Source: a virus. Taken from it: a stretch of 38,828 nt of DNA. Made by a program: the position numbers and the translations under genes. Where the stretch lies: IMG/VR virus record IMGVR_UViG_3300013285_000031, positions 1 to 38,828 of that record. One strand, 5' to 3'. Of the stretch, positions 1 through 38,828 are shown piece after piece; position 1 is the first letter of the stretch; each line of letters starts with the position of its first letter. The notes below the pieces were generated by a model. That model worked only from the letters and a program-made list of their open reading frames with translations, searched no databases and was not told the origin of the DNA.

Positions 1-2
1 CA

Positions 3-428
3 GTGACTGCGGTTTCTAAAGCCCTTGGAATTGATGAGGCAGACGTTACAAAAACCATCGAATCTAATAAGCTATCTGCGGAACAAATCACTCAACTTAA
101 ACTAGCAGAACTGGAACTTCAAAAACAAGCGCAAGCAATAGGTCTTAATTTTGAAACACTTGCAGTAGAGGATCGCAAGTCTGCCAGAGATATGCAATCT
201 ACAACAAAATCTTGGGTTCCAGGTACATTGGCCATTGGAATCACCATTGGGTTTTTTGGAATACTATTTGCCTTAATGGTGGGGTACGCCACAAAATCAG
301 ATGAATTAATGATTATGCTTGGATCCTTAGGCACAGCCTGGACCGGCATCATTGGTTTTTACTTTGGTAGTTCTGCAGGTAGCCAACACAAGGATGACCT
401 ACTGTTTAAATCGAGCCCATCAAAATGA
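3..428 (+). CDS. Holin, GTA 3TM-like family (5' end probably cut by window edge)
   Basis: This is a holin that would form lesions in the inner membrane and release the endolysin encoded next. The first possible start in the window is GTG at position 3, but the reading frame is open to the window edge, so the true start may lie upstream. The N-terminal 65 residues are charged and helical and end in a SARDMQ motif typical of GTA-type phage holins. Two hydrophobic segments follow, at about residues 70-94 (W-V-P-G-T-L then GFFGILFALMVGYA) and 101-122, with a GlySer-rich turn and a charged C-terminus. The stop overlaps the endolysin start by 4 bp (ATGA), as expected of a lysis cassette. Family assignment is by motif recognition; whether it acts as a pinholin or a large-hole holin cannot be told. 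Confidence 0.8.
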   Translation: MTAVSKALGIDEADVTKTIESNKLSAEQITQLKLAELELQKQAQAIGLNFETLAVEDRKSARDMQSTTKSWVPGTLAIGITIGFFGILFALMVGYATKSDELMIMLGSLGTAWTGIIGFYFGSSAGSQHKDDLLFKSSPSK

Positions 429-898
429 TGACACCTAACGCGAAAGCCTTCCTAGACATGATTGCCCACTCTGAAATCGGGGCGCCGCTATTGGCTGTCT
501 CTGATAACGGGTACAATGTAATCGTTGGATCAACGCCATCGAAGCCTATCCTATTTGATAGTTATGCAAATCACCCAAACAAACTTGTAAAACTCTCTGC
601 CACACTGTCATCAACCGCGGCGGGTAGGTACCAACTACTGGCCCGGTACTACGAAGCTTACAAATCTGCAATGCATTTGCCAGATTTCTCACCCCAGTCT
701 CAAGATCAAATTGCGTTACGTCAAATTGCTGAGTGTAAAGCTTTTGAAGATATCAACCTTGGCAACTTTGAGAGCGCTGTAAATAAGTGTAGTCGCATCT
801 GGGCTTCACTTCCGGGTGCAAAGTACGGACAACACGTCAACAACATGACGGATCTTAAAAAGGTATACCTAGCATCGGGTGGGGCGTTAATCCAATAA
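425..898 (+). CDS. Endolysin, lambda R-type murein transglycosylase
   Basis: This is a peptidoglycan-cleaving endolysin related to phage lambda R. It would cleave the MurNAc-GlcNAc bond to form 1,6-anhydro products. Visible motifs are KAFLDMIAHSE near the N-terminus, with Glu17 at the position of the lambda catalytic Glu19, then NGYNVIVG, DSYANHPNKLV, AGRYQLL and IWASLPGAKYGQ, all in the lambda order. Its length (157 aa) matches lambda R (158 aa). There is no signal peptide, so export depends on the holin immediately upstream, with which it overlaps by ATGA. This enzyme type implies a Gram-negative host. No spanin gene is recognisable beside it. Confidence 0.93.
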   Translation: MMTPNAKAFLDMIAHSEIGAPLLAVSDNGYNVIVGSTPSKPILFDSYANHPNKLVKLSATLSSTAAGRYQLLARYYEAYKSAMHLPDFSPQSQDQIALRQIAECKAFEDINLGNFESAVNKCSRIWASLPGAKYGQHVNNMTDLKKVYLASGGALIQ

Positions 899-900
899 CT

Positions 901-914
901 TTTGCATTAGTATA
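901..914 (+). promoter_or_regulatory. Phage promoter-like motif, site A (TTTGCATTAGTATA)
   Basis: The 12-base core TGCATTAGTATA (903-914) is shared exactly with two minus-strand sites (near 24509-24520 and 25601-25612) and with one mismatch with 7452-7463. It lies just after the endolysin stop and about 48 nt before the next start codon at 962. It is followed by GATAGGG. No convincing -35 box precedes it. A promoter role is inferred from recurrence and position only. Confidence 0.55.
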
Positions 915-961
915 GATAGGGATTGATCACCCGACAATCATATAACCTCGAGGAAATAATC

Positions 962-1675
962 ATGGACGGCTTTACAAAAATGGTAAAAATGAAGACTGGT
1001 GGTTCAGTCTCAGAAGCGAAAGAAAAATTGTGCTCAGGCGGCGCATCTAAAAAATACAAGACAGGTGGCAAAGTCCATGACGACGAAGCCCAAGATAAAA
1101 TCTTAATTAAGAAGATGATTCTTAAAGAAGACAAAGAAGAGAAGCCGGAGCTTAAGCTTAAAAAAGGTGGCCGAGCAACTAAAGCCGTTGGTACAGTAAA
1201 AAAATTCTCTATAGGCGGAAGCGATGTAGAAAAAGAAAAAAGTAAACCCGCTGGCGAAAAAGACCCAATTGTTAAGGTCAAACCTACAGGTAACAAAAAA
1301 GCTGCAGCGCCTTCAAAAGCAGCGGTTAAGCCGAAAGAGGTAAAGAAATTTGCTGAAGGTGGTGGTACTGGTTCAATTCCTCCGGAGTTATTGGCTCAGA
1401 TTATGTTGGCTCAAAAACTAAAGAACCAACCTTCGATGCAAAATCCGGTACAATCAACTATGGGTAACCCGTTCCAATCTGCGGGTGTTCAACAAGCTCA
1501 ACAACCACAACAACCTCAACAAGCTCCTGTACCAACACCTCCAGAGTTTAATGCGTTCCGTAACTTCCAAGCGCAAAACCCTAACTCTCCTGGTGGCATG
1601 AACCCTGCGGACATTGCAAAACTATTACAATCTCGCCAATTCCAAGGTGCTAGTCGTAACTTTACGGACCGATAA
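962..1675 (+). CDS. Lys/Gly-rich putative virion protein with GG motifs
   Basis: The function is unknown. The start at ATG 962 is chosen because GAGGA lies 8-10 nt upstream; the longer frame from 923 lacks a ribosome binding site. The first ~140 residues are Lys-rich and carry repeated GG motifs (MKTGGSV, YKTGGKV, LKKGGRA, FSIGGSD, FAEGGGT). The C-terminal ~100 residues are Gln/Pro-rich, with a QPQQPQQ tract, and low in predicted order. Similar xxGGxV motifs appear in the 8408 and 12339 gene products, which argues for a virion or ejected protein. It lies between the lysis cassette and the neck genes. An internal DNA-associated protein is possible from its charge. Confidence 0.7.
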   Translation: MDGFTKMVKMKTGGSVSEAKEKLCSGGASKKYKTGGKVHDDEAQDKILIKKMILKEDKEEKPELKLKKGGRATKAVGTVKKFSIGGSDVEKEKSKPAGEKDPIVKVKPTGNKKAAAPSKAAVKPKEVKKFAEGGGTGSIPPELLAQIMLAQKLKNQPSMQNPVQSTMGNPFQSAGVQQAQQPQQPQQAPVPTPPEFNAFRNFQAQNPNSPGGMNPADIAKLLQSRQFQGASRNFTDR

Positions 1676-1680
1676 TAATA

Positions 1681-2760
1681 ATGGCATACTCAGGAACCTA
1701 CGATCAGACACAGATAACAGTCGACCAACTGATATCATATGCGTATCGAGACGCAGGCAAGCAAGCGGAAGAATTGACACCTGAGTACGTTAATGCTGGC
1801 AAGCAAGCATTATTTTATATATTACAAAATTCTGTGAACAGGGGTATTAACCTCTGGTTACAGAAAATCCAAGTACTTGGCCCTAAGGCATTTCAACAAT
1901 CTATGATAATGCCTAAGAACACAGTCGATGTGTTAGAGGCTAATTGGGTCAACGTGGTTGTCCCTCAGATATCTGAGGCCCTACCTCAAGACAATGTAAA
2001 CTCACCTGTGTTGTTCAATCAGACAACAAACGCGAGTTTATCTTTATACGCCACATCTACTCTGGCAAAGAACTATTTTGGTGCTAGTTACACTCAGGCA
2101 ACTCGAATATTTTATGTGGGATTTAATGCTTACTCTCCAGTGGGATCAACATCATACTCACTGGACCTAGAGACTAGCTCCGATGGTATCACATGGACAT
2201 ACGCGCAATCATTAGATACAGTAACATTAGCAGACCAAGAATGGTCGTATGCTAGTGTAAACTCAACACAGTTTTTTAACTTTTACCGACTTAAAAACAG
2301 AGACACAGCAAATGTGTTCAGCATTAGGGCAATTCAATTTGCGCAGAGTACACAAGTAATCCCCTTGGCACGATTAAATCGTACAGATTACTTTAACTTA
2401 CCAAACAAACAATTCCCAGGCGCTAGGTCTCTGCAGTATTGGTTTAACCGCCAAATTACTCCAGAGATTAACTTCTGGCCAATTCCAAATTCAAACTTCC
2501 TAATATTTCAGTTTATTTTAGAGCTACAACCGCAGGACGTTGGGTCACTGACCAACTCTCTGTATTTGCCAGATCGCTGGGTGCCCTACATTCAAGCCGC
2601 GTTGTCCCACAAACTATCACTTCAATTACCTGGCACCGATATAAACCGTGTGATGTATTTAGAAAAGGTTGCCATGGACCTACGAGAACAAGCGGAAACA
2701 GAAGACAGAGATAAGAGCGGAATATACTTTTCTCCGAACATATCATATTATACTAGATAG
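1681..2760 (+). CDS. Virion structural protein, head-tail/tail region
   Basis: This 359-residue protein resembles structural proteins of aquatic podovirus-like phages. The N-terminal region (about 1-115) is helical and includes TVDQLISYAYRDAG, EYVNAGKQALFYILQN and GINLWL, a pattern common to neck and adaptor proteins. The middle region (about 120-220) is beta-rich with a discoidin-like look (SLDLETSSDGITWT, FFNFYRLKNRD). The C-terminal region ends with a helical segment (LPDRWVPYIQAALSHKLS). The order, just before an adaptor-like gene and a tail-hub-like gene, supports a role at the head-tail junction. The exact role is inferred; no enzyme motif is visible. Confidence 0.7.
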   Translation: MAYSGTYDQTQITVDQLISYAYRDAGKQAEELTPEYVNAGKQALFYILQNSVNRGINLWLQKIQVLGPKAFQQSMIMPKNTVDVLEANWVNVVVPQISEALPQDNVNSPVLFNQTTNASLSLYATSTLAKNYFGASYTQATRIFYVGFNAYSPVGSTSYSLDLETSSDGITWTYAQSLDTVTLADQEWSYASVNSTQFFNFYRLKNRDTANVFSIRAIQFAQSTQVIPLARLNRTDYFNLPNKQFPGARSLQYWFNRQITPEINFWPIPNSNFLIFQFILELQPQDVGSLTNSLYLPDRWVPYIQAALSHKLSLQLPGTDINRVMYLEKVAMDLREQAETEDRDKSGIYFSPNISYYTR

Positions 2761-2777
2761 TGTGTTATAATATAAAA

Positions 2778-2922
2778 ATGAATATATACTACGTATATCA
2801 GCATATTAGATTGGATACCGAAGAATGTGGCCGCTGGATTTAAACAAAGTTCTGTATCTGATTGCATTTTAAAAAAACAAACATCCCATAAGGGTTATAT
2901 ATTTATTAGGATTGAGGAATGA
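2778..2922 (+). pseudogene. Remnant of a homing endonuclease (N-terminus and NUMOD1-like C-terminus only)
   Basis: The gap between two structural genes holds two short coding fragments in different frames. The first, from ATG 2778, reads MNIYYVYQHIRLDTEE, the typical opening of phage GIY-YIG or HNH homing endonucleases. After about position 2825 the frame shifts by one, and the second fragment reads VAAGFKQSSVSDCI followed by KGYIFIRIEE and TGA at 2920-2922. That is the usual form of a C-terminal NUMOD1 helix-turn-helix. The nuclease core is missing. The remnant stop overlaps the next gene's ATG (2919) as ATGA, so the fragment may still couple translation. The family call rests on motif recognition. 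Confidence 0.7.
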
Positions 2923-3539
2923 GCGGAGCTTACCAACAAACATACGATAATTTAATCGCCGATGTAATTGCTTACATGGAGCGTACTGACGTAGACTTTA
3001 TCAATCAAATACCAAGCCTAATTGGTTTGGCAGAGTCTGCAATCGCTGCAGAGCTCAAGACGTACTTACAAATGACCGTGGTAGAGACAAGCCTTAGCGC
3101 CAATCAAACGGTCCTTCAGAAGCCTGCCAGATGGCGCAAAACAGTATCTATGAAGATCAATGGGCAACCAGTTCTTTTACGGTCTCAAGATTATGTATCA
3201 ATGTACCAATCTGAGTCTACTGCAGGAACTCCTCTGTATTATGCAGAGTATGACTACAACAATTGGGCCATAGCTCCGAAGGCGAGTGCATCCTTTCCAG
3301 TTGAGATTATTTACTATAGTCAAATTCAACCATTGGACACATCCAATCAACAAAATCTATTCACTAGAGAGTGCCCTCAGGCCATGTTGTTTGGAACACT
3401 GCTCCAAGCGCAGGGGTATTTAAAAGCAATCGAAAAGCTCCCAGTGTGGAAAGGATATTACACCGATGCCTTGGCCGCGTTGAAAAAAGAAGACAACTCT
3501 CGTCGAATCGACAGAAATACTACAATTCAGGAACCATAA
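2919..3539 (+). CDS. Head-to-tail adaptor protein (P22 gp4/SU10 adaptor-like)
   Basis: This is a probable adaptor ring protein linking the portal to the tail. It is 206 residues long. The N-terminal helical part (TYDNLIADVIAYMERTD, IPSLIGLAESAIAAEL) is followed by a beta region (PARWRKTVSMKI, PLYYAEYDYNNWAIAPK) and a C-terminal helix (GYYTDALAALKKED). This order is typical of the phage adaptor family found in SU10 and related podoviruses. The ATG overlaps the stop of the homing endonuclease remnant. The tail fibre gene follows 3 bp after its stop. Confidence 0.72.
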   Translation: MSGAYQQTYDNLIADVIAYMERTDVDFINQIPSLIGLAESAIAAELKTYLQMTVVETSLSANQTVLQKPARWRKTVSMKINGQPVLLRSQDYVSMYQSESTAGTPLYYAEYDYNNWAIAPKASASFPVEIIYYSQIQPLDTSNQQNLFTRECPQAMLFGTLLQAQGYLKAIEKLPVWKGYYTDALAALKKEDNSRRIDRNTTIQEP

Positions 3540-3542
3540 TAA

Positions 3543-4826
3543 ATGTCAACATTCGTATCCCCATTTACCGGAAACGTAATAGTCCCTACAGACGTATCAT
3601 ATTACGCCCTGAGTTTTTCATCTGCTACGTCGCTGTTCTGGCCTTCAGTAGTGAACCCAACTCAAGTGCCTCTGTCCCGTATCATGGACTGTGTGGCATC
3701 AACCACAGGACTTATTATCACACTCCCAGAGGGTGATCAGGGCGCCAATGGGTCAGACACTCTTATCCGTAACCAAGGCTTAAACCCATTCACTGTACAA
3801 GCCCTAGGAGGCTCTCAGTCAGTAACAGTAGCCGCAGGTGTGTCTAAGTACTTCTATTTGACAGATAACACCACGACAGCGGGCACTTGGAATAACCTAA
3901 CATTTGGTACTGGTACATCTTACGCAGACGCGGCCACACTAGCAGGTGCTGGGTTGACAACTACCTCTGCGGGTAAATTGGCAACTACGGGACTTATTGT
4001 TTCGATATCAACCCCTCCAACTATTACAGACGCAAGTCGCGCAACAACCTTTGTGTGGACAGGCGGTGCAGGTAATCTTAGCCTACCGGTGTACTCATCT
4101 ATTACTAACGGGTGGTATATCAGTTTTAGAAACAGTGGATCTGGTACGTTGACAATATCCCCGGTATCTCCAGCAACTATTAATGGTTCGGGTAGTATTG
4201 TTACTAACCCAGGAGATTCAGGTATTATCCTGTTTGATTCTGCATCCAATAACTTTTTTACAGTAGGTTGGTACGCACCAACCAATGTAACATTCTCTTC
4301 AGCATCTTACGATGTTGATAGTATTGTTGGTTCTAGTTTTAGTCTGGTATCTGGGGCCCCGATCTTACAAACGTATTTAGCATTGTCCGGAGCAAGATCA
4401 ACAAATTTAACTATTACATTACCAAATATTACTCAATTGTATGGTCTGATTAATAATACCAATCAGTCCGGGTATAACTTAGTTTTTCAAATCTCTGGTA
4501 GTTCTTTTGGTAGTTATACTTTAGCCGCAGGAAACGTGGCCACCGTCATCACAGATAACGGAGTAATCTTTGTTGTCACCCAGACAACAGCGTCAACCAC
4601 TTTTAACGCGGGAAATGGCACTGAAGCAACCCCATCATATTATTTCAGTAGTTCCAGTAATACCGGAATGTATTCTCCAAATACTAATGTCTTGGGATTC
4701 TCTTCAAATGGGCATTTAACTTTGACAGTGGATGGTACTTCGTATTCAGGGTCCAACCCACTTACTTTAAAATTAAGCACCACGGGCACATTCACTGCGG
4801 GGTTAATCTCTGGTGGTACGTTCTAA
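3543..4826 (+). CDS. Tail fibre / receptor-binding protein
   Basis: This is a probable tail fibre or spike subunit of 427 aa. It is rich in Ser, Thr, Gly and Asn, with beta-strand repeats throughout. Near the C-terminus the segment GNGTEATPSYYFSSSSNTGM followed by YSPNTNVLGFSSNG is the repeat unit widely seen in phage fibres (xPSxxFxxxxNTGMYxPxxxxLGFxxxG). A collagen-like or chaperone domain is not seen. The stop is directly followed by the next ATG (0 bp). Host specificity would lie mainly in the middle and C-terminal part. Confidence 0.78.
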   Translation: MSTFVSPFTGNVIVPTDVSYYALSFSSATSLFWPSVVNPTQVPLSRIMDCVASTTGLIITLPEGDQGANGSDTLIRNQGLNPFTVQALGGSQSVTVAAGVSKYFYLTDNTTTAGTWNNLTFGTGTSYADAATLAGAGLTTTSAGKLATTGLIVSISTPPTITDASRATTFVWTGGAGNLSLPVYSSITNGWYISFRNSGSGTLTISPVSPATINGSGSIVTNPGDSGIILFDSASNNFFTVGWYAPTNVTFSSASYDVDSIVGSSFSLVSGAPILQTYLALSGARSTNLTITLPNITQLYGLINNTNQSGYNLVFQISGSSFGSYTLAAGNVATVITDNGVIFVVTQTTASTTFNAGNGTEATPSYYFSSSSNTGMYSPNTNVLGFSSNGHLTLTVDGTSYSGSNPLTLKLSTTGTFTAGLISGGTF

Positions 4827-7169
4827 ATGGCTGGTGAAGACCAACAATACAGTCAGATCTTTTCTCTAAACGTCCAACCTGGAATTAAACGGGATGGCAC
4901 CATGTTTGAGGCTCGAGAGTATTCAGATGGTGTGTGGTGTAGGTTCCAACGTGGCGTCCCTAAAAAAATGGGAGGGTACTCTACGGCTTTCAATACCTTT
5001 AATGGCATCCCTAGAGGGATGTCTACAGGGTCTGCAAATGGGGTGAACTATGTATTCGCCGGAAACGCAATTGGCATGGATGTATTTGAAACTAACCAGT
5101 ATCTCGGTTTCGGTGCGGGCCCTTACTTGGCTAACATCAATAAGGGATACTCTCCGTACACTGTAGCAAGCTCTACGACATACAATTTTACCATCTCGAG
5201 CACTACAAACCTCACCAGTATTTTTAGTACTGGCATGCCCGTAGTGTTTAGTCAAACCCCTACGGCAACAGTTTACACAGTGTTAAGCTCAACATTCACG
5301 GCACCCAGCACAAATGTGGTTACGTTTTCGGTCACTTTGCCCGTGTCAATTACTACAGTTTATTTAGCCAAGTATCAGTTCTCTCCGAGCCCAAGATTAC
5401 TCTGGCAGTTCGACTACCAGTACTCTTCTGTAGGCGCTGCCATGAACGTACTGGCGCACCCAGGAATTAACCTATATGATATAGATAATGGTGTTCAGAG
5501 TCAAGTTTACACTGCTCAACTTGTACCCAATACCAATAACCAGTGGGAATTCACGGGGCTTGCTGATACGAGTGGTACAGCACCAACACACCAAGCCGTT
5601 GCGGCTAGTGGTGGTGTTGTTGTATTACATCCCTTTATTTTTGTGTACGGAGCCAATGGTTTTATTGCAAACAACAACGTGAGCTCAATCTACGCGGACC
5701 GAAACCTATCCGACTGGAATGGACCCCTAGCAAATCAGACCAACGTGGCCGCGGGTAAAATTGTTTTTGCACTCCCTATCCGTGGCGGTACAAGCTCTCC
5801 GTCAGGTCTATTTTGGGCTACCGACAGTTTGATCCGGGTGTCCTTTGTAAATAGCGCACCTATATATTGGCAGTATGATATTGTTGCTAGTAATACATCT
5901 ATTATGTCCTCTAGGTCCGTTGTTGAGATGGATGGTGTATTTTATTGGTTGGGTGTTGACAGGTTCTACCTGTACAACGGTGTCGTGCAAGTGCTCCCGA
6001 ATGATAAGAATTTAAACTGGATGCTTGACAACATCAACTTTGACGAGCGCCAAAAGGTGTGGGCAACTAAAGTCCCTAAGTACAATGAGATCTGGTTCTT
6101 CTACCCTAGGGGTACCGAGACGGAGTGTACTGACGCCATCATCTACAATGTAAAAGATAAGATCTGGTATGACGCAGGTCAGGCTGAGGGCGCTAGACGG
6201 TCCTGTGGATTCACCACACAGATTTTCCGGACACCTGTCTGGGCAGGTTGGGACTTCAACATCACTTACAGTTTACCATTTACTATAGTGGCAACACCTG
6301 CGGGGATGACGGCGCCAACGTCTTCACAGTTCTATTTGGCGGGTAATGAGTCTATTAGGTTTGCCCCAGGAAGCTACTTAAAATTAAGTAAAGATGATAC
6401 GGCTACTATTTATCAAGTTGCTTCGGCGCCTGCTATTTACGCACAATCTTCCGCGTTCCCTGTACTAAGCCAAGGGGTCAGTACTATTACCCTTGCAGGC
6501 AATCAAACTGGTACTTTTATCGTTGGCAAGGCTGTAGTCTTTGCTGACTCCCCAGTATCCCTTATTTATAAAGTATTGACATCTAGCTACACTAGCCCCA
6601 ACACACTAGTTACTTTTACTACAACTATTCCTACAGCGGTCACGACGGCTTATATTCGCAGTATCAAGAATGTAACCCTAGTTACAACTACCGCCCCAAT
6701 GGTTACGTTTGTGGACCCAATATATGTCCCAATAGCTACCGTGGGCTCCCCAGTATTTGCTGTCACTGGAGGTACCTCAATCTGGCAACACGAGGCTGGG
6801 CTTAATAAGGTCACAGTGAACGATGAGAACGCGGTATACTCTAGCTTCACTACATGTGACATCAGTTGGGTTGGGGGTACGCCATCTGAAGACTCCAGTC
6901 CGGGGATTAACCGTCGTATGCATTTGACTAGGTTAGAGCCTGACTTTGTTCAAACTGGAGACATTTATATGACTGTTTTAGGTCGTAAATTTGCTCGAGG
7001 AAATACTGAGAACTCACAAGTATACACCATTACGCCAGAGACTGAGAAAGTAGACCTCAGATTAGAATACCGCGAGCTACGCCTGCAATTTGAATCTAAT
7101 GACGTCGACGGAAACTATGAGCTAGGTCGTACACTGATCACCGCTGAATTCGGGGATCAAAGACCTTAG
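4827..7169 (+). CDS. Tail hub/nozzle-type structural protein (P22 gp10-like)
   Basis: This is a large beta-rich tail protein of 780 aa. The N-terminus contains NVQPGIKRDGTMFEAREY and DGVWCRFQRGVPKKMGGY, the signature of the family often annotated as packaged-DNA stabilisation or nozzle proteins. A propeller-like core (for example VVVLHPFIFVYGANG, LSDWNGP, GVFYWLGVDRFYLYNG, KYNEIWFFYPRG) runs to about residue 470. It is interrupted by two related Thr/Ser-rich insert segments at about 115-180 and 525-620. The C-terminus (YTITPETEKVDLRLEYRELR) is typical of the family. It starts directly after the fibre stop. A tail nozzle role is inferred from similarity. Confidence 0.72.
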   Translation: MAGEDQQYSQIFSLNVQPGIKRDGTMFEAREYSDGVWCRFQRGVPKKMGGYSTAFNTFNGIPRGMSTGSANGVNYVFAGNAIGMDVFETNQYLGFGAGPYLANINKGYSPYTVASSTTYNFTISSTTNLTSIFSTGMPVVFSQTPTATVYTVLSSTFTAPSTNVVTFSVTLPVSITTVYLAKYQFSPSPRLLWQFDYQYSSVGAAMNVLAHPGINLYDIDNGVQSQVYTAQLVPNTNNQWEFTGLADTSGTAPTHQAVAASGGVVVLHPFIFVYGANGFIANNNVSSIYADRNLSDWNGPLANQTNVAAGKIVFALPIRGGTSSPSGLFWATDSLIRVSFVNSAPIYWQYDIVASNTSIMSSRSVVEMDGVFYWLGVDRFYLYNGVVQVLPNDKNLNWMLDNINFDERQKVWATKVPKYNEIWFFYPRGTETECTDAIIYNVKDKIWYDAGQAEGARRSCGFTTQIFRTPVWAGWDFNITYSLPFTIVATPAGMTAPTSSQFYLAGNESIRFAPGSYLKLSKDDTATIYQVASAPAIYAQSSAFPVLSQGVSTITLAGNQTGTFIVGKAVVFADSPVSLIYKVLTSSYTSPNTLVTFTTTIPTAVTTAYIRSIKNVTLVTTTAPMVTFVDPIYVPIATVGSPVFAVTGGTSIWQHEAGLNKVTVNDENAVYSSFTTCDISWVGGTPSEDSSPGINRRMHLTRLEPDFVQTGDIYMTVLGRKFARGNTENSQVYTITPETEKVDLRLEYRELRLQFESNDVDGNYELGRTLITAEFGDQRP

Positions 7170-7170
7170 C

Positions 7171-7431
7171 ATGGCAGGAAAGTTTCAACAGTTTTTTCCA
7201 TTCCTGCCTGACCATAGTACTTGGGAGAACTTTAACGGCAACTTGGTGTTGTATTATGCCGCGGAGGGAATACCTTACACGATTGAAACAGAGTGGAAGA
7301 CAACCGCCAAGAACGTCACGCAGTCAGCTAGATTTTCTGGGTATCTTGTGTCTGACCCGGAATTGTTCTCAAGCTGGCAGGATTGGGCCAGAGAGTTCGG
7401 GTTAATTATTAACGGAAAGCCTACCCACTAG
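7171..7431 (+). CDS. Small conserved phage protein, probably virion-associated
   Basis: This is an 86-residue protein of unknown function. It begins 1 bp after the stop of the tail hub gene and stops just before the inverted repeat at 7438. The sequence is rich in aromatic residues (FQQFFPFLPDHSTWENFNGN, WQDWAREFG) with no membrane segment or signal peptide. Coupling to structural genes suggests a minor tail component or tail assembly factor. Confidence 0.6.
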   Translation: MAGKFQQFFPFLPDHSTWENFNGNLVLYYAAEGIPYTIETEWKTTAKNVTQSARFSGYLVSDPELFSSWQDWAREFGLIINGKPTH

Positions 7432-7437
7432 GGCGCA

Positions 7438-7474
7438 TATCATCTAATTATTGTATTAGTATAATTAGATGATA
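7438..7474 (+). promoter_or_regulatory. Inverted repeat containing promoter-like motif, site B
   Basis: A perfect 14-bp inverted repeat (arms 7438-7451 and 7461-7474, 9-nt loop) contains TTGTATTAGTATA (7451-7463), the motif also found at 901, 24509 and 25601. The right arm includes the ATG (7469-7471) of the hydroxylase gene, and there is no Shine-Dalgarno sequence. RNA read through from upstream would fold and hide this start codon. If TTAGTATA is used as a -10 element, transcripts would begin at or very near the ATG. Both statements about function are inference. Confidence 0.6.
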
Positions 7475-8056
7475 ATAGAATCTTTTAACAGAATTGCCAC
7501 AGACTTCGACGTTGTGCCACTACAGGTGGCTCTAAAACGTCAGCCGAAGCTCTTTGGTAAGTTTAATTTGCGGGCCGAGGGATACTCCTCACCGCATTCA
7601 AAAATGACCGATATATGGGTCAGATACAACGACGCTACTAAGTATTTAGAAGCCCAAGATTTTACGGGATTTAATGACGAGCATGATAGCGTGTGGTATC
7701 CTTCTTATTATTCACTCCCACAAATACGAGACATTGTTTTTAAATTAATGGCCTTGGTTGAGGGAGAGAGGTTAGGTGCAGTCCTGATCACTAAATTACC
7801 CCCAGGTGGCAGAATTGAAAAACATGTCGATAGTAGCTGGCATGCGGGATATTACGATAAATATTATATCCCGATCCAAAACGCTGAAGGCTCTACATTT
7901 AACTTTGAGGACGGTGTGATTGCCCCCAAGTTAGGTGAGGTCTACTGGTTCGATAACTCAGTGACTCACTGGGTCGAAAACAATAGTGACGAAGACAGAA
8001 TATCTTTAATCATCTGCATTAAGTCAGATAAAGTAAAAGGTGCAGGCAGATATTGA
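7469..8056 (+). CDS. Aspartyl/asparaginyl beta-hydroxylase family dioxygenase
   Basis: This is a 2-oxoglutarate/Fe(II)-dependent dioxygenase of the AspH family, expected to hydroxylate Asp, Asn or Pro residues in a protein substrate. The double-stranded beta-helix signatures are visible: LPPGGRIEKHVD with His119 and Asp121, then VTHWVENNS with His167, and EDRISLII with Arg177. The His-to-Arg spacing of 10 residues matches AspH. The length (195 aa) fits a bare catalytic domain without a signal or membrane anchor. It has no ribosome binding site and starts inside an inverted repeat with a promoter-like motif. It overlaps the following cupin gene by 4 bp, so the two probably act together. The substrate is unknown; it could be a virion or a host protein. 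Confidence 0.82.
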   Translation: MIIESFNRIATDFDVVPLQVALKRQPKLFGKFNLRAEGYSSPHSKMTDIWVRYNDATKYLEAQDFTGFNDEHDSVWYPSYYSLPQIRDIVFKLMALVEGERLGAVLITKLPPGGRIEKHVDSSWHAGYYDKYYIPIQNAEGSTFNFEDGVIAPKLGEVYWFDNSVTHWVENNSDEDRISLIICIKSDKVKGAGRY

Positions 8057-8406
8057 AATCAGTGACGGACATACATAAAGAATTAAGCGGCACGTTTGCT
8101 GTGGACCCTGGCACTATCCATCATTTTTCAGACGGGCTGTACGCTAAACAGATGTTGATACCTAAGGGCTACGTTGCCGGGTCCCACTCCCACGAGTACA
8201 GTCACATAAGTATCTTGGCCAAGGGCCACGTTATTGTCAGTACAGACACAAATTCTACAGAGTACATGGCTCCGGCCTGTATAGAAATTACAAAGAACAC
8301 GCTGCATAATATTGAGGCATTAGAAGACTCTGTATGGTTTTGTGTGCATGCTACAGAAGAAACTAACTTAGACTTAATTGATGAAGTTTTAATAGGAAAG
8401 AAATAA
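8053..8406 (+). CDS. Small cupin-domain protein
   Basis: This is a single cupin-fold protein of 117 aa. A metal-binding type motif is visible (GSHSHEYSHISILAKG with several His), followed by the second conserved region (ITKNTLHNIEALEDSVWF with His). The start is TTG at 8053, overlapping the hydroxylase TGA. This is accepted because the frame begins there and the genes look translationally coupled. Pairing with a hydroxylase of the same structural superfamily suggests a joint modification function. The chemistry cannot be stated. Confidence 0.7.
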   Translation: MKSVTDIHKELSGTFAVDPGTIHHFSDGLYAKQMLIPKGYVAGSHSHEYSHISILAKGHVIVSTDTNSTEYMAPACIEITKNTLHNIEALEDSVWFCVHATEETNLDLIDEVLIGKK

Positions 8407-8407
8407 T

Positions 8408-9088
8408 ATGCCATTTAGCTTTATAGCCCCCGTAGTTGGAGCCATCGGTGCAGCAGATTCCGTGGTTAACGCAGTTGACACTGTAGGAAACTGGTTTGAT
8501 GATGGATCTGGAAACCCTCAACAAAAACCACAATCTTCTGGTTCTAATAATAATAATAGCTCCTCGGGAGGTCTTGGAGGCTCTCCAATCCCTAACCTAG
8601 CGCCTCAAGTTATTAAAGGCGGTCCGGCGAACTTTGACTTTGGTGGTAACTTTAGTAACCCAGTTCAGGGGTACGCCGAAGGTCATCAAGTTCATGAATA
8701 TATCCCTCACAACACTTCACGGGGTCATATGTATGTCCCTTGGGAAAATTTTGAATTCAACCCAGAGGATTCTTTTCACTTTGCTGAGGGTGGTCACACT
8801 CCAGAGTTCTTCAGTGAGGGTGGCATCAAGCACCGTTACGTTCAAGGTGAAGGCGATGGCACGAGCGACAGTGTTCCTGCCATGTTAGCCAATGGTGAAT
8901 TTGTTATTCCTGCGGACATTGTGTCTGCTTTAGGTAACGGAAGCAACAACAGTGGCGCAAGTGTATTAGATCAATTCTTAGAAACCATTCGCACACACAA
9001 ACAAGAACACGACCCAAAAGAATTACCCCCTGACAGTAAGGGTCCTTTAGAGTACCTAAATATTTCTGCAGTCACAAAGGCTAAATAA
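8408..9088 (+). CDS. Virion protein with tape-measure-type C-terminal motif
   Basis: This is a structural protein of 226 aa with no recognisable enzyme domain. The N-terminus is short and hydrophobic (FIAPVVGAIGAADSV). An Asn/Ser/Gly linker follows, and then GG motifs (FAEGGHTPEFFSEGG). Around residues 145-180 the segment GTSDSVPAMLANGEFVIPAD and then IVSALGNG is a motif found at the ends of many tape-measure and internal virion proteins. It starts 1 bp after the cupin gene and is followed by another probable internal protein. An ejection or tail-assembly role is inferred. Confidence 0.68.
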   Translation: MPFSFIAPVVGAIGAADSVVNAVDTVGNWFDDGSGNPQQKPQSSGSNNNNSSSGGLGGSPIPNLAPQVIKGGPANFDFGGNFSNPVQGYAEGHQVHEYIPHNTSRGHMYVPWENFEFNPEDSFHFAEGGHTPEFFSEGGIKHRYVQGEGDGTSDSVPAMLANGEFVIPADIVSALGNGSNNSGASVLDQFLETIRTHKQEHDPKELPPDSKGPLEYLNISAVTKAK

Positions 9089-9089
9089 A

Positions 9090-10106
9090 ATGTCAGGATT
9101 AAATAGTTTATTATCGGATACCTCCACGACCAGTACTACGATGCCAACGTGGTATGACAACGCACAACAAAAACTTGTATCCGACGCAACAACTGCGGCA
9201 ACTAATACACCAAAACTGGCAAACACAGTAGCCGGCACAGCAATTAATACATTAAGTAATCCAGCGACTAACCCGTTTACTCTGTCATCTGGAGCACTTA
9301 ATACTATTGCTCAAGGCGCTGCAAACCCTTGGCTCACTAATCCCGCCACTGGCGCCGTGACACCAAATACTAACACTGCAATGGGTGGGCTATTTCAAGC
9401 CCAAAACGATCAATTGCACACACTACTTCCACAGTACGAGGCTCCAGCAACTGCAGGTTCTATCGCAGGGGGTAACTTTGGCTCACTACGTGGCCAGACA
9501 GCGGCCAACACTGCAGTGACTGGTGCTCAGGCTGACCTGTTTTCTAAACAGATGGCGGCTGCTTTACAGAATCAACAAACAGGCGTCGCGGCAGGTACAG
9601 GATTAGGTGACGTGGGTGCCAAGGGTGTGGCCACTGAGGCAACTTTAGGCAAGGCTCAACAAGCCGACCCTTGGACTACTTCAGGTAACATGGCTAAGAT
9701 TTTATCAACAGTCAACGCACCACTTACAACAACTAACGCAACGCAACTATCCGGACTAAGTCAGATGGGTGCCCTAACTAAGGCATTCAACACAAACCCC
9801 CAGGACATCGCTAGCAACGTTGGCGGGATATTGGATAAGATTTTTGGAAGTTCTAAATCTTCAAGCTCTACTCCAGGAGGGGGTGACGGGTCTGCTGTTC
9901 CCGGTACAATGACTGGGGCACCGACGGATACTTCAGGAGCAACTCCAGGTACGTTTCCGGATATTTTGGGAGGCAATACTTCAGGAAATACTGACACATC
10001 TGTTTATTCTCCTATTGATACCACACAATATCCTTCGTGGAACTCTTCTCCCGGAACTAGTGCAGACTATACCGGCGGTGGGTACGATCCGACGCAGTAT
10101 CCTTAG
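9090..10106 (+). CDS. Putative internal virion / DNA ejection protein
   Basis: This is a low-complexity, Ala/Thr/Gly/Asn-rich protein of 338 aa. The central part (about 90-215) is predicted helical with conserved-looking stretches (GGLFQAQNDQLHTLLPQYEA, NFGSLRGQTAANTAV, GAQADLFSKQMAAALQNQQ), typical of the small ejection proteins of podovirus-like phages. The C-terminal ~100 residues are Gly/Ser/Thr/Pro-rich and probably disordered. It lies directly before the transglycosylase-containing protein, which matches the usual gene order of internal virion proteins. Confidence 0.65.
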   Translation: MSGLNSLLSDTSTTSTTMPTWYDNAQQKLVSDATTAATNTPKLANTVAGTAINTLSNPATNPFTLSSGALNTIAQGAANPWLTNPATGAVTPNTNTAMGGLFQAQNDQLHTLLPQYEAPATAGSIAGGNFGSLRGQTAANTAVTGAQADLFSKQMAAALQNQQTGVAAGTGLGDVGAKGVATEATLGKAQQADPWTTSGNMAKILSTVNAPLTTTNATQLSGLSQMGALTKAFNTNPQDIASNVGGILDKIFGSSKSSSSTPGGGDGSAVPGTMTGAPTDTSGATPGTFPDILGGNTSGNTDTSVYSPIDTTQYPSWNSSPGTSADYTGGGYDPTQYP

Positions 10107-10143
10107 TATCAGTAACTGAAAAATTTAATAATTTAGGAACACT

Positions 10144-12336
10144 ATGGGCGCGTTAGACATTCTATCAAACATCGGGTCAGCCATTGGCTTAGGCTCTGAT
10201 GACAACAAACCACCTAAGATGGTAAAGTCCACTGGCTTTGACGGCAAGAGCTCTGTCGACATGCCTGAGGGCGCTTTGTCTATGACTGATACCAAGGCCC
10301 CAAGTGGTTTGTCAGACTTTATCCCTATGACAGGACCTAAGGGTAGCAAGACGTACATGGACCCCAAGAGTTCTGAAGCCATATTACAAAAAATGCAAGA
10401 CTTTGTTGATCAAAGGACTAGCAACCAGTCCAATTGGGATAACAGACTTGCTGACGCACAGGCTTGGACAATCGGCGACGCTGGACAAAAAGCTCAAGCC
10501 TTAAAAGGCCGTCAAGAGATTGCAACCACTCAGGCCAAAGACGTTCAAGACATGCAGATGCAAATTGCACAATTCAGAGCGGCGCAAGAACGAAACAAAG
10601 CATACAATGAGATGCTCAAGGGAACGTACGGTACCCAACCGCAAACTACTGGTGGTGCTCCTCAAACTGGTGGTGCTTCTCAAGCTGGCGGGGATCCTCA
10701 AACTGGTGGTGCTTCTCAAGCTGGCGGGGATCCTCAAACTGTTACAACAGCTTCGGGTCAAAGGTTTGCTTTTAGTTCACTCCCTCCAGAAATTCAAGCT
10801 GCGGCAAGATCTCAAATAGATCCGGAAGCATTCCAAAAAGTGATCACTGAATGGGCCGCAGAGCATGCCAAGGGTGCGCAGAAAATCGCCGGTGAAATCA
10901 ATGTTCAGGGCAGAGACTATGTGACCGTCAAGGGCCCCAATGGTACAGAGTACCCATCGCTTAAGAAAGATGTACCAGCACTAATTGCTAAGTTGTATCC
11001 TAATGGTGTGGGTTCAGAAGATGTAGTATCTGCTCCTACTACTGCTCCTGATACTACTGCAGAGGCCACTGCCCCGGGTTTTGATGCTCGTAAATCTTAT
11101 GGAACTCCTGCTAAATTATTAGATAATTTATCAGCTACTGAAAGTTCACATGACCCATTTGCTATTAATCCGGACTCTAAAGCATTAGGCAGATATCAAT
11201 TTACTCCAGAAACTGCTGCCATGCTTCATAAACAAGGTATTAAGTTTAATCCATTTGATGCTGATGAATCTCGTGCTGCGGCAGATTACTATATTCAAAA
11301 ATTAGTTAAACAAAATGGTGGCGATTATACTAAAGCTATGATGCAATATGGTGGCTTCAAGAAAGCAGACCCTACTAAATATTTATCACAAGTGATGAAT
11401 GGTGTTGATTTAAATAATTCGGCCCTTACAGCACAAGCTCCTACAGCACAAGCTCCTACAGCACAAGCTCCTACAGCACAAGCTCCTACAGCACAAGGCT
11501 CCCCAACGCGTAATATAGAACTAAATGCTCAGATTCAACAACTGATTACTAGTATTCCTAAACCAAGTCCAAACGCTAATGCGGCGCAGTGGGAAAAATA
11601 CCATAATACTATTGATCAATTAAAAGGTAACTTAGGTGCGGCCCCTATTCAATCAGCTCAGGCGGCTAATAAAACTACTGAAGTAGCCAGAGCAACAAAC
11701 TCTGCAATAAATGAAAAATCTGCGATTGAAAATGCGAGCCTATATAATACAACATATAAGTCCGCTCTAGATAAGTTAGAAAGTTTTGCAAACAATAAGG
11801 CGAATGATCCTCTATTTGCTATTGGTGATAGGCAGGGTGATTTGACTTCTAAGGCATATAATCTCGCAATTCACTTGGGAGTAGACCCAACGGCGGCAAG
11901 AAATACCGTAATATTAAATGACTCTCGAATTTCAAATAGTCAACGCGCCGGAATGAGTGAATTTGATTCTTTAAAAAATCAAATCGTATCTGCATATGTT
12001 CACCAAACTTTCCCAGGCCGTATCTTGGCTTCAGAACTAACTTTAGGTGATAAAGCTAAAGGTGTTTCATTAGAGTCTCAGCGAGAATCTAATGCCAGAT
12101 CACTTGCAAGTATCAGGAATGTGTTTGAGATATCTGATAAACTTGTCAAGGGTTACGCCAAATATAGAGACACTCCAGGTCATGAAAATACACTCTATGA
12201 TGATTACGTCAGATCTAAAGAGGCAACAGATATGATCAGGTCTTCAAATGAGGTCATGATGAGAAAATTCCCGGGAGCCTACACAAAAGCAGAACCCTCA
12301 GCAGAAGACAAATTTGCAAAATATAAAAAGGTATAA
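10144..12336 (+). CDS. Internal virion protein with lytic transglycosylase domain
   Basis: This is a 730-residue protein expected to be ejected with the DNA and to open the peptidoglycan locally. A goose-type/SLT lytic transglycosylase domain spans about residues 315-425. Its landmarks are NLSATESSHDPFAINP with the likely catalytic Glu, ALGRYQFTPETAAM, YYIQKLV and AMMQYGGFKKADP. Upstream is a helical region and a Gly/Gln repeat (two identical 12-residue units). Downstream is a run of four TAQAP repeats, and the C-terminal ~230 residues are helical. AGGAAC before ATG provides a binding site. The next gene begins 2 bp after its stop. An internal virion role is inferred from the domain plus context. 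Confidence 0.78.
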   Translation: MGALDILSNIGSAIGLGSDDNKPPKMVKSTGFDGKSSVDMPEGALSMTDTKAPSGLSDFIPMTGPKGSKTYMDPKSSEAILQKMQDFVDQRTSNQSNWDNRLADAQAWTIGDAGQKAQALKGRQEIATTQAKDVQDMQMQIAQFRAAQERNKAYNEMLKGTYGTQPQTTGGAPQTGGASQAGGDPQTGGASQAGGDPQTVTTASGQRFAFSSLPPEIQAAARSQIDPEAFQKVITEWAAEHAKGAQKIAGEINVQGRDYVTVKGPNGTEYPSLKKDVPALIAKLYPNGVGSEDVVSAPTTAPDTTAEATAPGFDARKSYGTPAKLLDNLSATESSHDPFAINPDSKALGRYQFTPETAAMLHKQGIKFNPFDADESRAAADYYIQKLVKQNGGDYTKAMMQYGGFKKADPTKYLSQVMNGVDLNNSALTAQAPTAQAPTAQAPTAQAPTAQGSPTRNIELNAQIQQLITSIPKPSPNANAAQWEKYHNTIDQLKGNLGAAPIQSAQAANKTTEVARATNSAINEKSAIENASLYNTTYKSALDKLESFANNKANDPLFAIGDRQGDLTSKAYNLAIHLGVDPTAARNTVILNDSRISNSQRAGMSEFDSLKNQIVSAYVHQTFPGRILASELTLGDKAKGVSLESQRESNARSLASIRNVFEISDKLVKGYAKYRDTPGHENTLYDDYVRSKEATDMIRSSNEVMMRKFPGAYTKAEPSAEDKFAKYKKV
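10666..10737 (+). repeat. Two tandem copies of a 36-bp coding repeat
   Basis: Two identical 36-bp units (10666-10701 and 10702-10737) encode TGGASQAGGDPQ twice, preceded by a partial variant. They lie in the linker before the transglycosylase domain. Perfect identity at DNA level points to recent slippage or unequal recombination. Confidence 0.9.
11428..11497 (+). repeat. 15-bp coding minisatellite (TAQAP linker)
   Basis: The unit ACAGCACAAGCTCCT occurs four times exactly from 11428 to 11487, then in part to 11497. It encodes TAQAP repeats that form a flexible linker directly after the transglycosylase domain. Copy number is likely to vary between relatives. Confidence 0.93.
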
Positions 12337-12338
12337 TA

Positions 12339-15300
12339 ATGGCTGAAGAACATTTCAATCCAGAAGCATTTAAAGCCCAGTATTTAGCTGACCAACATGG
12401 TATAGACAGAGAGTCTTATCTAAAAGAAGCACTATCAGATAAAGATTTTATCGCTCAATATGGTGATAAACCAATTGAGGCCCCTGTTTCTGGGTACCAA
12501 CCGACTTCAGAGGCGGAAGCGGCGGCCAGACCAGACTATATGAACCCATTATTTGGTACTGGATTAGGGGCCTTGGGTGGGTATAAAGCCGCCCCGTATG
12601 TAGGTGAACTAAACGCGGCTAAGTATGTTATTGATAAGCTTGACACACTTGGTCAAAACAAAGGCGCAAAGGTACAAGAACCAACTTCTCCCTCACATTT
12701 ATTTGATGTTCCTAATAATCTACCGTCTACAGAGTTTGCCAGTCCTGAATTGACTGTTCAAGATGCAAGGTACTCCAATCCTCATGGGTATGGAGAACCT
12801 GCTGTAAAGAGCGCAAACATTAATCAAGATATTTCGACAGTTCATGCCAATGCTAGAGGCATGGGCACCATGGGTAATGAGGATCCCTTGGCTGAAGGAT
12901 TTTCTCGTGAAGCCAATAACCGAGTATATACTCCACATGGTGCAGATATTATGCCGACCCCTGCAGAATTAAAAGCCCTACGTCAAATCGAGATGGATAG
13001 GATGCGTCAGGCACAAGCTAAGAAGACTTTAGATGCACACGCGACTGAGGCAGCCAAGCAAGAAGCTATTCGCGCATACCGAGCTAAAGAAGGGGCCTCT
13101 AGGGTACTAAATGCTCCCCCACCACCCCCTCCTCCCTCACCGCCTACGTTGGGGCAACGTATTGGTTCTACGATGCACCCCTCTGGTTTTGGTGGTAAAT
13201 TGCTTACTACAGCACTTACCCCTGCGGCAGGCGCCGCGGCTGGGTACTTAGGTACAGACGCCTTTAATAGGTTTGCTGAAGGAGATAATATGCAAGGGGC
13301 TATCTCTGGAATTGGTGCAGGGTCTTCATTAGCCGCTATGCACCCAAACTTACGTGGTAAGGCCGCGGGCCTTGCTGTATTGGCTCCTGTTGTCAACTAC
13401 CTAATAGACAAGAATACAGGCCACCATCCGGGCGAACCTATGGCGCCACATTCTGGAGGCATAACATACACCGAGCCAGTAAAACACTCCATGGGAGGTC
13501 AGGTACAACACTTTGGCCCCGGCGGTACAGTACTTAAAGATCTTGTAGAGCCTTTTGCAAATAAATTAATTGAATTATCTGGCATGAAACATCCAATTGC
13601 TAAAAATAATTTAAGAATACCATATAATGAAATGTCTAGGAAAGTTATACCTGATACAGCATACACGGCACAACCTACAAAAATTTGGACACCTGAAGAC
13701 CTATACAAAGGCATGGGGGTCCCTAATGTTGGGGATATGGCGGATACGGGAAACCTATTAACACATGTTAATAATAGAGAATTAATAAACCCTTTTACTA
13801 AAGAGCCTATGCCCGTGCAATTGCAGGGAGGTAGATATTTTAATAAATATAATACCTATTTAGACAATCCAGAAAAGAGCGCTGGGTGGGCTTCTCAAGA
13901 AGAACAACTTTCTGGGCTATTAAAGCAAGTACAAAAATCTGGAAAGTCCGGTAAAGATGTGTATGGTATTAACGTAATTGGTAGTCCTCAAAACGTAGAT
14001 TTCAATAATATGATGAGCCATGGCCTTATGGGCCAAATGGATTTCGCTGGAATTCACCCTGACCTTATTAATCAATTCAACGCAGAAGTTCAAAAAAAAT
14101 ACCCTAAATATCTGGGTATCGATAACCCTGATGTGATGGATCAATTGATGGCCCCCAAAATGGGTAAAATGAGAACTCATGTTGTTAGAACAATGGAGAA
14201 AAAACCATACCAAGAAGGAGGGTTTCCAGATGTCCCTTCCACAAGAAAAGCTGTAACAGATCCAGAATTATTGAACCTACCTATAGGAACATCGGGTCTT
14301 TCAATAAGTAAATTTAACCCAGAGGGGATCATGGTTAAAGACCCAGTGGTTCCACATAATACATATAAAGCCCAAGGTAATGCGGAATACGCCGGAGAGT
14401 TTGCTCCAGGTATGGGCTTGGATTATAAAGACATATTCCAAACATCTGCAGACGCCAGAAAAATACTTCCTGGGCATGCTCCATCTCCGGATGACTATAG
14501 GTCTTTCTCTGTAACTAAGCCTGCTATTCAAGACTTTAATGACCAATGGTTAGATAGAGTTATGCCATCGTATGAAAAAATAATGGCGACTAAAAACAAT
14601 TTAGCTGCAGGAGGCTTGGCCTCAGTAAAAAAGTTTGATGGTGGTGGAGAGGTAGAATCTACCCTACCACCAATTAGCGTAACTGCGCCCAGACCATCTC
14701 AATCTGAGATGAAGGCTTACTTGGCTACTCATGATGAAAATACAGGTGCTCCAAAAGATGCACTCGGTGACTTCTTCTCTGGTAAGACTAATCTATCCGA
14801 CTCCCTGACTCAAGCCGGCAAAGAGCTATCAAACTTCCCTAAACCCTCTGGCCTAAATCGAGTACCCTCATTAGATGATCCTGAGGTGCAAGCCGCTATG
14901 GCCCTTGCACCTATGGGCTTGGGCACCATTAAGGGTGTAGGTGGTCAGTGGATGCCAAGTGCGGTTTCACGACTTGAACGTTATTTAACCGACCGATATG
15001 GAAATGATAACATATCTAATTGGTTACAAACCACGGGTAAAAAATACATTTTAAATCGAGCTGGGACTCCTTCCGATGAAATTAGATTGTTAGCAGATCA
15101 AGGGATTACACATGTTCCTCCAGAAGAATCTTTAAGACGATTTGAACAATCGATTAAACCTTCATTAAAAGATATAGTTAAAGCTAGAATAGATGCCGGA
15201 TTTCCTGGGGTGGGGCATGCTGAAACAAATCCAGGATCTATGTGGGAAGCCAATGCGGATATGGCTATTCAACCATATAAAGCAAGTCAATTAGCTCCTT

Positions 15301-16820
15301 TTAAATATGAAATGCCTTGGCTTGATAAGCTTGATCCCAATACTCCGGTACATGACTTTACATTTAGTAACACTCCTAATATGTTAGGTATGGACCATTT
15401 AGCTAATGCTCTTCGTTCTGATATATCTTCAGGTAAACTTCGTCCTGAACAATTAAATAAAGTATCTATTAGTGATGCAGTTAATCGTGCGCATCAACAG
15501 CGTGGTCAATTAGAACAAAATAAAAATCAATTAATTCAAGGGGTTCCTACTGTTAAAGAGTATCCTAATGGATTTCACTGGAAAGAACTAACTCATCAAG
15601 ACCCCGCCACATTAGACGCCATCCTCAAGAAAGAGGGTGACACAATGCAGAACTGTATTGGTGGATATGGATCGGAGGTAATAGAGGATGGCACTAAGCT
15701 TTACTCACTACGTGACCCCGCAGGCAACCCCCATGCTAACATTGAAGTTCGTCCGGGGGATGAAGGTCCAGAAATTAGGCAAATTAAGGGCAAACAAAAT
15801 GAAGCCCCTAATGTAAACTACCAGTCCTACATCCAAGACTTCGTACAAAATCCACATACAGGACAAGAATTTTTCAATGTGAACGATCTTGAAAATACAG
15901 GGTTAATAAACGTTGGTAAGCTTAAATCCCATGGTCTAGCAGGTCTTCCACCGGGGGCAGGCCAAAGTATTGATGCTGAATTAAATAGAATTCACCCAAG
16001 ACAACCCGGACAATTCGGAGGCTTTGAGTCTTCTGGGCAATATGGTAATAGGATGACATCATACAGTCTGTTAAAGAATTTAACTCAAGACCTTCCCGGC
16101 AATTATGTTAATGAGCAACAATTACTAAACCATTTACAAGGTAAGGCACCAAGACCTGTACAAGAAAGCTACAGTAACTTCTATGATCAGCCTACAGGTA
16201 TGGCGGGTGGTGGTAAGGTCGGAGCTATTACGTCTTTATTAGAAGCCGCACCAAAGATATACCAAGGTGCTAAGGACCTAATCCTACCTCCTGCAGAAAA
16301 CGCAGCCCGTACTCAAATCATTGGCACACTCCCTACCTATCAAAAGGCTAGTGACATGTTCCAAAAGTTAGGTGCGACAGGTAAGCCTTTAGATTTTGGT
16401 GCCGGACTAGGTGAGGGTGCTAAGATAATGAATGCTGATACCTTCGAGCCCTATGCTAAAAACTGGACACCGACCTATACTAACGCCGCGGATATTCCAA
16501 GTGATGCATATGGTAAGTTGACTAACCTCAATGTGCTTAATGTAATGCCTAGAGAGATGCGCGACCAGACTGTCAGCGACATCGGTCGAGTGATGGATAG
16601 GGGTGGATTAGGTATCTTGACCACTCGCGGCAATGATGTAATGAAGGCTCAAGGCCGTCCAGGCCCTGAGCCAACTTCAATCATCACAACCAGAGATACG
16701 TATCAAAAAGGATTCAACCCTCAAGAGTTGGAAGACTATTTGAAATATATTCTGGGTAACAAGTTTGATATTAATAAACTTAACTTAGGCCCCGCTGGAG
16801 CACTAATTCGTAAGAAGTAA
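12339..16820 (+). CDS. Giant mosaic virion/polyvalent protein with PcfJ-like and methyltransferase-like regions
   Basis: This is a 1493-residue protein, the largest gene here, ending the plus-strand virion block. Residues 1-380 are helical, with a poly-Pro tract near 257-267 and Gly/Ala-rich hydrophobic stretches (LTPAAGAAAGYLG, GLAVLAPVVNYLI). A first GG cluster (MGGQV, GPGGTV) lies at about 385-397. Residues 398-750 form a second unit (VQLQGGRYFNKY, GWASQEEQ). A second GG cluster (LAAGGLAS, FDGGGEV) lies at 755-772. Around 1065-1180 there is a PcfJ-like region with MQNCIGGYGSE (Cys1106), LYSLRDPAGNPHANIEV and IRQIKGKQNEAP. A third GG cluster (AGGGKV) is at 1288-1294. The C-terminus has a methyltransferase-like nucleotide site (LDFGAGLGEGA, 1351-1361) and LNVLNVMP (1397-1404). 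It is probably ejected into the host. The domain calls are by motif. Confidence 0.7.
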   Translation: MAEEHFNPEAFKAQYLADQHGIDRESYLKEALSDKDFIAQYGDKPIEAPVSGYQPTSEAEAAARPDYMNPLFGTGLGALGGYKAAPYVGELNAAKYVIDKLDTLGQNKGAKVQEPTSPSHLFDVPNNLPSTEFASPELTVQDARYSNPHGYGEPAVKSANINQDISTVHANARGMGTMGNEDPLAEGFSREANNRVYTPHGADIMPTPAELKALRQIEMDRMRQAQAKKTLDAHATEAAKQEAIRAYRAKEGASRVLNAPPPPPPPSPPTLGQRIGSTMHPSGFGGKLLTTALTPAAGAAAGYLGTDAFNRFAEGDNMQGAISGIGAGSSLAAMHPNLRGKAAGLAVLAPVVNYLIDKNTGHHPGEPMAPHSGGITYTEPVKHSMGGQVQHFGPGGTVLKDLVEPFANKLIELSGMKHPIAKNNLRIPYNEMSRKVIPDTAYTAQPTKIWTPEDLYKGMGVPNVGDMADTGNLLTHVNNRELINPFTKEPMPVQLQGGRYFNKYNTYLDNPEKSAGWASQEEQLSGLLKQVQKSGKSGKDVYGINVIGSPQNVDFNNMMSHGLMGQMDFAGIHPDLINQFNAEVQKKYPKYLGIDNPDVMDQLMAPKMGKMRTHVVRTMEKKPYQEGGFPDVPSTRKAVTDPELLNLPIGTSGLSISKFNPEGIMVKDPVVPHNTYKAQGNAEYAGEFAPGMGLDYKDIFQTSADARKILPGHAPSPDDYRSFSVTKPAIQDFNDQWLDRVMPSYEKIMATKNNLAAGGLASVKKFDGGGEVESTLPPISVTAPRPSQSEMKAYLATHDENTGAPKDALGDFFSGKTNLSDSLTQAGKELSNFPKPSGLNRVPSLDDPEVQAAMALAPMGLGTIKGVGGQWMPSAVSRLERYLTDRYGNDNISNWLQTTGKKYILNRAGTPSDEIRLLADQGITHVPPEESLRRFEQSIKPSLKDIVKARIDAGFPGVGHAETNPGSMWEANADMAIQPYKASQLAPFKYEMPWLDKLDPNTPVHDFTFSNTPNMLGMDHLANALRSDISSGKLRPEQLNKVSISDAVNRAHQQRGQLEQNKNQLIQGVPTVKEYPNGFHWKELTHQDPATLDAILKKEGDTMQNCIGGYGSEVIEDGTKLYSLRDPAGNPHANIEVRPGDEGPEIRQIKGKQNEAPNVNYQSYIQDFVQNPHTGQEFFNVNDLENTGLINVGKLKSHGLAGLPPGAGQSIDAELNRIHPRQPGQFGGFESSGQYGNRMTSYSLLKNLTQDLPGNYVNEQQLLNHLQGKAPRPVQESYSNFYDQPTGMAGGGKVGAITSLLEAAPKIYQGAKDLILPPAENAARTQIIGTLPTYQKASDMFQKLGATGKPLDFGAGLGEGAKIMNADTFEPYAKNWTPTYTNAADIPSDAYGKLTNLNVLNVMPREMRDQTVSDIGRVMDRGGLGILTTRGNDVMKAQGRPGPEPTSIITTRDTYQKGFNPQELEDYLKYILGNKFDINKLNLGPAGALIRKK

Positions 16821-16827
16821 TTACCTC

Positions 16828-18738
16828 CTATTTTTTATATCTTTTATTTATCCAACCTTCTGCCGCCAAGGGAAATTCGAGTGCCCATTTTGGTGAAGTT
16901 GTCATGCTTTTAAGAATATCCTCAAAAGATTCATCTGCTGTTTTTTCATCAACTAATACCAAAACCTCATCATGGATGCAGTTACATAGCTCGTACCCCG
17001 CTTTGTCTATTAACAACATTGACTCCGTTAAGAAGTCACGAGCCGATCCTTGTACAAAACTTTGGAATATTGAGCTACCAATCAATGGATTACGCCCCCA
17101 CTTACGGGTGTACGTATTCTGACTGAGTACCGTCACGGCAAGCTTCTTTTGACCCCATGGCGTCATGACCTCCTCCAACATAGGTCGTTGCCAACAAATC
17201 AACCTACCACTAAGCAACTTCATCCACAGCGCCTTATTATCAGCCTTTAGAGTAACCTTGTTATTGGCACTAAATGCTGTGCCCATATCCTGGACCGCAC
17301 TGATCGCGGCATTCTCACAGGCGTACCAAAGTTCTTTAACCTTGGGATAGGCCGCCCGGTAGTTGTCCACGGCATGTTGGGACTGCGCTAGGCTAAACTC
17401 GACGCCCATACCCTTCGCGTACTCAACTAACCCCTTGGCTCCCTGACCAAACATACACCCAAGAACAGCCGACTTAGCAATCTGTCTCTGCTCCTTGGTG
17501 ACGTCCTCATACGGGATGTGGTACAAGGAAGTTGACGCAAACATCATGTACTCGTCTAAACCTTGTCTAAACATCTCTACCTTGTCTTTTTGGTTTGCGA
17601 CATAGACACCCACTCTATTTTCGATCGAGCTAAAATCGACGTCAATGAAGGTCTTTCCATCTGGAGCCTTAATTGCACTACGTACCAAAGAACTAAGTTC
17701 CTGCATGGTACCAACTCCGTTACCAAAGACTCTTGGGATTGCGTCCGCAATCTCTGCGTCTTTAAGAGTAGGACGAGCAATGTTCTGTAAATTAAGTCCA
17801 CCACGAGAAGCAAAACGACCCGTGCTCGCGCCGTGATAGACCAGTGTATTTCTAATTCTTCCATTTCTTTGTATCTCCAATATTTTAGCGTACTTAGCCA
17901 CGCTAGTTTGGCTTCCTTCTTGACGCAGTTCAAGTGCTCTTTTTACATTCGGGTGTAATCCGGTCTTTTTTAGAATACTGGTTACTGTCTCTGCAGTTAA
18001 GTTTTGTAAATTGGCACCCTTGGAATTTAACCAGTTTAGTAATTTCTGTCTCTCGGACGGTTTACACCCAGTCAAAGCCAATAATTCTTGGTCAAGGGTG
18101 TTTTGTGCAAATTTTACAGCTTTCACCGCATTTTCGACCTCCACAATCGCCACAGGAACGCCGATCGTATTGATCCTGTTAGTAAGGGTCCAGATCTGTT
18201 GCTCAAGAGCGTCTAGGGGCCTCAGCGAGCGTCCTATGGACATCTCGGTTAAAACGTCCTGTTTACAGTACTCAAAAAGCTGTTTTAAAAGTTCTGGGTC
18301 CTTGTTAAAGACTCCGGCGTGAGGTTTGCACAGTTTTTGGATTAGTTTCTTACCGATTGGGTCTTTTTGGTACTCGGCGTCCATAACGGCACCGGCGTCT
18401 TCCAAACTCTGTGGAATATTATTTGCCGCGGCGATCGCCATGGTATCGATACATTGTTCAAGTTTAAGTGGAGGCCATCCGTATTTAGGAACACAGACAC
18501 AGTTCCAAATTGCATACTCAAATAGCGCGTTCCAAGCTTGGATCTTGCCACCGAATTGTACGTGCTGCATTAATTTAGAATACTTCATTAATTCGGGAGC
18601 TTGTACTAAGACTGTATTACTATCCGTCCCATAAGCGATGCAGATAACTTCTGTTGATGGGTCATTGGCATAGACATCCAATCCCCGAGTTGATAAATCG
18701 ATATTACTACGTGTTTCAAAGTCAATACTATAAATCAT
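16828..18738 (-). CDS. DNA polymerase, family A, with 3'-5' exonuclease domain
   Basis: This is a replicative phage DNA polymerase of the Pol I family (636 aa). The proofreading domain is N-terminal: Exo I is SIDFETRS with Asp6 and Glu8, Exo II is AWNALFEYAIW, and Exo III is FEYCKQDV. No 5'-3' exonuclease is present. Polymerase motif A is FIDVDFSSIENR (Asp368), motif B is RQIAKSAVLGCMFGQGAKGL (Lys422), and motif C is CIHDEVLVL (His589, Asp590). The position equivalent to E. coli Phe762 is Leu426, and that of Tyr766 is Phe430. AGGAG lies 7 nt before the ATG. A terminator lies upstream, so it may need its own promoter or read-through. It converges on the virion block with a 7-bp gap and no visible terminator between. 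Confidence 0.95.
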   Translation of the reverse strand: MIYSIDFETRSNIDLSTRGLDVYANDPSTEVICIAYGTDSNTVLVQAPELMKYSKLMQHVQFGGKIQAWNALFEYAIWNCVCVPKYGWPPLKLEQCIDTMAIAAANNIPQSLEDAGAVMDAEYQKDPIGKKLIQKLCKPHAGVFNKDPELLKQLFEYCKQDVLTEMSIGRSLRPLDALEQQIWTLTNRINTIGVPVAIVEVENAVKAVKFAQNTLDQELLALTGCKPSERQKLLNWLNSKGANLQNLTAETVTSILKKTGLHPNVKRALELRQEGSQTSVAKYAKILEIQRNGRIRNTLVYHGASTGRFASRGGLNLQNIARPTLKDAEIADAIPRVFGNGVGTMQELSSLVRSAIKAPDGKTFIDVDFSSIENRVGVYVANQKDKVEMFRQGLDEYMMFASTSLYHIPYEDVTKEQRQIAKSAVLGCMFGQGAKGLVEYAKGMGVEFSLAQSQHAVDNYRAAYPKVKELWYACENAAISAVQDMGTAFSANNKVTLKADNKALWMKLLSGRLICWQRPMLEEVMTPWGQKKLAVTVLSQNTYTRKWGRNPLIGSSIFQSFVQGSARDFLTESMLLIDKAGYELCNCIHDEVLVLVDEKTADESFEDILKSMTTSPKWALEFPLAAEGWINKRYKK

Positions 18739-18770
18739 TATAATGCTCCTAGGCTCCGGACTTATCCGTT

Positions 18771-18800
18771 AAAAAAGGTGGGGCGATGTTATGCCCCTCC
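18771..18800 (-). terminator. Rho-independent terminator before DNA polymerase
   Basis: Read on the minus strand, a stem of GG-A-GGGGC with GCCCC-A-CC (one A-A mismatch, 8-nt loop) is followed by six T. It lies between the stop of the gene at 18807 and the start of the polymerase. It would end the transcript carrying the reductase and small genes. Confidence 0.8.
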
Positions 18801-18806
18801 GTAAAA

Positions 18807-19049
18807 CTATCGTATGTAAATGGGCGTACCCTCTCCCACGTACGCTCCTATCACGTTATACTCAAAATATTCAAGGGCCTCTTCATCAGACATCTCGTTG
18901 TCCTCCATCAATGCCTGGAGTATCATCTCGGTACTGTAGACTACTTTGTCACCATAATACGTGACACCAATGATACACTTGTCAAACTGCTCCCTTGGCT
19001 CCATCACCATGGCATCATCATCTAAATACTCTTCCATCTCAAAGTTCAT
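18807..19049 (-). CDS. Conserved small acidic phage protein
   Basis: This is a protein of about 80 aa and unknown function. The ATG at 19049 is preferred over 19106 because TGGAG sits 7 nt upstream and the overlap with the preceding gene shrinks to 11 bp. It is acidic (MEEYLDDDAMVMEP) and ends with EALEYFEYNVIGAYVGEGTP, a motif I recognise from phage hypothetical proteins. It ends just before a terminator and is the last gene of the reductase transcript. Confidence 0.7.
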   Translation of the reverse strand: MNFEMEEYLDDDAMVMEPREQFDKCIIGVTYYGDKVVYSTEMILQALMEDNEMSDEEALEYFEYNVIGAYVGEGTPIYIR

Positions 19050-19290
19050 AATCGCGCTCCACTTGTTCATATCCGTCTCCAAAGTAATGTAGGCCTGTTG
19101 GTCCATTTTGTCCTACGATGTCTTGTCGTTTCTCATCATCCTCAGACCATAGTTCCACAGGTTGACTGGCGGGAACTTCAGGAGCTCCCAACTTAACTGA
19201 CCAGTCGATTTCTGAAAATCCTCGGTCGTATTCGGCCGATTGTGTTTTAGACTTGAGTAAGTCTCCGGTAATTTCATTCTTTGCCGTCAT
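19039..19290 (-). CDS. Hypothetical phage protein
   Basis: This is an 83-residue protein of unknown function. It overlaps the upstream gene by 4 bp and the downstream gene by 11 bp. The sequence (YDRGFSEIDWSVKLG, GPTGLHYFGDGYEQ) is charged and soluble, with no cysteines. It is co-transcribed with the ribonucleotide reductase. Confidence 0.6.
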   Translation of the reverse strand: MTAKNEITGDLLKSKTQSAEYDRGFSEIDWSVKLGAPEVPASQPVELWSEDDEKRQDIVGQNGPTGLHYFGDGYEQVERDYEL

Positions 19291-19493
19291 GATATTTCAA
19301 CTTCTAATTTGCGTTTTGGTTTAGTTTGAGGCATTGGTTCTTCCTCTTTTAGACCCTCCAGTTTATAAATGACGTCTTTAGCTAAATTATATATCGTAAC
19401 TTGTTGTGGAGTATACAAGTTTATGTGAACTTCTAAACTTTCAATTGCAAGTTTTATTTCATCTTGAATTAAATTAATTTTACTATTTAACAT
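19287..19493 (-). CDS. Hypothetical small helical phage protein
   Basis: This is a 68-residue protein of unknown function. The second ATG (19493) is chosen because GGAG stands 7 nt upstream of it and it removes most of the overlap with the HNH gene. It has a helical N-terminal half (MLNSKINLIQDEIKLAIESL) and a Lys/Glu-rich tail. It overlaps the next gene by 4 bp. Confidence 0.58.
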   Translation of the reverse strand: MLNSKINLIQDEIKLAIESLEVHINLYTPQQVTIYNLAKDVIYKLEGLKEEEPMPQTKPKRKLEVEIS

Positions 19494-19494
19494 T

Positions 19495-19947
19495 TCACTC
19501 TCCATATGTTTTTAAAACCCAATTAGCGAAATCTATTAGCTCGAGCCTACTTGCGCTAGATTTCATAGCATTCGCTAACTGAGATACCACCTGAATATTA
19601 TCTTTAGTGTACCCTTTAGAACTGTCAATCCTATCAAGAGAAGGTGAGTTTCGATATGCTCCGGACTTTCCAACGTTCATATTCAATTTAATATTTAAAA
19701 TTGGACAAACTTCTGGAATATTAATGTCCTCAATACTAATGTTAAATTCTCTTTTAGATTTAACACATCGCTGTTTGGCTCTTTGTATCATCTTATATTC
19801 AGGAGTCATAGACTTAACTCGAGAACTATTGCAGGGTTTACAAAGCGACATGGTACTCGTTTTTTCAAAAACTTCTTGACAATTTGTGCACTCTCGATGT
19901 GTTTCTGAAACCAAATATCCCTCTCTATTTTTAGTAAGATTTTTCAT
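19495..19947 (-). CDS. HNH-type homing endonuclease beside the reductase gene
   Basis: This is a 150-residue protein with an N-terminal zinc ribbon (CTNCQEVF and CKPCNSSR) and a C-terminal region PSLDRIDSSKGYTKDNIQVV then SQLANAMKSSAS. That region is the signature of a phage HNH endonuclease family (DRIDxxKGYxxxNxxxVSxxAN). The ATG at 19947 begins 1 nt after the reductase stop; the longer frame from 19983 would overlap the reductase. Its location suggests an intronless homing endonuclease that targets alleles of the reductase region. Codon use is more AT-rich than its neighbours, consistent with separate arrival. Confidence 0.78.
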   Translation of the reverse strand: MKNLTKNREGYLVSETHRECTNCQEVFEKTSTMSLCKPCNSSRVKSMTPEYKMIQRAKQRCVKSKREFNISIEDINIPEVCPILNIKLNMNVGKSGAYRNSPSLDRIDSSKGYTKDNIQVVSQLANAMKSSASRLELIDFANWVLKTYGE

Positions 19948-19948
19948 A

Positions 19949-21853
19949 TTATCTAATTGGGCAGGCCCCTCCAGCGCATTCATCGTCAGTGCTCAAATCC
20001 AATGCCTGTTCAATTTTTGTAATCAGGGTTGTATTTGCAATAATCTGATCATACACTTCTTTTGTAATTTCTTCAATAGGAGCTTGATGAAACCCATGGT
20101 CTGAATGGAGTAAGAAACTTAAAGATTTGTGTCCATTTCTATAATTCTTTTTCAAATACTCTCGAATTTCTGGAAGTTCTTCTTTTCGATAGTACACTGT
20201 ACAAGATACAGAATTATCTGACCACTCTTCTTGTAGGCGTTTAACCTCTTTTAGCTGATCAATAGCTGTCATTTCTGCGGCTAATTTCGTCCCCTCTGGA
20301 TAACTAAAAGGAAACTCTACCACCATAGTTGAATGGTCTTCTGTTCCGTCGAAATTTCGCTGAGGTTCTACTTTATATCCATGTTGCTTGCAGGTTTCGA
20401 TTAATGGGTGTCCCGTTGCGATACGGACCCTTCTGATCATGTATTGAGCATACGCCGGATGTATTCCTGAGGTTACCCCTGGTAATAAAGACAGTGTTCC
20501 GCTAGGCTTACAAGTTGTTAATTTTACAGAAGGATTATACCCTTGGAGCTCACTATAAGCTTTATCAAAAGCTCGTAATTTAACATATGCGTCCGATAGC
20601 CAACTTCTCTGATCTTCACTGGCCTGCAATACTCCTGTCACCCCTAATCCCATTCGCTGTTGTTTGTGGACAATTGCTTCAGTTTCTTTATTATGGCAAG
20701 GTAAATTTAAAGAATGCTTATTTACTCGATACAATAAGTTAGTTACATCATCAAATTCCTCTTTACTTTGAATATTTGGAAGATAGATTTCAGCCAAACA
20801 GCAAGTTTCATATGGGGCTAATGATTGTTCAGCACAAGGATTATAAGCTTGAACCAATGGATCAGGATACTCTGTTTCGCCAAGGCGCCCAACCTTTCGG
20901 GATAAGCGCATATTAATTAATCCGTATGGTTCGCCTTTTCCTTCATATCCATCCCAAAAGTATTCATGTAAATCTGAAATGTCATTACAAATAACACTGT
21001 TATTTGACATTGCTCTCCAACTTGGAATGTTTCCCATGTCCCATCGTTTGGCTAATAGATACTCCACATCATCTGGGTCTCCAATTGCGATTTGAGCAGA
21101 TCTGCGCACATTTCCTGCGACCACAACAGATCCAATGATGTTCATAATGTCCAAGGCATCGATGGGTCTGATTTTTTTACCTAAGCGTTTAGATAAAATA
21201 GCACTAATTTGATCAATCCCTCGTACTAAATCTTCTGGCCCACTTGCAACACCTCCAAATCCTTTAATTAACGCGCCTTTAGACCGAATTAATTGGGTAC
21301 TGTACGTGAAAGTATTTGCTTCTTCTGATAAGAATGCGGCTTTTAATGTTTTACCTAATAGTTTGACCCATCCTTCACGAGTGTCAGGTACAATAAAATC
21401 TGCATCTGCGTGATTTACTCGAGTTGGTACTATAAAGTTTGAATTAACTGGGGGGAGTTTATCTACGTTTTTTTTCTCAATATTATATCCAACACCTGAC
21501 CCTAGCATTAACATATCAAAAGCCCATGTAAATGGTCGAACAGGATGGTCTACAACGGTTGCTGCGCAGTTTTGTAGAGATGCCAATCCTAATTTACCTA
21601 CAGTGTCTGTGCCCAATTGCCATAAAAATCTACCTGCCACGGTGCCTTTTAGTTCAAGCATGTAGTTGCGAAGTCGATTAGATTCGTCTTCTGTGAATCC
21701 ACAATTTAATTGAGTGTCACAAGCTTTAATAATCCGATCTACCGTTTGATCAAACTCTTCTGTGTTGCTGTTTGGATTTGATTCTTCCAATCTACGAGCG
21801 TATGTTCGTTTATACACTAAATAGCCTATGGTGGACCATGGAGTATCTGCCAT
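19949..21853 (-). CDS. Adenosylcobalamin-dependent (class II) ribonucleotide reductase, monomeric type
   Basis: This is a 634-residue class II ribonucleotide reductase that would make deoxyribonucleotides using B12 rather than oxygen-dependent cofactors. Active-site residues are visible: LQNCAATVV with Cys96, and NPCAEQ (338-343) giving Asn338, the thiyl-radical Cys340 and Glu342. Cys351 follows at the spacing seen in Lactobacillus RTPR. The C-terminal redox pair is Cys626 and Cys631 in CAGGACPIR. GSGVGYN and the SGTLSLLPGVTSGIHP loop also fit the monomeric RTPR family. A terminator upstream separates it from the single-strand binding gene. I see no cobalamin riboswitch in the 70-bp leader. 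An HNH endonuclease follows directly. Confidence 0.95.
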   Translation of the reverse strand: MADTPWSTIGYLVYKRTYARRLEESNPNSNTEEFDQTVDRIIKACDTQLNCGFTEDESNRLRNYMLELKGTVAGRFLWQLGTDTVGKLGLASLQNCAATVVDHPVRPFTWAFDMLMLGSGVGYNIEKKNVDKLPPVNSNFIVPTRVNHADADFIVPDTREGWVKLLGKTLKAAFLSEEANTFTYSTQLIRSKGALIKGFGGVASGPEDLVRGIDQISAILSKRLGKKIRPIDALDIMNIIGSVVVAGNVRRSAQIAIGDPDDVEYLLAKRWDMGNIPSWRAMSNNSVICNDISDLHEYFWDGYEGKGEPYGLINMRLSRKVGRLGETEYPDPLVQAYNPCAEQSLAPYETCCLAEIYLPNIQSKEEFDDVTNLLYRVNKHSLNLPCHNKETEAIVHKQQRMGLGVTGVLQASEDQRSWLSDAYVKLRAFDKAYSELQGYNPSVKLTTCKPSGTLSLLPGVTSGIHPAYAQYMIRRVRIATGHPLIETCKQHGYKVEPQRNFDGTEDHSTMVVEFPFSYPEGTKLAAEMTAIDQLKEVKRLQEEWSDNSVSCTVYYRKEELPEIREYLKKNYRNGHKSLSFLLHSDHGFHQAPIEEITKEVYDQIIANTTLITKIEQALDLSTDDECAGGACPIR

Positions 21854-21878
21854 ATCTTAATATCCTTATTTTTGGGGG

Positions 21879-21906
21879 AAAAAAAGGGGCGATGATTAGT
21901 CGCCCC
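21879..21906 (-). terminator. Rho-independent terminator after the DUF2815 gene
   Basis: On the minus strand, a 7-bp perfect stem GGGGCGA with TCGCCCC and a 7-nt loop is followed by seven T. It lies between the stop of the single-strand binding gene and the reductase start, so it should end the upstream replication transcript. Confidence 0.88.
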
Positions 21907-21925
21907 ATGCCTACTTAAAGGTTAA

Positions 21926-22447
21926 TTAAATAGCGAAGTCCGAAGCGGCAGAAGAACTACCACCCAAGCGATCACCATCTGTTAGTTTCTGTACGTTCTG
22001 TAAACCATACGCGATACCTTTTGAACCGCTTGTGTTGTATGGGTAAAGTGTCACTGAGACACGACCATAACAGCCTGAGTAAACTTCATTCGGGTCAATG
22101 ATCTCGTTCATGTCAGCGTCTACAACTCCTGGACGTTGACCTGAGCTTGCGTTAAAGAAGTATGAGTTAGCGTAAGCCTCGTCATCTTTCTCTTCATCGC
22201 CGTCACGTAAAGCACCTTTTAATAACTTAGGTACCGCACCACCAAAAATTGCCGCGTTAGCTGTAGCCACTTCTTTAAATGCATCGTTAAATTTCTTGAT
22301 TGTCTCGGTATCACTTTTTGGGATGATAACAGACACAGAGTACTTCTCTTTATCACTACCCATTGCGGCCACTGGTGTGAACAAGTGAGCGAATGAAAGA
22401 CGAACCTTACCGGTTACTAATTTAACTTTTGTTGAGGCAACTGCCAT
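21926..22447 (-). CDS. Single-stranded DNA-binding protein, DUF2815 (Enc34-like)
   Basis: This is a 173-residue OB-fold protein of the DUF2815 family, known in phage Enc34 as the single-stranded DNA-binding protein used in replication and recombination. Family features are the N-terminal KVKLVTGKVRLSFAHLF, KYSVSVIIPKSD, the segment AYANSYFFNASSGQRPGVVD, and VYSGCYGRVSVTLYPY followed by GIAYGLQNVQKL. The C-terminus is short and Ser-rich rather than strongly acidic. It is followed by a strong terminator and preceded by a hairpin leader. It is paired with the DUF2800 nuclease upstream, as in many phages. Confidence 0.9.
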   Translation of the reverse strand: MAVASTKVKLVTGKVRLSFAHLFTPVAAMGSDKEKYSVSVIIPKSDTETIKKFNDAFKEVATANAAIFGGAVPKLLKGALRDGDEEKDDEAYANSYFFNASSGQRPGVVDADMNEIIDPNEVYSGCYGRVSVTLYPYNTSGSKGIAYGLQNVQKLTDGDRLGGSSSAASDFAI

Positions 22448-22468
22448 AATATTTCCTTTTTAACGTCA

Positions 22469-22495
22469 GGGTAGGACTTCAATAGGGGCCTACCC
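22469..22495 (-). other. Hairpin in the leader of the single-strand binding gene
   Basis: A perfect 7-bp inverted repeat (GGGTAGG with CCTACCC, 13-nt loop) lies 21 nt before the start codon at 22447. No T-run follows on either strand, so it is not a classic terminator. It may be a leader structure or operator for autoregulation. Confidence 0.45.
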
Positions 22496-22540
22496 GTCAA
22501 CCCTTCACTACAATACCACACTAAATTTAAATATGCAAGA

Positions 22541-23674
22541 CTATTTAAAATCTTCTTTTGCACCGGTTGTATCTTTAACCAATTTGGGCTGTCCCTCTGG
22601 ACGTTGGACCAAATGCCCTAACCACTCAACCACTTGACCCTTGGCCGCTAATTTCTCCAAGTTCGCAATTGATTTAAGTTTTTTAGGCTCCCACATGTCA
22701 CACTCAAACAGACCCTTTGACTTAAGCTCTTCTACTGCAAGTGCGTGGTCAATAATCTTACGGTGTGTTGTGGTAGTCTTTAGCATGTATCCCTTAGGGA
22801 TGATGCCTCTTCCTACAGCTCGATCTAAAACATAGTCTTCTAAGTCAGTTACCCAGCTCTTTAAATTCTGAGCTACATCCAGTGTATCAGACACTTCTGT
22901 ATCTGTCAACAGTGCCGGCGCTCTAAATTCTAATTTAGCGGTTGATAAATTGAAATCCGCACGAGCTCGACACTGTGCTTTAGCGCGACAAAACTGACAA
23001 TGTTCCCCAGCAACAAAATCTCCATCGCCTAACCATGCCTTTTTAGCTTTTGGTTTCACCACATAGTTTGCCCACTCCAGAAGTTTAGCAACTGTGGTGA
23101 CTTCTGTTGTGATACTGCCAAGCCTTGGTTGATGGATAGTATACTCTATTTCTGTTATGTTTGGATACTCTTCTTTGAATTTGGAATACGCTCCCAATGC
23201 ATATAATCTCAATTGAGGATTATGTTTGGCGGACACCGGAATACCAGCACCAAATTTTAAATCTATTACTCGTACCTTATGTTTAGATAAGATGACCACA
23301 TCGGCAGTGCCATAGCCCTCAGGAACCCAATCACTAAAGTCTGTCTTTTGCTCAAACATTGGAATATCTTCTTCACCAATTTGAGATCGAACATATAGCA
23401 CATAATTATCGACGTGCTCCTCGAAGTCTTCATTGTAGTACTGGGTCGCCATAACCTCGGCAACCTCTTTGTCGTACTCTGCTTGCGTGATTTGATCGTA
23501 ATACTTGCGTAGCTTGGCCTCGGCCAAGGAGTGGGCTGTGGTGCCCTCTTGACTAAAATCAAATCCGCCCTTGGATCGTTTCTGCTCCGGCAGTGTCGCC
23601 TCTAGCCTAGCGCTTGGTGTGCAGGACATCCATCGCTTAGATCCGGAGGCGCTTAACATAGCATGGCTCGCCAT
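22541..23674 (-). CDS. DUF2800 PD-(D/E)XK nuclease (Cas4/RecB-like)
   Basis: This is a 377-residue nuclease of the DUF2800 family. The N-terminus has the typical LSASGSKRWMSCTPSARLE and the QEGTTAHSLAE motif. The nuclease core reads EGYGTADVVI then VRVIDLKFGAG, with Asp and the D-x-K pair, followed by NPQLRLYALGA. A cysteine cluster (CQFCRAKAQC), with an upstream Cys, may bind an Fe-S cluster as in Cas4-like enzymes. It would process DNA ends in recombination-dependent replication. It stands next to the endonuclease VII gene upstream and the single-strand binding protein downstream. Confidence 0.88.
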   Translation of the reverse strand: MASHAMLSASGSKRWMSCTPSARLEATLPEQKRSKGGFDFSQEGTTAHSLAEAKLRKYYDQITQAEYDKEVAEVMATQYYNEDFEEHVDNYVLYVRSQIGEEDIPMFEQKTDFSDWVPEGYGTADVVILSKHKVRVIDLKFGAGIPVSAKHNPQLRLYALGAYSKFKEEYPNITEIEYTIHQPRLGSITTEVTTVAKLLEWANYVVKPKAKKAWLGDGDFVAGEHCQFCRAKAQCRARADFNLSTAKLEFRAPALLTDTEVSDTLDVAQNLKSWVTDLEDYVLDRAVGRGIIPKGYMLKTTTTHRKIIDHALAVEELKSKGLFECDMWEPKKLKSIANLEKLAAKGQVVEWLGHLVQRPEGQPKLVKDTTGAKEDFK

Positions 23675-23683
23675 TTAAAGCTC

Positions 23684-24091
23684 CTATTTGTGTTTAATTA
23701 GGTATTGTATAGCAGTTTCGAGTGTTTGTACAGAGTCTTTGAATAGACCTAGGCCAATGTTGCACTGTCTACAGAGAACCTCTCTGAGACCGCCACTTGC
23801 GTGGCAGTGGTCCATGTTGGCATTTTTTGCGTGGGAAAACGCATGCTTACATATCGCGCATGCGTTATTTTGACTAGCTATAAGAGCATTGAACTCGTCT
23901 AGCGTTATATTGAACTTCGTTATTAAATCTTTGTTGCGTTTTGCTACTTTATTCTTGGGGTTCTTGTACCAGTTCTTTGCCCTAAGTTTTTGGCAATCCC
24001 TGCAGTACGTTTGTTTCTTGTCGGGGTTTCTTGCGTCAGCGTTGAATTCAGATATTGGCTTTGTGCCTTCACAGTCCCGACAGAACTTCAT
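23684..24091 (-). CDS. Recombination endonuclease VII family protein
   Basis: This is a 135-residue Holliday-junction or branch-resolving nuclease of the T4 gp49 family. An N-terminal zinc-binding segment (CRDCEGTKPISEF, YCRDCQK) precedes the HNH-like core: CAICKHAF, MDHCHASGGLREVLC and RQCNIGLGLFKD. It probably clears branched DNA before packaging or during recombination. It starts 3 bp after the stop of the HTH gene. Confidence 0.9.
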   Translation of the reverse strand: MKFCRDCEGTKPISEFNADARNPDKKQTYCRDCQKLRAKNWYKNPKNKVAKRNKDLITKFNITLDEFNALIASQNNACAICKHAFSHAKNANMDHCHASGGLREVLCRQCNIGLGLFKDSVQTLETAIQYLIKHK

Positions 24092-24094
24092 GCG

Positions 24095-24475
24095 TTATGC
24101 GTTTAACGCTTTAATGAGATCGGCTATCTCTTTGTTGAAGTCAATCTTAACTTCTGCCTTGATGTCAACCTTGGTGTCGCGTGTCTCACGGTAGTCGTCA
24201 GGGTACTGACCCTTTAATGCAATCTCAGCTATCCGGCTGTTAAATGCTTTATTTTCAATGTTTTGCAACATAAGGTTCTCCCAATAGGCCTGACCATGAA
24301 CTGTTGCCAAGTCCATTGTCTCAGCAAAAACAGGGTCGTCTTTCTTTAGTCTTACCGCAGTAGCCCTACTAATCCCAATGGCTGCGTACATAGCCTTTTG
24401 AGACGCGCCAACCTTACCCATATCTAAGATGGTGACGGCTTGCTCGGGTGTGAATTTAATTTTTTTAATGGCCAT
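24095..24475 (-). CDS. Helix-turn-helix protein, possible small terminase subunit
   Basis: This is a 126-residue protein starting at ATG 24475. The longer frame from 24523 would run through the palindrome at 24483-24516. The N-terminal half holds a helix-turn-helix (PEQAVTILDMGKVGASQKAM and then IGISRATAVRLKKDD). The middle has NIENKAFNSRIAEIALKGQY and the end has VDIKAEVKIDFNKEIADLI. This layout resembles small terminase subunits of some tailed phages, which bind packaging sites. A transcriptional repressor is the alternative, supported by a perfect palindrome just upstream. I cannot decide between them. Confidence 0.62.
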   Translation of the reverse strand: MAIKKIKFTPEQAVTILDMGKVGASQKAMYAAIGISRATAVRLKKDDPVFAETMDLATVHGQAYWENLMLQNIENKAFNSRIAEIALKGQYPDDYRETRDTKVDIKAEVKIDFNKEIADLIKALNA

Positions 24476-24482
24476 ATTGATC

Positions 24483-24516
24483 TTAGTATAGTTAGGAAGA
24501 GTCCTAACTATACTAA
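24483..24516. promoter_or_regulatory. Perfect 15-bp palindrome overlapping promoter-like motif, site C
   Basis: The arms TTAGTATAGTTAGGA and its exact complement (24483-24497, 24502-24516) are separated by 4 nt. No T-run follows on the minus strand. The upstream arm, read on the minus strand, is the 3' part of the promoter-like motif at 24509-24526. The dyad lies directly before the HTH gene, so autoregulation by that protein is plausible. Confidence 0.72.
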
Positions 24517-24526
24517 TGCACAAATT
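24509..24526 (-). promoter_or_regulatory. Promoter-like motif, site C (AATTTGTGCATTAGTATA)
   Basis: This 18-base element is identical to the one at 25601-25618 and shares the core TGCATTAGTATA with site A. It ends about 34 nt before the HTH gene start and overlaps the stop codon of the preceding gene. The promoter role is inferred. Confidence 0.58.
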
Positions 24527-24740
24527 ACACTTGATCAGCCCTGTCTCTTACTTCTTCGGCCACCTTGTTACGGGCGCGAGCCTCTCGTAATGCCTCGTTG
24601 ACAACAAGGCGTGTTACTGCCCCTGCCATCTCCATACGATACGCTTCTTGCTCATCTGCCTTGCGACGGAGGATTGACTCCTTAGCCGCTTGGTTAGACA
24701 TGCCATTGGCTTCCAGTAATTTCTTGACTAGATCACTCAT
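24525..24740 (-). CDS. Hypothetical small charged helical protein
   Basis: This is a 71-residue protein of unknown function. It is rich in Arg, Glu and Ala and probably forms one long helix or coiled coil (ILRRKADEQEAYRMEM, EALREARARNKVAEEV). It starts 2 bp after the stop of the previous gene and ends inside the site C motif. Confidence 0.6.
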   Translation of the reverse strand: MSDLVKKLLEANGMSNQAAKESILRRKADEQEAYRMEMAGAVTRLVVNEALREARARNKVAEEVRDRADQV

Positions 24741-24742
24741 AA

Positions 24743-24964
24743 TTAGAAGTTGCCTTCCGCTGATACTGAAGCCTCTACTGGTGTGGCGTTGGCAACTGCG
24801 GCCTCTACTTCGTCATTAGCGGCTTGAATTGCTTGGAACTGCGGGGAGCCTTGTTGTTGAATCAGTGTGATAAGTTGCGCTGACTTCACGTACGATGCGT
24901 CACCTAAGACGTTAAGTAAGCCATTGATTTGATCTACTGTGAATGTGATGTTAATTGTGTCCAT
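24743..24964 (-). CDS. Hypothetical small phage protein
   Basis: This is a 73-residue protein of unknown function with a helical, weakly hydrophobic N-terminal part (FTVDQINGLLNVLGDASYV) and an Ala/Glu/Val-rich tail. It sits 1 bp downstream of one gene and 2 bp upstream of the next, so it is one unit in the operon. No catalytic motif is visible. Confidence 0.6.
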   Translation of the reverse strand: MDTINITFTVDQINGLLNVLGDASYVKSAQLITLIQQQGSPQFQAIQAANDEVEAAVANATPVEASVSAEGNF

Positions 24965-24965
24965 A

Positions 24966-25289
24966 TTAATTCCCTTTTAAATTTGTTAATCGTTTAAGTT
25001 CTGCGTTTGCGTAAAATAAAATCTTTCTAATGCCTCGTTCTTCATTACAATGTGATGCCTTACCGTACCTGTAACACTCTCTAAAAATCTCCCCAATTTG
25101 TGCGTTCATGAGCTTCGCACTAACTAGGTCTTGCAATTCAGACGCATTTTCTGGAAGTTTGTAGTAGTTCGCAGAAGATCCATCTGATTGTTCTTTGGCT
25201 AACCGAATAAATGTTTCATTTCCACTATGGCACCAAGCTTTTGCTGAAGATTTGCCCCAGTCTTCGAATGTTGCGTTGTCAATACTCAT
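24966..25289 (-). CDS. Hypothetical phage protein
   Basis: This is a 107-residue protein of unknown function with Cys19, Cys71 and Cys80 and a helical C-terminus. It begins with ATGA overlapping the stop of the region-4-like gene, and GGAG lies 10-13 nt before the start. Motifs such as EIFRECYRYGKASHC are not recognised. Confidence 0.58.
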   Translation of the reverse strand: MSIDNATFEDWGKSSAKAWCHSGNETFIRLAKEQSDGSSANYYKLPENASELQDLVSAKLMNAQIGEIFRECYRYGKASHCNEERGIRKILFYANAELKRLTNLKGN

Positions 25290-25597
25290 ACCCCCAGCTC
25301 CTTCTTGATTAATAAAAGCGCCGCATTAAAATGGTAGCGCCAATACTTTTCTGTTACACTAACTTCTTTGTACTTCATGCCCTCTAAGAAGGCTTCCATT
25401 ATGAACTTCTGCTTCGGTTCCAACCTACTGATAATTTTCAGTATGTCTCCCATGTCCTCAGGGTCCCAAGGTAGCCAACCGTCAGATGTTAAGTCCGAGG
25501 CTGTGCCATCCTTACAGTCTTCTCGTTCCATGATGTCTGGGTCTTCATCAGACAGTCTTGGAATTGCGGCGTGTACTTCAAGTTTAATTTTTGTCAT
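25286..25597 (-). CDS. Small protein with sigma region 4-like helix-turn-helix
   Basis: This is a 103-residue protein. The ATG at 25597 is preferred because the longer frame from 25636 would cross the promoter-like motif D. The N-terminal ~45 residues are acidic. The C-terminal ~50 residues (ISRLEPKQKFIMEAFLEGMK, YKEVSVTEKYWRYHFNAALL) have the spacing of sigma-70 region 4: a P-K-Q-x-F/V-I start, a short turn and a recognition helix ending in K-K-E-L-G. There is no region 2. The phage sigma-like factor at 33518 lacks region 4, so a split factor is possible. The region 4 likeness is my reading and is not certain. Confidence 0.55.
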   Translation of the reverse strand: MTKIKLEVHAAIPRLSDEDPDIMEREDCKDGTASDLTSDGWLPWDPEDMGDILKIISRLEPKQKFIMEAFLEGMKYKEVSVTEKYWRYHFNAALLLIKKELGV

Positions 25598-25600
25598 ACA

Positions 25601-25618
25601 TATACTAATGCACAAATT
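25601..25618 (-). promoter_or_regulatory. Promoter-like motif, site D (AATTTGTGCATTAGTATA)
   Basis: This is an 18-base exact repeat of the site C element. It ends 3 nt before the ATG at 25597 of the region-4-like gene. No Shine-Dalgarno sequence precedes this ATG. An imperfect hairpin pairs TTGTGCAT with ATGACAA and would hold the start codon. This closely resembles the arrangement at site B. Confidence 0.57.
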
Positions 25619-25651
25619 GAAGTATTTTGCTGTCATGTTATGAAATAAATT

Positions 25652-26989
25652 TTAAATTTTAAAATTCAATGATGCAAGTACAGCATCCTGCACGTTAATT
25701 TTCCCTGCAAGGGTTTGAACTACGTGATTATCTACGCTATCATCAATTAAAAATCTATGTACAATAACAGGTTTCTCTTGTCCTTGTCTATACACTCGGG
25801 CTTGTGCCTGCTGATAAGATTCAGAAGACCAAGGTAAATCGTAAAAACATACATTAGCAGTGTTTGCATGGTTATTTTGCAAATTCAATCCTACTGACCC
25901 ACTCATATGATGCACTAGCATTTGTTTTAAGGTGCCTTCCCGCCATTTTTTTATTGATTCCTCACTCTGCCCCTCAGCGTCTGGAAAACGCTCCTGTAGG
26001 GCTTGTAGTGAGCTCTTATAATGATAAAAAATTAAAGATGGAGTTCCATCGTCTAAAAGGTCTTGAATATAGTCCAGTTTTATACTGTGGACTTTTTCCC
26101 AAGTGCCATCCTCTTTATACAAAACCCCACTGGTGAATTGCAATAGTTTATTTATTAATACCGCCGCAGTTACTGCAGTGATGGTTTTATCATTCACATC
26201 AATGACCATATCTTTCTTAAAAGCATTATAAGCTTTTTTTAATTTAGAGTCCATTGCTAAATTATGGTCAATAACAGTTAGTTTTGGCATTTCCAAGTAA
26301 TCTTTGGCGGACATGGAAAAACAAATGTCTTTTATACGTCCCCGTATCTCTTGCTCGGCGCCGTCTTTCAGTTTCCAAGAGTATACAAGTTTAGTATGTC
26401 TATTCCGTTGGTCCGGCTCAAGATAAGTATCTCGAAATTTTGTAAGTGTTGTACCAAGGCGTTCGCCCAAGTCTAAAATACCAACCTGAGCAAAAAGTTC
26501 AGAGACAGTATTTGGACAGGGTGTTCCTGTAGCAATAATTCTACGCTTAAATGTACTTAGCTTCTTTTTTAAAGCTTTAAACCTTTTAGTAGATGGATCC
26601 TTGTATCTACTACTTTCATCGAGCAATAAATAATCAAATGTGGGAATGTTTTTCAATCCAAATAGCCATGCAATATTTTCATTGTTAATAATGTAAATAT
26701 CTGCATCCTGTTCTAATGCAAGTAGGCGTTCTTTTTCTGAGCCGAGTACTTTGATAACTCGTAGGTGTTTGAGGTGGTCCCACTTTGATACCTCTGCTGC
26801 CCACACATTTTTAGCAACAGATAATGGTGCCACTAACAAAGTCTTTCCCTTGGGGCTATCAACAATAATGGTCAAAGCTGTCACACTTTTCCCAAGTCCC
26901 ATATCCATTAGCAACCCCATGTGTGGTAAGGTTTTTGCTTTTTCAATAATGCTTTGTTGGTATGGGTGTAATTGTGTTCTATTTAGCAT
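25652..26989 (-). CDS. SNF2/SWI2-family DEAD-like helicase
   Basis: This is a 445-residue superfamily 2 ATPase. The motifs in order are the Q-like motif HPYQQSII, Walker A MDMGLGKSVTAL, Ia VAPLSVAKNVW, Walker B LLLDESSRYK, and III ATGTPCPN. Then come V (GSVGLNLQ) and VI (YQQAQARVYRQGQ). The two RecA folds are complete and no accessory nuclease is fused. Phage members of this family are thought to remodel DNA-protein complexes during replication or recombination. It is preceded by the VRR-NUC gene, a common partner order in phages. Confidence 0.93.
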   Translation of the reverse strand: MLNRTQLHPYQQSIIEKAKTLPHMGLLMDMGLGKSVTALTIIVDSPKGKTLLVAPLSVAKNVWAAEVSKWDHLKHLRVIKVLGSEKERLLALEQDADIYIINNENIAWLFGLKNIPTFDYLLLDESSRYKDPSTKRFKALKKKLSTFKRRIIATGTPCPNTVSELFAQVGILDLGERLGTTLTKFRDTYLEPDQRNRHTKLVYSWKLKDGAEQEIRGRIKDICFSMSAKDYLEMPKLTVIDHNLAMDSKLKKAYNAFKKDMVIDVNDKTITAVTAAVLINKLLQFTSGVLYKEDGTWEKVHSIKLDYIQDLLDDGTPSLIFYHYKSSLQALQERFPDAEGQSEESIKKWREGTLKQMLVHHMSGSVGLNLQNNHANTANVCFYDLPWSSESYQQAQARVYRQGQEKPVIVHRFLIDDSVDNHVVQTLAGKINVQDAVLASLNFKI

Positions 26990-27008
26990 TTTTTTTGATT
27001 TCCTTTTA

Positions 27009-27281
27009 TTAATGCATATCTTTCAAAATAAACGCCTCAACATCTTCATAAGACCTTAGAACGTAGACTGGATGCCCCTGGTCTTCGAGTTGTTTGAACA
27101 CTATCTTTTGCCTTTCGCTTACTACCCCCTTGAGTGTCTTTAACTCTATTAGGAATACTTTCGATTGCCAAAAGATCAGGCGATCGCACACCCCCGTTAT
27201 CGAGGACGTCCACTTCAAGCACAATCCCTTCTTTTCCTTTACCTTTTTTATCAATAGATTTTCGATTTGCTTTTCTAGCAT
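27009..27281 (-). CDS. VRR-NUC domain nuclease
   Basis: This is a 90-residue stand-alone VRR-NUC (PD-(D/E)XK) nuclease. Core residues are seen in TGVCDRLIFW (Asp) and FLIELKTLKG (the E-x-K pair), followed by ERQKIVFKQLEDQGHPVYVL. Members act on branched or flapped DNA. The start at 27281 has AGGGAG 5-6 nt upstream. It is remarkable for lying almost wholly inside the next upstream gene in another frame (236-bp overlap). Confidence 0.9.
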   Translation of the reverse strand: MLEKQIENLLIKKVKEKKGLCLKWTSSITGVCDRLIFWQSKVFLIELKTLKGVVSERQKIVFKQLEDQGHPVYVLRSYEDVEAFILKDMH

Positions 27282-27663
27282 TTTGCTCCCTCTCGATTAC
27301 GCTTGCGCTGTATGTTTGTTCCACCAAGCTTTGTGTAAAATAAGCCCGCGTCTCGCCGGCTAGATTTTCCTCACCGATAAATTTTCCGAAGCGCTCGACT
27401 GTGTGGCTACACTCGTGGGCAATTGTACCGACCAGTGACGGCTCGTCATCAATGTAGTCGTCTAGATCAAAGACCATAATGACTAAGTGGCCTTTGCCAG
27501 ACTCAATGGTGTGCGTCTCAGCCATTCCTCGTTCAAAGGCATTGACTTCGACGTGAACACCGTGGTCTCTAAGACACTGTTTGTAGGCCTCGTTACTAAA
27601 TGCCAAGTAGATGATTTGTGGAAAAAACCCCGCGTCTAGCGCGTAATACTTAGCCTTCGCCAT
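27046..27663 (-). CDS. HExxH metallopeptidase-like phage protein
   Basis: This is a 205-residue protein. The ATG at 27663 is preferred; the frame also has TTG at 27669. Residues 1-120 look like a compact zincin-type domain with TIAHECSHTVERFG (HExxH) and a later NLAGETRAYFTQSLVEQ helix with Glu. Residues from about 128 on are Lys/Arg-rich and are encoded in the DNA that also encodes the VRR-NUC domain. This tail is probably a by-product of overlap. Its substrate is unknown. It overlaps the preceding gene by 14 bp. Confidence 0.72.
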   Translation of the reverse strand: MAKAKYYALDAGFFPQIIYLAFSNEAYKQCLRDHGVHVEVNAFERGMAETHTIESGKGHLVIMVFDLDDYIDDEPSLVGTIAHECSHTVERFGKFIGEENLAGETRAYFTQSLVEQTYSASVIEREQNARKANRKSIDKKGKGKEGIVLEVDVLDNGGVRSPDLLAIESIPNRVKDTQGGSKRKAKDSVQTTRRPGASSLRSKVL

Positions 27664-27862
27664 TGTCAAGCGCCCGTTGACTTAACATTTCATCTGCAAT
27701 ATCATAAGCAATTTCACTTATTGGGCTTCGGTCATCAGAAAGCCATTCCAGTGTTTTGTCTGCGGATAGCATGCCATTCATTGCCGAGATGGCAATATAG
27801 TCACGTAGGTCAATGCCAGAGTCTCTAATACCGTCTTTAGTTACTATTGGGTACACTTTCAT
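27650..27862 (-). CDS. Conserved small phage protein
   Basis: This is a 70-residue protein of unknown function with the pattern GIDLRDYIAISAMNGMLS followed by IAYDIADEMLSQR, a common small phage protein type. It overlaps the upstream gene by 4 bp and the downstream gene by 14 bp. It is soluble and helical. Confidence 0.7.
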   Translation of the reverse strand: MKVYPIVTKDGIRDSGIDLRDYIAISAMNGMLSADKTLEWLSDDRSPISEIAYDIADEMLSQRALDNGEG

Positions 27863-28002
27863 TTCTTTCTCCCTACTGGTTTGGCTAATAAATATTTGTC
27901 ACCCATGGTAGCTTTGACAGCCTCTACCTTACGTGTGCGTTCGTCAATGATATCTTGCGATGGTGATGATAGGCCGTATAGGCTCATTACTTGATCATGC
28001 AT
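27859..28002 (-). CDS. Hypothetical small phage protein
   Basis: This is a 47-residue protein of unknown function if ATG 28002 is used. That start is preferred because GGAG stands 8 nt upstream. The same frame continues to an ATG at 28086 (75 aa) without a clear binding site. The C-terminal half reads DERTRKVEAVKATMGDKYLL. It overlaps the next gene by 4 bp. A small hairpin (28103-28117) without a T-run lies in the gap before the next upstream gene. Confidence 0.55.
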   Translation of the reverse strand: MHDQVMSLYGLSSPSQDIIDERTRKVEAVKATMGDKYLLAKPVGRKK

Positions 28003-28152
28003 TTTTATATCTCCATTGTGGTGGGTTAGGTCGTCTTCCTGATTCCATGCGTAGTATAAACGCATTGTGTCTAAAAAACAAGTCATATTTTTTCATGTGA
28101 TTTCGTCTGCTAGACGACATCTGTCCCTTATAAAATCGTCGCCTGATTATTA

Positions 28153-28377
28153 TCATTTTTTGGGGTTGCCCGTGAGATCCACATCCCTCAAGAATGGCAG
28201 GCCAAAAGCCTCTCGCATATTGGCCATGACGCGCTGAAGTTCTTCGATGTCTTTACCAAACACCTCGGCCGGACAGTGCCCATAGGGCTCTCCGTCTTGG
28301 TCATAGTACACCTCACGCACGTCTAGTAAGATCTCGTCGTCTAAGTCTTTTACTTCTACTACTCGGTAATTCCACAT
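28153..28377 (-). CDS. Conserved small phage protein
   Basis: This is a 74-residue protein beginning MWNYRVVEVKD, a start typical of a widespread phage family of unknown function with a WNYRVV opening, VYYDQDGEPYGHC in the middle and a helical end. It overlaps the primase-helicase stop by 1 nt (TGATG). Confidence 0.7.
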   Translation of the reverse strand: MWNYRVVEVKDLDDEILLDVREVYYDQDGEPYGHCPAEVFGKDIEELQRVMANMREAFGLPFLRDVDLTGNPKK

Positions 28378-30668
28378 CAGTATGTCCCCTCGTCAAATGA
28401 TACTACACTATTAATATACGCCTGTGCCTTGACGTTTAGACGGATCCCATTGTACGTGTGTGTACGCTGTCCATTGGATCTATCAATTCCTGGCTCTATC
28501 CTGTACTCTTGAGTCGCCGCTAAGAACCTGCGCTTAAACGATAACTCTGTGCCTACCACTAACTTCTTCTTGAGTGCCCAGTGAGAGTAACACGTAAACA
28601 CGTCATCCTTAGATACCTGTGCCGTTGGATCAAACTCTAGGGTGTCCTCAACAAATGATCCGATTGGGTTACCAAGTTCGGCCATTAGTTCTAGGTAAGA
28701 TACACCTGACGCGGGTTGTATAAAATTACCTCCCCTCGCAAGCCTGCGTGTCAGCCCCACCATCGCCCAATTAAAAATACCAGACAACTCCGCCCTTAAC
28801 TTGACGTCTAGGTTGGTGTCCTCGTTGTCAAAGAATGACTTGGTCATCTTGAGTACAATCATCCGGCCTGTCAATGCGTTTGAGTTCTCAGTCAACTGTA
28901 GTACTTCGTTGGAGTAAATTACTATTCGTGTCGGCAGGTATCCGTTCCACGACTCTTTGTTCTTTCTATTAACTGTGATAGTGTCCCCACCCACAATACG
29001 AAGGAGTTGACTAACAACAGCGTTTCTATTCCGTTCAGGTGCTCGGGCATCAGTAAAAGAAGCAAGCAGTTTACCAAGCCAAGGCTGTAAGCCAAAAGTA
29101 TCACAGAGTTCTCCTAGTTCGGGCGCAACAGTATTGTGCTGACCCAGTAATGAAACAAGTATGCGGTTGATTGTGCCCTTACCTGACCGACGAGGGCCGA
29201 TCATGTTAAAGAATTTCTGTTGCTTGGTGTCGCCACTCAATATGTATCCGAACATCTCCTGCAGTGTGTCAATGGCCTCTGTGTCTGTCTCCCATAACTG
29301 CACCAAGAAGTTCTCCCAAAGAGGACACTTGGCCGTTGGGTCGTAGTCAAAGTTCAGAGAGTTCTGTGTAAAGAAACCCTGTGAGTGTGGCAACAAGAGT
29401 TGGTCTTCTACATGGAACAGTCCGTTCTTTAAGCTCACTAGCTTTGACGCGTCCGGCTTGCTATGTGTGTACTCAGGCAACCAAATTGGTGGCTTAGTGT
29501 TCGCGTGGTTCGGCAAGTGCACGATAGACTTGAGCGCGTCAATGACTGCAGAGACCGCGGCAGGGTTTGGGTTGAATGGTAAAATCTCTTGCTTGCGCCC
29601 TAGCTTCTTACACTTGTCCAAGAATTTATACACCTCTGACCTGACTGTGTTCTCCTCCAAGATCTCGTAGTGTGTGCCAGTGTGGATAAAGAATTCATCC
29701 GCGTAGTGCACCAACTGAAAGCCCTCCTCTGTCCGGTAGTAGTTGTCCAAGAAAATACGTGCGTGGCTCATCACGTTACTGTCTAGGATAATCTCACCAC
29801 TGTTTAGTGCCTTCTTAATCTTTAACTGATTGACCTTGAATATCAGGGAGCGTAGTGTTGCACCACTGCCTGAGAATGTCGCCCACTTCTTATCACACAT
29901 GTTGGGCGTGTACTTGACGCTGTCCATCGACCACCTGTCCCAAGCCTCTAGCCACTCATAATCACCTTGGCCTTGGTGGTTCATGGCCATACCAACTACT
30001 AGCCAGTCTGAGTATGTCGCGTCAGGATCCAACTCTGACAGTATCTCCACCTCAACTCGGTGTATGTCATAGCCCTCAACTGGCGTCACGTAGTCCGAGA
30101 ATGCATCACCTGTGCGGGTGATAATACGCTCTGGGATGATGTGCGTCAGTACCTGTATGTCTGTAGGGATCTCGCCCTGTAGTTTTGCCCCAGTGACAGT
30201 AAAGTACCTAGACGTGTTGTATGCCTCAAACCCCAGGCTGTGATCAACGTGCGCGTGTTGGAAGTCGGATCGTGTGAATATTTTCAATCCCGTCTCTGAC
30301 GGGGATACCTCAACGTAGCCCTCGATGTTGTCTATAATATTCTGTGCAAACTCTGTCAGCTCGCCTGTGTCTACGTCTCGGCAGTCATCGATGTCAATTC
30401 CCACCAAGTCATCATCATTAGAAAATACAAACCCAATACCACTGAAATTACCTGACGCATATGATGCCTCCACACTAAAAAAATCTGTCCAATGTTTTGG
30501 GTTAGTGGATGACGCAGGCGCACCTGACGACTGCATCGGTAGTTTGGACAGGCGCTTGGTGTCCCCCTCGCCAACCTCTACGTACTTCCACATAACCCAC
30601 CGATTAATCTTCTTTAACTCTAATGGTATGTTTTCAAATTGTACTTTCAACTGTATCTCCTCTACCAA
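28377..30668 (-). CDS. Primase-helicase (PrimPol-type primase plus D5/P4-type SF3 helicase)
   Basis: This is a 763-residue replication protein. The N-terminal ~200 residues form an archaeo-eukaryotic primase-like domain (RWVMWKYVE, GIGFVFSNDDDLVGIDIDDC with acidic metal ligands, ETGLKIFTRSD). A linker domain of the PriCT type follows (DATYSDWLVVGMAMNHQG, WEAWDRWS-like pattern). The C-terminal half holds a D5 N-like region (LVSLKNGLFHVE) and an SF3 helicase with Walker A FFNMIGPRRSGKGT near residue 486 and TNEV-like IVIYSNEVLQL. It would open and prime the origin. It overlaps a winged-helix gene by 7 bp upstream. Confidence 0.92.
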   Translation of the reverse strand: MVEEIQLKVQFENIPLELKKINRWVMWKYVEVGEGDTKRLSKLPMQSSGAPASSTNPKHWTDFFSVEASYASGNFSGIGFVFSNDDDLVGIDIDDCRDVDTGELTEFAQNIIDNIEGYVEVSPSETGLKIFTRSDFQHAHVDHSLGFEAYNTSRYFTVTGAKLQGEIPTDIQVLTHIIPERIITRTGDAFSDYVTPVEGYDIHRVEVEILSELDPDATYSDWLVVGMAMNHQGQGDYEWLEAWDRWSMDSVKYTPNMCDKKWATFSGSGATLRSLIFKVNQLKIKKALNSGEIILDSNVMSHARIFLDNYYRTEEGFQLVHYADEFFIHTGTHYEILEENTVRSEVYKFLDKCKKLGRKQEILPFNPNPAAVSAVIDALKSIVHLPNHANTKPPIWLPEYTHSKPDASKLVSLKNGLFHVEDQLLLPHSQGFFTQNSLNFDYDPTAKCPLWENFLVQLWETDTEAIDTLQEMFGYILSGDTKQQKFFNMIGPRRSGKGTINRILVSLLGQHNTVAPELGELCDTFGLQPWLGKLLASFTDARAPERNRNAVVSQLLRIVGGDTITVNRKNKESWNGYLPTRIVIYSNEVLQLTENSNALTGRMIVLKMTKSFFDNEDTNLDVKLRAELSGIFNWAMVGLTRRLARGGNFIQPASGVSYLELMAELGNPIGSFVEDTLEFDPTAQVSKDDVFTCYSHWALKKKLVVGTELSFKRRFLAATQEYRIEPGIDRSNGQRTHTYNGIRLNVKAQAYINSVVSFDEGTY

Positions 30669-31036
30669 CTATCAAATCCAACTAGGCTACTGGCGCCACG
30701 AAATCCCGAGCTTCCTGTATACCTTTGACTCTTGTGTTCCTGTACCCGTTTGTTACTGTTAATAAAGACGCGAATGTGTGATGGTGCCGGTGGTGCATAG
30801 TCCTCAACACCCTCCGGTTTTTCTAATACCTTAGTCGTCCGGTGGTATGTCACATTATATGTCTCATCGTTCTTAATGACAAACTTCTTGTCAATTAAAT
30901 ACTCGAATGCGTACCGGATGTTTTGTCCGGTGACACCTAAGATCTTGGCCAGTTCTGTGGTCGTCTTGTCTCCGTACCCAAGTACGTCCCAAATCTTGTA
31001 GGCTAGTGCCTGTGTGCTAGGTTTTAAATCTTTCAT
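30662..31036 (-). CDS. Winged-helix DNA-binding protein
   Basis: This is a 124-residue protein. The ATG at 31036 is chosen because it forms an ATGA overlap with the upstream stop and has GGAG upstream. Residues 1-75 form a winged helix (QALAYKIWDVLGYGDKTTTE, LAKILGVTGQNIRYAFEYL, KKFVIKND). The C-terminal tail is Pro/Ser-rich and basic. Its position directly before the primase-helicase suggests a replication accessory or regulator. Confidence 0.7.
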   Translation of the reverse strand: MKDLKPSTQALAYKIWDVLGYGDKTTTELAKILGVTGQNIRYAFEYLIDKKFVIKNDETYNVTYHRTTKVLEKPEGVEDYAPPAPSHIRVFINSNKRVQEHKSQRYTGSSGFRGASSLVGFDSW

Positions 31037-31191
31037 GCGTCTCTCCAAGCCCATCCCATGGCGCTTAATATGTTATCAATCTGCTCCTGTGTTGGTTTAG
31101 GATAAACCGCGAGCTCTGTACTGTCTGGCAGTACCCAGTACCCTGAGGGTTTATTATTAACCTTGCCTGATAGTGCTAGTAAACTATTCAT
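31033..31191 (-). CDS. Hypothetical small phage protein
   Basis: This is a 52-residue protein starting at ATG 31191, supported by GGGGAGG 6 nt upstream; the frame from 31224 lies inside the preceding gene. The sequence (GYWVLPDSTELAVYPKPTQE, QIDNILSAMGWAW) is not recognised. It overlaps its neighbours by 4 and 8 bp. Confidence 0.6.
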   Translation of the reverse strand: MNSLLALSGKVNNKPSGYWVLPDSTELAVYPKPTQEQIDNILSAMGWAWRDA

Positions 31192-31321
31192 ATATTGCCT
31201 CCCCTTGAACCAGTGTGGTGCCAATCTTTAAAGTGCATTGAGGGTCTTTCTTTGGCATCATTTCCCACAATATTGCTGTTATCCAAAATCCTACTAAAAT
31301 TAATACAATGTATCTAATCAT
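31184..31321 (-). CDS. Small single-span membrane protein
   Basis: This is a 45-residue protein with one N-terminal membrane helix (YIVLILVGFWITAILW) and a short soluble tail with one Cys. The Shine-Dalgarno sequence is weak (GGAT), but the start overlaps the preceding small gene by 8 bp and the stop overlaps the next by 8 bp, so it is well packed. The function is unknown; an inner-membrane effector early in infection is possible. Confidence 0.6.
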   Translation of the reverse strand: MIRYIVLILVGFWITAILWEMMPKKDPQCTLKIGTTLVQGEAIYE

Positions 31322-31439
31322 ATTTATCCGATACCCATATAAAGTGATCCGCTAGGGTCACACAAACGAATGCAAACCACCAGTAGGCGCTTGCGTTATT
31401 AGCATCTAAGAAAAATGCAGTCATTAAGTATATCATCAT
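31314..31439 (-). CDS. Small hydrophobic, probable membrane protein
   Basis: This is a 41-residue protein with hydrophobic stretches (MIYLMTAFFL and AYWWFAFVCVTLA), likely one or two short membrane segments. AGGAG lies 11 nt before the ATG and spans the stop of the coiled-coil gene upstream. It overlaps the next small gene by 8 bp. The function is unknown. Confidence 0.58.
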   Translation of the reverse strand: MMIYLMTAFFLDANNASAYWWFAFVCVTLADHFIWVSDKYD

Positions 31440-31452
31440 TTATTAAAATCTC

Positions 31453-31590
31453 CTAGTTTTTTCCTGCACATACGTTCTTCCACTCCAAGTCCTTGATCTG
31501 TTGCACCAAGTACATCACCTCCCTATGTAATTGCTCAATCCTCTCATAGGCAGCGTCCAGTTCTATTAGTGTCTGTTCATGTGTCGCCAT
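31453..31590 (-). CDS. Small coiled-coil protein
   Basis: This is a 45-residue protein that is almost entirely a coiled coil with heptad-like spacing (LIELDAAYERIEQLHREVMY, LVQQIKDLEW). AAGGGAAG lies before the ATG. It is the first of three tightly packed tiny genes running to 31184. The function is unknown; it may be a dimeric lysis or membrane-associated factor. Confidence 0.6.
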   Translation of the reverse strand: MATHEQTLIELDAAYERIEQLHREVMYLVQQIKDLEWKNVCAGKN

Positions 31591-31633
31591 TTGTCTTCCC
31601 TTTCGGTCATATATATTACATTCTGCAAGTTTA

Positions 31634-31674
31634 TGCGGTGATTATTACCGCACGGGTATATACAATGTATATAC
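31634..31674. promoter_or_regulatory. Hairpin and duplicated GTATATAC in a short gap
   Basis: The gap 31591-31677 holds a 6-bp stem (TGCGGT with ACCGCA, 7-nt loop, 31634-31652) and two copies of the self-complementary octamer GTATATAC separated by 3 nt (31656-31674). Neither is followed by a T-run on the minus strand. An operator or a processing site is possible. Confidence 0.4.
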
Positions 31675-31677
31675 TTT

Positions 31678-31806
31678 TTATCTATACTTCCGCATATTTA
31701 CCATATCTGCATACAGTCGTTTACTTGTATCTGAACGCCTAAATGTTTTCATGCGACCATCCCATATTGGCTTGCCGTTAAGCATCCGCATTTGGTGGAG
31801 CATCAT
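31678..31806 (-). CDS. Hypothetical small basic protein
   Basis: This is a 42-residue basic protein ([20 protein letters not shown]) of unknown function. The ATG overlaps the pentapeptide gene stop as ATGA, and GGAG stands 7 nt upstream. The Arg/Lys content suggests nucleic acid binding, but nothing is recognised. Confidence 0.62.
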
Positions 31807-32450
31807 TTTGTTTCTCCTTCAACTGGATTACTCGCGCGATATGCCAATGATTCCGCTCTGTGTGATTCGCAAGCTGAAAGTAACCATATTTTATTTTCAG
31901 ACCAAAATTTAGTGGCATTAGTATCCATTTCTTTGATAATTTCATCATCAAATTTAGCCCATTCTTTATGCTCAAATCGTTTACATCCAATGGTTAAGAA
32001 TGATTCCGTTATGGTTACTTGCCAATAAAGACCGCTGATGAAAATAGGTGCAATTGCTAATTTTTCACCGATTAGGTTGGCACCGATTAGGTTGGCACCG
32101 CGTAGGTTGGCACCGATTAGGTTGGCACCGATTAGGTTGGCACCGATTAGGTTGGCACCGATTAGGTTGGCACCGCTTAGGTCGGCACCGCGTAGGTTGG
32201 CACCGCGTAGGTCGACACCGCTTAGGTCGGCACCGATTAGGTCGGCACCGATTAGGTTGGCACCGATTAGGTTGGCACCGATTAGGTTGGCACCGCGTAG
32301 GTCGACACCGCTTAGGTCGGCACCGCGTAGGTTGGCACCGCTTAGGTTGATTTTTTCTTTAATAGCTAACAATACTGCTTCTCGCATATTGTTAGCTTCG
32401 CAAGTGAAAAGTATGTTGTTGGTATATCTATGTTTAATTTCAATTTTCAT
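31803..32450 (-). CDS. Pentapeptide-repeat protein
   Basis: This is a 215-residue protein. After a ~33-residue start ([20 protein letters not shown]), about 20 consecutive A(N/D)LxG repeats run to about residue 134. These would form a right-handed quadrilateral beta helix. The C-terminal ~80 residues ([29 protein letters not shown]-like) form a separate domain often attached to such repeats in phage and bacterial proteins. Family members such as Qnr and MfpA mimic DNA and bind gyrase, but that role is not shown here. AGGA lies upstream of the ATG. The repeats are nearly identical at DNA level. Confidence 0.88.
32066..32350 (-). repeat. 15-bp tandem repeat array encoding pentapeptides
   Basis: About 19 copies of a 15-bp unit of the form CACCGATTAGGTTGG (plus-strand reading) occur without interruption, with a few substitutions at fixed positions. 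This is the coding DNA of the pentapeptide repeats. High identity, including synonymous positions, points to recent expansion. Confidence 0.92.
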
Positions 32451-32503
32451 TTTGTTTCCTTTTTTGTATAATTAATTGCAAGTAAATATTGCACACTTAG
32501 CCA

Positions 32504-32680
32504 TTACTTATCCTTTCCTAGTGCATCATCAATGTATTTATCTGCATATTCATGAGCTAATTGAGTAACAACAGTATTAGACCTGCGACAAATAAAAGGT
32601 AAATCTTGATTATGATTGTCACGTAACTATCTATACCGTTCAGCATCTTTAACAATATCAGACTCTAAATCTTCCATCAT
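32504..32680 (-). pseudogene. Small gene interrupted by an in-frame TAG
   Basis: A frame of 58 codons from ATG 32680 is broken by TAG at codon 18 (32627-32629), after MMEDLESDIVKDAERYR. It continues without another stop as LRDNHNQDLPFICRRSN to VTQLAHEYADKYIDDALG and TAA. The downstream part looks like a real small phage protein (FICRRxN, LAHEYA). Several other genes here use TAG as a normal stop, so genome-wide recoding is unlikely. It is either a nonsense-mutated gene or one using suppression. Confidence 0.6.
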
Positions 32681-33000
32681 TTTGTTTTCCCTGTTAAGTT
32701 AGTTATGTCTAACATTTCAGGCTAAAATTGAACCAAATGTGTGGACTAGCTAACCTTTTTAACGCTTTTGTTATATAAGTTACGACTTTCTGTTACATGT
32801 AACGCTTTCGTTATCATTCATTCTTTACTATCTGTAAATCTAATTGCCATAATGTAAAGTATGCTTTACTTTTTGCAGACAATGCTCACCCCATATGCCT
32901 CAAACCTAATGCTAGTGTGTGTGTTTAAAGATATATCAAATAGTCGCTAAAGTATATAAATGTATCTATAAACTAGCTTTAAAGCCCTTTAAGTACATAT
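32681..33000. other. Non-coding gap with direct repeats and small palindromes
   Basis: No convincing gene is seen in these 320 bp. The gap contains two 15-bp direct repeats TAACGCTTTYGTTAT (32760-32774 and 32800-32814, one mismatch, 40 bp apart), a 12-bp palindrome GTTACATGTAAC, and a 6-bp inverted repeat around 32854-32869. Only frames of 10-13 codons occur. It may hold operators or be part of an origin region. Confidence 0.5.
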
Positions 33001-33162
33001 TTATGGCTTTTCTGCTTCCTTCAACATCGTGCACACCCTGTTGTCTCGTATTGGGTACGCCACGAACCAAGCTTGCCATTGTACACTACTCTCTGCTGTG
33101 TATCTTAAACATTTTTCTTTCTCGGTACAGTCGCCACCCATACATTTTGTAAAATCTACCAT
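33001..33162 (-). CDS. Small cysteine-containing phage protein
   Basis: This is a 53-residue protein, MVDFTKCMGGDCTEKEKCLR at its start, with Cys7, Cys12, Cys18 and a later Cys44, followed by RYTAESSVQWQAWF. This C-x4-C-x5-C...C pattern with a YTA and an aromatic stretch is familiar from small phage proteins and may bind zinc or iron. AGGAG lies 6 nt before the ATG. It stands directly downstream of the long inverted repeat. The function is unknown. Confidence 0.75.
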   Translation of the reverse strand: MVDFTKCMGGDCTEKEKCLRYTAESSVQWQAWFVAYPIRDNRVCTMLKEAEKP

Positions 33163-33180
33163 GATGTTCTCCTAAAATTT

Positions 33181-33294
33181 GTACCCCTTGTACCACTTGT
33201 ACCCCTTACTTTACTATTTTTAAAAAAATTTAAAAAAATAATAAAATATATACAGATAGACTTAAATGAGGGGTACAAGTGGTACAAGGGGTAC
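33181..33294. repeat. Iteron-bearing 26-bp inverted repeat around an AT-rich core (origin candidate)
   Basis: The arms 33181-33206 and 33269-33294 are perfect inverted repeats. Each arm is made of three 9-bp units GTACCMCTT in tandem. The 62-bp spacer is almost pure A and T, with a long A/T tract (33216-33250). Iterons flanking an AT-rich unwinding region are typical of replication origins. The same DNA transcribed from the minus strand would form a long RNA stem, so RNase III processing is an alternative. Confidence 0.6.
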
Positions 33295-33312
33295 CCGCAG
33301 ATAGAATTGGCT

Positions 33313-33525
33313 TTAAGTTTCGTCTGTAAGTCCTTGTTTTATATCATGTGCCAATTTAGTCGCTAAAATGCTGTTTACCCAAGCCCTAAAGTTTTTAACC
33401 GTTTCCTCCGTGTGCTCATCATTTTCATCCCATACTGCCGAGATAATAAACGTACCATCGTCCTCATAGACGTCAATACTTGATAAGTACCCATCAGCGT
33501 CGTACATGTCTTTTAAATTATTCAT
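33313..33525 (-). CDS. Hypothetical small acidic protein
   Basis: This is a 70-residue protein of unknown function. Two ATG codons stand in tandem (33528 and 33525). The second is better spaced (6 nt) from GGAGG. The sequence is acidic with beta-strand character (LSSIDVYEDDGTFIISAVWD) and ends in a helix. It overlaps the sigma factor gene by about 8 bp, implying coupled expression. Confidence 0.62.
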   Translation of the reverse strand: MNNLKDMYDADGYLSSIDVYEDDGTFIISAVWDENDEHTEETVKNFRAWVNSILATKLAHDIKQGLTDET

Positions 33526-34081
33526 CATTGTCCTCCATAAATAGTGCGTCCTCCATCTGATCTAGTGACTCCGGTTCGTGTGTGATGAGTGTCTTAAACT
33601 CCATCACCATGTCTTCCGAGATCCCCATCGCTGTTGCGATCTCTATCGCCTTAGGCTTGCGCCCAAGTGTGTTGGTAAGTGTCCGCTCTGTGTACCGCAT
33701 CTTCTTAACAGATTGCATGACGTTCACCGGTAGTCTAATCATATTGGCCGTGTTATCTAGCTCCCTACTTACACCGCGCTCTATGAAAGACTTGGCGTAG
33801 GTAGCAAACCGAGCATTGTTGGAGGGTATCCACCGCTTGGCCGATATAATCAACTGTTCATTGCCCATGGATATCAAGTCCTCCGATGACATGTTACCAT
33901 GCTTCCATGCCGTCATCTTGCTTACGATGTACACAACAAACCTTAGATTATGGTGTACCAATTTATCTAAGGCCTGTGTGTCACCTCCCTGTATTAGTTC
34001 GGCCAGTCTGTGCTCCTCTTCAATTGGCAGTACATTGTACTTGTACAGGGACTGTAGGTAGTCATTTAAGATATCGCTCAT
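33518..34081 (-). CDS. Sigma-70 family factor lacking region 4
   Basis: This is a 187-residue sigma-like protein. Region 1.2 is clear (DYLQSLYKYNVLPIEEEHRL, AELIQGGD). Region 2 follows (HHNLRFVVYIVSKM, EDLISMGNEQLIISAKRW, ARFATYAKSFIERGVSREL, then MIRLPVN), which covers core binding and -10 recognition. Region 3 is seen as KKMRYTERTLTNTLGRKPKA and IATAMGIS. The protein ends in an acidic tail, with no region 4 to read a -35 box. It should redirect host RNA polymerase to promoters defined mainly by a -10-type element. The four TGYATTAGTATA sites are candidates (inference). Confidence 0.88.
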   Translation of the reverse strand: MSDILNDYLQSLYKYNVLPIEEEHRLAELIQGGDTQALDKLVHHNLRFVVYIVSKMTAWKHGNMSSEDLISMGNEQLIISAKRWIPSNNARFATYAKSFIERGVSRELDNTANMIRLPVNVMQSVKKMRYTERTLTNTLGRKPKAIEIATAMGISEDMVMEFKTLITHEPESLDQMEDALFMEDNDE

Positions 34082-34093
34082 TTAGGCCTTAGG

Positions 34094-34297
34094 TTAATTA
34101 AAATCTTGATTATACTCCTCCCATTGCTCCTCTGTCAAGTACTCACCGAGTACCACACCGAAGGCTTGTATTAGCATGATACGTTCGTGGTCATCAATCG
34201 CCCATGTGCTAGTCCTTAAATACGTGTGGTAAGATTTTAATGACCCCACCACCATCGCTTCTAATTGTTCACCCGTGATATCTATCTCTAATTTCAT
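34094..34297 (-). CDS. Hypothetical small phage protein
   Basis: This is a 67-residue protein of unknown function (MKLEIDITGEQLEAMVVGSL, ERIMLIQAFGVVLGEYLTEE). It lies 12 bp before the sigma gene and has GGGGA upstream of its ATG. It is soluble, acidic and helical. Confidence 0.65.
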   Translation of the reverse strand: MKLEIDITGEQLEAMVVGSLKSYHTYLRTSTWAIDDHERIMLIQAFGVVLGEYLTEEQWEEYNQDFN

Positions 34298-34308
34298 CTT
34301 AGTTCCCC

Positions 34309-34404
34309 TTATCTATATGTGACTACAAAAATTAATACAATGATTGCTATGATTTGTATAAAGGACGCACCATGGTGCCCCTTTGGTTGCCCGTGGTGGC
34401 TCAT
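34309..34404 (-). CDS. Tiny single-span membrane protein
   Basis: This is a 31-residue protein with a His-rich start (MSHHGQPKGHHGAS) and one membrane helix (FIQIIAIIVLIFVVTY). The ATG overlaps the previous stop as ATGA. It is the third of three linked tiny genes. The function is unknown. Confidence 0.55.
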   Translation of the reverse strand: MSHHGQPKGHHGASFIQIIAIIVLIFVVTYR

Positions 34405-34526
34405 TTATAATCCCACAAATTATGCTCTAGTAAAATCTCGTCTAGGTTGTCCTCTTCGTAATGTACTGCCTCATCTATCTGCCATGGTTCTGGCACAAAG
34501 TCGTCCACACTAAAAATGTCGTCCAT
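34401..34526 (-). CDS. Tiny acidic protein
   Basis: This is a 41-residue, strongly acidic protein (MDDIFSVDDFVPEPWQIDEA, HYEEDNLDEILLEHNLWDYK). AGGAG lies 8 nt upstream, inside the preceding tiny gene. A DNA-mimic or inhibitor role is conceivable from the charge, but there is no homology evidence. Confidence 0.55.
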   Translation of the reverse strand: MDDIFSVDDFVPEPWQIDEAVHYEEDNLDEILLEHNLWDYK

Positions 34527-34527
34527 G

Positions 34528-34599
34528 CTATCTGCTCCTTATGTCATTAATAATACAAGCCACCGCGTAAACACCTACTAAAATAAAAACGAATGTCAT
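34528..34599 (-). CDS. Tiny membrane peptide
   Basis: This is a 23-residue peptide consisting mostly of one membrane helix (FVFILVGVYAVACII) and a charged end. The ATG overlaps the stop of the 34596 gene as ATGA, and its own end contains the binding site of the next gene. It may act mainly in translational coupling. Confidence 0.45.
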   Translation of the reverse strand: MTFVFILVGVYAVACIINDIRSR

Positions 34600-34853
34600 G
34601 CCGAGTACTCCTCATATTGGCGGATCTTGGACTGTTTGTACTCCGCGACGCGCTCATTGAATGAAACAGCTTTACCCTGTTTACGTAATGCTTGGCACAG
34701 TAGTGGTAGGTCGCTGTCCTCCTCTAAGTATGCGTACACATCGCGCTGATAACTGTACTTGCTGATGTCCTTGGCAATGCCTAGACGCTCTAGCAATGCC
34801 TTTTTACATTTACCCCAAGCGTGTCCGCTGTCACTGTAGATAGTAATCTGCAT
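34596..34853 (-). CDS. Conserved small phage protein
   Basis: This is an 85-residue protein of unknown function. The opening MQITIYSDSGHAWGKCKK with KYSYQRDVYAYLEEDSDLPL is a pattern I know from many phage hypothetical proteins. The ATG overlaps the preceding stop by 1 nt (TAATG). Confidence 0.72.
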   Translation of the reverse strand: MQITIYSDSGHAWGKCKKALLERLGIAKDISKYSYQRDVYAYLEEDSDLPLLCQALRKQGKAVSFNERVAEYKQSKIRQYEEYSA

Positions 34854-35062
34854 TATTGTATCTCCTTGGCTAAGTCTTGTCCGCTGATGTTTTTAATCCA
34901 CCCATGTCCCGATAATCCAGTGTCCCATTTTTCAATGTGTACTCCGTTTTCTCCCCACATAATCTCAATGTCACAAGCTCCTGTCTTCAAAGCTTCCACC
35001 ACTTTATTCTTTACTTGCTGTTTAGATGGTTTGCGTCCGGTAAACATATATTCATATTCCAT
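34853..35062 (-). CDS. Hypothetical small phage protein
   Basis: This is a 69-residue protein. The ATG at 35062 is chosen because AGGAG stands 8 nt upstream, and the frame from 35086 would overlap the previous gene. It begins with MEYEYMFTGRKPSKQQVKNK and contains the beta-type segment CDIEIMWGENGVHIEKWD. The function is unknown. Confidence 0.65.
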   Translation of the reverse strand: MEYEYMFTGRKPSKQQVKNKVVEALKTGACDIEIMWGENGVHIEKWDTGLSGHGWIKNISGQDLAKEIQ

Positions 35063-35073
35063 TATGTATTCTC

Positions 35074-35259
35074 CTAATTTGGGCAATAGTCAGAGTCAAG
35101 TGCTTCATCAAAAGCCAAGGCTTTATCAGAAAATTCTCTAAGCATTGCTAGTACTTCTTCCTCTGAAAAATCTCTGTTAATTGCATCGTCACCGAAAGCA
35201 ATTTCGTATACTAGCTCTTTAAAGCTAGCATCATTCCAAAATTCAAATCCTTTGCTCAT
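35074..35259 (-). CDS. Hypothetical small acidic protein
   Basis: This is a 61-residue acidic helical protein (FKELVYEIAFGDDAINRDFS, EEEVLAMLREFSDKALAF) of unknown function. GGAG lies before the ATG. It is codirectional with tightly spaced small genes. Confidence 0.62.
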   Translation of the reverse strand: MSKGFEFWNDASFKELVYEIAFGDDAINRDFSEEEVLAMLREFSDKALAFDEALDSDYCPN

Positions 35260-35277
35260 TTTGTAATCTCCTTTGGT

Positions 35278-35451
35278 TTAGTCAAAGCTTTCTCTGTTAT
35301 CTAAAAACCTCAATTTAATATTTAATTCTAATCTATCGCTAAATGTTTCGTCCAATGTAAATGGATATATTTCACCATCTGCCCAAACAAACACCGAGAC
35401 GTCCTTATTATCAAGAGCTTGTAGCTCTTCTATCAATTCATAGATTGTCAT
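35278..35451 (-). CDS. Hypothetical small phage protein
   Basis: This is a 57-residue protein starting MTIYELIEELQALDNKDVSV, a start type common in small phage proteins. The ATG at 35451 is chosen for GGAGG 6 nt upstream. It is predicted to be a mixed helix-strand protein. The overlap with the upstream gene is 14 bp. Confidence 0.62.
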   Translation of the reverse strand: MTIYELIEELQALDNKDVSVFVWADGEIYPFTLDETFSDRLELNIKLRFLDNRESFD

Positions 35452-35626
35452 AATCTGCCTCCTCGTTATCACCATCAAAATTACTCATTAGGTTGGCAAT
35501 CGTATCCTCTGAATACAATTCCATTAGCTCCTCTACTAGTTCAGACTGTGGACAGTCTAGTAGTAGGTCATACAATTGGTCTAGCTTGTCCACTCCGTAC
35601 TTACCCTCTATGTCTTTAAGCTTCAT
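35438..35626 (-). CDS. Hypothetical small acidic protein
   Basis: This is a 62-residue acidic helical protein (LYDLLLDCPQSELVEELMEL) of unknown function. Its start overlaps the preceding stop as ATGA. GAGG lies 9-12 nt before the ATG. Confidence 0.62.
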   Translation of the reverse strand: MKLKDIEGKYGVDKLDQLYDLLLDCPQSELVEELMELYSEDTIANLMSNFDGDNEEADYDNL

Positions 35627-35817
35627 TTTATAATCCTCTTAACTGATGTTGATAGAATATTGCAGTCGCTATTAATCTCATAGTCTCTGCCCTCAGCGCA
35701 TGTTGGACAATTGTTTTTAGATACCTCCAACAATGCCTTGGTGTGTGAGTCTGCCTCTACTGTATACCACACACTTACCTCACACATTACCATCTGTCTT
35801 ACTTCATATTTAGCCAT
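35623..35817 (-). CDS. Hypothetical small protein (MAKYEV family)
   Basis: This is a 64-residue protein beginning MAKYEVRQMVMCEVSVWYTV, probably a beta-strand-rich small fold with a CPTC pair. The ATG at 35817 follows GAGG and replaces the ORF start at 35832. Its first 21 bases recur exactly at 36233-36253, where they start a chimeric frame. Confidence 0.65.
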   Translation of the reverse strand: MAKYEVRQMVMCEVSVWYTVEADSHTKALLEVSKNNCPTCAEGRDYEINSDCNILSTSVKRIIK

Positions 35818-35821
35818 GATG

Positions 35822-36130
35822 TTAAACCTCAAATTCGTTAATAATAGAGTGTACTAACACTGGCGCGCTGTCAGTATTGCCCCCAATGTGCCAGTTTGTT
35901 ATTGCACCTACTGGCAATCCCTTAGCACCACAATAATTGCGTCCATCCTTGTAATTATAGACTGTGGCAATTCTTCCGTCGTCAAACTCGATGTCCCACT
36001 CGGCATCGGATTTGTACTCGTCACCGGTGCTTGGCTCGCCAAGGTATTTCACTAACGTATCATAGTCAGTAGTAATGTACCCTCGTAATGATGTGCCATT
36101 GATGTTGACATTTTGTGTTGAGTATTTCAT
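35822..36130 (-). CDS. Conserved phage protein
   Basis: This is a 102-residue protein with GTSLRGYITTDYDTLVKYLG followed by EWDIEFDDGRIATVYNYKDG and WHIGG, a pattern I recognise from phage hypothetical proteins of unknown function. It is transcribed from promoter P2. The leader carries the conserved GGATACA element before ATG. Confidence 0.75.
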   Translation of the reverse strand: MKYSTQNVNINGTSLRGYITTDYDTLVKYLGEPSTGDEYKSDAEWDIEFDDGRIATVYNYKDGRNYCGAKGLPVGAITNWHIGGNTDSAPVLVHSIINEFEV

Positions 36131-36155
36131 GTTATGTATCCATTGTTGATTAGTG

Positions 36156-36193
36156 AGTCTTAATTATAAAACACAATTAAGACTCTGTGTAAA
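36156..36193 (-). promoter_or_regulatory. Sigma-70-type promoter P2 with inverted repeat
   Basis: TTTACA (36188-36193) and TATAAT (36163-36168) are separated by 19 bp (18 if TTACAC is the -35). The 15-base flanks around both boxes are identical to promoter P1 at 37723-37753. A perfect 11-bp inverted repeat (36155-36165 with 36175-36185) overlaps the -10 region and may be an operator. Confidence 0.72.
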
Positions 36194-36252
36194 TTATTTG
36201 CGTACCACAAAGCCTGTTTGATCTTGTCGTGCCTTACTTCATATTTAGCCAT
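36160..36252 (-). pseudogene. Chimeric fragment ORF at a recombination scar
   Basis: This is a 30-codon frame. Its first seven codons (MAKYEVR) duplicate the start of the gene at 35817. The rest is the 3' end of the Gp88-family gene copied in a shifted frame. GGAGG precedes the ATG inside the end of the zinc-ribbon gene. It is best read as a recombination by-product rather than a functional gene. Confidence 0.6.
36194..36229. repeat. 36-bp direct repeat, copy 1
   Basis: This repeat matches 36674-36709 with one mismatch (29 bp exact at 36201-36229). It is a duplicated 3' end of the Gp88-family gene, including its TAA, 480 bp downstream of the original. Confidence 0.9.
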
Positions 36253-36610
36253 GGTGTATTACCTCCGTATCATTAAAATCATCATCACATTTTAGGCAGT
36301 AATGTTGGTAGCCCTCTGTTACAATTTTACCTTGCTGTAGAATACTACCACACTTTGGGCACTTAGGTTTGCCTGTCAGCACCTCCTTGGTGATTACCTT
36401 GTACTTTGCGTAGTCTGCTGTTTGGTCTTTGACCTCATATACTGTGACATTTAAATCTTCGTCCTCGTTCTCTTGGTAAACGTTGATGTCGTATCCATCA
36501 TTGTCGTTTACCATGACGGCATCCCATTCGTCTATGCCTTTGCCGTCATAGTTCTCTAGCATCTCTTGCGCCTTGGCAATTATCCTAGGCAATTCGTTAT
36601 CAATATTCAT
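36245..36610 (-). CDS. Zinc-ribbon phage protein
   Basis: This is a 121-residue protein. The N-terminal ~80 residues are acidic (WDAVMVNDNDGYDINVYQEN). The C-terminal part is a zinc ribbon with KPKCPKCGSILQQG and YCLKCDDDF. It lies between a terminator and the direct-repeat scar, so it may be an inserted cassette. AAGGAG precedes the ATG. The role is unknown. Confidence 0.7.
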   Translation of the reverse strand: MNIDNELPRIIAKAQEMLENYDGKGIDEWDAVMVNDNDGYDINVYQENEDEDLNVTVYEVKDQTADYAKYKVITKEVLTGKPKCPKCGSILQQGKIVTEGYQHYCLKCDDDFNDTEVIHHG

Positions 36611-36628
36611 TCTGTATTCTCCTTAGTA

Positions 36629-36667
36629 TAAAAAAGTGTGGTAATAACTTTGGATAATTACCACACT
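36629..36667 (-). terminator. Rho-independent terminator after the Gp88-family gene
   Basis: On the minus strand, an 11-bp perfect stem (AGTGTGGTAAT with ATTACCACACT, 11-nt loop) is followed by TTTTTATA, so the T-run is six long with the stem's last base. It lies between the Gp88-family gene and the zinc-ribbon gene. Confidence 0.75.
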
Positions 36668-36673
36668 ATAAAC

Positions 36674-36709
36674 TTATTTACGTACCACAAAGCCTGTTTG
36701 ATCTTGTCG
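36674..36709. repeat. 36-bp direct repeat, copy 2
   Basis: This is the original copy, forming the last codons of the Gp88-family gene. Together with copy 1 it bounds a 480-bp segment. Confidence 0.9.
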
Positions 36710-37378
36710 AGCTTTGCCCTTGGCATACAAAGCCACCACCACACCTCTTGGCTCTGTGTGACGGATGTCGCTGTTGTCACCACCAATCACGTCAGTAAAC
36801 ATGAATGTCTTCGGTATGTTCTCTGCCTTGTCAAACACCACAGCAATGCGTGATAGTGCGCTATTGGCATTCGCTTTAGCTACCAATGGCGCAAAGCTTT
36901 TAACCCCGCTGTATGAGAATGTAAGGTCATAGTTTGCCGGTATGTTTTTGCGTGTCGGCAACTTGGTATAATCATAGAATGCTAGTGTTGGAAAATGCTC
37001 AAAAATGTTTAGTCCACCATAGTACACATTCTCATAGGCAATGTCTGACGTGCCGTTTAAGCGTACCAATGGTGTCAATCCCATGCGCTGTGCCTTGCGC
37101 TGTAATGCCTTGATTGACCACACTAGGTCATCCATGAATGCCTCGCGCTCCTCAAAGAAGCGCTTAGTCTTGGCAATACGTGCCTTTTGTACAGCAGACA
37201 TTGCTCCACGTCCGGCAGTATAGAGACAGGCTGTCTCACATCCTGCAAGCTTGGCAGACGGGCACACTTGGTATCCGCTAATGTCAGATGGTGACATATA
37301 CAGGATGCCTGTTAAGAAGCCGAGTTTAAGACCTTTGACAGTCTTGGCATCGGCATTGGATGATAGTAGGTTTTTCAT
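36674..37378 (-). CDS. Gp88-family phage protein
   Basis: This is a 234-residue protein of the phage Gp88 type (mycobacteriophage gene 88-like). The conserved pattern is visible: KTVKGLKLGFLTGILYMSPS, GYQVCPSAKLAGC, ETACLYTAGRGAM, then RIAKTKRFFEEREAFMDDLV and LVRLNGTSDIAYE. Cys39, Cys47 and Cys51 may form a metal or Fe-S site. The molecular function is not established. Its leader is the 3' product of hammerhead ribozyme 1. Its 3' end is duplicated at 36194. Confidence 0.85.
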   Translation of the reverse strand: MKNLLSSNADAKTVKGLKLGFLTGILYMSPSDISGYQVCPSAKLAGCETACLYTAGRGAMSAVQKARIAKTKRFFEEREAFMDDLVWSIKALQRKAQRMGLTPLVRLNGTSDIAYENVYYGGLNIFEHFPTLAFYDYTKLPTRKNIPANYDLTFSYSGVKSFAPLVAKANANSALSRIAVVFDKAENIPKTFMFTDVIGGDNSDIRHTEPRGVVVALYAKGKARQDQTGFVVRK

Positions 37379-37398
37379 ATTGTATCCTTGTTAGGTTT

Positions 37399-37450
37399 GT
37401 ATAAGACTGCCTCTCGGCAGTTTCGGCTCGTGAAGCCTCGTCAGTTATAC
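37399..37450 (-). ncRNA. Hammerhead ribozyme, type I, copy 1
   Basis: Read 5' to 3' on the minus strand, the elements are: stem I strand GUAUAA; core CUGACGA; stem II GGCU with loop UCACG and AGCC; core GAAA; stem III CUGCC with loop GAGA and GGCAG; then UC; and stem I strand UUAUAC. Every invariant core base is present, and the cleavage triplet is GUC. Cleavage is predicted between 37405 and 37404. The 5' stem I strand contains the stop codon TAA of the preceding gene. The 3' product forms the leader of the Gp88-family gene. Confidence 0.92.
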
Positions 37451-37693
37451 TGTGATTGTAACACCATCTACCTTAACACTTTTGATGGTGTCCTTGTTGA
37501 CTGCGCGGTATCCCTTGTCAGCCATGCTGTAGATAATGATGAAACTATCATCTAGTGTACGCTTGCCACCGGCTAAGTGCTTCTTAACATTTAGTAGTCC
37601 GTTAATGGTGCGCTCTGTGCCGTCTTTCTTCATAAATGTGATAGTCATAAATTTGTTGCTGTTTAGATCTATGAAACTTGAGATGTTTGACAT
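37445..37693 (-). CDS. Conserved small phage protein
   Basis: This is an 82-residue protein of unknown function, rich in beta strands (FMTITFMKKDGTERTINGLL, NVKKHLAGGKRTLDDSF, KGYRAVNKDTIKSV), a pattern common among phages and possibly SH3-like. It is driven by promoter P1. Its stop codon is part of hammerhead ribozyme 1. AAAAGGATACAAA precedes the ATG. Confidence 0.75.
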   Translation of the reverse strand: MSNISSFIDLNSNKFMTITFMKKDGTERTINGLLNVKKHLAGGKRTLDDSFIIIYSMADKGYRAVNKDTIKSVKVDGVTITV

Positions 37694-37715
37694 TTTGTAT
37701 CCTTTTCGTTTGTTG

Positions 37716-37753
37716 AGTCTTAATTATACAGGTCAATTTATGACCTGTGTAAA
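37716..37753 (-). promoter_or_regulatory. Sigma-70-type promoter P1 with spacer palindrome
   Basis: TTTACA (37748-37753) and a consensus TATAAT (37723-37728) are separated by 19 bp (18 if TTACAC is the -35). The spacer holds a perfect 8-bp inverted repeat ACAGGTCA with TGACCTGT (37728-37748), an operator candidate. The flanks match P2. It lies just after the stop of the 38028 gene and drives the 37693 gene. Confidence 0.78.
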
Positions 37754-37758
37754 TTATT

Positions 37759-38028
37759 TTAATCCTCGTCAATATAAGATAATTTATAATCAATCACAGT
37801 AAATTCTCCGTTTACTCCCCGAGTCATAAATGATTTTAGCTCGTCTTCACCCGTAGTAAAATAAAAAATATACTCGTCTGATATCCCCCAATGGTCGGCA
37901 ATGATGTCTCCATTATCGTCTAGTGTATCCTCGAGACCTTCACCAAAAGAAAAATATGCCATGTCCTTAATTTCTTTTGTGTCATCCCATTGAAAGCTTG
38001 CCCATGCACCAATTGCTTTTTTAGTCAT
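37759..38028 (-). CDS. Hypothetical acidic phage protein
   Basis: This is an 89-residue acidic protein (IKDMAYFSFGEGLEDTLDDN, GISDEYIFYFTTGEDELKSF) of unknown function. GGAGGTG, within the end of the preceding tiny gene, stands 6-8 nt before the ATG. Promoter P1 begins right after its stop. Confidence 0.68.
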   Translation of the reverse strand: MTKKAIGAWASFQWDDTKEIKDMAYFSFGEGLEDTLDDNGDIIADHWGISDEYIFYFTTGEDELKSFMTRGVNGEFTVIDYKLSYIDED

Positions 38029-38032
38029 GATA

Positions 38033-38170
38033 TTACACCTCCTCGTCGTCTGTTGTTGGGTATATCTCTATGCAAGTGTCGCTAGAGTATACATCATTGT
38101 CGATGCCCGAGCCTGATACGCTGTAGCTATACAGTTTCTCGGCTGTGTCGTTTAGTTTAATTGATGTCAT
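38033..38170 (-). CDS. Tiny acidic protein downstream of hammerhead ribozyme 2
   Basis: This is a 45-residue protein (MTSIKLNDTAEKLYSYSVSG, DNDVYSSDTCIEIYPTTDDE). GAGGATACAACAGC precedes the ATG. It is the first gene of the RNA released by cleavage of ribozyme 2. The function is unknown. Confidence 0.6.
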   Translation of the reverse strand: MTSIKLNDTAEKLYSYSVSGSGIDNDVYSSDTCIEIYPTTDDEEV

Positions 38171-38191
38171 GCTGTTGTATCCTCTTGGTTT

Positions 38192-38243
38192 GATTAAGAC
38201 TGCCTCTCGACAGTTTCGGCTCTTGAAGCCTCGTCAGTTAATC
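38192..38243 (-). ncRNA. Hammerhead ribozyme, type I, copy 2
   Basis: The elements on the minus strand are: stem I GAUUAA; core CUGACGA; stem II GGCU with loop UCAAG and AGCC; GAAA; stem III CUGUC with GAGA and GGCAG (one U-G wobble); UC; then UUAAUC. Against copy 1, two stem I base pairs change on both strands and pairing is kept, which is strong evidence for a selected RNA. Cleavage is predicted between 38198 and 38197. It starts directly after the TGA of the antirestriction gene. Confidence 0.92.
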
Positions 38244-38828
38244 TCATGCTACTTGTTGCAGTGTTGCATCCAGTGAGTTGATGTAGTCACTAGCTTTCTG
38301 TGCCAAGGCTGATGCCTTGAATACTGCCTTGTTATCAGCCTTTAGCATCCTCAGCCATGATGCGATGTAATTGGCATGTTGTAAGTTTCCGCTGATATGG
38401 TGGTCGGCACATAGGAATGCACTACCGAGCTCTGCTACTAGCTCCTCGAATGCGTAAGCCTCGTTACCAAAGCGCCCAGTCATATCGCGGTCTAGTCTAG
38501 CTTTAACTCCTGTCCAATGCGTCAGCTCATGGAATGCCGTAGCATAGTATGCGTCTGCCGTATTGAAACTGTCACGATGTGGCAATGTGATGCTGTCGGT
38601 AGATGGTGTGAATTGTGCGCTGTCCCCGCCATGGCGGATAATTGCACCTGTCATTGCCATGCGCGTCTCGCATAATGCGCTCGGCTCTACTGTCGGCATG
38701 CTGTCCAGTGCGGGAATTTCATAGTCCGTTTGGTCAGCATTAAACACGTTGAAACCTTTCATGATAGCGTAACCATTGGTCTCGGTCTCGCCCTGTGCAT
38801 TGGTCTTGGTGCTCGATACAGGCTTAAA
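38244..38828 (-). CDS. ArdC-type antirestriction protein, C-terminal zincin domain (5' end outside window)
   Basis: The frame is open to the right window edge. It reads FKPVSSTKTNAQGETETNGY before the first internal Met at 38762, so the gene continues outside and 194 residues are visible. The region is the C-terminal metallopeptidase domain of ArdC-like polyvalent proteins: NVFNADQTD, FHELTHWTGVKARLDRDMTG with HExxH, and NEAYAFEELVAELGSAFLC with the third ligand Glu. ArdC proteins protect incoming DNA against restriction. Its place at the start of the minus-strand early operon fits that role. Hammerhead ribozyme 2 follows its stop. Confidence 0.88.
   Translation of the reverse strand, partial: FKPVSSTKTNAQGETETNGYAIMKGFNVFNADQTDYEIPALDSMPTVEPSALCETRMAMTGAIIRHGGDSAQFTPSTDSITLPHRDSFNTADAYYATAFHELTHWTGVKARLDRDMTGRFGNEAYAFEELVAELGSAFLCADHHISGNLQHANYIASWLRMLKADNKAVFKASALAQKASDYINSLDATLQQVA

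Follow-up and report, generated by a model that had tools for sequence, protein, structure and literature searches.

A family-wide bipartite phage promoter and a hairpin predicted to hide a start codon on read-through RNA

Across a family of related uncultured phages we found a bipartite, promoter-like element, and at one of its copies the predicted RNA fold hides a gene's start codon when transcription reads through from upstream. This copy (site B) lies at positions 7438-7474 of the window, by which we mean the whole stretch of DNA analyzed here, a linear IMG/VR virus record of 38,828 nt. We lean toward an account in which site B combines a promoter of this class, a leaderless start and a hairpin that insulates a hydroxylase gene from the structural operon.

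According to this account, the phage-specific promoter (AGGGCG, about 16 nt, TGCATTAGTATA and TA) would be read, probably, by the host RNA polymerase carrying a phage sigma factor, with region 4 supplied by a second small protein. Transcription would begin at about 7465-7467 and yield a leaderless mRNA for the hydroxylase and a cupin-like protein. The promoter spacer of the window genome would have turned into a perfect complement of the start region, and in RNA read through from the structural genes the two would form a 14-bp hairpin concealing the ATG. The hydroxylase would then be translated only from its own promoter, with the hairpin serving as an insulator; in many relatives, a terminator-like GGGCG..GCCC-T run in the equivalent spacer would take the insulator's place.

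The promoter class in the window and in the family

The window carries structural genes on the + strand up to about 16.8 kb and, beyond that, mainly replication genes on the - strand. The motif TGYATTAGTATA is present in four exact copies (903 +, 7452 +, 24509 - and 25601 -), compared to about 0.02 expected, and all four stand just upstream of a gene on the same strand. The copies outside site B are:

903..914 (+), motif copy with GGGCG, ahead of the structural-gene block (PWM score 36.9, the window's best)
24509..24520 (-), motif copy upstream of the terminase small subunit gene (PWM score 30.0)
25601..25612 (-), motif copy 3 nt ahead of the ATG of a sigma-region-4-like gene (PWM score 25.2)

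We then counted the motif in a family set of 160 related loci (2.12 Mb), collected by scans for a structural protein and a DNA polymerase. TGYATTAGTATA occurred 111 times, compared to 0 times for the reversed motif and 0-7 times for 30 shuffled motifs. Aligned and de-duplicated, the sites have the bipartite consensus AGGGCG - 16 nt - TGCATTA(G/T/A)TATAnnTA, with conservation of GGGCG at -21 to -17, of a T-rich spacer end and of TA at +14/+15 (65/71%). These sites were picked by their core, so the core letters are bound to look conserved; this first choice had no bearing on the GGGCG, the TA, the T run or the distance to genes. A later set of 189 sites was chosen by a matrix that includes those four features; in it, GGGCG is located between -24 and -15 in 105 sites, 183 sites are clear of ORFs on their own strand, and for 157 an ORF of at least 100 aa starts nearby on that strand. 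Within the window, the four motif sites score 25-37 with the PWM and a fifth site scores 14.9, compared to at most 16.0 in randomized windows. Site B has the second-best score (30.5) and carries the core, GGGCG at 7431-7435 and TA at 7466-7467.

The first-pass annotation had called the site B motif promoter-like, and the family-wide enrichment, the bipartite consensus, the intergenic and gene-oriented placement and the orthologous copies at the same gene junction in about 50 relatives all bear this out. We regard the bipartite element as a well-supported candidate for a family-wide promoter class, previously undescribed; a literature search with the core motif returned no relevant paper. Judged from these comparisons, it is very probable that the class exists and is present at site B.

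The element has partial counterparts among known promoters. As in host sigma-70 extended -10 promoters, a TG stands shortly ahead of an AT-rich core, and the phage sigma described below retains regions 2 to 3.0. The host elements are TGnTATAAT and TTGACA, however, whereas the phage class has TGCATTA(G/T/A)TATA with GGGCG upstream and occurs together with a phage sigma.

Site B, its start codon and its hairpin

Site B and its surroundings are laid out as follows:

7171..7431 (+), 86-aa upstream gene; site B is recognized across the family by its orthologues (tblastn of family loci)
7431..7435 (+), upstream element GGGCG of the promoter, at -21 to -17 counted from the motif's first T (offset conserved in aligned family sites)
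7438..7451 (+), left arm of the inverted repeat, coinciding with the promoter spacer (repeat search); among site-B orthologues, only in the window genome
7452..7460 (+), hairpin loop, 9 nt (repeat search, RNA fold)
7452..7463 (+), TGTATTAGTATA, -10-like promoter core (family enrichment, PWM)
7461..7474 (+), right arm; it spans the motif's final 3 nt, the position where RNA is predicted to begin, and the ATG (repeat search, RNA fold)
7465..7467 (+), predicted transcription start, offset +13 to +15, leaving a leader of 2-4 nt (from the conserved TA and the ATG spacing)
7469..8056 (+), aspartyl/asparaginyl beta-hydroxylase-like gene, 195 aa (PF05118, E 1.7e-10; start backed by relatives)
8053..8406 (+), gene for a cupin-like protein; it overlaps the stop of the hydroxylase gene (PF07883 at E 2.2e-5, short of the curated cut-off)

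The layout described by the first-pass annotation is confirmed: the two 14-nt arms are perfectly complementary, TGTATTAGTATA occupies the whole loop and reaches 3 nt into the right arm, the right arm contains the ATG (7469-7471), and the 20 nt upstream of the ATG hold no Shine-Dalgarno-like sequence. The codon preceding the ATG is TAG, making this ATG the first possible in-frame start, and the predicted N-terminus (MIIESFNRIA..) matches that of relatives (MNESFAKIA..). The cupin-like gene is probably co-transcribed with the hydroxylase.

The spacing between motif and ATG points to where RNA would begin. It is bimodal across the family: of the 189 sites, 36 have the first open ATG at +13 to +20, mainly at +15 and +17, and a second group has it at +22 or beyond; from +10, where our examination of the 189 sites began, none has an open ATG nearer than +13. 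Since ATGs never lie nearer than +13 and peak at +15 and +17, we infer an RNA start at 7465-7467. The hydroxylase mRNA is thus likely to be leaderless, as the first-pass annotation proposed, and the start predicted from family spacing falls within a few nucleotides of the 7469 that it had named.

In most relatives, orthologues of the 86-aa gene are followed by GGGCG, a spacer, the motif and a gene start, and the gene downstream varies. The nearest relatives encode a site-B protein that begins MITYQ.., with its ATG at +17 in a context, TAGATGATA, identical to that of the window; TAGATGAT, part of the right arm, is likewise present in relatives that have no hairpin. Hydroxylase homologues in other phages lack the promoter, which rules out the motif as a part of the hydroxylase gene. 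Because the site-B promoter and start are orthologous while the downstream genes vary, the hydroxylase appears to be local cargo that took over a pre-existing promoter and start. The orthologues of window positions 7431-8406 form a cargo slot, with one promoter serving various downstream genes among the relatives.

The hairpin itself is rare. Only two perfect repeats of at least 14 bp are found in the window, each overlapping a motif copy, and 200 dinucleotide shuffles of the window produced none of at least 14 bp with a 3-12 nt loop. The second lies by the terminase small subunit (TerS) gene:

24483..24516 (-), 15-bp perfect inverted repeat whose left arm holds most of the motif (repeat search, fold)
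24095..24475 (-), TerS gene (PHROG 309, E 1.3e-9), starting at +45 from the motif

The TerS site is embedded among replication genes, and the TerS ATG lies several nucleotides outside the stem. Of the 189 sites, 3 have a perfect hairpin of at least 13 bp whose left arm would be missing from promoter-initiated RNA, compared to 0.0 expected: two in the window and one in a related locus (L054:6185-6260). This third hairpin-embedded copy has a 13-bp stem, and the gene downstream resembles, by eye, 2-oxoglutarate-iron oxygenases; the stem of its orthologue in L050 is imperfect.

RNA from site B is predicted to fold with -13.9 kcal/mol (z = -2.9). In read-through RNA with at least 60 nt of upstream sequence, the AUG is paired with a predicted probability of 1.0, compared to about 0.4-0.6 when the RNA starts at 7467 and at most 0.35 when it starts at 7469. 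The earlier proposal that read-through RNA sequesters the ATG therefore holds for predicted folding, which largely frees the ATG on motif-initiated RNA, but the hairpin is not conserved. It is absent from all other site-B orthologues, and the closest relatives have at most 9 complementary bases there, with other positions paired. The right arm is ancestral, constrained sequence and the left arm is new. The hairpin's absence from the closest relatives indicates that hiding is not a family-wide logic.

Other roles for these structures were considered and rejected. The hairpin is not a promoter element itself, since almost no other promoter copy has one. By comparison, the N4 virion RNA polymerase uses a hairpin as its promoter element. 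Nor is it an intrinsic terminator, as its stem is AT-rich with no T run after it. Family-wide, an initially strong spacer signal does not reflect pairing with the start; it arises from pairing with the upstream GGGCG in terminator-like stems. The spacers of many relatives pair with GGGCG in this way and end in T runs. In loci such as L107, L108, L281 and L291, the spacer contains a terminator-like stem, GGGCG..CGCCC-TTTTT, whose 5' arm is the promoter's own GGGCG, so that terminator and promoter are fused.

Candidate readers of the promoter

Two window genes encode candidate readers:

33518..34081 (-), phage sigma factor with regions 2 and 3 and without region 4, 187 aa (PF04542, PF04539, PHROG 351)
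25286..25597 (-), sigma-region-4-like protein, 103 aa (PF08281, E 7.7e-4, below the gathering cut-off)

The sigma's PF04542 and PF04539 matches are above cut-off, and it aligns to residues 97-264 of the 368 of SigA, with region 4 absent from the same protein. An exact peptide scan found no sigma relatives, whereas a profile search recovered them in 13 of 18 family records and in 11 of the 12 records of at least 51 kb; fragments lacking one may simply be incomplete. The region-4-like protein is conserved in the family, and 13 of its 31 homologues match PF08281. Its AF2 model has a mean pLDDT of 75, mostly above 90 in the C-terminal half, and most Foldseek matches are to sigma factors or to sigma region 4, at E values of 0.37 or more; a PDB profile search with the family returned nothing meaningful. 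The motif also precedes many orthologues of the region-4-like gene, with leaderless-type ATG spacing, and the mRNA of this gene, under the motif, is probably leaderless as well.

Motif variants are largely uniform within each genome. A variant core, CGTATTAGTGTA, accompanies a distinct sigma subgroup, with support from only three sequences of one clade. The variant stands at orthologous sites in L312, L314, L320 and L262; among genomes in which a sigma was found, the subgroup accompanying it has Lys at window residue 120, and the others have Asn. Records G005 and G006 have the sigma, and neither motif form was seen in them. In two distant relatives, including Caulobacter phage RW, neither protein was detectable, and the stretches examined hold no motif.

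We infer that the phage sigma probably reads the promoter. The region-4-less sigma (33518-34081) and the region-4-like protein (25286-25597) together suggest a split sigma factor, an arrangement that we consider reasonably likely. Split sigma systems are found in phages T4 (gp55 and gp33) and SPO1 (gp34 and gp33), where, as here, a short sigma without region 4 is paired with a separate small accessory protein. Unlike theirs, the promoter class at site B has a GGGCG upstream element, and the likeness drawn here is one of arrangement.

More broadly, we tentatively propose that a large uncultured phage family uses a two-piece sigma (regions 2-3 and region 4) to read a new bipartite promoter, GGGCG-16-TGCATTAGTATA, that drives leaderless mRNAs, and that the spacer has a second function in insulation, through a terminator in many members and through a start-hiding hairpin in the window virus. 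A widespread family thereby gains a readable regulatory code of promoters, Shine-Dalgarno-less gene starts and likely reader proteins.

Competing explanations for the hairpin

Whether the hairpin is a functional insulator or silencer is, in our estimate, evenly balanced. Several observations weigh against insulation. Ribosomes that terminate on the 86-aa gene, at 7431, would unwind the base of the hairpin, where the ATG lies, so hiding may be incomplete; if RNA began at 7463-7466, the AUG would remain partly paired (predicted 0.1-0.9). The hairpin is missing from the other site-B orthologues, spacers across the family are no more complementary to their downstream regions than shuffled spacers (mean rank 0.499), and three hairpins are too few to establish selection. 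The main rival, which we rate as rather unlikely, accepts the promoter and gives the hairpin no selected role: a one-step template switch would have placed an inverted copy of the promoter and start in the spacer or, at the TerS site, downstream. The repeats are perfect and their sizes bimodal (three of 13-15 bp, the next 8 bp), the closest relatives lack hairpins, and an ancestral right arm facing a new left arm fits such an event. Nevertheless, both window repeats of at least 14 bp fall on two of the four promoters, and a wider scatter would be expected from template switching unless promoters are hot spots.

In T4, the start regions of genes e, soc, 49 and I-TevI are hidden on early read-through RNA and freed on RNA from late promoters (PMC3014915). 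The first-pass annotation drew this analogy, which stands for geometry and predicted hiding and falters on promoter sequence, conservation and timing. As in those T4 genes, the site B promoter is placed within or next to the 5' strand of a start-covering hairpin, and promoter-initiated RNA lacks that strand (PMC3014915); by predicted pairing, the start is sequestered on read-through RNA and freed on promoter-initiated RNA. The T4 late core is TATAAATA without an upstream element, whereas the site B core differs and GGGCG is conserved. Late RNA of T4 gene e retains its ribosome binding site, whereas site B RNA is predicted to be leaderless, and the T4 structure recurs in close relatives, whereas the site B hairpin does not. 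Site B works like the T4 device, and is not one by descent. Start-codon hiding on read-through RNA, known from T4, may have arisen separately around an unrelated promoter class.

We consider it improbable that site B is a T4-like timing switch, in which the hairpin silences early read-through RNA and the internal promoter turns the gene on late, despite its matching geometry. Early and late transcription are separate in T4, and such separation is doubtful at site B, since the structural genes upstream share its promoter class (903) and read-through is expected at the same time. In relatives, the motif is also found ahead of replication genes, so that the class may not be strictly late. The TerS hairpin fits this timing logic better, as early read-through is plausible among replication genes, though the TerS ATG is outside the stem. 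At site B, insulation from the structural operon is the better fit.

Translational coupling appears very improbable. Ribosomes ending the 86-aa gene would open the hairpin base, and the hydroxylase would be translated from read-through RNA; the left arm begins 7 nt past the stop codon, and the ATG region (7469-7474) is paired to the first 6 nt of that arm. However, there is no Shine-Dalgarno sequence for re-initiation, the gap is 37 nt, and coupling is unnecessary given a dedicated leaderless promoter. The simplest functional reading is that the hairpin insulates a cargo gene, a role taken elsewhere by a terminator.

Elsewhere in the window, positions 31803-32450 (-) encode a pentapeptide-repeat-like protein whose coding DNA is a tandem array of about 13 TAGGTTGGCACCGAT-type units.

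Follow-up and report, generated by a model that had tools for sequence, protein, structure and literature searches.

The DNA of the virus record IMGVR_UViG_3300013285_000031, analysed here over its whole length of 38,828 nucleotides (the window), carries on its minus strand two type I hammerhead ribozymes, each located between two genes and built on the end of the upstream one. They belong to a phage family in which placement at a stop codon is the rule, and the two window hammerheads are probably intercistronic self-processing elements, RNA activity included.

Structure of the two hammerhead ribozymes

Ribozyme 1 extends from stem I to stem I at 37399-37450 (minus strand) and was recognized by sequence, descriptor scans, a covariance model and folding. 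Read from 37450 to 37399, it consists of GTATAA CTGACGA GGCT TCACG AGCC GAAA CTGCC GAGA GGCAG TC TTATAC; the complete type I hammerhead that the original prediction placed here is borne out, all of the invariant bases and the three stems being present in the sequence. Stem I (6 bp) pairs GTATAA (37450-37445) with TTATAC (37404-37399), stem II (4-5 bp) is formed by GGCT/AGCC inside 37437-37425, and stem III (37421-37406; 6 bp, counting A15.1-U16.1) ends in a GAGA tetraloop. The open helix is stem I, whereas stems II and III are closed by loops, which is the type I topology. The two parts of the catalytic core, C3-UGACG-A9 (37438-37444, minus strand) and GAAA (G12-A15.1; 37421-37424, minus strand), were identified by sequence and pattern scan. 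With U16.1 at T37406 and C17 at 37405, cleavage is predicted between 37405 and 37404, giving the same RNA end, 37404, as was originally expected. Also as predicted, the 5' strand of stem I (37445-37450, minus strand) is GTA TAA, the final two codons of the gene at 37445-37693, with Val at 37450-37448 and the stop at 37447-37445 (stop distance 0).

The pattern scan and the covariance model revealed a full second hammerhead, ribozyme 2, at 38192-38243 (minus strand), which was absent from the original prediction. From 38243 to 38192 it reads GATTAA CTGACGA GGCT TCAAG AGCC GAAA CTGTC GAGA GGCAG TC TTAATC, and its predicted cleavage site lies between 38198 and 38197. A TGA stop (38246-38244) abuts its stem I. 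The next two in-frame codons, GAT TAA, make up the 5' strand of that stem, so that tandem stops occupy 38238-38246 (minus strand). Both copies possess CUGANGA, GAAA, U16.1 and H17, with three helices of 6, 5 and 6 bp around the core, and the core pattern CTGANGAGN{6,16}CGAAAC matches the window twice, compared with 0.01 matches expected from shuffles. In the folding of 37390-37462, the hammerhead is the minimum-energy structure (z = -2.7). With longer flanks, stem I of ribozyme 1 is lost from the minimum-energy structure and an alternative pairing of its strands is slightly favoured, so folding energy alone is not decisive for this copy; the stability of the ribozyme 2 fold does not clearly exceed that of shuffles (z = -0.8).

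Covariance-model scores

The original prediction had pointed to the Rfam type I model as a check, and the outcome was divided. This model, RF00163 (gathering score 34 bits), matches neither copy in the window, but three sister copies (L172:2736-2787, L172:8079-8128 and L173:10313-10362) pass it at 36.2-36.7 bits; because they pass at the same cut-off, the miss in the window represents a limit of sensitivity, although formally it bears on one half of what the original prediction named as a refutation, the absence of a covariance-model hit. Rfam was therefore dropped as the decider, the type I model being too insensitive for these copies. When the window was compared with Rfam with E-values allowed, the best-scoring model in the correct register was that of the RAGATH-1 hammerhead (RF03152), at 37400-37467 with 22.5 bits (E = 0.17), far below its gathering score of 56.3 bits. 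A covariance model built here, R1, assigns 75.2 and 74.1 bits to the two window copies, scores that are not independent because both copies are among its 44 training sequences. Unlike these scores, the predicted stems, which were free to form or not, and their covariation in relatives are independent support. The only Rfam gathering match in the window is a DUF2815 RNA (RF03084) at 22445-22504 (minus strand, 71 bits), directly preceding a gene for an ssDNA-binding protein (PF10991; 21926-22447).

Relatives, covariation and copy number

Both ribozymes are also present in a close relative, L001, whose GP88 protein is 97% identical. Stem III of the L001 ribozymes is one pair shorter and still paired (CTGCGCGAGCAG and CTGCGAGAGCAG), and the core is intact. 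At L001:2970-3020, a 5'-truncated hammerhead, of which AGCCGAAACTGCGAGAGCAGTC, the 3' strand of stem I and the leader are left, precedes a 76-aa gene and looks like a dead or recombined copy.

The sample of relatives consists of metagenomic contigs with mechanically called ORFs, in which near relatives were thinned by 8-mer sharing and protein clusters, without a tree. IMG/VR was scanned with the pattern CTGANGAGN{6,16}CGAAACTGN{4,14}CAGTC, which fixes part of stem III and requires neither stem I nor stem II. At least 119 stretches were found, with at least 131 matches when the window and L001 are included. Among the matches listed, stem I reaches at least 4 bp and stem II at least 3 bp in 127 of 131, and 114 of 131 have a stem I of exactly 6 bp. 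In 44 diverse members, 98.7% of the pair cells are standard, compared with 71.5% in shuffled sets and about 33% when the partners are slid, and 185 cells have changed on both sides, compared with 51 in shuffled sets. The perfect score of stem I is partly a matter of choice, because these 44 members were picked with a stem I of at least 5 bp; the figure of 127/131 is unaffected. The family consensus is A-GNNNAA-CUGANGAG-N-UNAAU-N-CGAAACUG-N-GNRA-N-CAGUC-UUNNNC-AA, with a conserved UNAAU-like loop II, an A before stem I in 88% and AA after it in 87/85%. A contact between loop II and stem I, as needed for fast cleavage at low Mg2+, is suggested by these conserved flanks, the only pointer to it.

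The R1 search found 14 copies, all on one strand, in the 39.8-kb record IMGVR_UViG_3300042884_000166, 11 copies in an 18.8-kb record and seven in each of two other records. In the 14-copy phage, the hammerheads separate blocks of 1 to 8 genes. The pattern of the IMG/VR scan, applied to 257 Gb of bacterial and archaeal contigs, gave 33 matches, about the estimated chance level, and stems form in only a few of them; thus, the family is essentially viral, and a bacterial chromosomal origin was rejected. A hammerhead of a different sequence group (stem III 10 bp, stem I 5 bp) was seen at L009:5973 (plus strand), in a 347-kb jumbo phage contig.

Placement at stop and start codons

Ribozymes were picked by R1 on the RNA alone, and for each of them the longest ORF that includes the position 45 nt upstream of C3 was traced to its stop. 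In 116 of the 125 non-redundant ribozymes, the last base of the upstream stop lies between 14 nt inside and 10 nt before C3 (-14 to +10), compared with 7.5% for random positions on the same strands and contigs by the same procedure. Ordinary adjacent genes of the same contigs have a gap of 10 nt or less in 48% of cases, compared with the 93% of ribozymes that have a stop in this range. The offsets take discrete values. At offset 0, the 5' strand of stem I closes with UAA; at offset -4, U4-G5-A6, the UGA within CUGANGA, serves as the stop; at offset -14, it is in loop II; and at offsets 2 and 5-10, it is in or just before stem I. The frame in which neither stem I nor the core contains a stop is used by 18 of the 102 upstream-protein clusters, where 34 are expected (binomial p = 3e-4). 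UAA closing stem I is much rarer where it is unneeded, occurring in 4/13 cases of the same frame with an earlier stop and in 7/18 and 16/39 of the other frames. Stop-codon placement is thus a rule of the family, beyond a curiosity of the gene at 37445-37693.

The offset used by homologous upstream genes varies from phage to phage (5, 6, 9 and 10 in one cluster; 5, 0 and 6 in another), which indicates that ribozyme-gene junctions arose more than once. For comparison, five of seven type II hammerheads of bacterial genomes begin at or overlap the upstream stop codon, and because these copies also begin at stops, the conserved feature is that the ribozyme starts at the stop, not that the stop is in stem I. 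Matches to RF02276 and RF00163 in genomes related to Faecalicatena were used for comparison only. On the downstream side, most start codons come 23-34 nt after the cleavage site and are accompanied by a Shine-Dalgarno-like motif, which was required in the count.

Empty and filled sites in cultured pelagiphages

The Pelagibacter phages HTVC142P, Eistla EXVC025P, HTVC031P and HTVC168P (Autographiviridae, Pelagivirus) have one or two copies each, located among the early genes that precede the RNA polymerase gene. The end of HTVC031P gp03 (103 aa, ending INIK) is an empty site, ATCAAATAACA-AACAAACACAGGAG, whereas its orthologue in Eistla, which is 89% identical and of equal length with the same last residues, has the filled site ATCAAGTAACA-[CTGATGAG ... 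GTCTGTTACAATAACGTAACACAAAC]-AACAAACAAAGGA. In short, ATCAAATAACA/AACAAACA of HTVC031P corresponds to ATCAAGTAACA[ribozyme]AACAAACA of Eistla, and the gene end is unchanged. Likewise, the gp3-gp4 junction of HTVC142P contains a ribozyme, whereas the orthologous junction of HTVC168P is a plain TAATATG (71 and 70 aa). Since filled and empty orthologues keep their ends and nearly equal lengths, ribozymes have been gained or lost at gene ends without shortening of the gene, and at filled sites the gene's own stop codon becomes part of the predicted stem I. Truncation of genes by an inserted ribozyme was rejected in the tested cases, in which proteins align to their ends and orthologues lacking a ribozyme are equally long. 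Besides a type I copy at 2068-2157, HTVC031P (L169) has at 285-345 (plus strand) the element GCTGTC / TGACGTTGTCAACGTCA / CTGATGA / GACTTATTAAGTC / GAAACAGC, probably a type III hammerhead.

Genes adjoining the ribozymes in the window

All of the genes adjoining the two ribozymes are on the minus strand. Upstream of ribozyme 1, the gene at 37445-37693 encodes an 82-aa WYL_2-like (phrog_2267) small protein and is not truncated by the ribozyme, because the family match reaches residue 81/82. The downstream gene (36674-37378) encodes a 234-aa GP88-family protein (PF17338), and the mRNA left for it by the predicted cut would begin at 37404, its 26-nt leader containing AAGGA (37389-37385). A link of the hammerhead to the GP88 gene was ruled out, since the GP88 relatives L002-L008, L010 and L011 have no hammerhead. 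Ribozyme 2 follows the C-terminal region of an ArdC-like antirestriction protein (PF18818, phrog_7245; 38244-38762), whose open frame runs on beyond the end of the record, and precedes a small ORF of 45 aa read from the sequence (38033-38170); the ATG of this ORF is 27 nt past the cleavage site, with AGAGGA before it. ArdC-like homologues in three phages (window 38244-38762, L038 and L187) each directly precede a hammerhead, with stop offsets of 6, 5 and 0, and ardA adjoining prophage hammerheads has been noted earlier (PMC3088659).

A 12-pair palindrome, TTACACAGGTCA-taaat-TGACCTGTATAA, at 37723-37752 lies between the genes at 37759-38028 and 37445-37693. It is accompanied by a promoter-like TATAAT on the minus strand and is retained in L001 with changes in arm and loop; a promoter/operator or a terminator is possible. 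Similar DNA around the window could not be found in named phages. For both the 36674-37378 protein (58.6% identity) and the 37445-37693 protein (42.7%), the closest relatives in named phages include Limnohabitans phage DC31, hinting at a freshwater betaproteobacterial host.

Proposed function and alternative explanations

The minus-strand operon would be transcribed as a polycistronic RNA, and each type I hammerhead would cut it in cis between two genes. The upstream message would keep its own stop and have as its 3' tail two stable hairpins, stems II and III, with a 2',3'-cyclic phosphate at the end. The downstream message would carry a 5'-OH and a 26-27-nt leader with a Shine-Dalgarno sequence and start codon. 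The ribozyme is built on the end of the upstream gene, which would spare the coding sequence, with the stop in stem I (37445-37447) or abutting it (38244-38246); in other phages, the stop is the catalytic UGA itself or lies within loop II. Structure, covariation, recurrence, the geometry of stops and starts, and gain and loss at orthologous sites are direct observations, and we infer that the RNA is cleaved in infected cells and that the products would be working messages. Earlier work (PMC3088659) showed that tandem prophage hammerheads cleave a polycistronic RNA of ~2 kb both in vitro and in E. coli, and already proposed that hammerheads process long phage transcripts. Message processing is the best explanation because the geometry keeps both messages translatable and there is this published precedent of polycistronic cleavage.

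That the window copies are a chance resemblance or dead relics is extremely improbable: their Rfam score is sub-threshold, but the core is intact in both copies and in L001, the changes in stem III keep the pairing, and two core-pattern matches are seen where chance would supply 0.01. We also find it improbable that the near-identical units of ribozyme and leader serve as homologous joints at which cassettes of early genes are swapped, self-cleavage being of secondary importance. In L001, ribozyme 2 and its leader are retained (91% over 80 nt) next to a different upstream gene, and this relative has a third, 5'-truncated copy with the same leader (about 2970-3010), and presence or absence at orthologous Pelagivirus sites would fit such swaps as well; however, strong compensatory change keeps all stems despite divergence, which a pure joint would not need. 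The tight packing of the genes could reflect genome compaction alone, the ribozyme being the 5' leader of the downstream gene and overlapping the upstream stop by loss of spare sequence, with no link to translation, and we regard the chances of this as evenly balanced. Abutting or overlapping ends are also seen in half of the ordinary gene pairs on these contigs, start codons are also close past the cleavage site, and the ribozyme contains stops (UAA, UGA), so most frames entering it end there. Ribozyme junctions are, however, tighter than those of ordinary genes (93% versus 48%), the upstream-protein clusters show a frame bias, and the upstream proteins are full length and so have not decayed into the ribozyme.

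Gating by translation, a form of the coupling to the stop codon suggested in the original prediction, would be an extra claim on top of intercistronic processing: ribosomes terminating upstream would hold stem I and the core open, so that heavy translation would protect the RNA and poor translation would release cleavage. A ribosome whose A site holds a stop codon extends over about twelve nucleotides downstream of it, which takes in the 5' stem I strand and, in most cases, the core, so a competition between termination and folding is physically expected. In nearly all members, the stop is positioned such that a ribosome terminating there would sit over stem I and over some or all of the core, and the frame needing a ribosome to reach loop II is under-used. 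However, type II hammerheads, whose 5' strand is different, abut stops too, and the offsets differ between homologous upstream genes, so that no single offset is conserved. Gating of this kind, though plausible, seems rather unlikely, and we are equally doubtful that termination-coupled cleavage, occurring only in ribosome-free intervals, would matter physiologically.

Comparison with known systems

The hammerhead class, its occurrence in phages and the idea of processing are already known. The kinship with known phage hammerheads stated in the original prediction holds, since core and topology are the same as in the prophage representatives of RF00163 (Perreault et al. 2011, PMC3088659), several copies of which flank single genes in (pro)phage operons. 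Unlike those, the window copies score below the Rfam cut-off, and in the family described here stem I is nearly always exactly 6 bp with conserved A/AA flanks; up to 14 copies per phage record occur here, compared with the tandem arrays, e.g., a triple arrangement, tested in PMC3088659. Type II hammerheads (RF02276) likewise begin at an upstream stop (5/7) but are circularly permuted, with stem II as the open stem. The RNase III sites of the phage T7 early transcript cut polycistronic RNA between genes and leave hairpin 3' ends. Their working is similar, but hammerheads are protein-free, leave a 2',3'-cyclic phosphate and a 5'-OH, and are unrelated in sequence. The theta ribozymes of gut phages (PMC10879173) are another self-cleaving class, with an HDV-like fold and a link to stop codons via suppressor tRNAs, whereas the hammerheads here are linked to gene ends.

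The words 'stop codon' do not occur in the main text of PMC3088659, and the open-licence papers searched yielded no mention of stop codons embedded in phage hammerheads, which does not prove that such a mention is absent elsewhere. The stop-codon rule, including the catalytic UGA as a stop, appears to be new in that we could not find a prior description in these papers; nor did they yield one of 11-14 copies per phage record or of hammerheads with empty and filled sites in cultured pelagiphages.

Implications

A review (PMC6155905) counts the role of hammerheads in prokaryotes among the open questions of the field. A cut that preserves the stop upstream and the leader and start codon downstream points to message processing, and the question is testable in the cultured phages HTVC142P, Eistla EXVC025P, HTVC031P and HTVC168P, which offer filled and empty versions of the same site. 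Control of ribozyme folding by translation termination is a further specific possibility that would be cheap to test. Tentatively, and with the odds leaning against it, these ribozymes may represent a widespread type of phage mRNA element that is stop codon and self-cleaving ribozyme at once, in some phages with the catalytic U4-G5-A6 as the stop; termination and processing would then compete for the shared nucleotides, and ribosome traffic on the upstream gene would set the extent to which the operon is cut.

Follow-up and report, generated by a model that had tools for sequence, protein, structure and literature searches.

A pair of predicted type I hammerhead ribozymes at gene joints of a co-directional phage operon

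Introduction

In the available text of Perreault et al. (2011; PMC3088659), prophage hammerhead ribozymes lying near each other flank genes or short gene blocks and also occur next to ardA. The authors propose that long phage RNAs are processed into mRNAs with the length of an operon or of a gene, and they report cleavage for three tandem arrangements in vitro and for one in E. coli. A 2017 review, in its accessible part, likewise describes hammerheads near each other that flank small ORFs, and calls their role open (PMC6155905). According to a summary in a further paper (PMC10085705), self-cleaving ribozymes (twister, hammerhead) are enriched near phage genes and near one another, for a reason called unknown; the strongest association there is with Mu-like phage genes, whereas the genes considered here are early or replication-type genes of other phages.

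The window analysed in this study is a virus record of 38828 bases. It contains two predicted hammerheads, E1 and E2. The window pair is an instance of the described arrangement; a preceding sequence-only reading knew of no described system of exactly this form, a view which fails in the light of the available text of Perreault et al. (PMC3088659). As far as that text goes, the two cases have in common the location on one strand, the flanking of genes or short blocks, antirestriction neighbours (ardA there, an ArdC-like gene here), and gene identities that are not constant. Unlike the prophage hammerheads as presented in that text, the window family consists of uniform, compact type I ribozymes with an open 6-bp stem I, a fused stop codon, and a cut-to-start distance near 26 nt. 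It also reaches up to 14 copies per phage record, whereas the tested examples in the same text are tandem, with one triple (Agrobacterium tumefaciens). The alignment dataset of Perreault et al. may hold members of the compact family. A literature search, thin on subscription papers, found no paper on stop codons inside phage hammerheads, and the term "stop codon" has 0 occurrences in the available text of PMC3088659. As far as these searches reach, the compact stop-codon-bearing form and its dense arrays are a variant not found described in the literature.

Results

Two hammerheads at the borders of a three-gene segment

E1 is located at the joint of the ArdC-like gene and the 45-aa gene, and E2 at the joint of the 82-aa gene and the Gp88 gene (Table 1). 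Both contain CUGACGA, stem II GGCU/AGCC, GAAA, and GUC, and in both the loop of stem III is GAGA. In E1, the core CTGACGA is accompanied by stem II GGCT-TCAAG-AGCC, GAAA, and stem III ACTGTC-GAGA-GGCAGT. Direct reading of the sequence gives stem I as GATTAA/TTAATC in E1, with C17 at 38198, and as GTATAA/TTATAC in E2, with C17 at 37405. The stem I sequences of the two copies differ, yet pairing is complete in each. Both copies have the hammerhead core (CUGANGA ... GAAA ... UH, with an A-U pair at the base of stem III), and both are of type I: stem I is open, stems II and III are closed by loops, and no pairs are formed past the 6 bp of stem I. The hammerhead is the minimum-energy fold for each window copy (-13.1 and -16.0 kcal/mol).

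Table 1. Features of the region around the two predicted ribozymes
Feature	Coordinates	Strand	Remarks
E1 hammerhead ribozyme, type I, open stem I	38192..38243	minus	predicted cut 38198/38197
E2 hammerhead ribozyme, type I	37399..37450	minus	predicted cut 37405/37404
ArdC-like antirestriction gene	38244..38828	minus	truncated by window end; stop TGA 38246-38244 abuts E1 stem I
45-aa gene	38033..38170	minus	ATG 27 nt past E1 cut
89-aa gene	37759..38028	minus	without family match (Pfam, PHROG)
82-aa gene	37445..37693	minus	phrog_2267 (unknown function); end lies within E2 stem I
Gp88 gene	36674..37378	minus	Pfam GP88 5.3e-39; ATG 26 nt past E2 cut
AGGATACA ribosome-binding leader of 45-aa gene	38176..38183	minus	identical octamer at 37696-37703 and 37381-37388
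Promoter candidate TTTACA-19 nt-TATAAT, palindromic spacer	37723..37753	minus	precedes 82-aa gene, within bracketed segment

A hammerhead-like pattern occurs 2 times in the window, as compared with 0.33 expected. The covariance model R2, which was built from 32 relatives with the window excluded, gave 74.4 bits (E 5e-17) for E2 and 72.1 bits (E 2e-16) for E1; the outcome was the same with an earlier covariance model that included the window's rows. The R2 scan revealed no further copies in the window (next best E 0.59). As the window ends inside the ArdC-like gene, additional copies may lie upstream. A comparison of the window region with the phage collection by DNA similarity gave no match. 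The pattern expectation, the stem pairing in relatives, and the R2 E-values led us to reject a chance origin of E1 and E2. The earlier proposal of two same-strand hammerheads bracketing three genes is confirmed by sequence, fold, and the R2 match. Its cut coordinates agree to the base with those in Table 1, and direct reading bears out that the 3' products of both predicted cuts start with UUAWWC, followed by AAACC.

Genes and signals around the ribozymes

The product of the ArdC-like gene matches Pfam MPTase-PolyVal (8.6e-47) and phrog_7245, an anti-restriction protein (1.6e-52). That of the 82-aa gene shows a WYL_2-like match slightly below the Pfam cut-off, and its TAA stop (37447-37445) sits within stem I of E2. 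The minus-strand genes from 16828 to the end of the window include those for DNA polymerase, ribonucleotide reductase, helicase, primase, and an exonuclease-like DUF2800 protein; from such replication-type genes, the term "early operon" used in the sequence-only reading is a fair inference.

The predicted RNA between the cuts is 793 nt long and carries the genes starting at 38170, 38028, and 37693. The GGATACA segment downstream of both cuts, previously described as a shared ribosome-binding segment, is indeed shared and of the ribosome-binding kind, but it is not tied to the ribozyme. It is also found before the start at 37693, where there is no ribozyme, and is therefore considered to be the ribosome-binding leader of the phage rather than a part of the ribozyme.

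A sigma-70-like promoter candidate lies inside the bracketed segment, so that there may be other products besides the 793-nt RNA with its three genes. Should the candidate at 37753-37723 be a promoter, transcription of the 82-aa gene and Gp88 could start at this position as well. The pair TTTACACAG...TATAAT, with 19-nt spacing and internal symmetry, is present on the minus strand at 37723-37753 and 36163-36193; these are the only two in the window, as against 0.20 expected. They are perhaps a phage promoter class with an operator between the hexamers. Elsewhere on the minus strand, a perfect TTGACA-18-TATAAT promoter match (34138-34109) immediately precedes the gene at 33518-34081. For this gene, there is a match to a PHROG with the name RNA polymerase sigma factor. 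A DUF2815 RNA (RF03084; 22445-22504, minus strand, 71 bits) precedes the gene at 21926-22447 and is the sole above-threshold Rfam match in the window.

Gp88 was also considered as a constant partner of the ribozyme. This was rejected, as ribozyme copies were found in 0/5 Gp88 regions of other phages (L354-L358), which means that neither Gp88 nor its neighbours need the ribozyme.

Conservation of the fold in the ribozyme family

Scans of viral contigs yielded 63 stretches at first and at least 119 in the second scan. These loci contain at least 251 distinct copies, with a stem I of 6 bp in 240, 7 bp in 10, and 8 bp in 1. An unbiased pattern was then used that leaves the inner stem I free and fixes nothing except the core and the outer G-C pair with the A residues next to it. 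Among the matches listed, the five free stem I pairs were all formed in 295/295 distinct matches, and each free position showed between four and six types of pair. Stem II pairs were formed in 295, 294, 293, and 291 of these 295 listed matches, and the five tested stem III pairs in all 295 of them. In alignment A1 (85 rows, picked from the 251 by equal length), 99.9% of 1360 cells were paired versus 28-35% when slid; the scanner had required pairing except at the two outer stem I pairs. Covariation is thus found in all three stems, I, II, and III.

The loops of stem III are mainly GNRA or UUCG-like. An A is conserved at -7 and after the 3' strand, the sixth pair is G-C, and loop II is mostly UNNAU/UNNNU. 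The conserved A's and the UNNNU loop II suggest that the open end of stem I may be in contact with loop II. In four loci (L023, L033, L050, and L051), a GUAA loop II (stem GUC/GAC) goes with the stem I end ATCTAA/TTAGAT, which lacks the outer G-C pair. This looks like a joint change of loop II and the stem I end.

The Rfam models RF00163 (Hammerhead_1), RF00008 (Hammerhead_3), and RF03152 (RAGATH-1-hammerhead) have the same core and three stems as the window copies. However, a scan of the ribozyme region gave no Rfam match above threshold, and the window copies were far below the thresholds of RF03152 (22.5 vs 56.3 bits) and RF00008 (21.3 vs 48.5 bits). The gathering threshold is a property of the model and does not describe the structure of a hammerhead. 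Relatives in L188 and L023 do reach the RF00163 threshold. Twelve loci with dozens of copies contained one Rfam gathering-threshold match; the Rfam thresholds overlook most of the compact phage family.

Position of the upstream stop codon, the cut, and the next start codon

Stop positions were numbered from the C of CUGANGA. Duplicate loci (L001, L002, L022, and L066) were removed. Among the matches listed, 7 of the 295 sites had under 250 nt upstream and were left out, and 8 of the remaining 288 were without a qualifying ORF, leaving 280. In 193 of these 280 listed sites, the stop is in or against the ribozyme, and all three frames are covered. The stop starts at -3 (stem I) in 56, at +1 (the core UGA) in 39, at -9 in 39, at -8 (a UAG to which the conserved A and G contribute) in 31, and at +11 (loop II) in 28; it lies upstream of -9 in 76 and beyond +40 in 3. 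In the window, the stop is at -9 for E1 and at -3 for E2. Wherever the stop is within -9..+13 (200 of the 280 sites among the matches listed), the predicted cut comes downstream of it.

The stop triplet is linked to the frame of the upstream gene. Among the matches listed, the stop triplet is found in 56/59 frame 0 sites vs 104/221 others (p 9e-13), the loop II stop in 28/31 frame 2 sites vs 125/249 (p 1e-5), and T at -8 in 31/73 frame 1 sites vs 19/207 (p 2e-9). After removal of similar upstream genes (232 sites among the matches listed), the p values were 3e-11 (frame 0), 2e-4 (frame 2), and 2e-6 (frame 1), for sites that are still not fully independent. It should be mentioned that the 280-site set includes loci first fetched with TAA seeds, which makes TAA seem more frequent but does not affect the association of triplet with frame. 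In 48 non-seed copies (47 with a qualifying ORF), the underpowered frame 0 test was null (3/5 vs 22/42, p 1.0).

Cutting might be coupled to translation, since a ribosome terminating at a stop inside the ribozyme would have to unfold stem I and the core. The ribozyme would then read translation of the upstream gene, and would cut only before the first ribosome comes or after this translation slackens. The stop lies within the structure (-6..+40) in 131/280 sites among the matches listed, the stop triplet matches the frame of the upstream gene, and E2 is of the stop-inside type. On the other hand, only E2 has an internal stop in the window, the stop of E1 abutting stem I; the 76 listed sites with a stop further upstream than -9 do not conform either; and selection for a compact stop codon is not equal to proof of translation-dependent cleavage. 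Coupling of this kind seems possible, though rather doubtful. Tentatively, the ribozyme might even form one device with the 3' end of the gene before it in this phage family. Stem I, the core, and loop II would provide a stop codon for any reading frame of that gene, and the terminating ribosome would gate cutting, so that a whole phage transcription unit with up to 14 sites would be divided into mRNAs in step with translation.

The distance from the cut to the ATG has a median of 26 nt, with 22-38 nt as the 10th-90th percentile (246 sites among the matches listed). The ribozyme directly precedes the start codon, as would be expected of an aptazyme-like switch that exposes the downstream ribosome-binding site. 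However, the predicted accessibility of this site is similar before and after the cut, with means of 0.651 and 0.696, respectively (246 sites among the matches listed); in the window, it changes from 0.74 to 0.80 and from 0.59 to 0.67. Furthermore, stems II and III have short loops and there is no ligand domain. Such a switch is therefore extremely unlikely.

Arrays and distribution

Among 50 whole virus records, which were selected for already having a copy, 29 contain at least two; the largest numbers are 14 (G009), 13 (G019), 9 (G031), and 7 (G004 and G007). None of 62 multi-copy loci among the matches listed has copies on mixed strands. The borders of one or a few phage genes are thus occupied by at least two hammerheads, all on the coding strand. 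In G009 (29.8 of 39.8 kb examined), the 14 copies lie at gene borders in a stretch of about 24 kb, which includes small genes as well as those for RNA polymerase, primase/helicase, DNA polymerase, ligase, and thymidylate synthase. Near these type I copies, a type III hammerhead is present on the minus strand (L189, 5468-5522; RF00008 47.4 bits, threshold 48.5), within an ORF of 64 aa, which is possibly not a true gene.

The median distance between consecutive copies is 577 nt (241 pairs among the matches listed). In 138 of these 241 listed pairs, base pairing could occur between the 3' stem I strand of the first copy and the 5' strand of the second. This is in line with excision and circularisation, in which the RNA between the cuts would be joined end to end, either by the reverse ribozyme reaction or by a ligase of the host, for example RtcB; the ends of the excised RNA would suit joining. 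In the window, however, the stem I strands do not cross-pair (GUAUAA against UUAAUC has two mismatch positions). In addition, the 5' and 3' neighbours would need no ribozymes in arrays of 14, and no spliced or circular products were detected when Perreault et al. searched for them (PMC3088659). Circularisation is thus considered very unlikely.

When each bacterial species was represented by one genome, the scan yielded 15 stretches, including Legionella, Mucilaginibacter, Pedobacter, and Aquimarina. Also among these is a contig of an Aliivibrio MAG, with 8 copies within 5.8 kb. With a simple ORF caller, many copies in the 15 loci of sequenced bacteria had no adjacent ORF; the tight geometry is therefore a feature of the phage set and less so of the copies in host genomes. 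The cultured Flavobacterium phage elemoA has one copy (E 4e-10), with the upstream stop at -79. This ribozyme (L353, 12026-12092) is overlapped by an annotated CDS of elemoA on the opposite, minus strand (11994-12101), which is probably not a gene.

Comparison with the nearest relative

The nearest relative, G008 (27 kb; L022/L066/L193), encodes an 82-aa protein 95% identical to that of the window. It has exactly two ribozyme copies, at places homologous to E1 and E2; the case of relatives with one copy at unrelated places, named beforehand as evidence against a paired module, was accordingly not encountered here. The gene upstream of the E1 counterpart encodes 76 aa, is not ArdC-like, and ends on the stem I TAA. 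Two genes (101 aa and 82 aa) lie between the copies in L193, as compared with three in the window: the 89-aa gene is missing, and the C-terminal part of the 101-aa product matches the 45-aa gene product of the window at the same place. A promoter candidate, TTTACA-18-TATAAT, is also at the same place. The ribozyme sites would thus be kept in the window and G008 while genes come and go, as judged from these two sequences.

The window and L193 share sequence downstream of E1 and differ in the upstream genes. This might be explained if the ribozymes were mainly repeated landmarks for phage recombination, that is, borders of cassettes, with cleavage being of little use. Homology around the ribozymes was one-sided in 297/346 diverged pairs (0.86) vs 0.64-0.77 at three control offsets; this excess is modest, and the pairs are not independent. 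Moreover, the perfect stem I pairing with free letters (295/295 among the matches listed) means that selection acts on the fold, not on sequence identity. A primary role as recombination borders is therefore unlikely, and such a role could be a side effect of the ribozymes.

Discussion

Transcript processing at the E1 and E2 joints is the best reading of these results. The two type I hammerheads, if active, probably serve as intergenic punctuation of a co-directional phage operon, splitting it into shorter mRNAs. Support computed here comes from sequence, fold, covariation, strand, placement at gene joints, and conservation of the pair in one relative. The spacing of stop, predicted cut, and start codon and the cleavage reported for clustered phage hammerheads (PMC3088659) likewise speak for it. 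The internal promoter candidate, the lack of conservation of the gene content between the cuts, and the Gp88 loci without ribozyme are points against it. The RNA-processing module put forward in the sequence-only reading therefore stands as the best reading, but not with a fixed content, as three genes are bracketed in the window and two in G008. We infer that self-cleavage would take place in the window phage, and that separate stability or expression may be the benefit of cutting.

In this processing model, each ribozyme would fold in the nascent transcript, with its 6-bp open stem I, and would cut itself 3' of its own stem III. Because the cut is located after stem III, the upstream message would retain its stop codon, followed by a 3' tail of roughly 40 nt ending in the tetraloop hairpin. 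Hammerhead chemistry in general leaves 2',3'-cyclic phosphate and 5'-OH ends; the former would be at the 3' end of the upstream mRNA and the latter at the 5' end of the downstream mRNA, which would begin with a leader of about 26 nt carrying the ribosome-binding site. The operon would be divided into the ArdC-like gene, the three small genes, and Gp88 onward, each with a separate fate.

The geometry is fixed: a stop in or against the ribozyme, the cut, a short leader, and the start. This leads to concrete predictions on the positions of RNA ends, on which genes become separated, and on control of cutting by translation. As seen in the record with 14 copies, the arrays can be dense, and the arrangement can be a genome-wide one of phage mRNAs. 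Since a cultured Flavobacterium phage has a copy, the system is open to testing.
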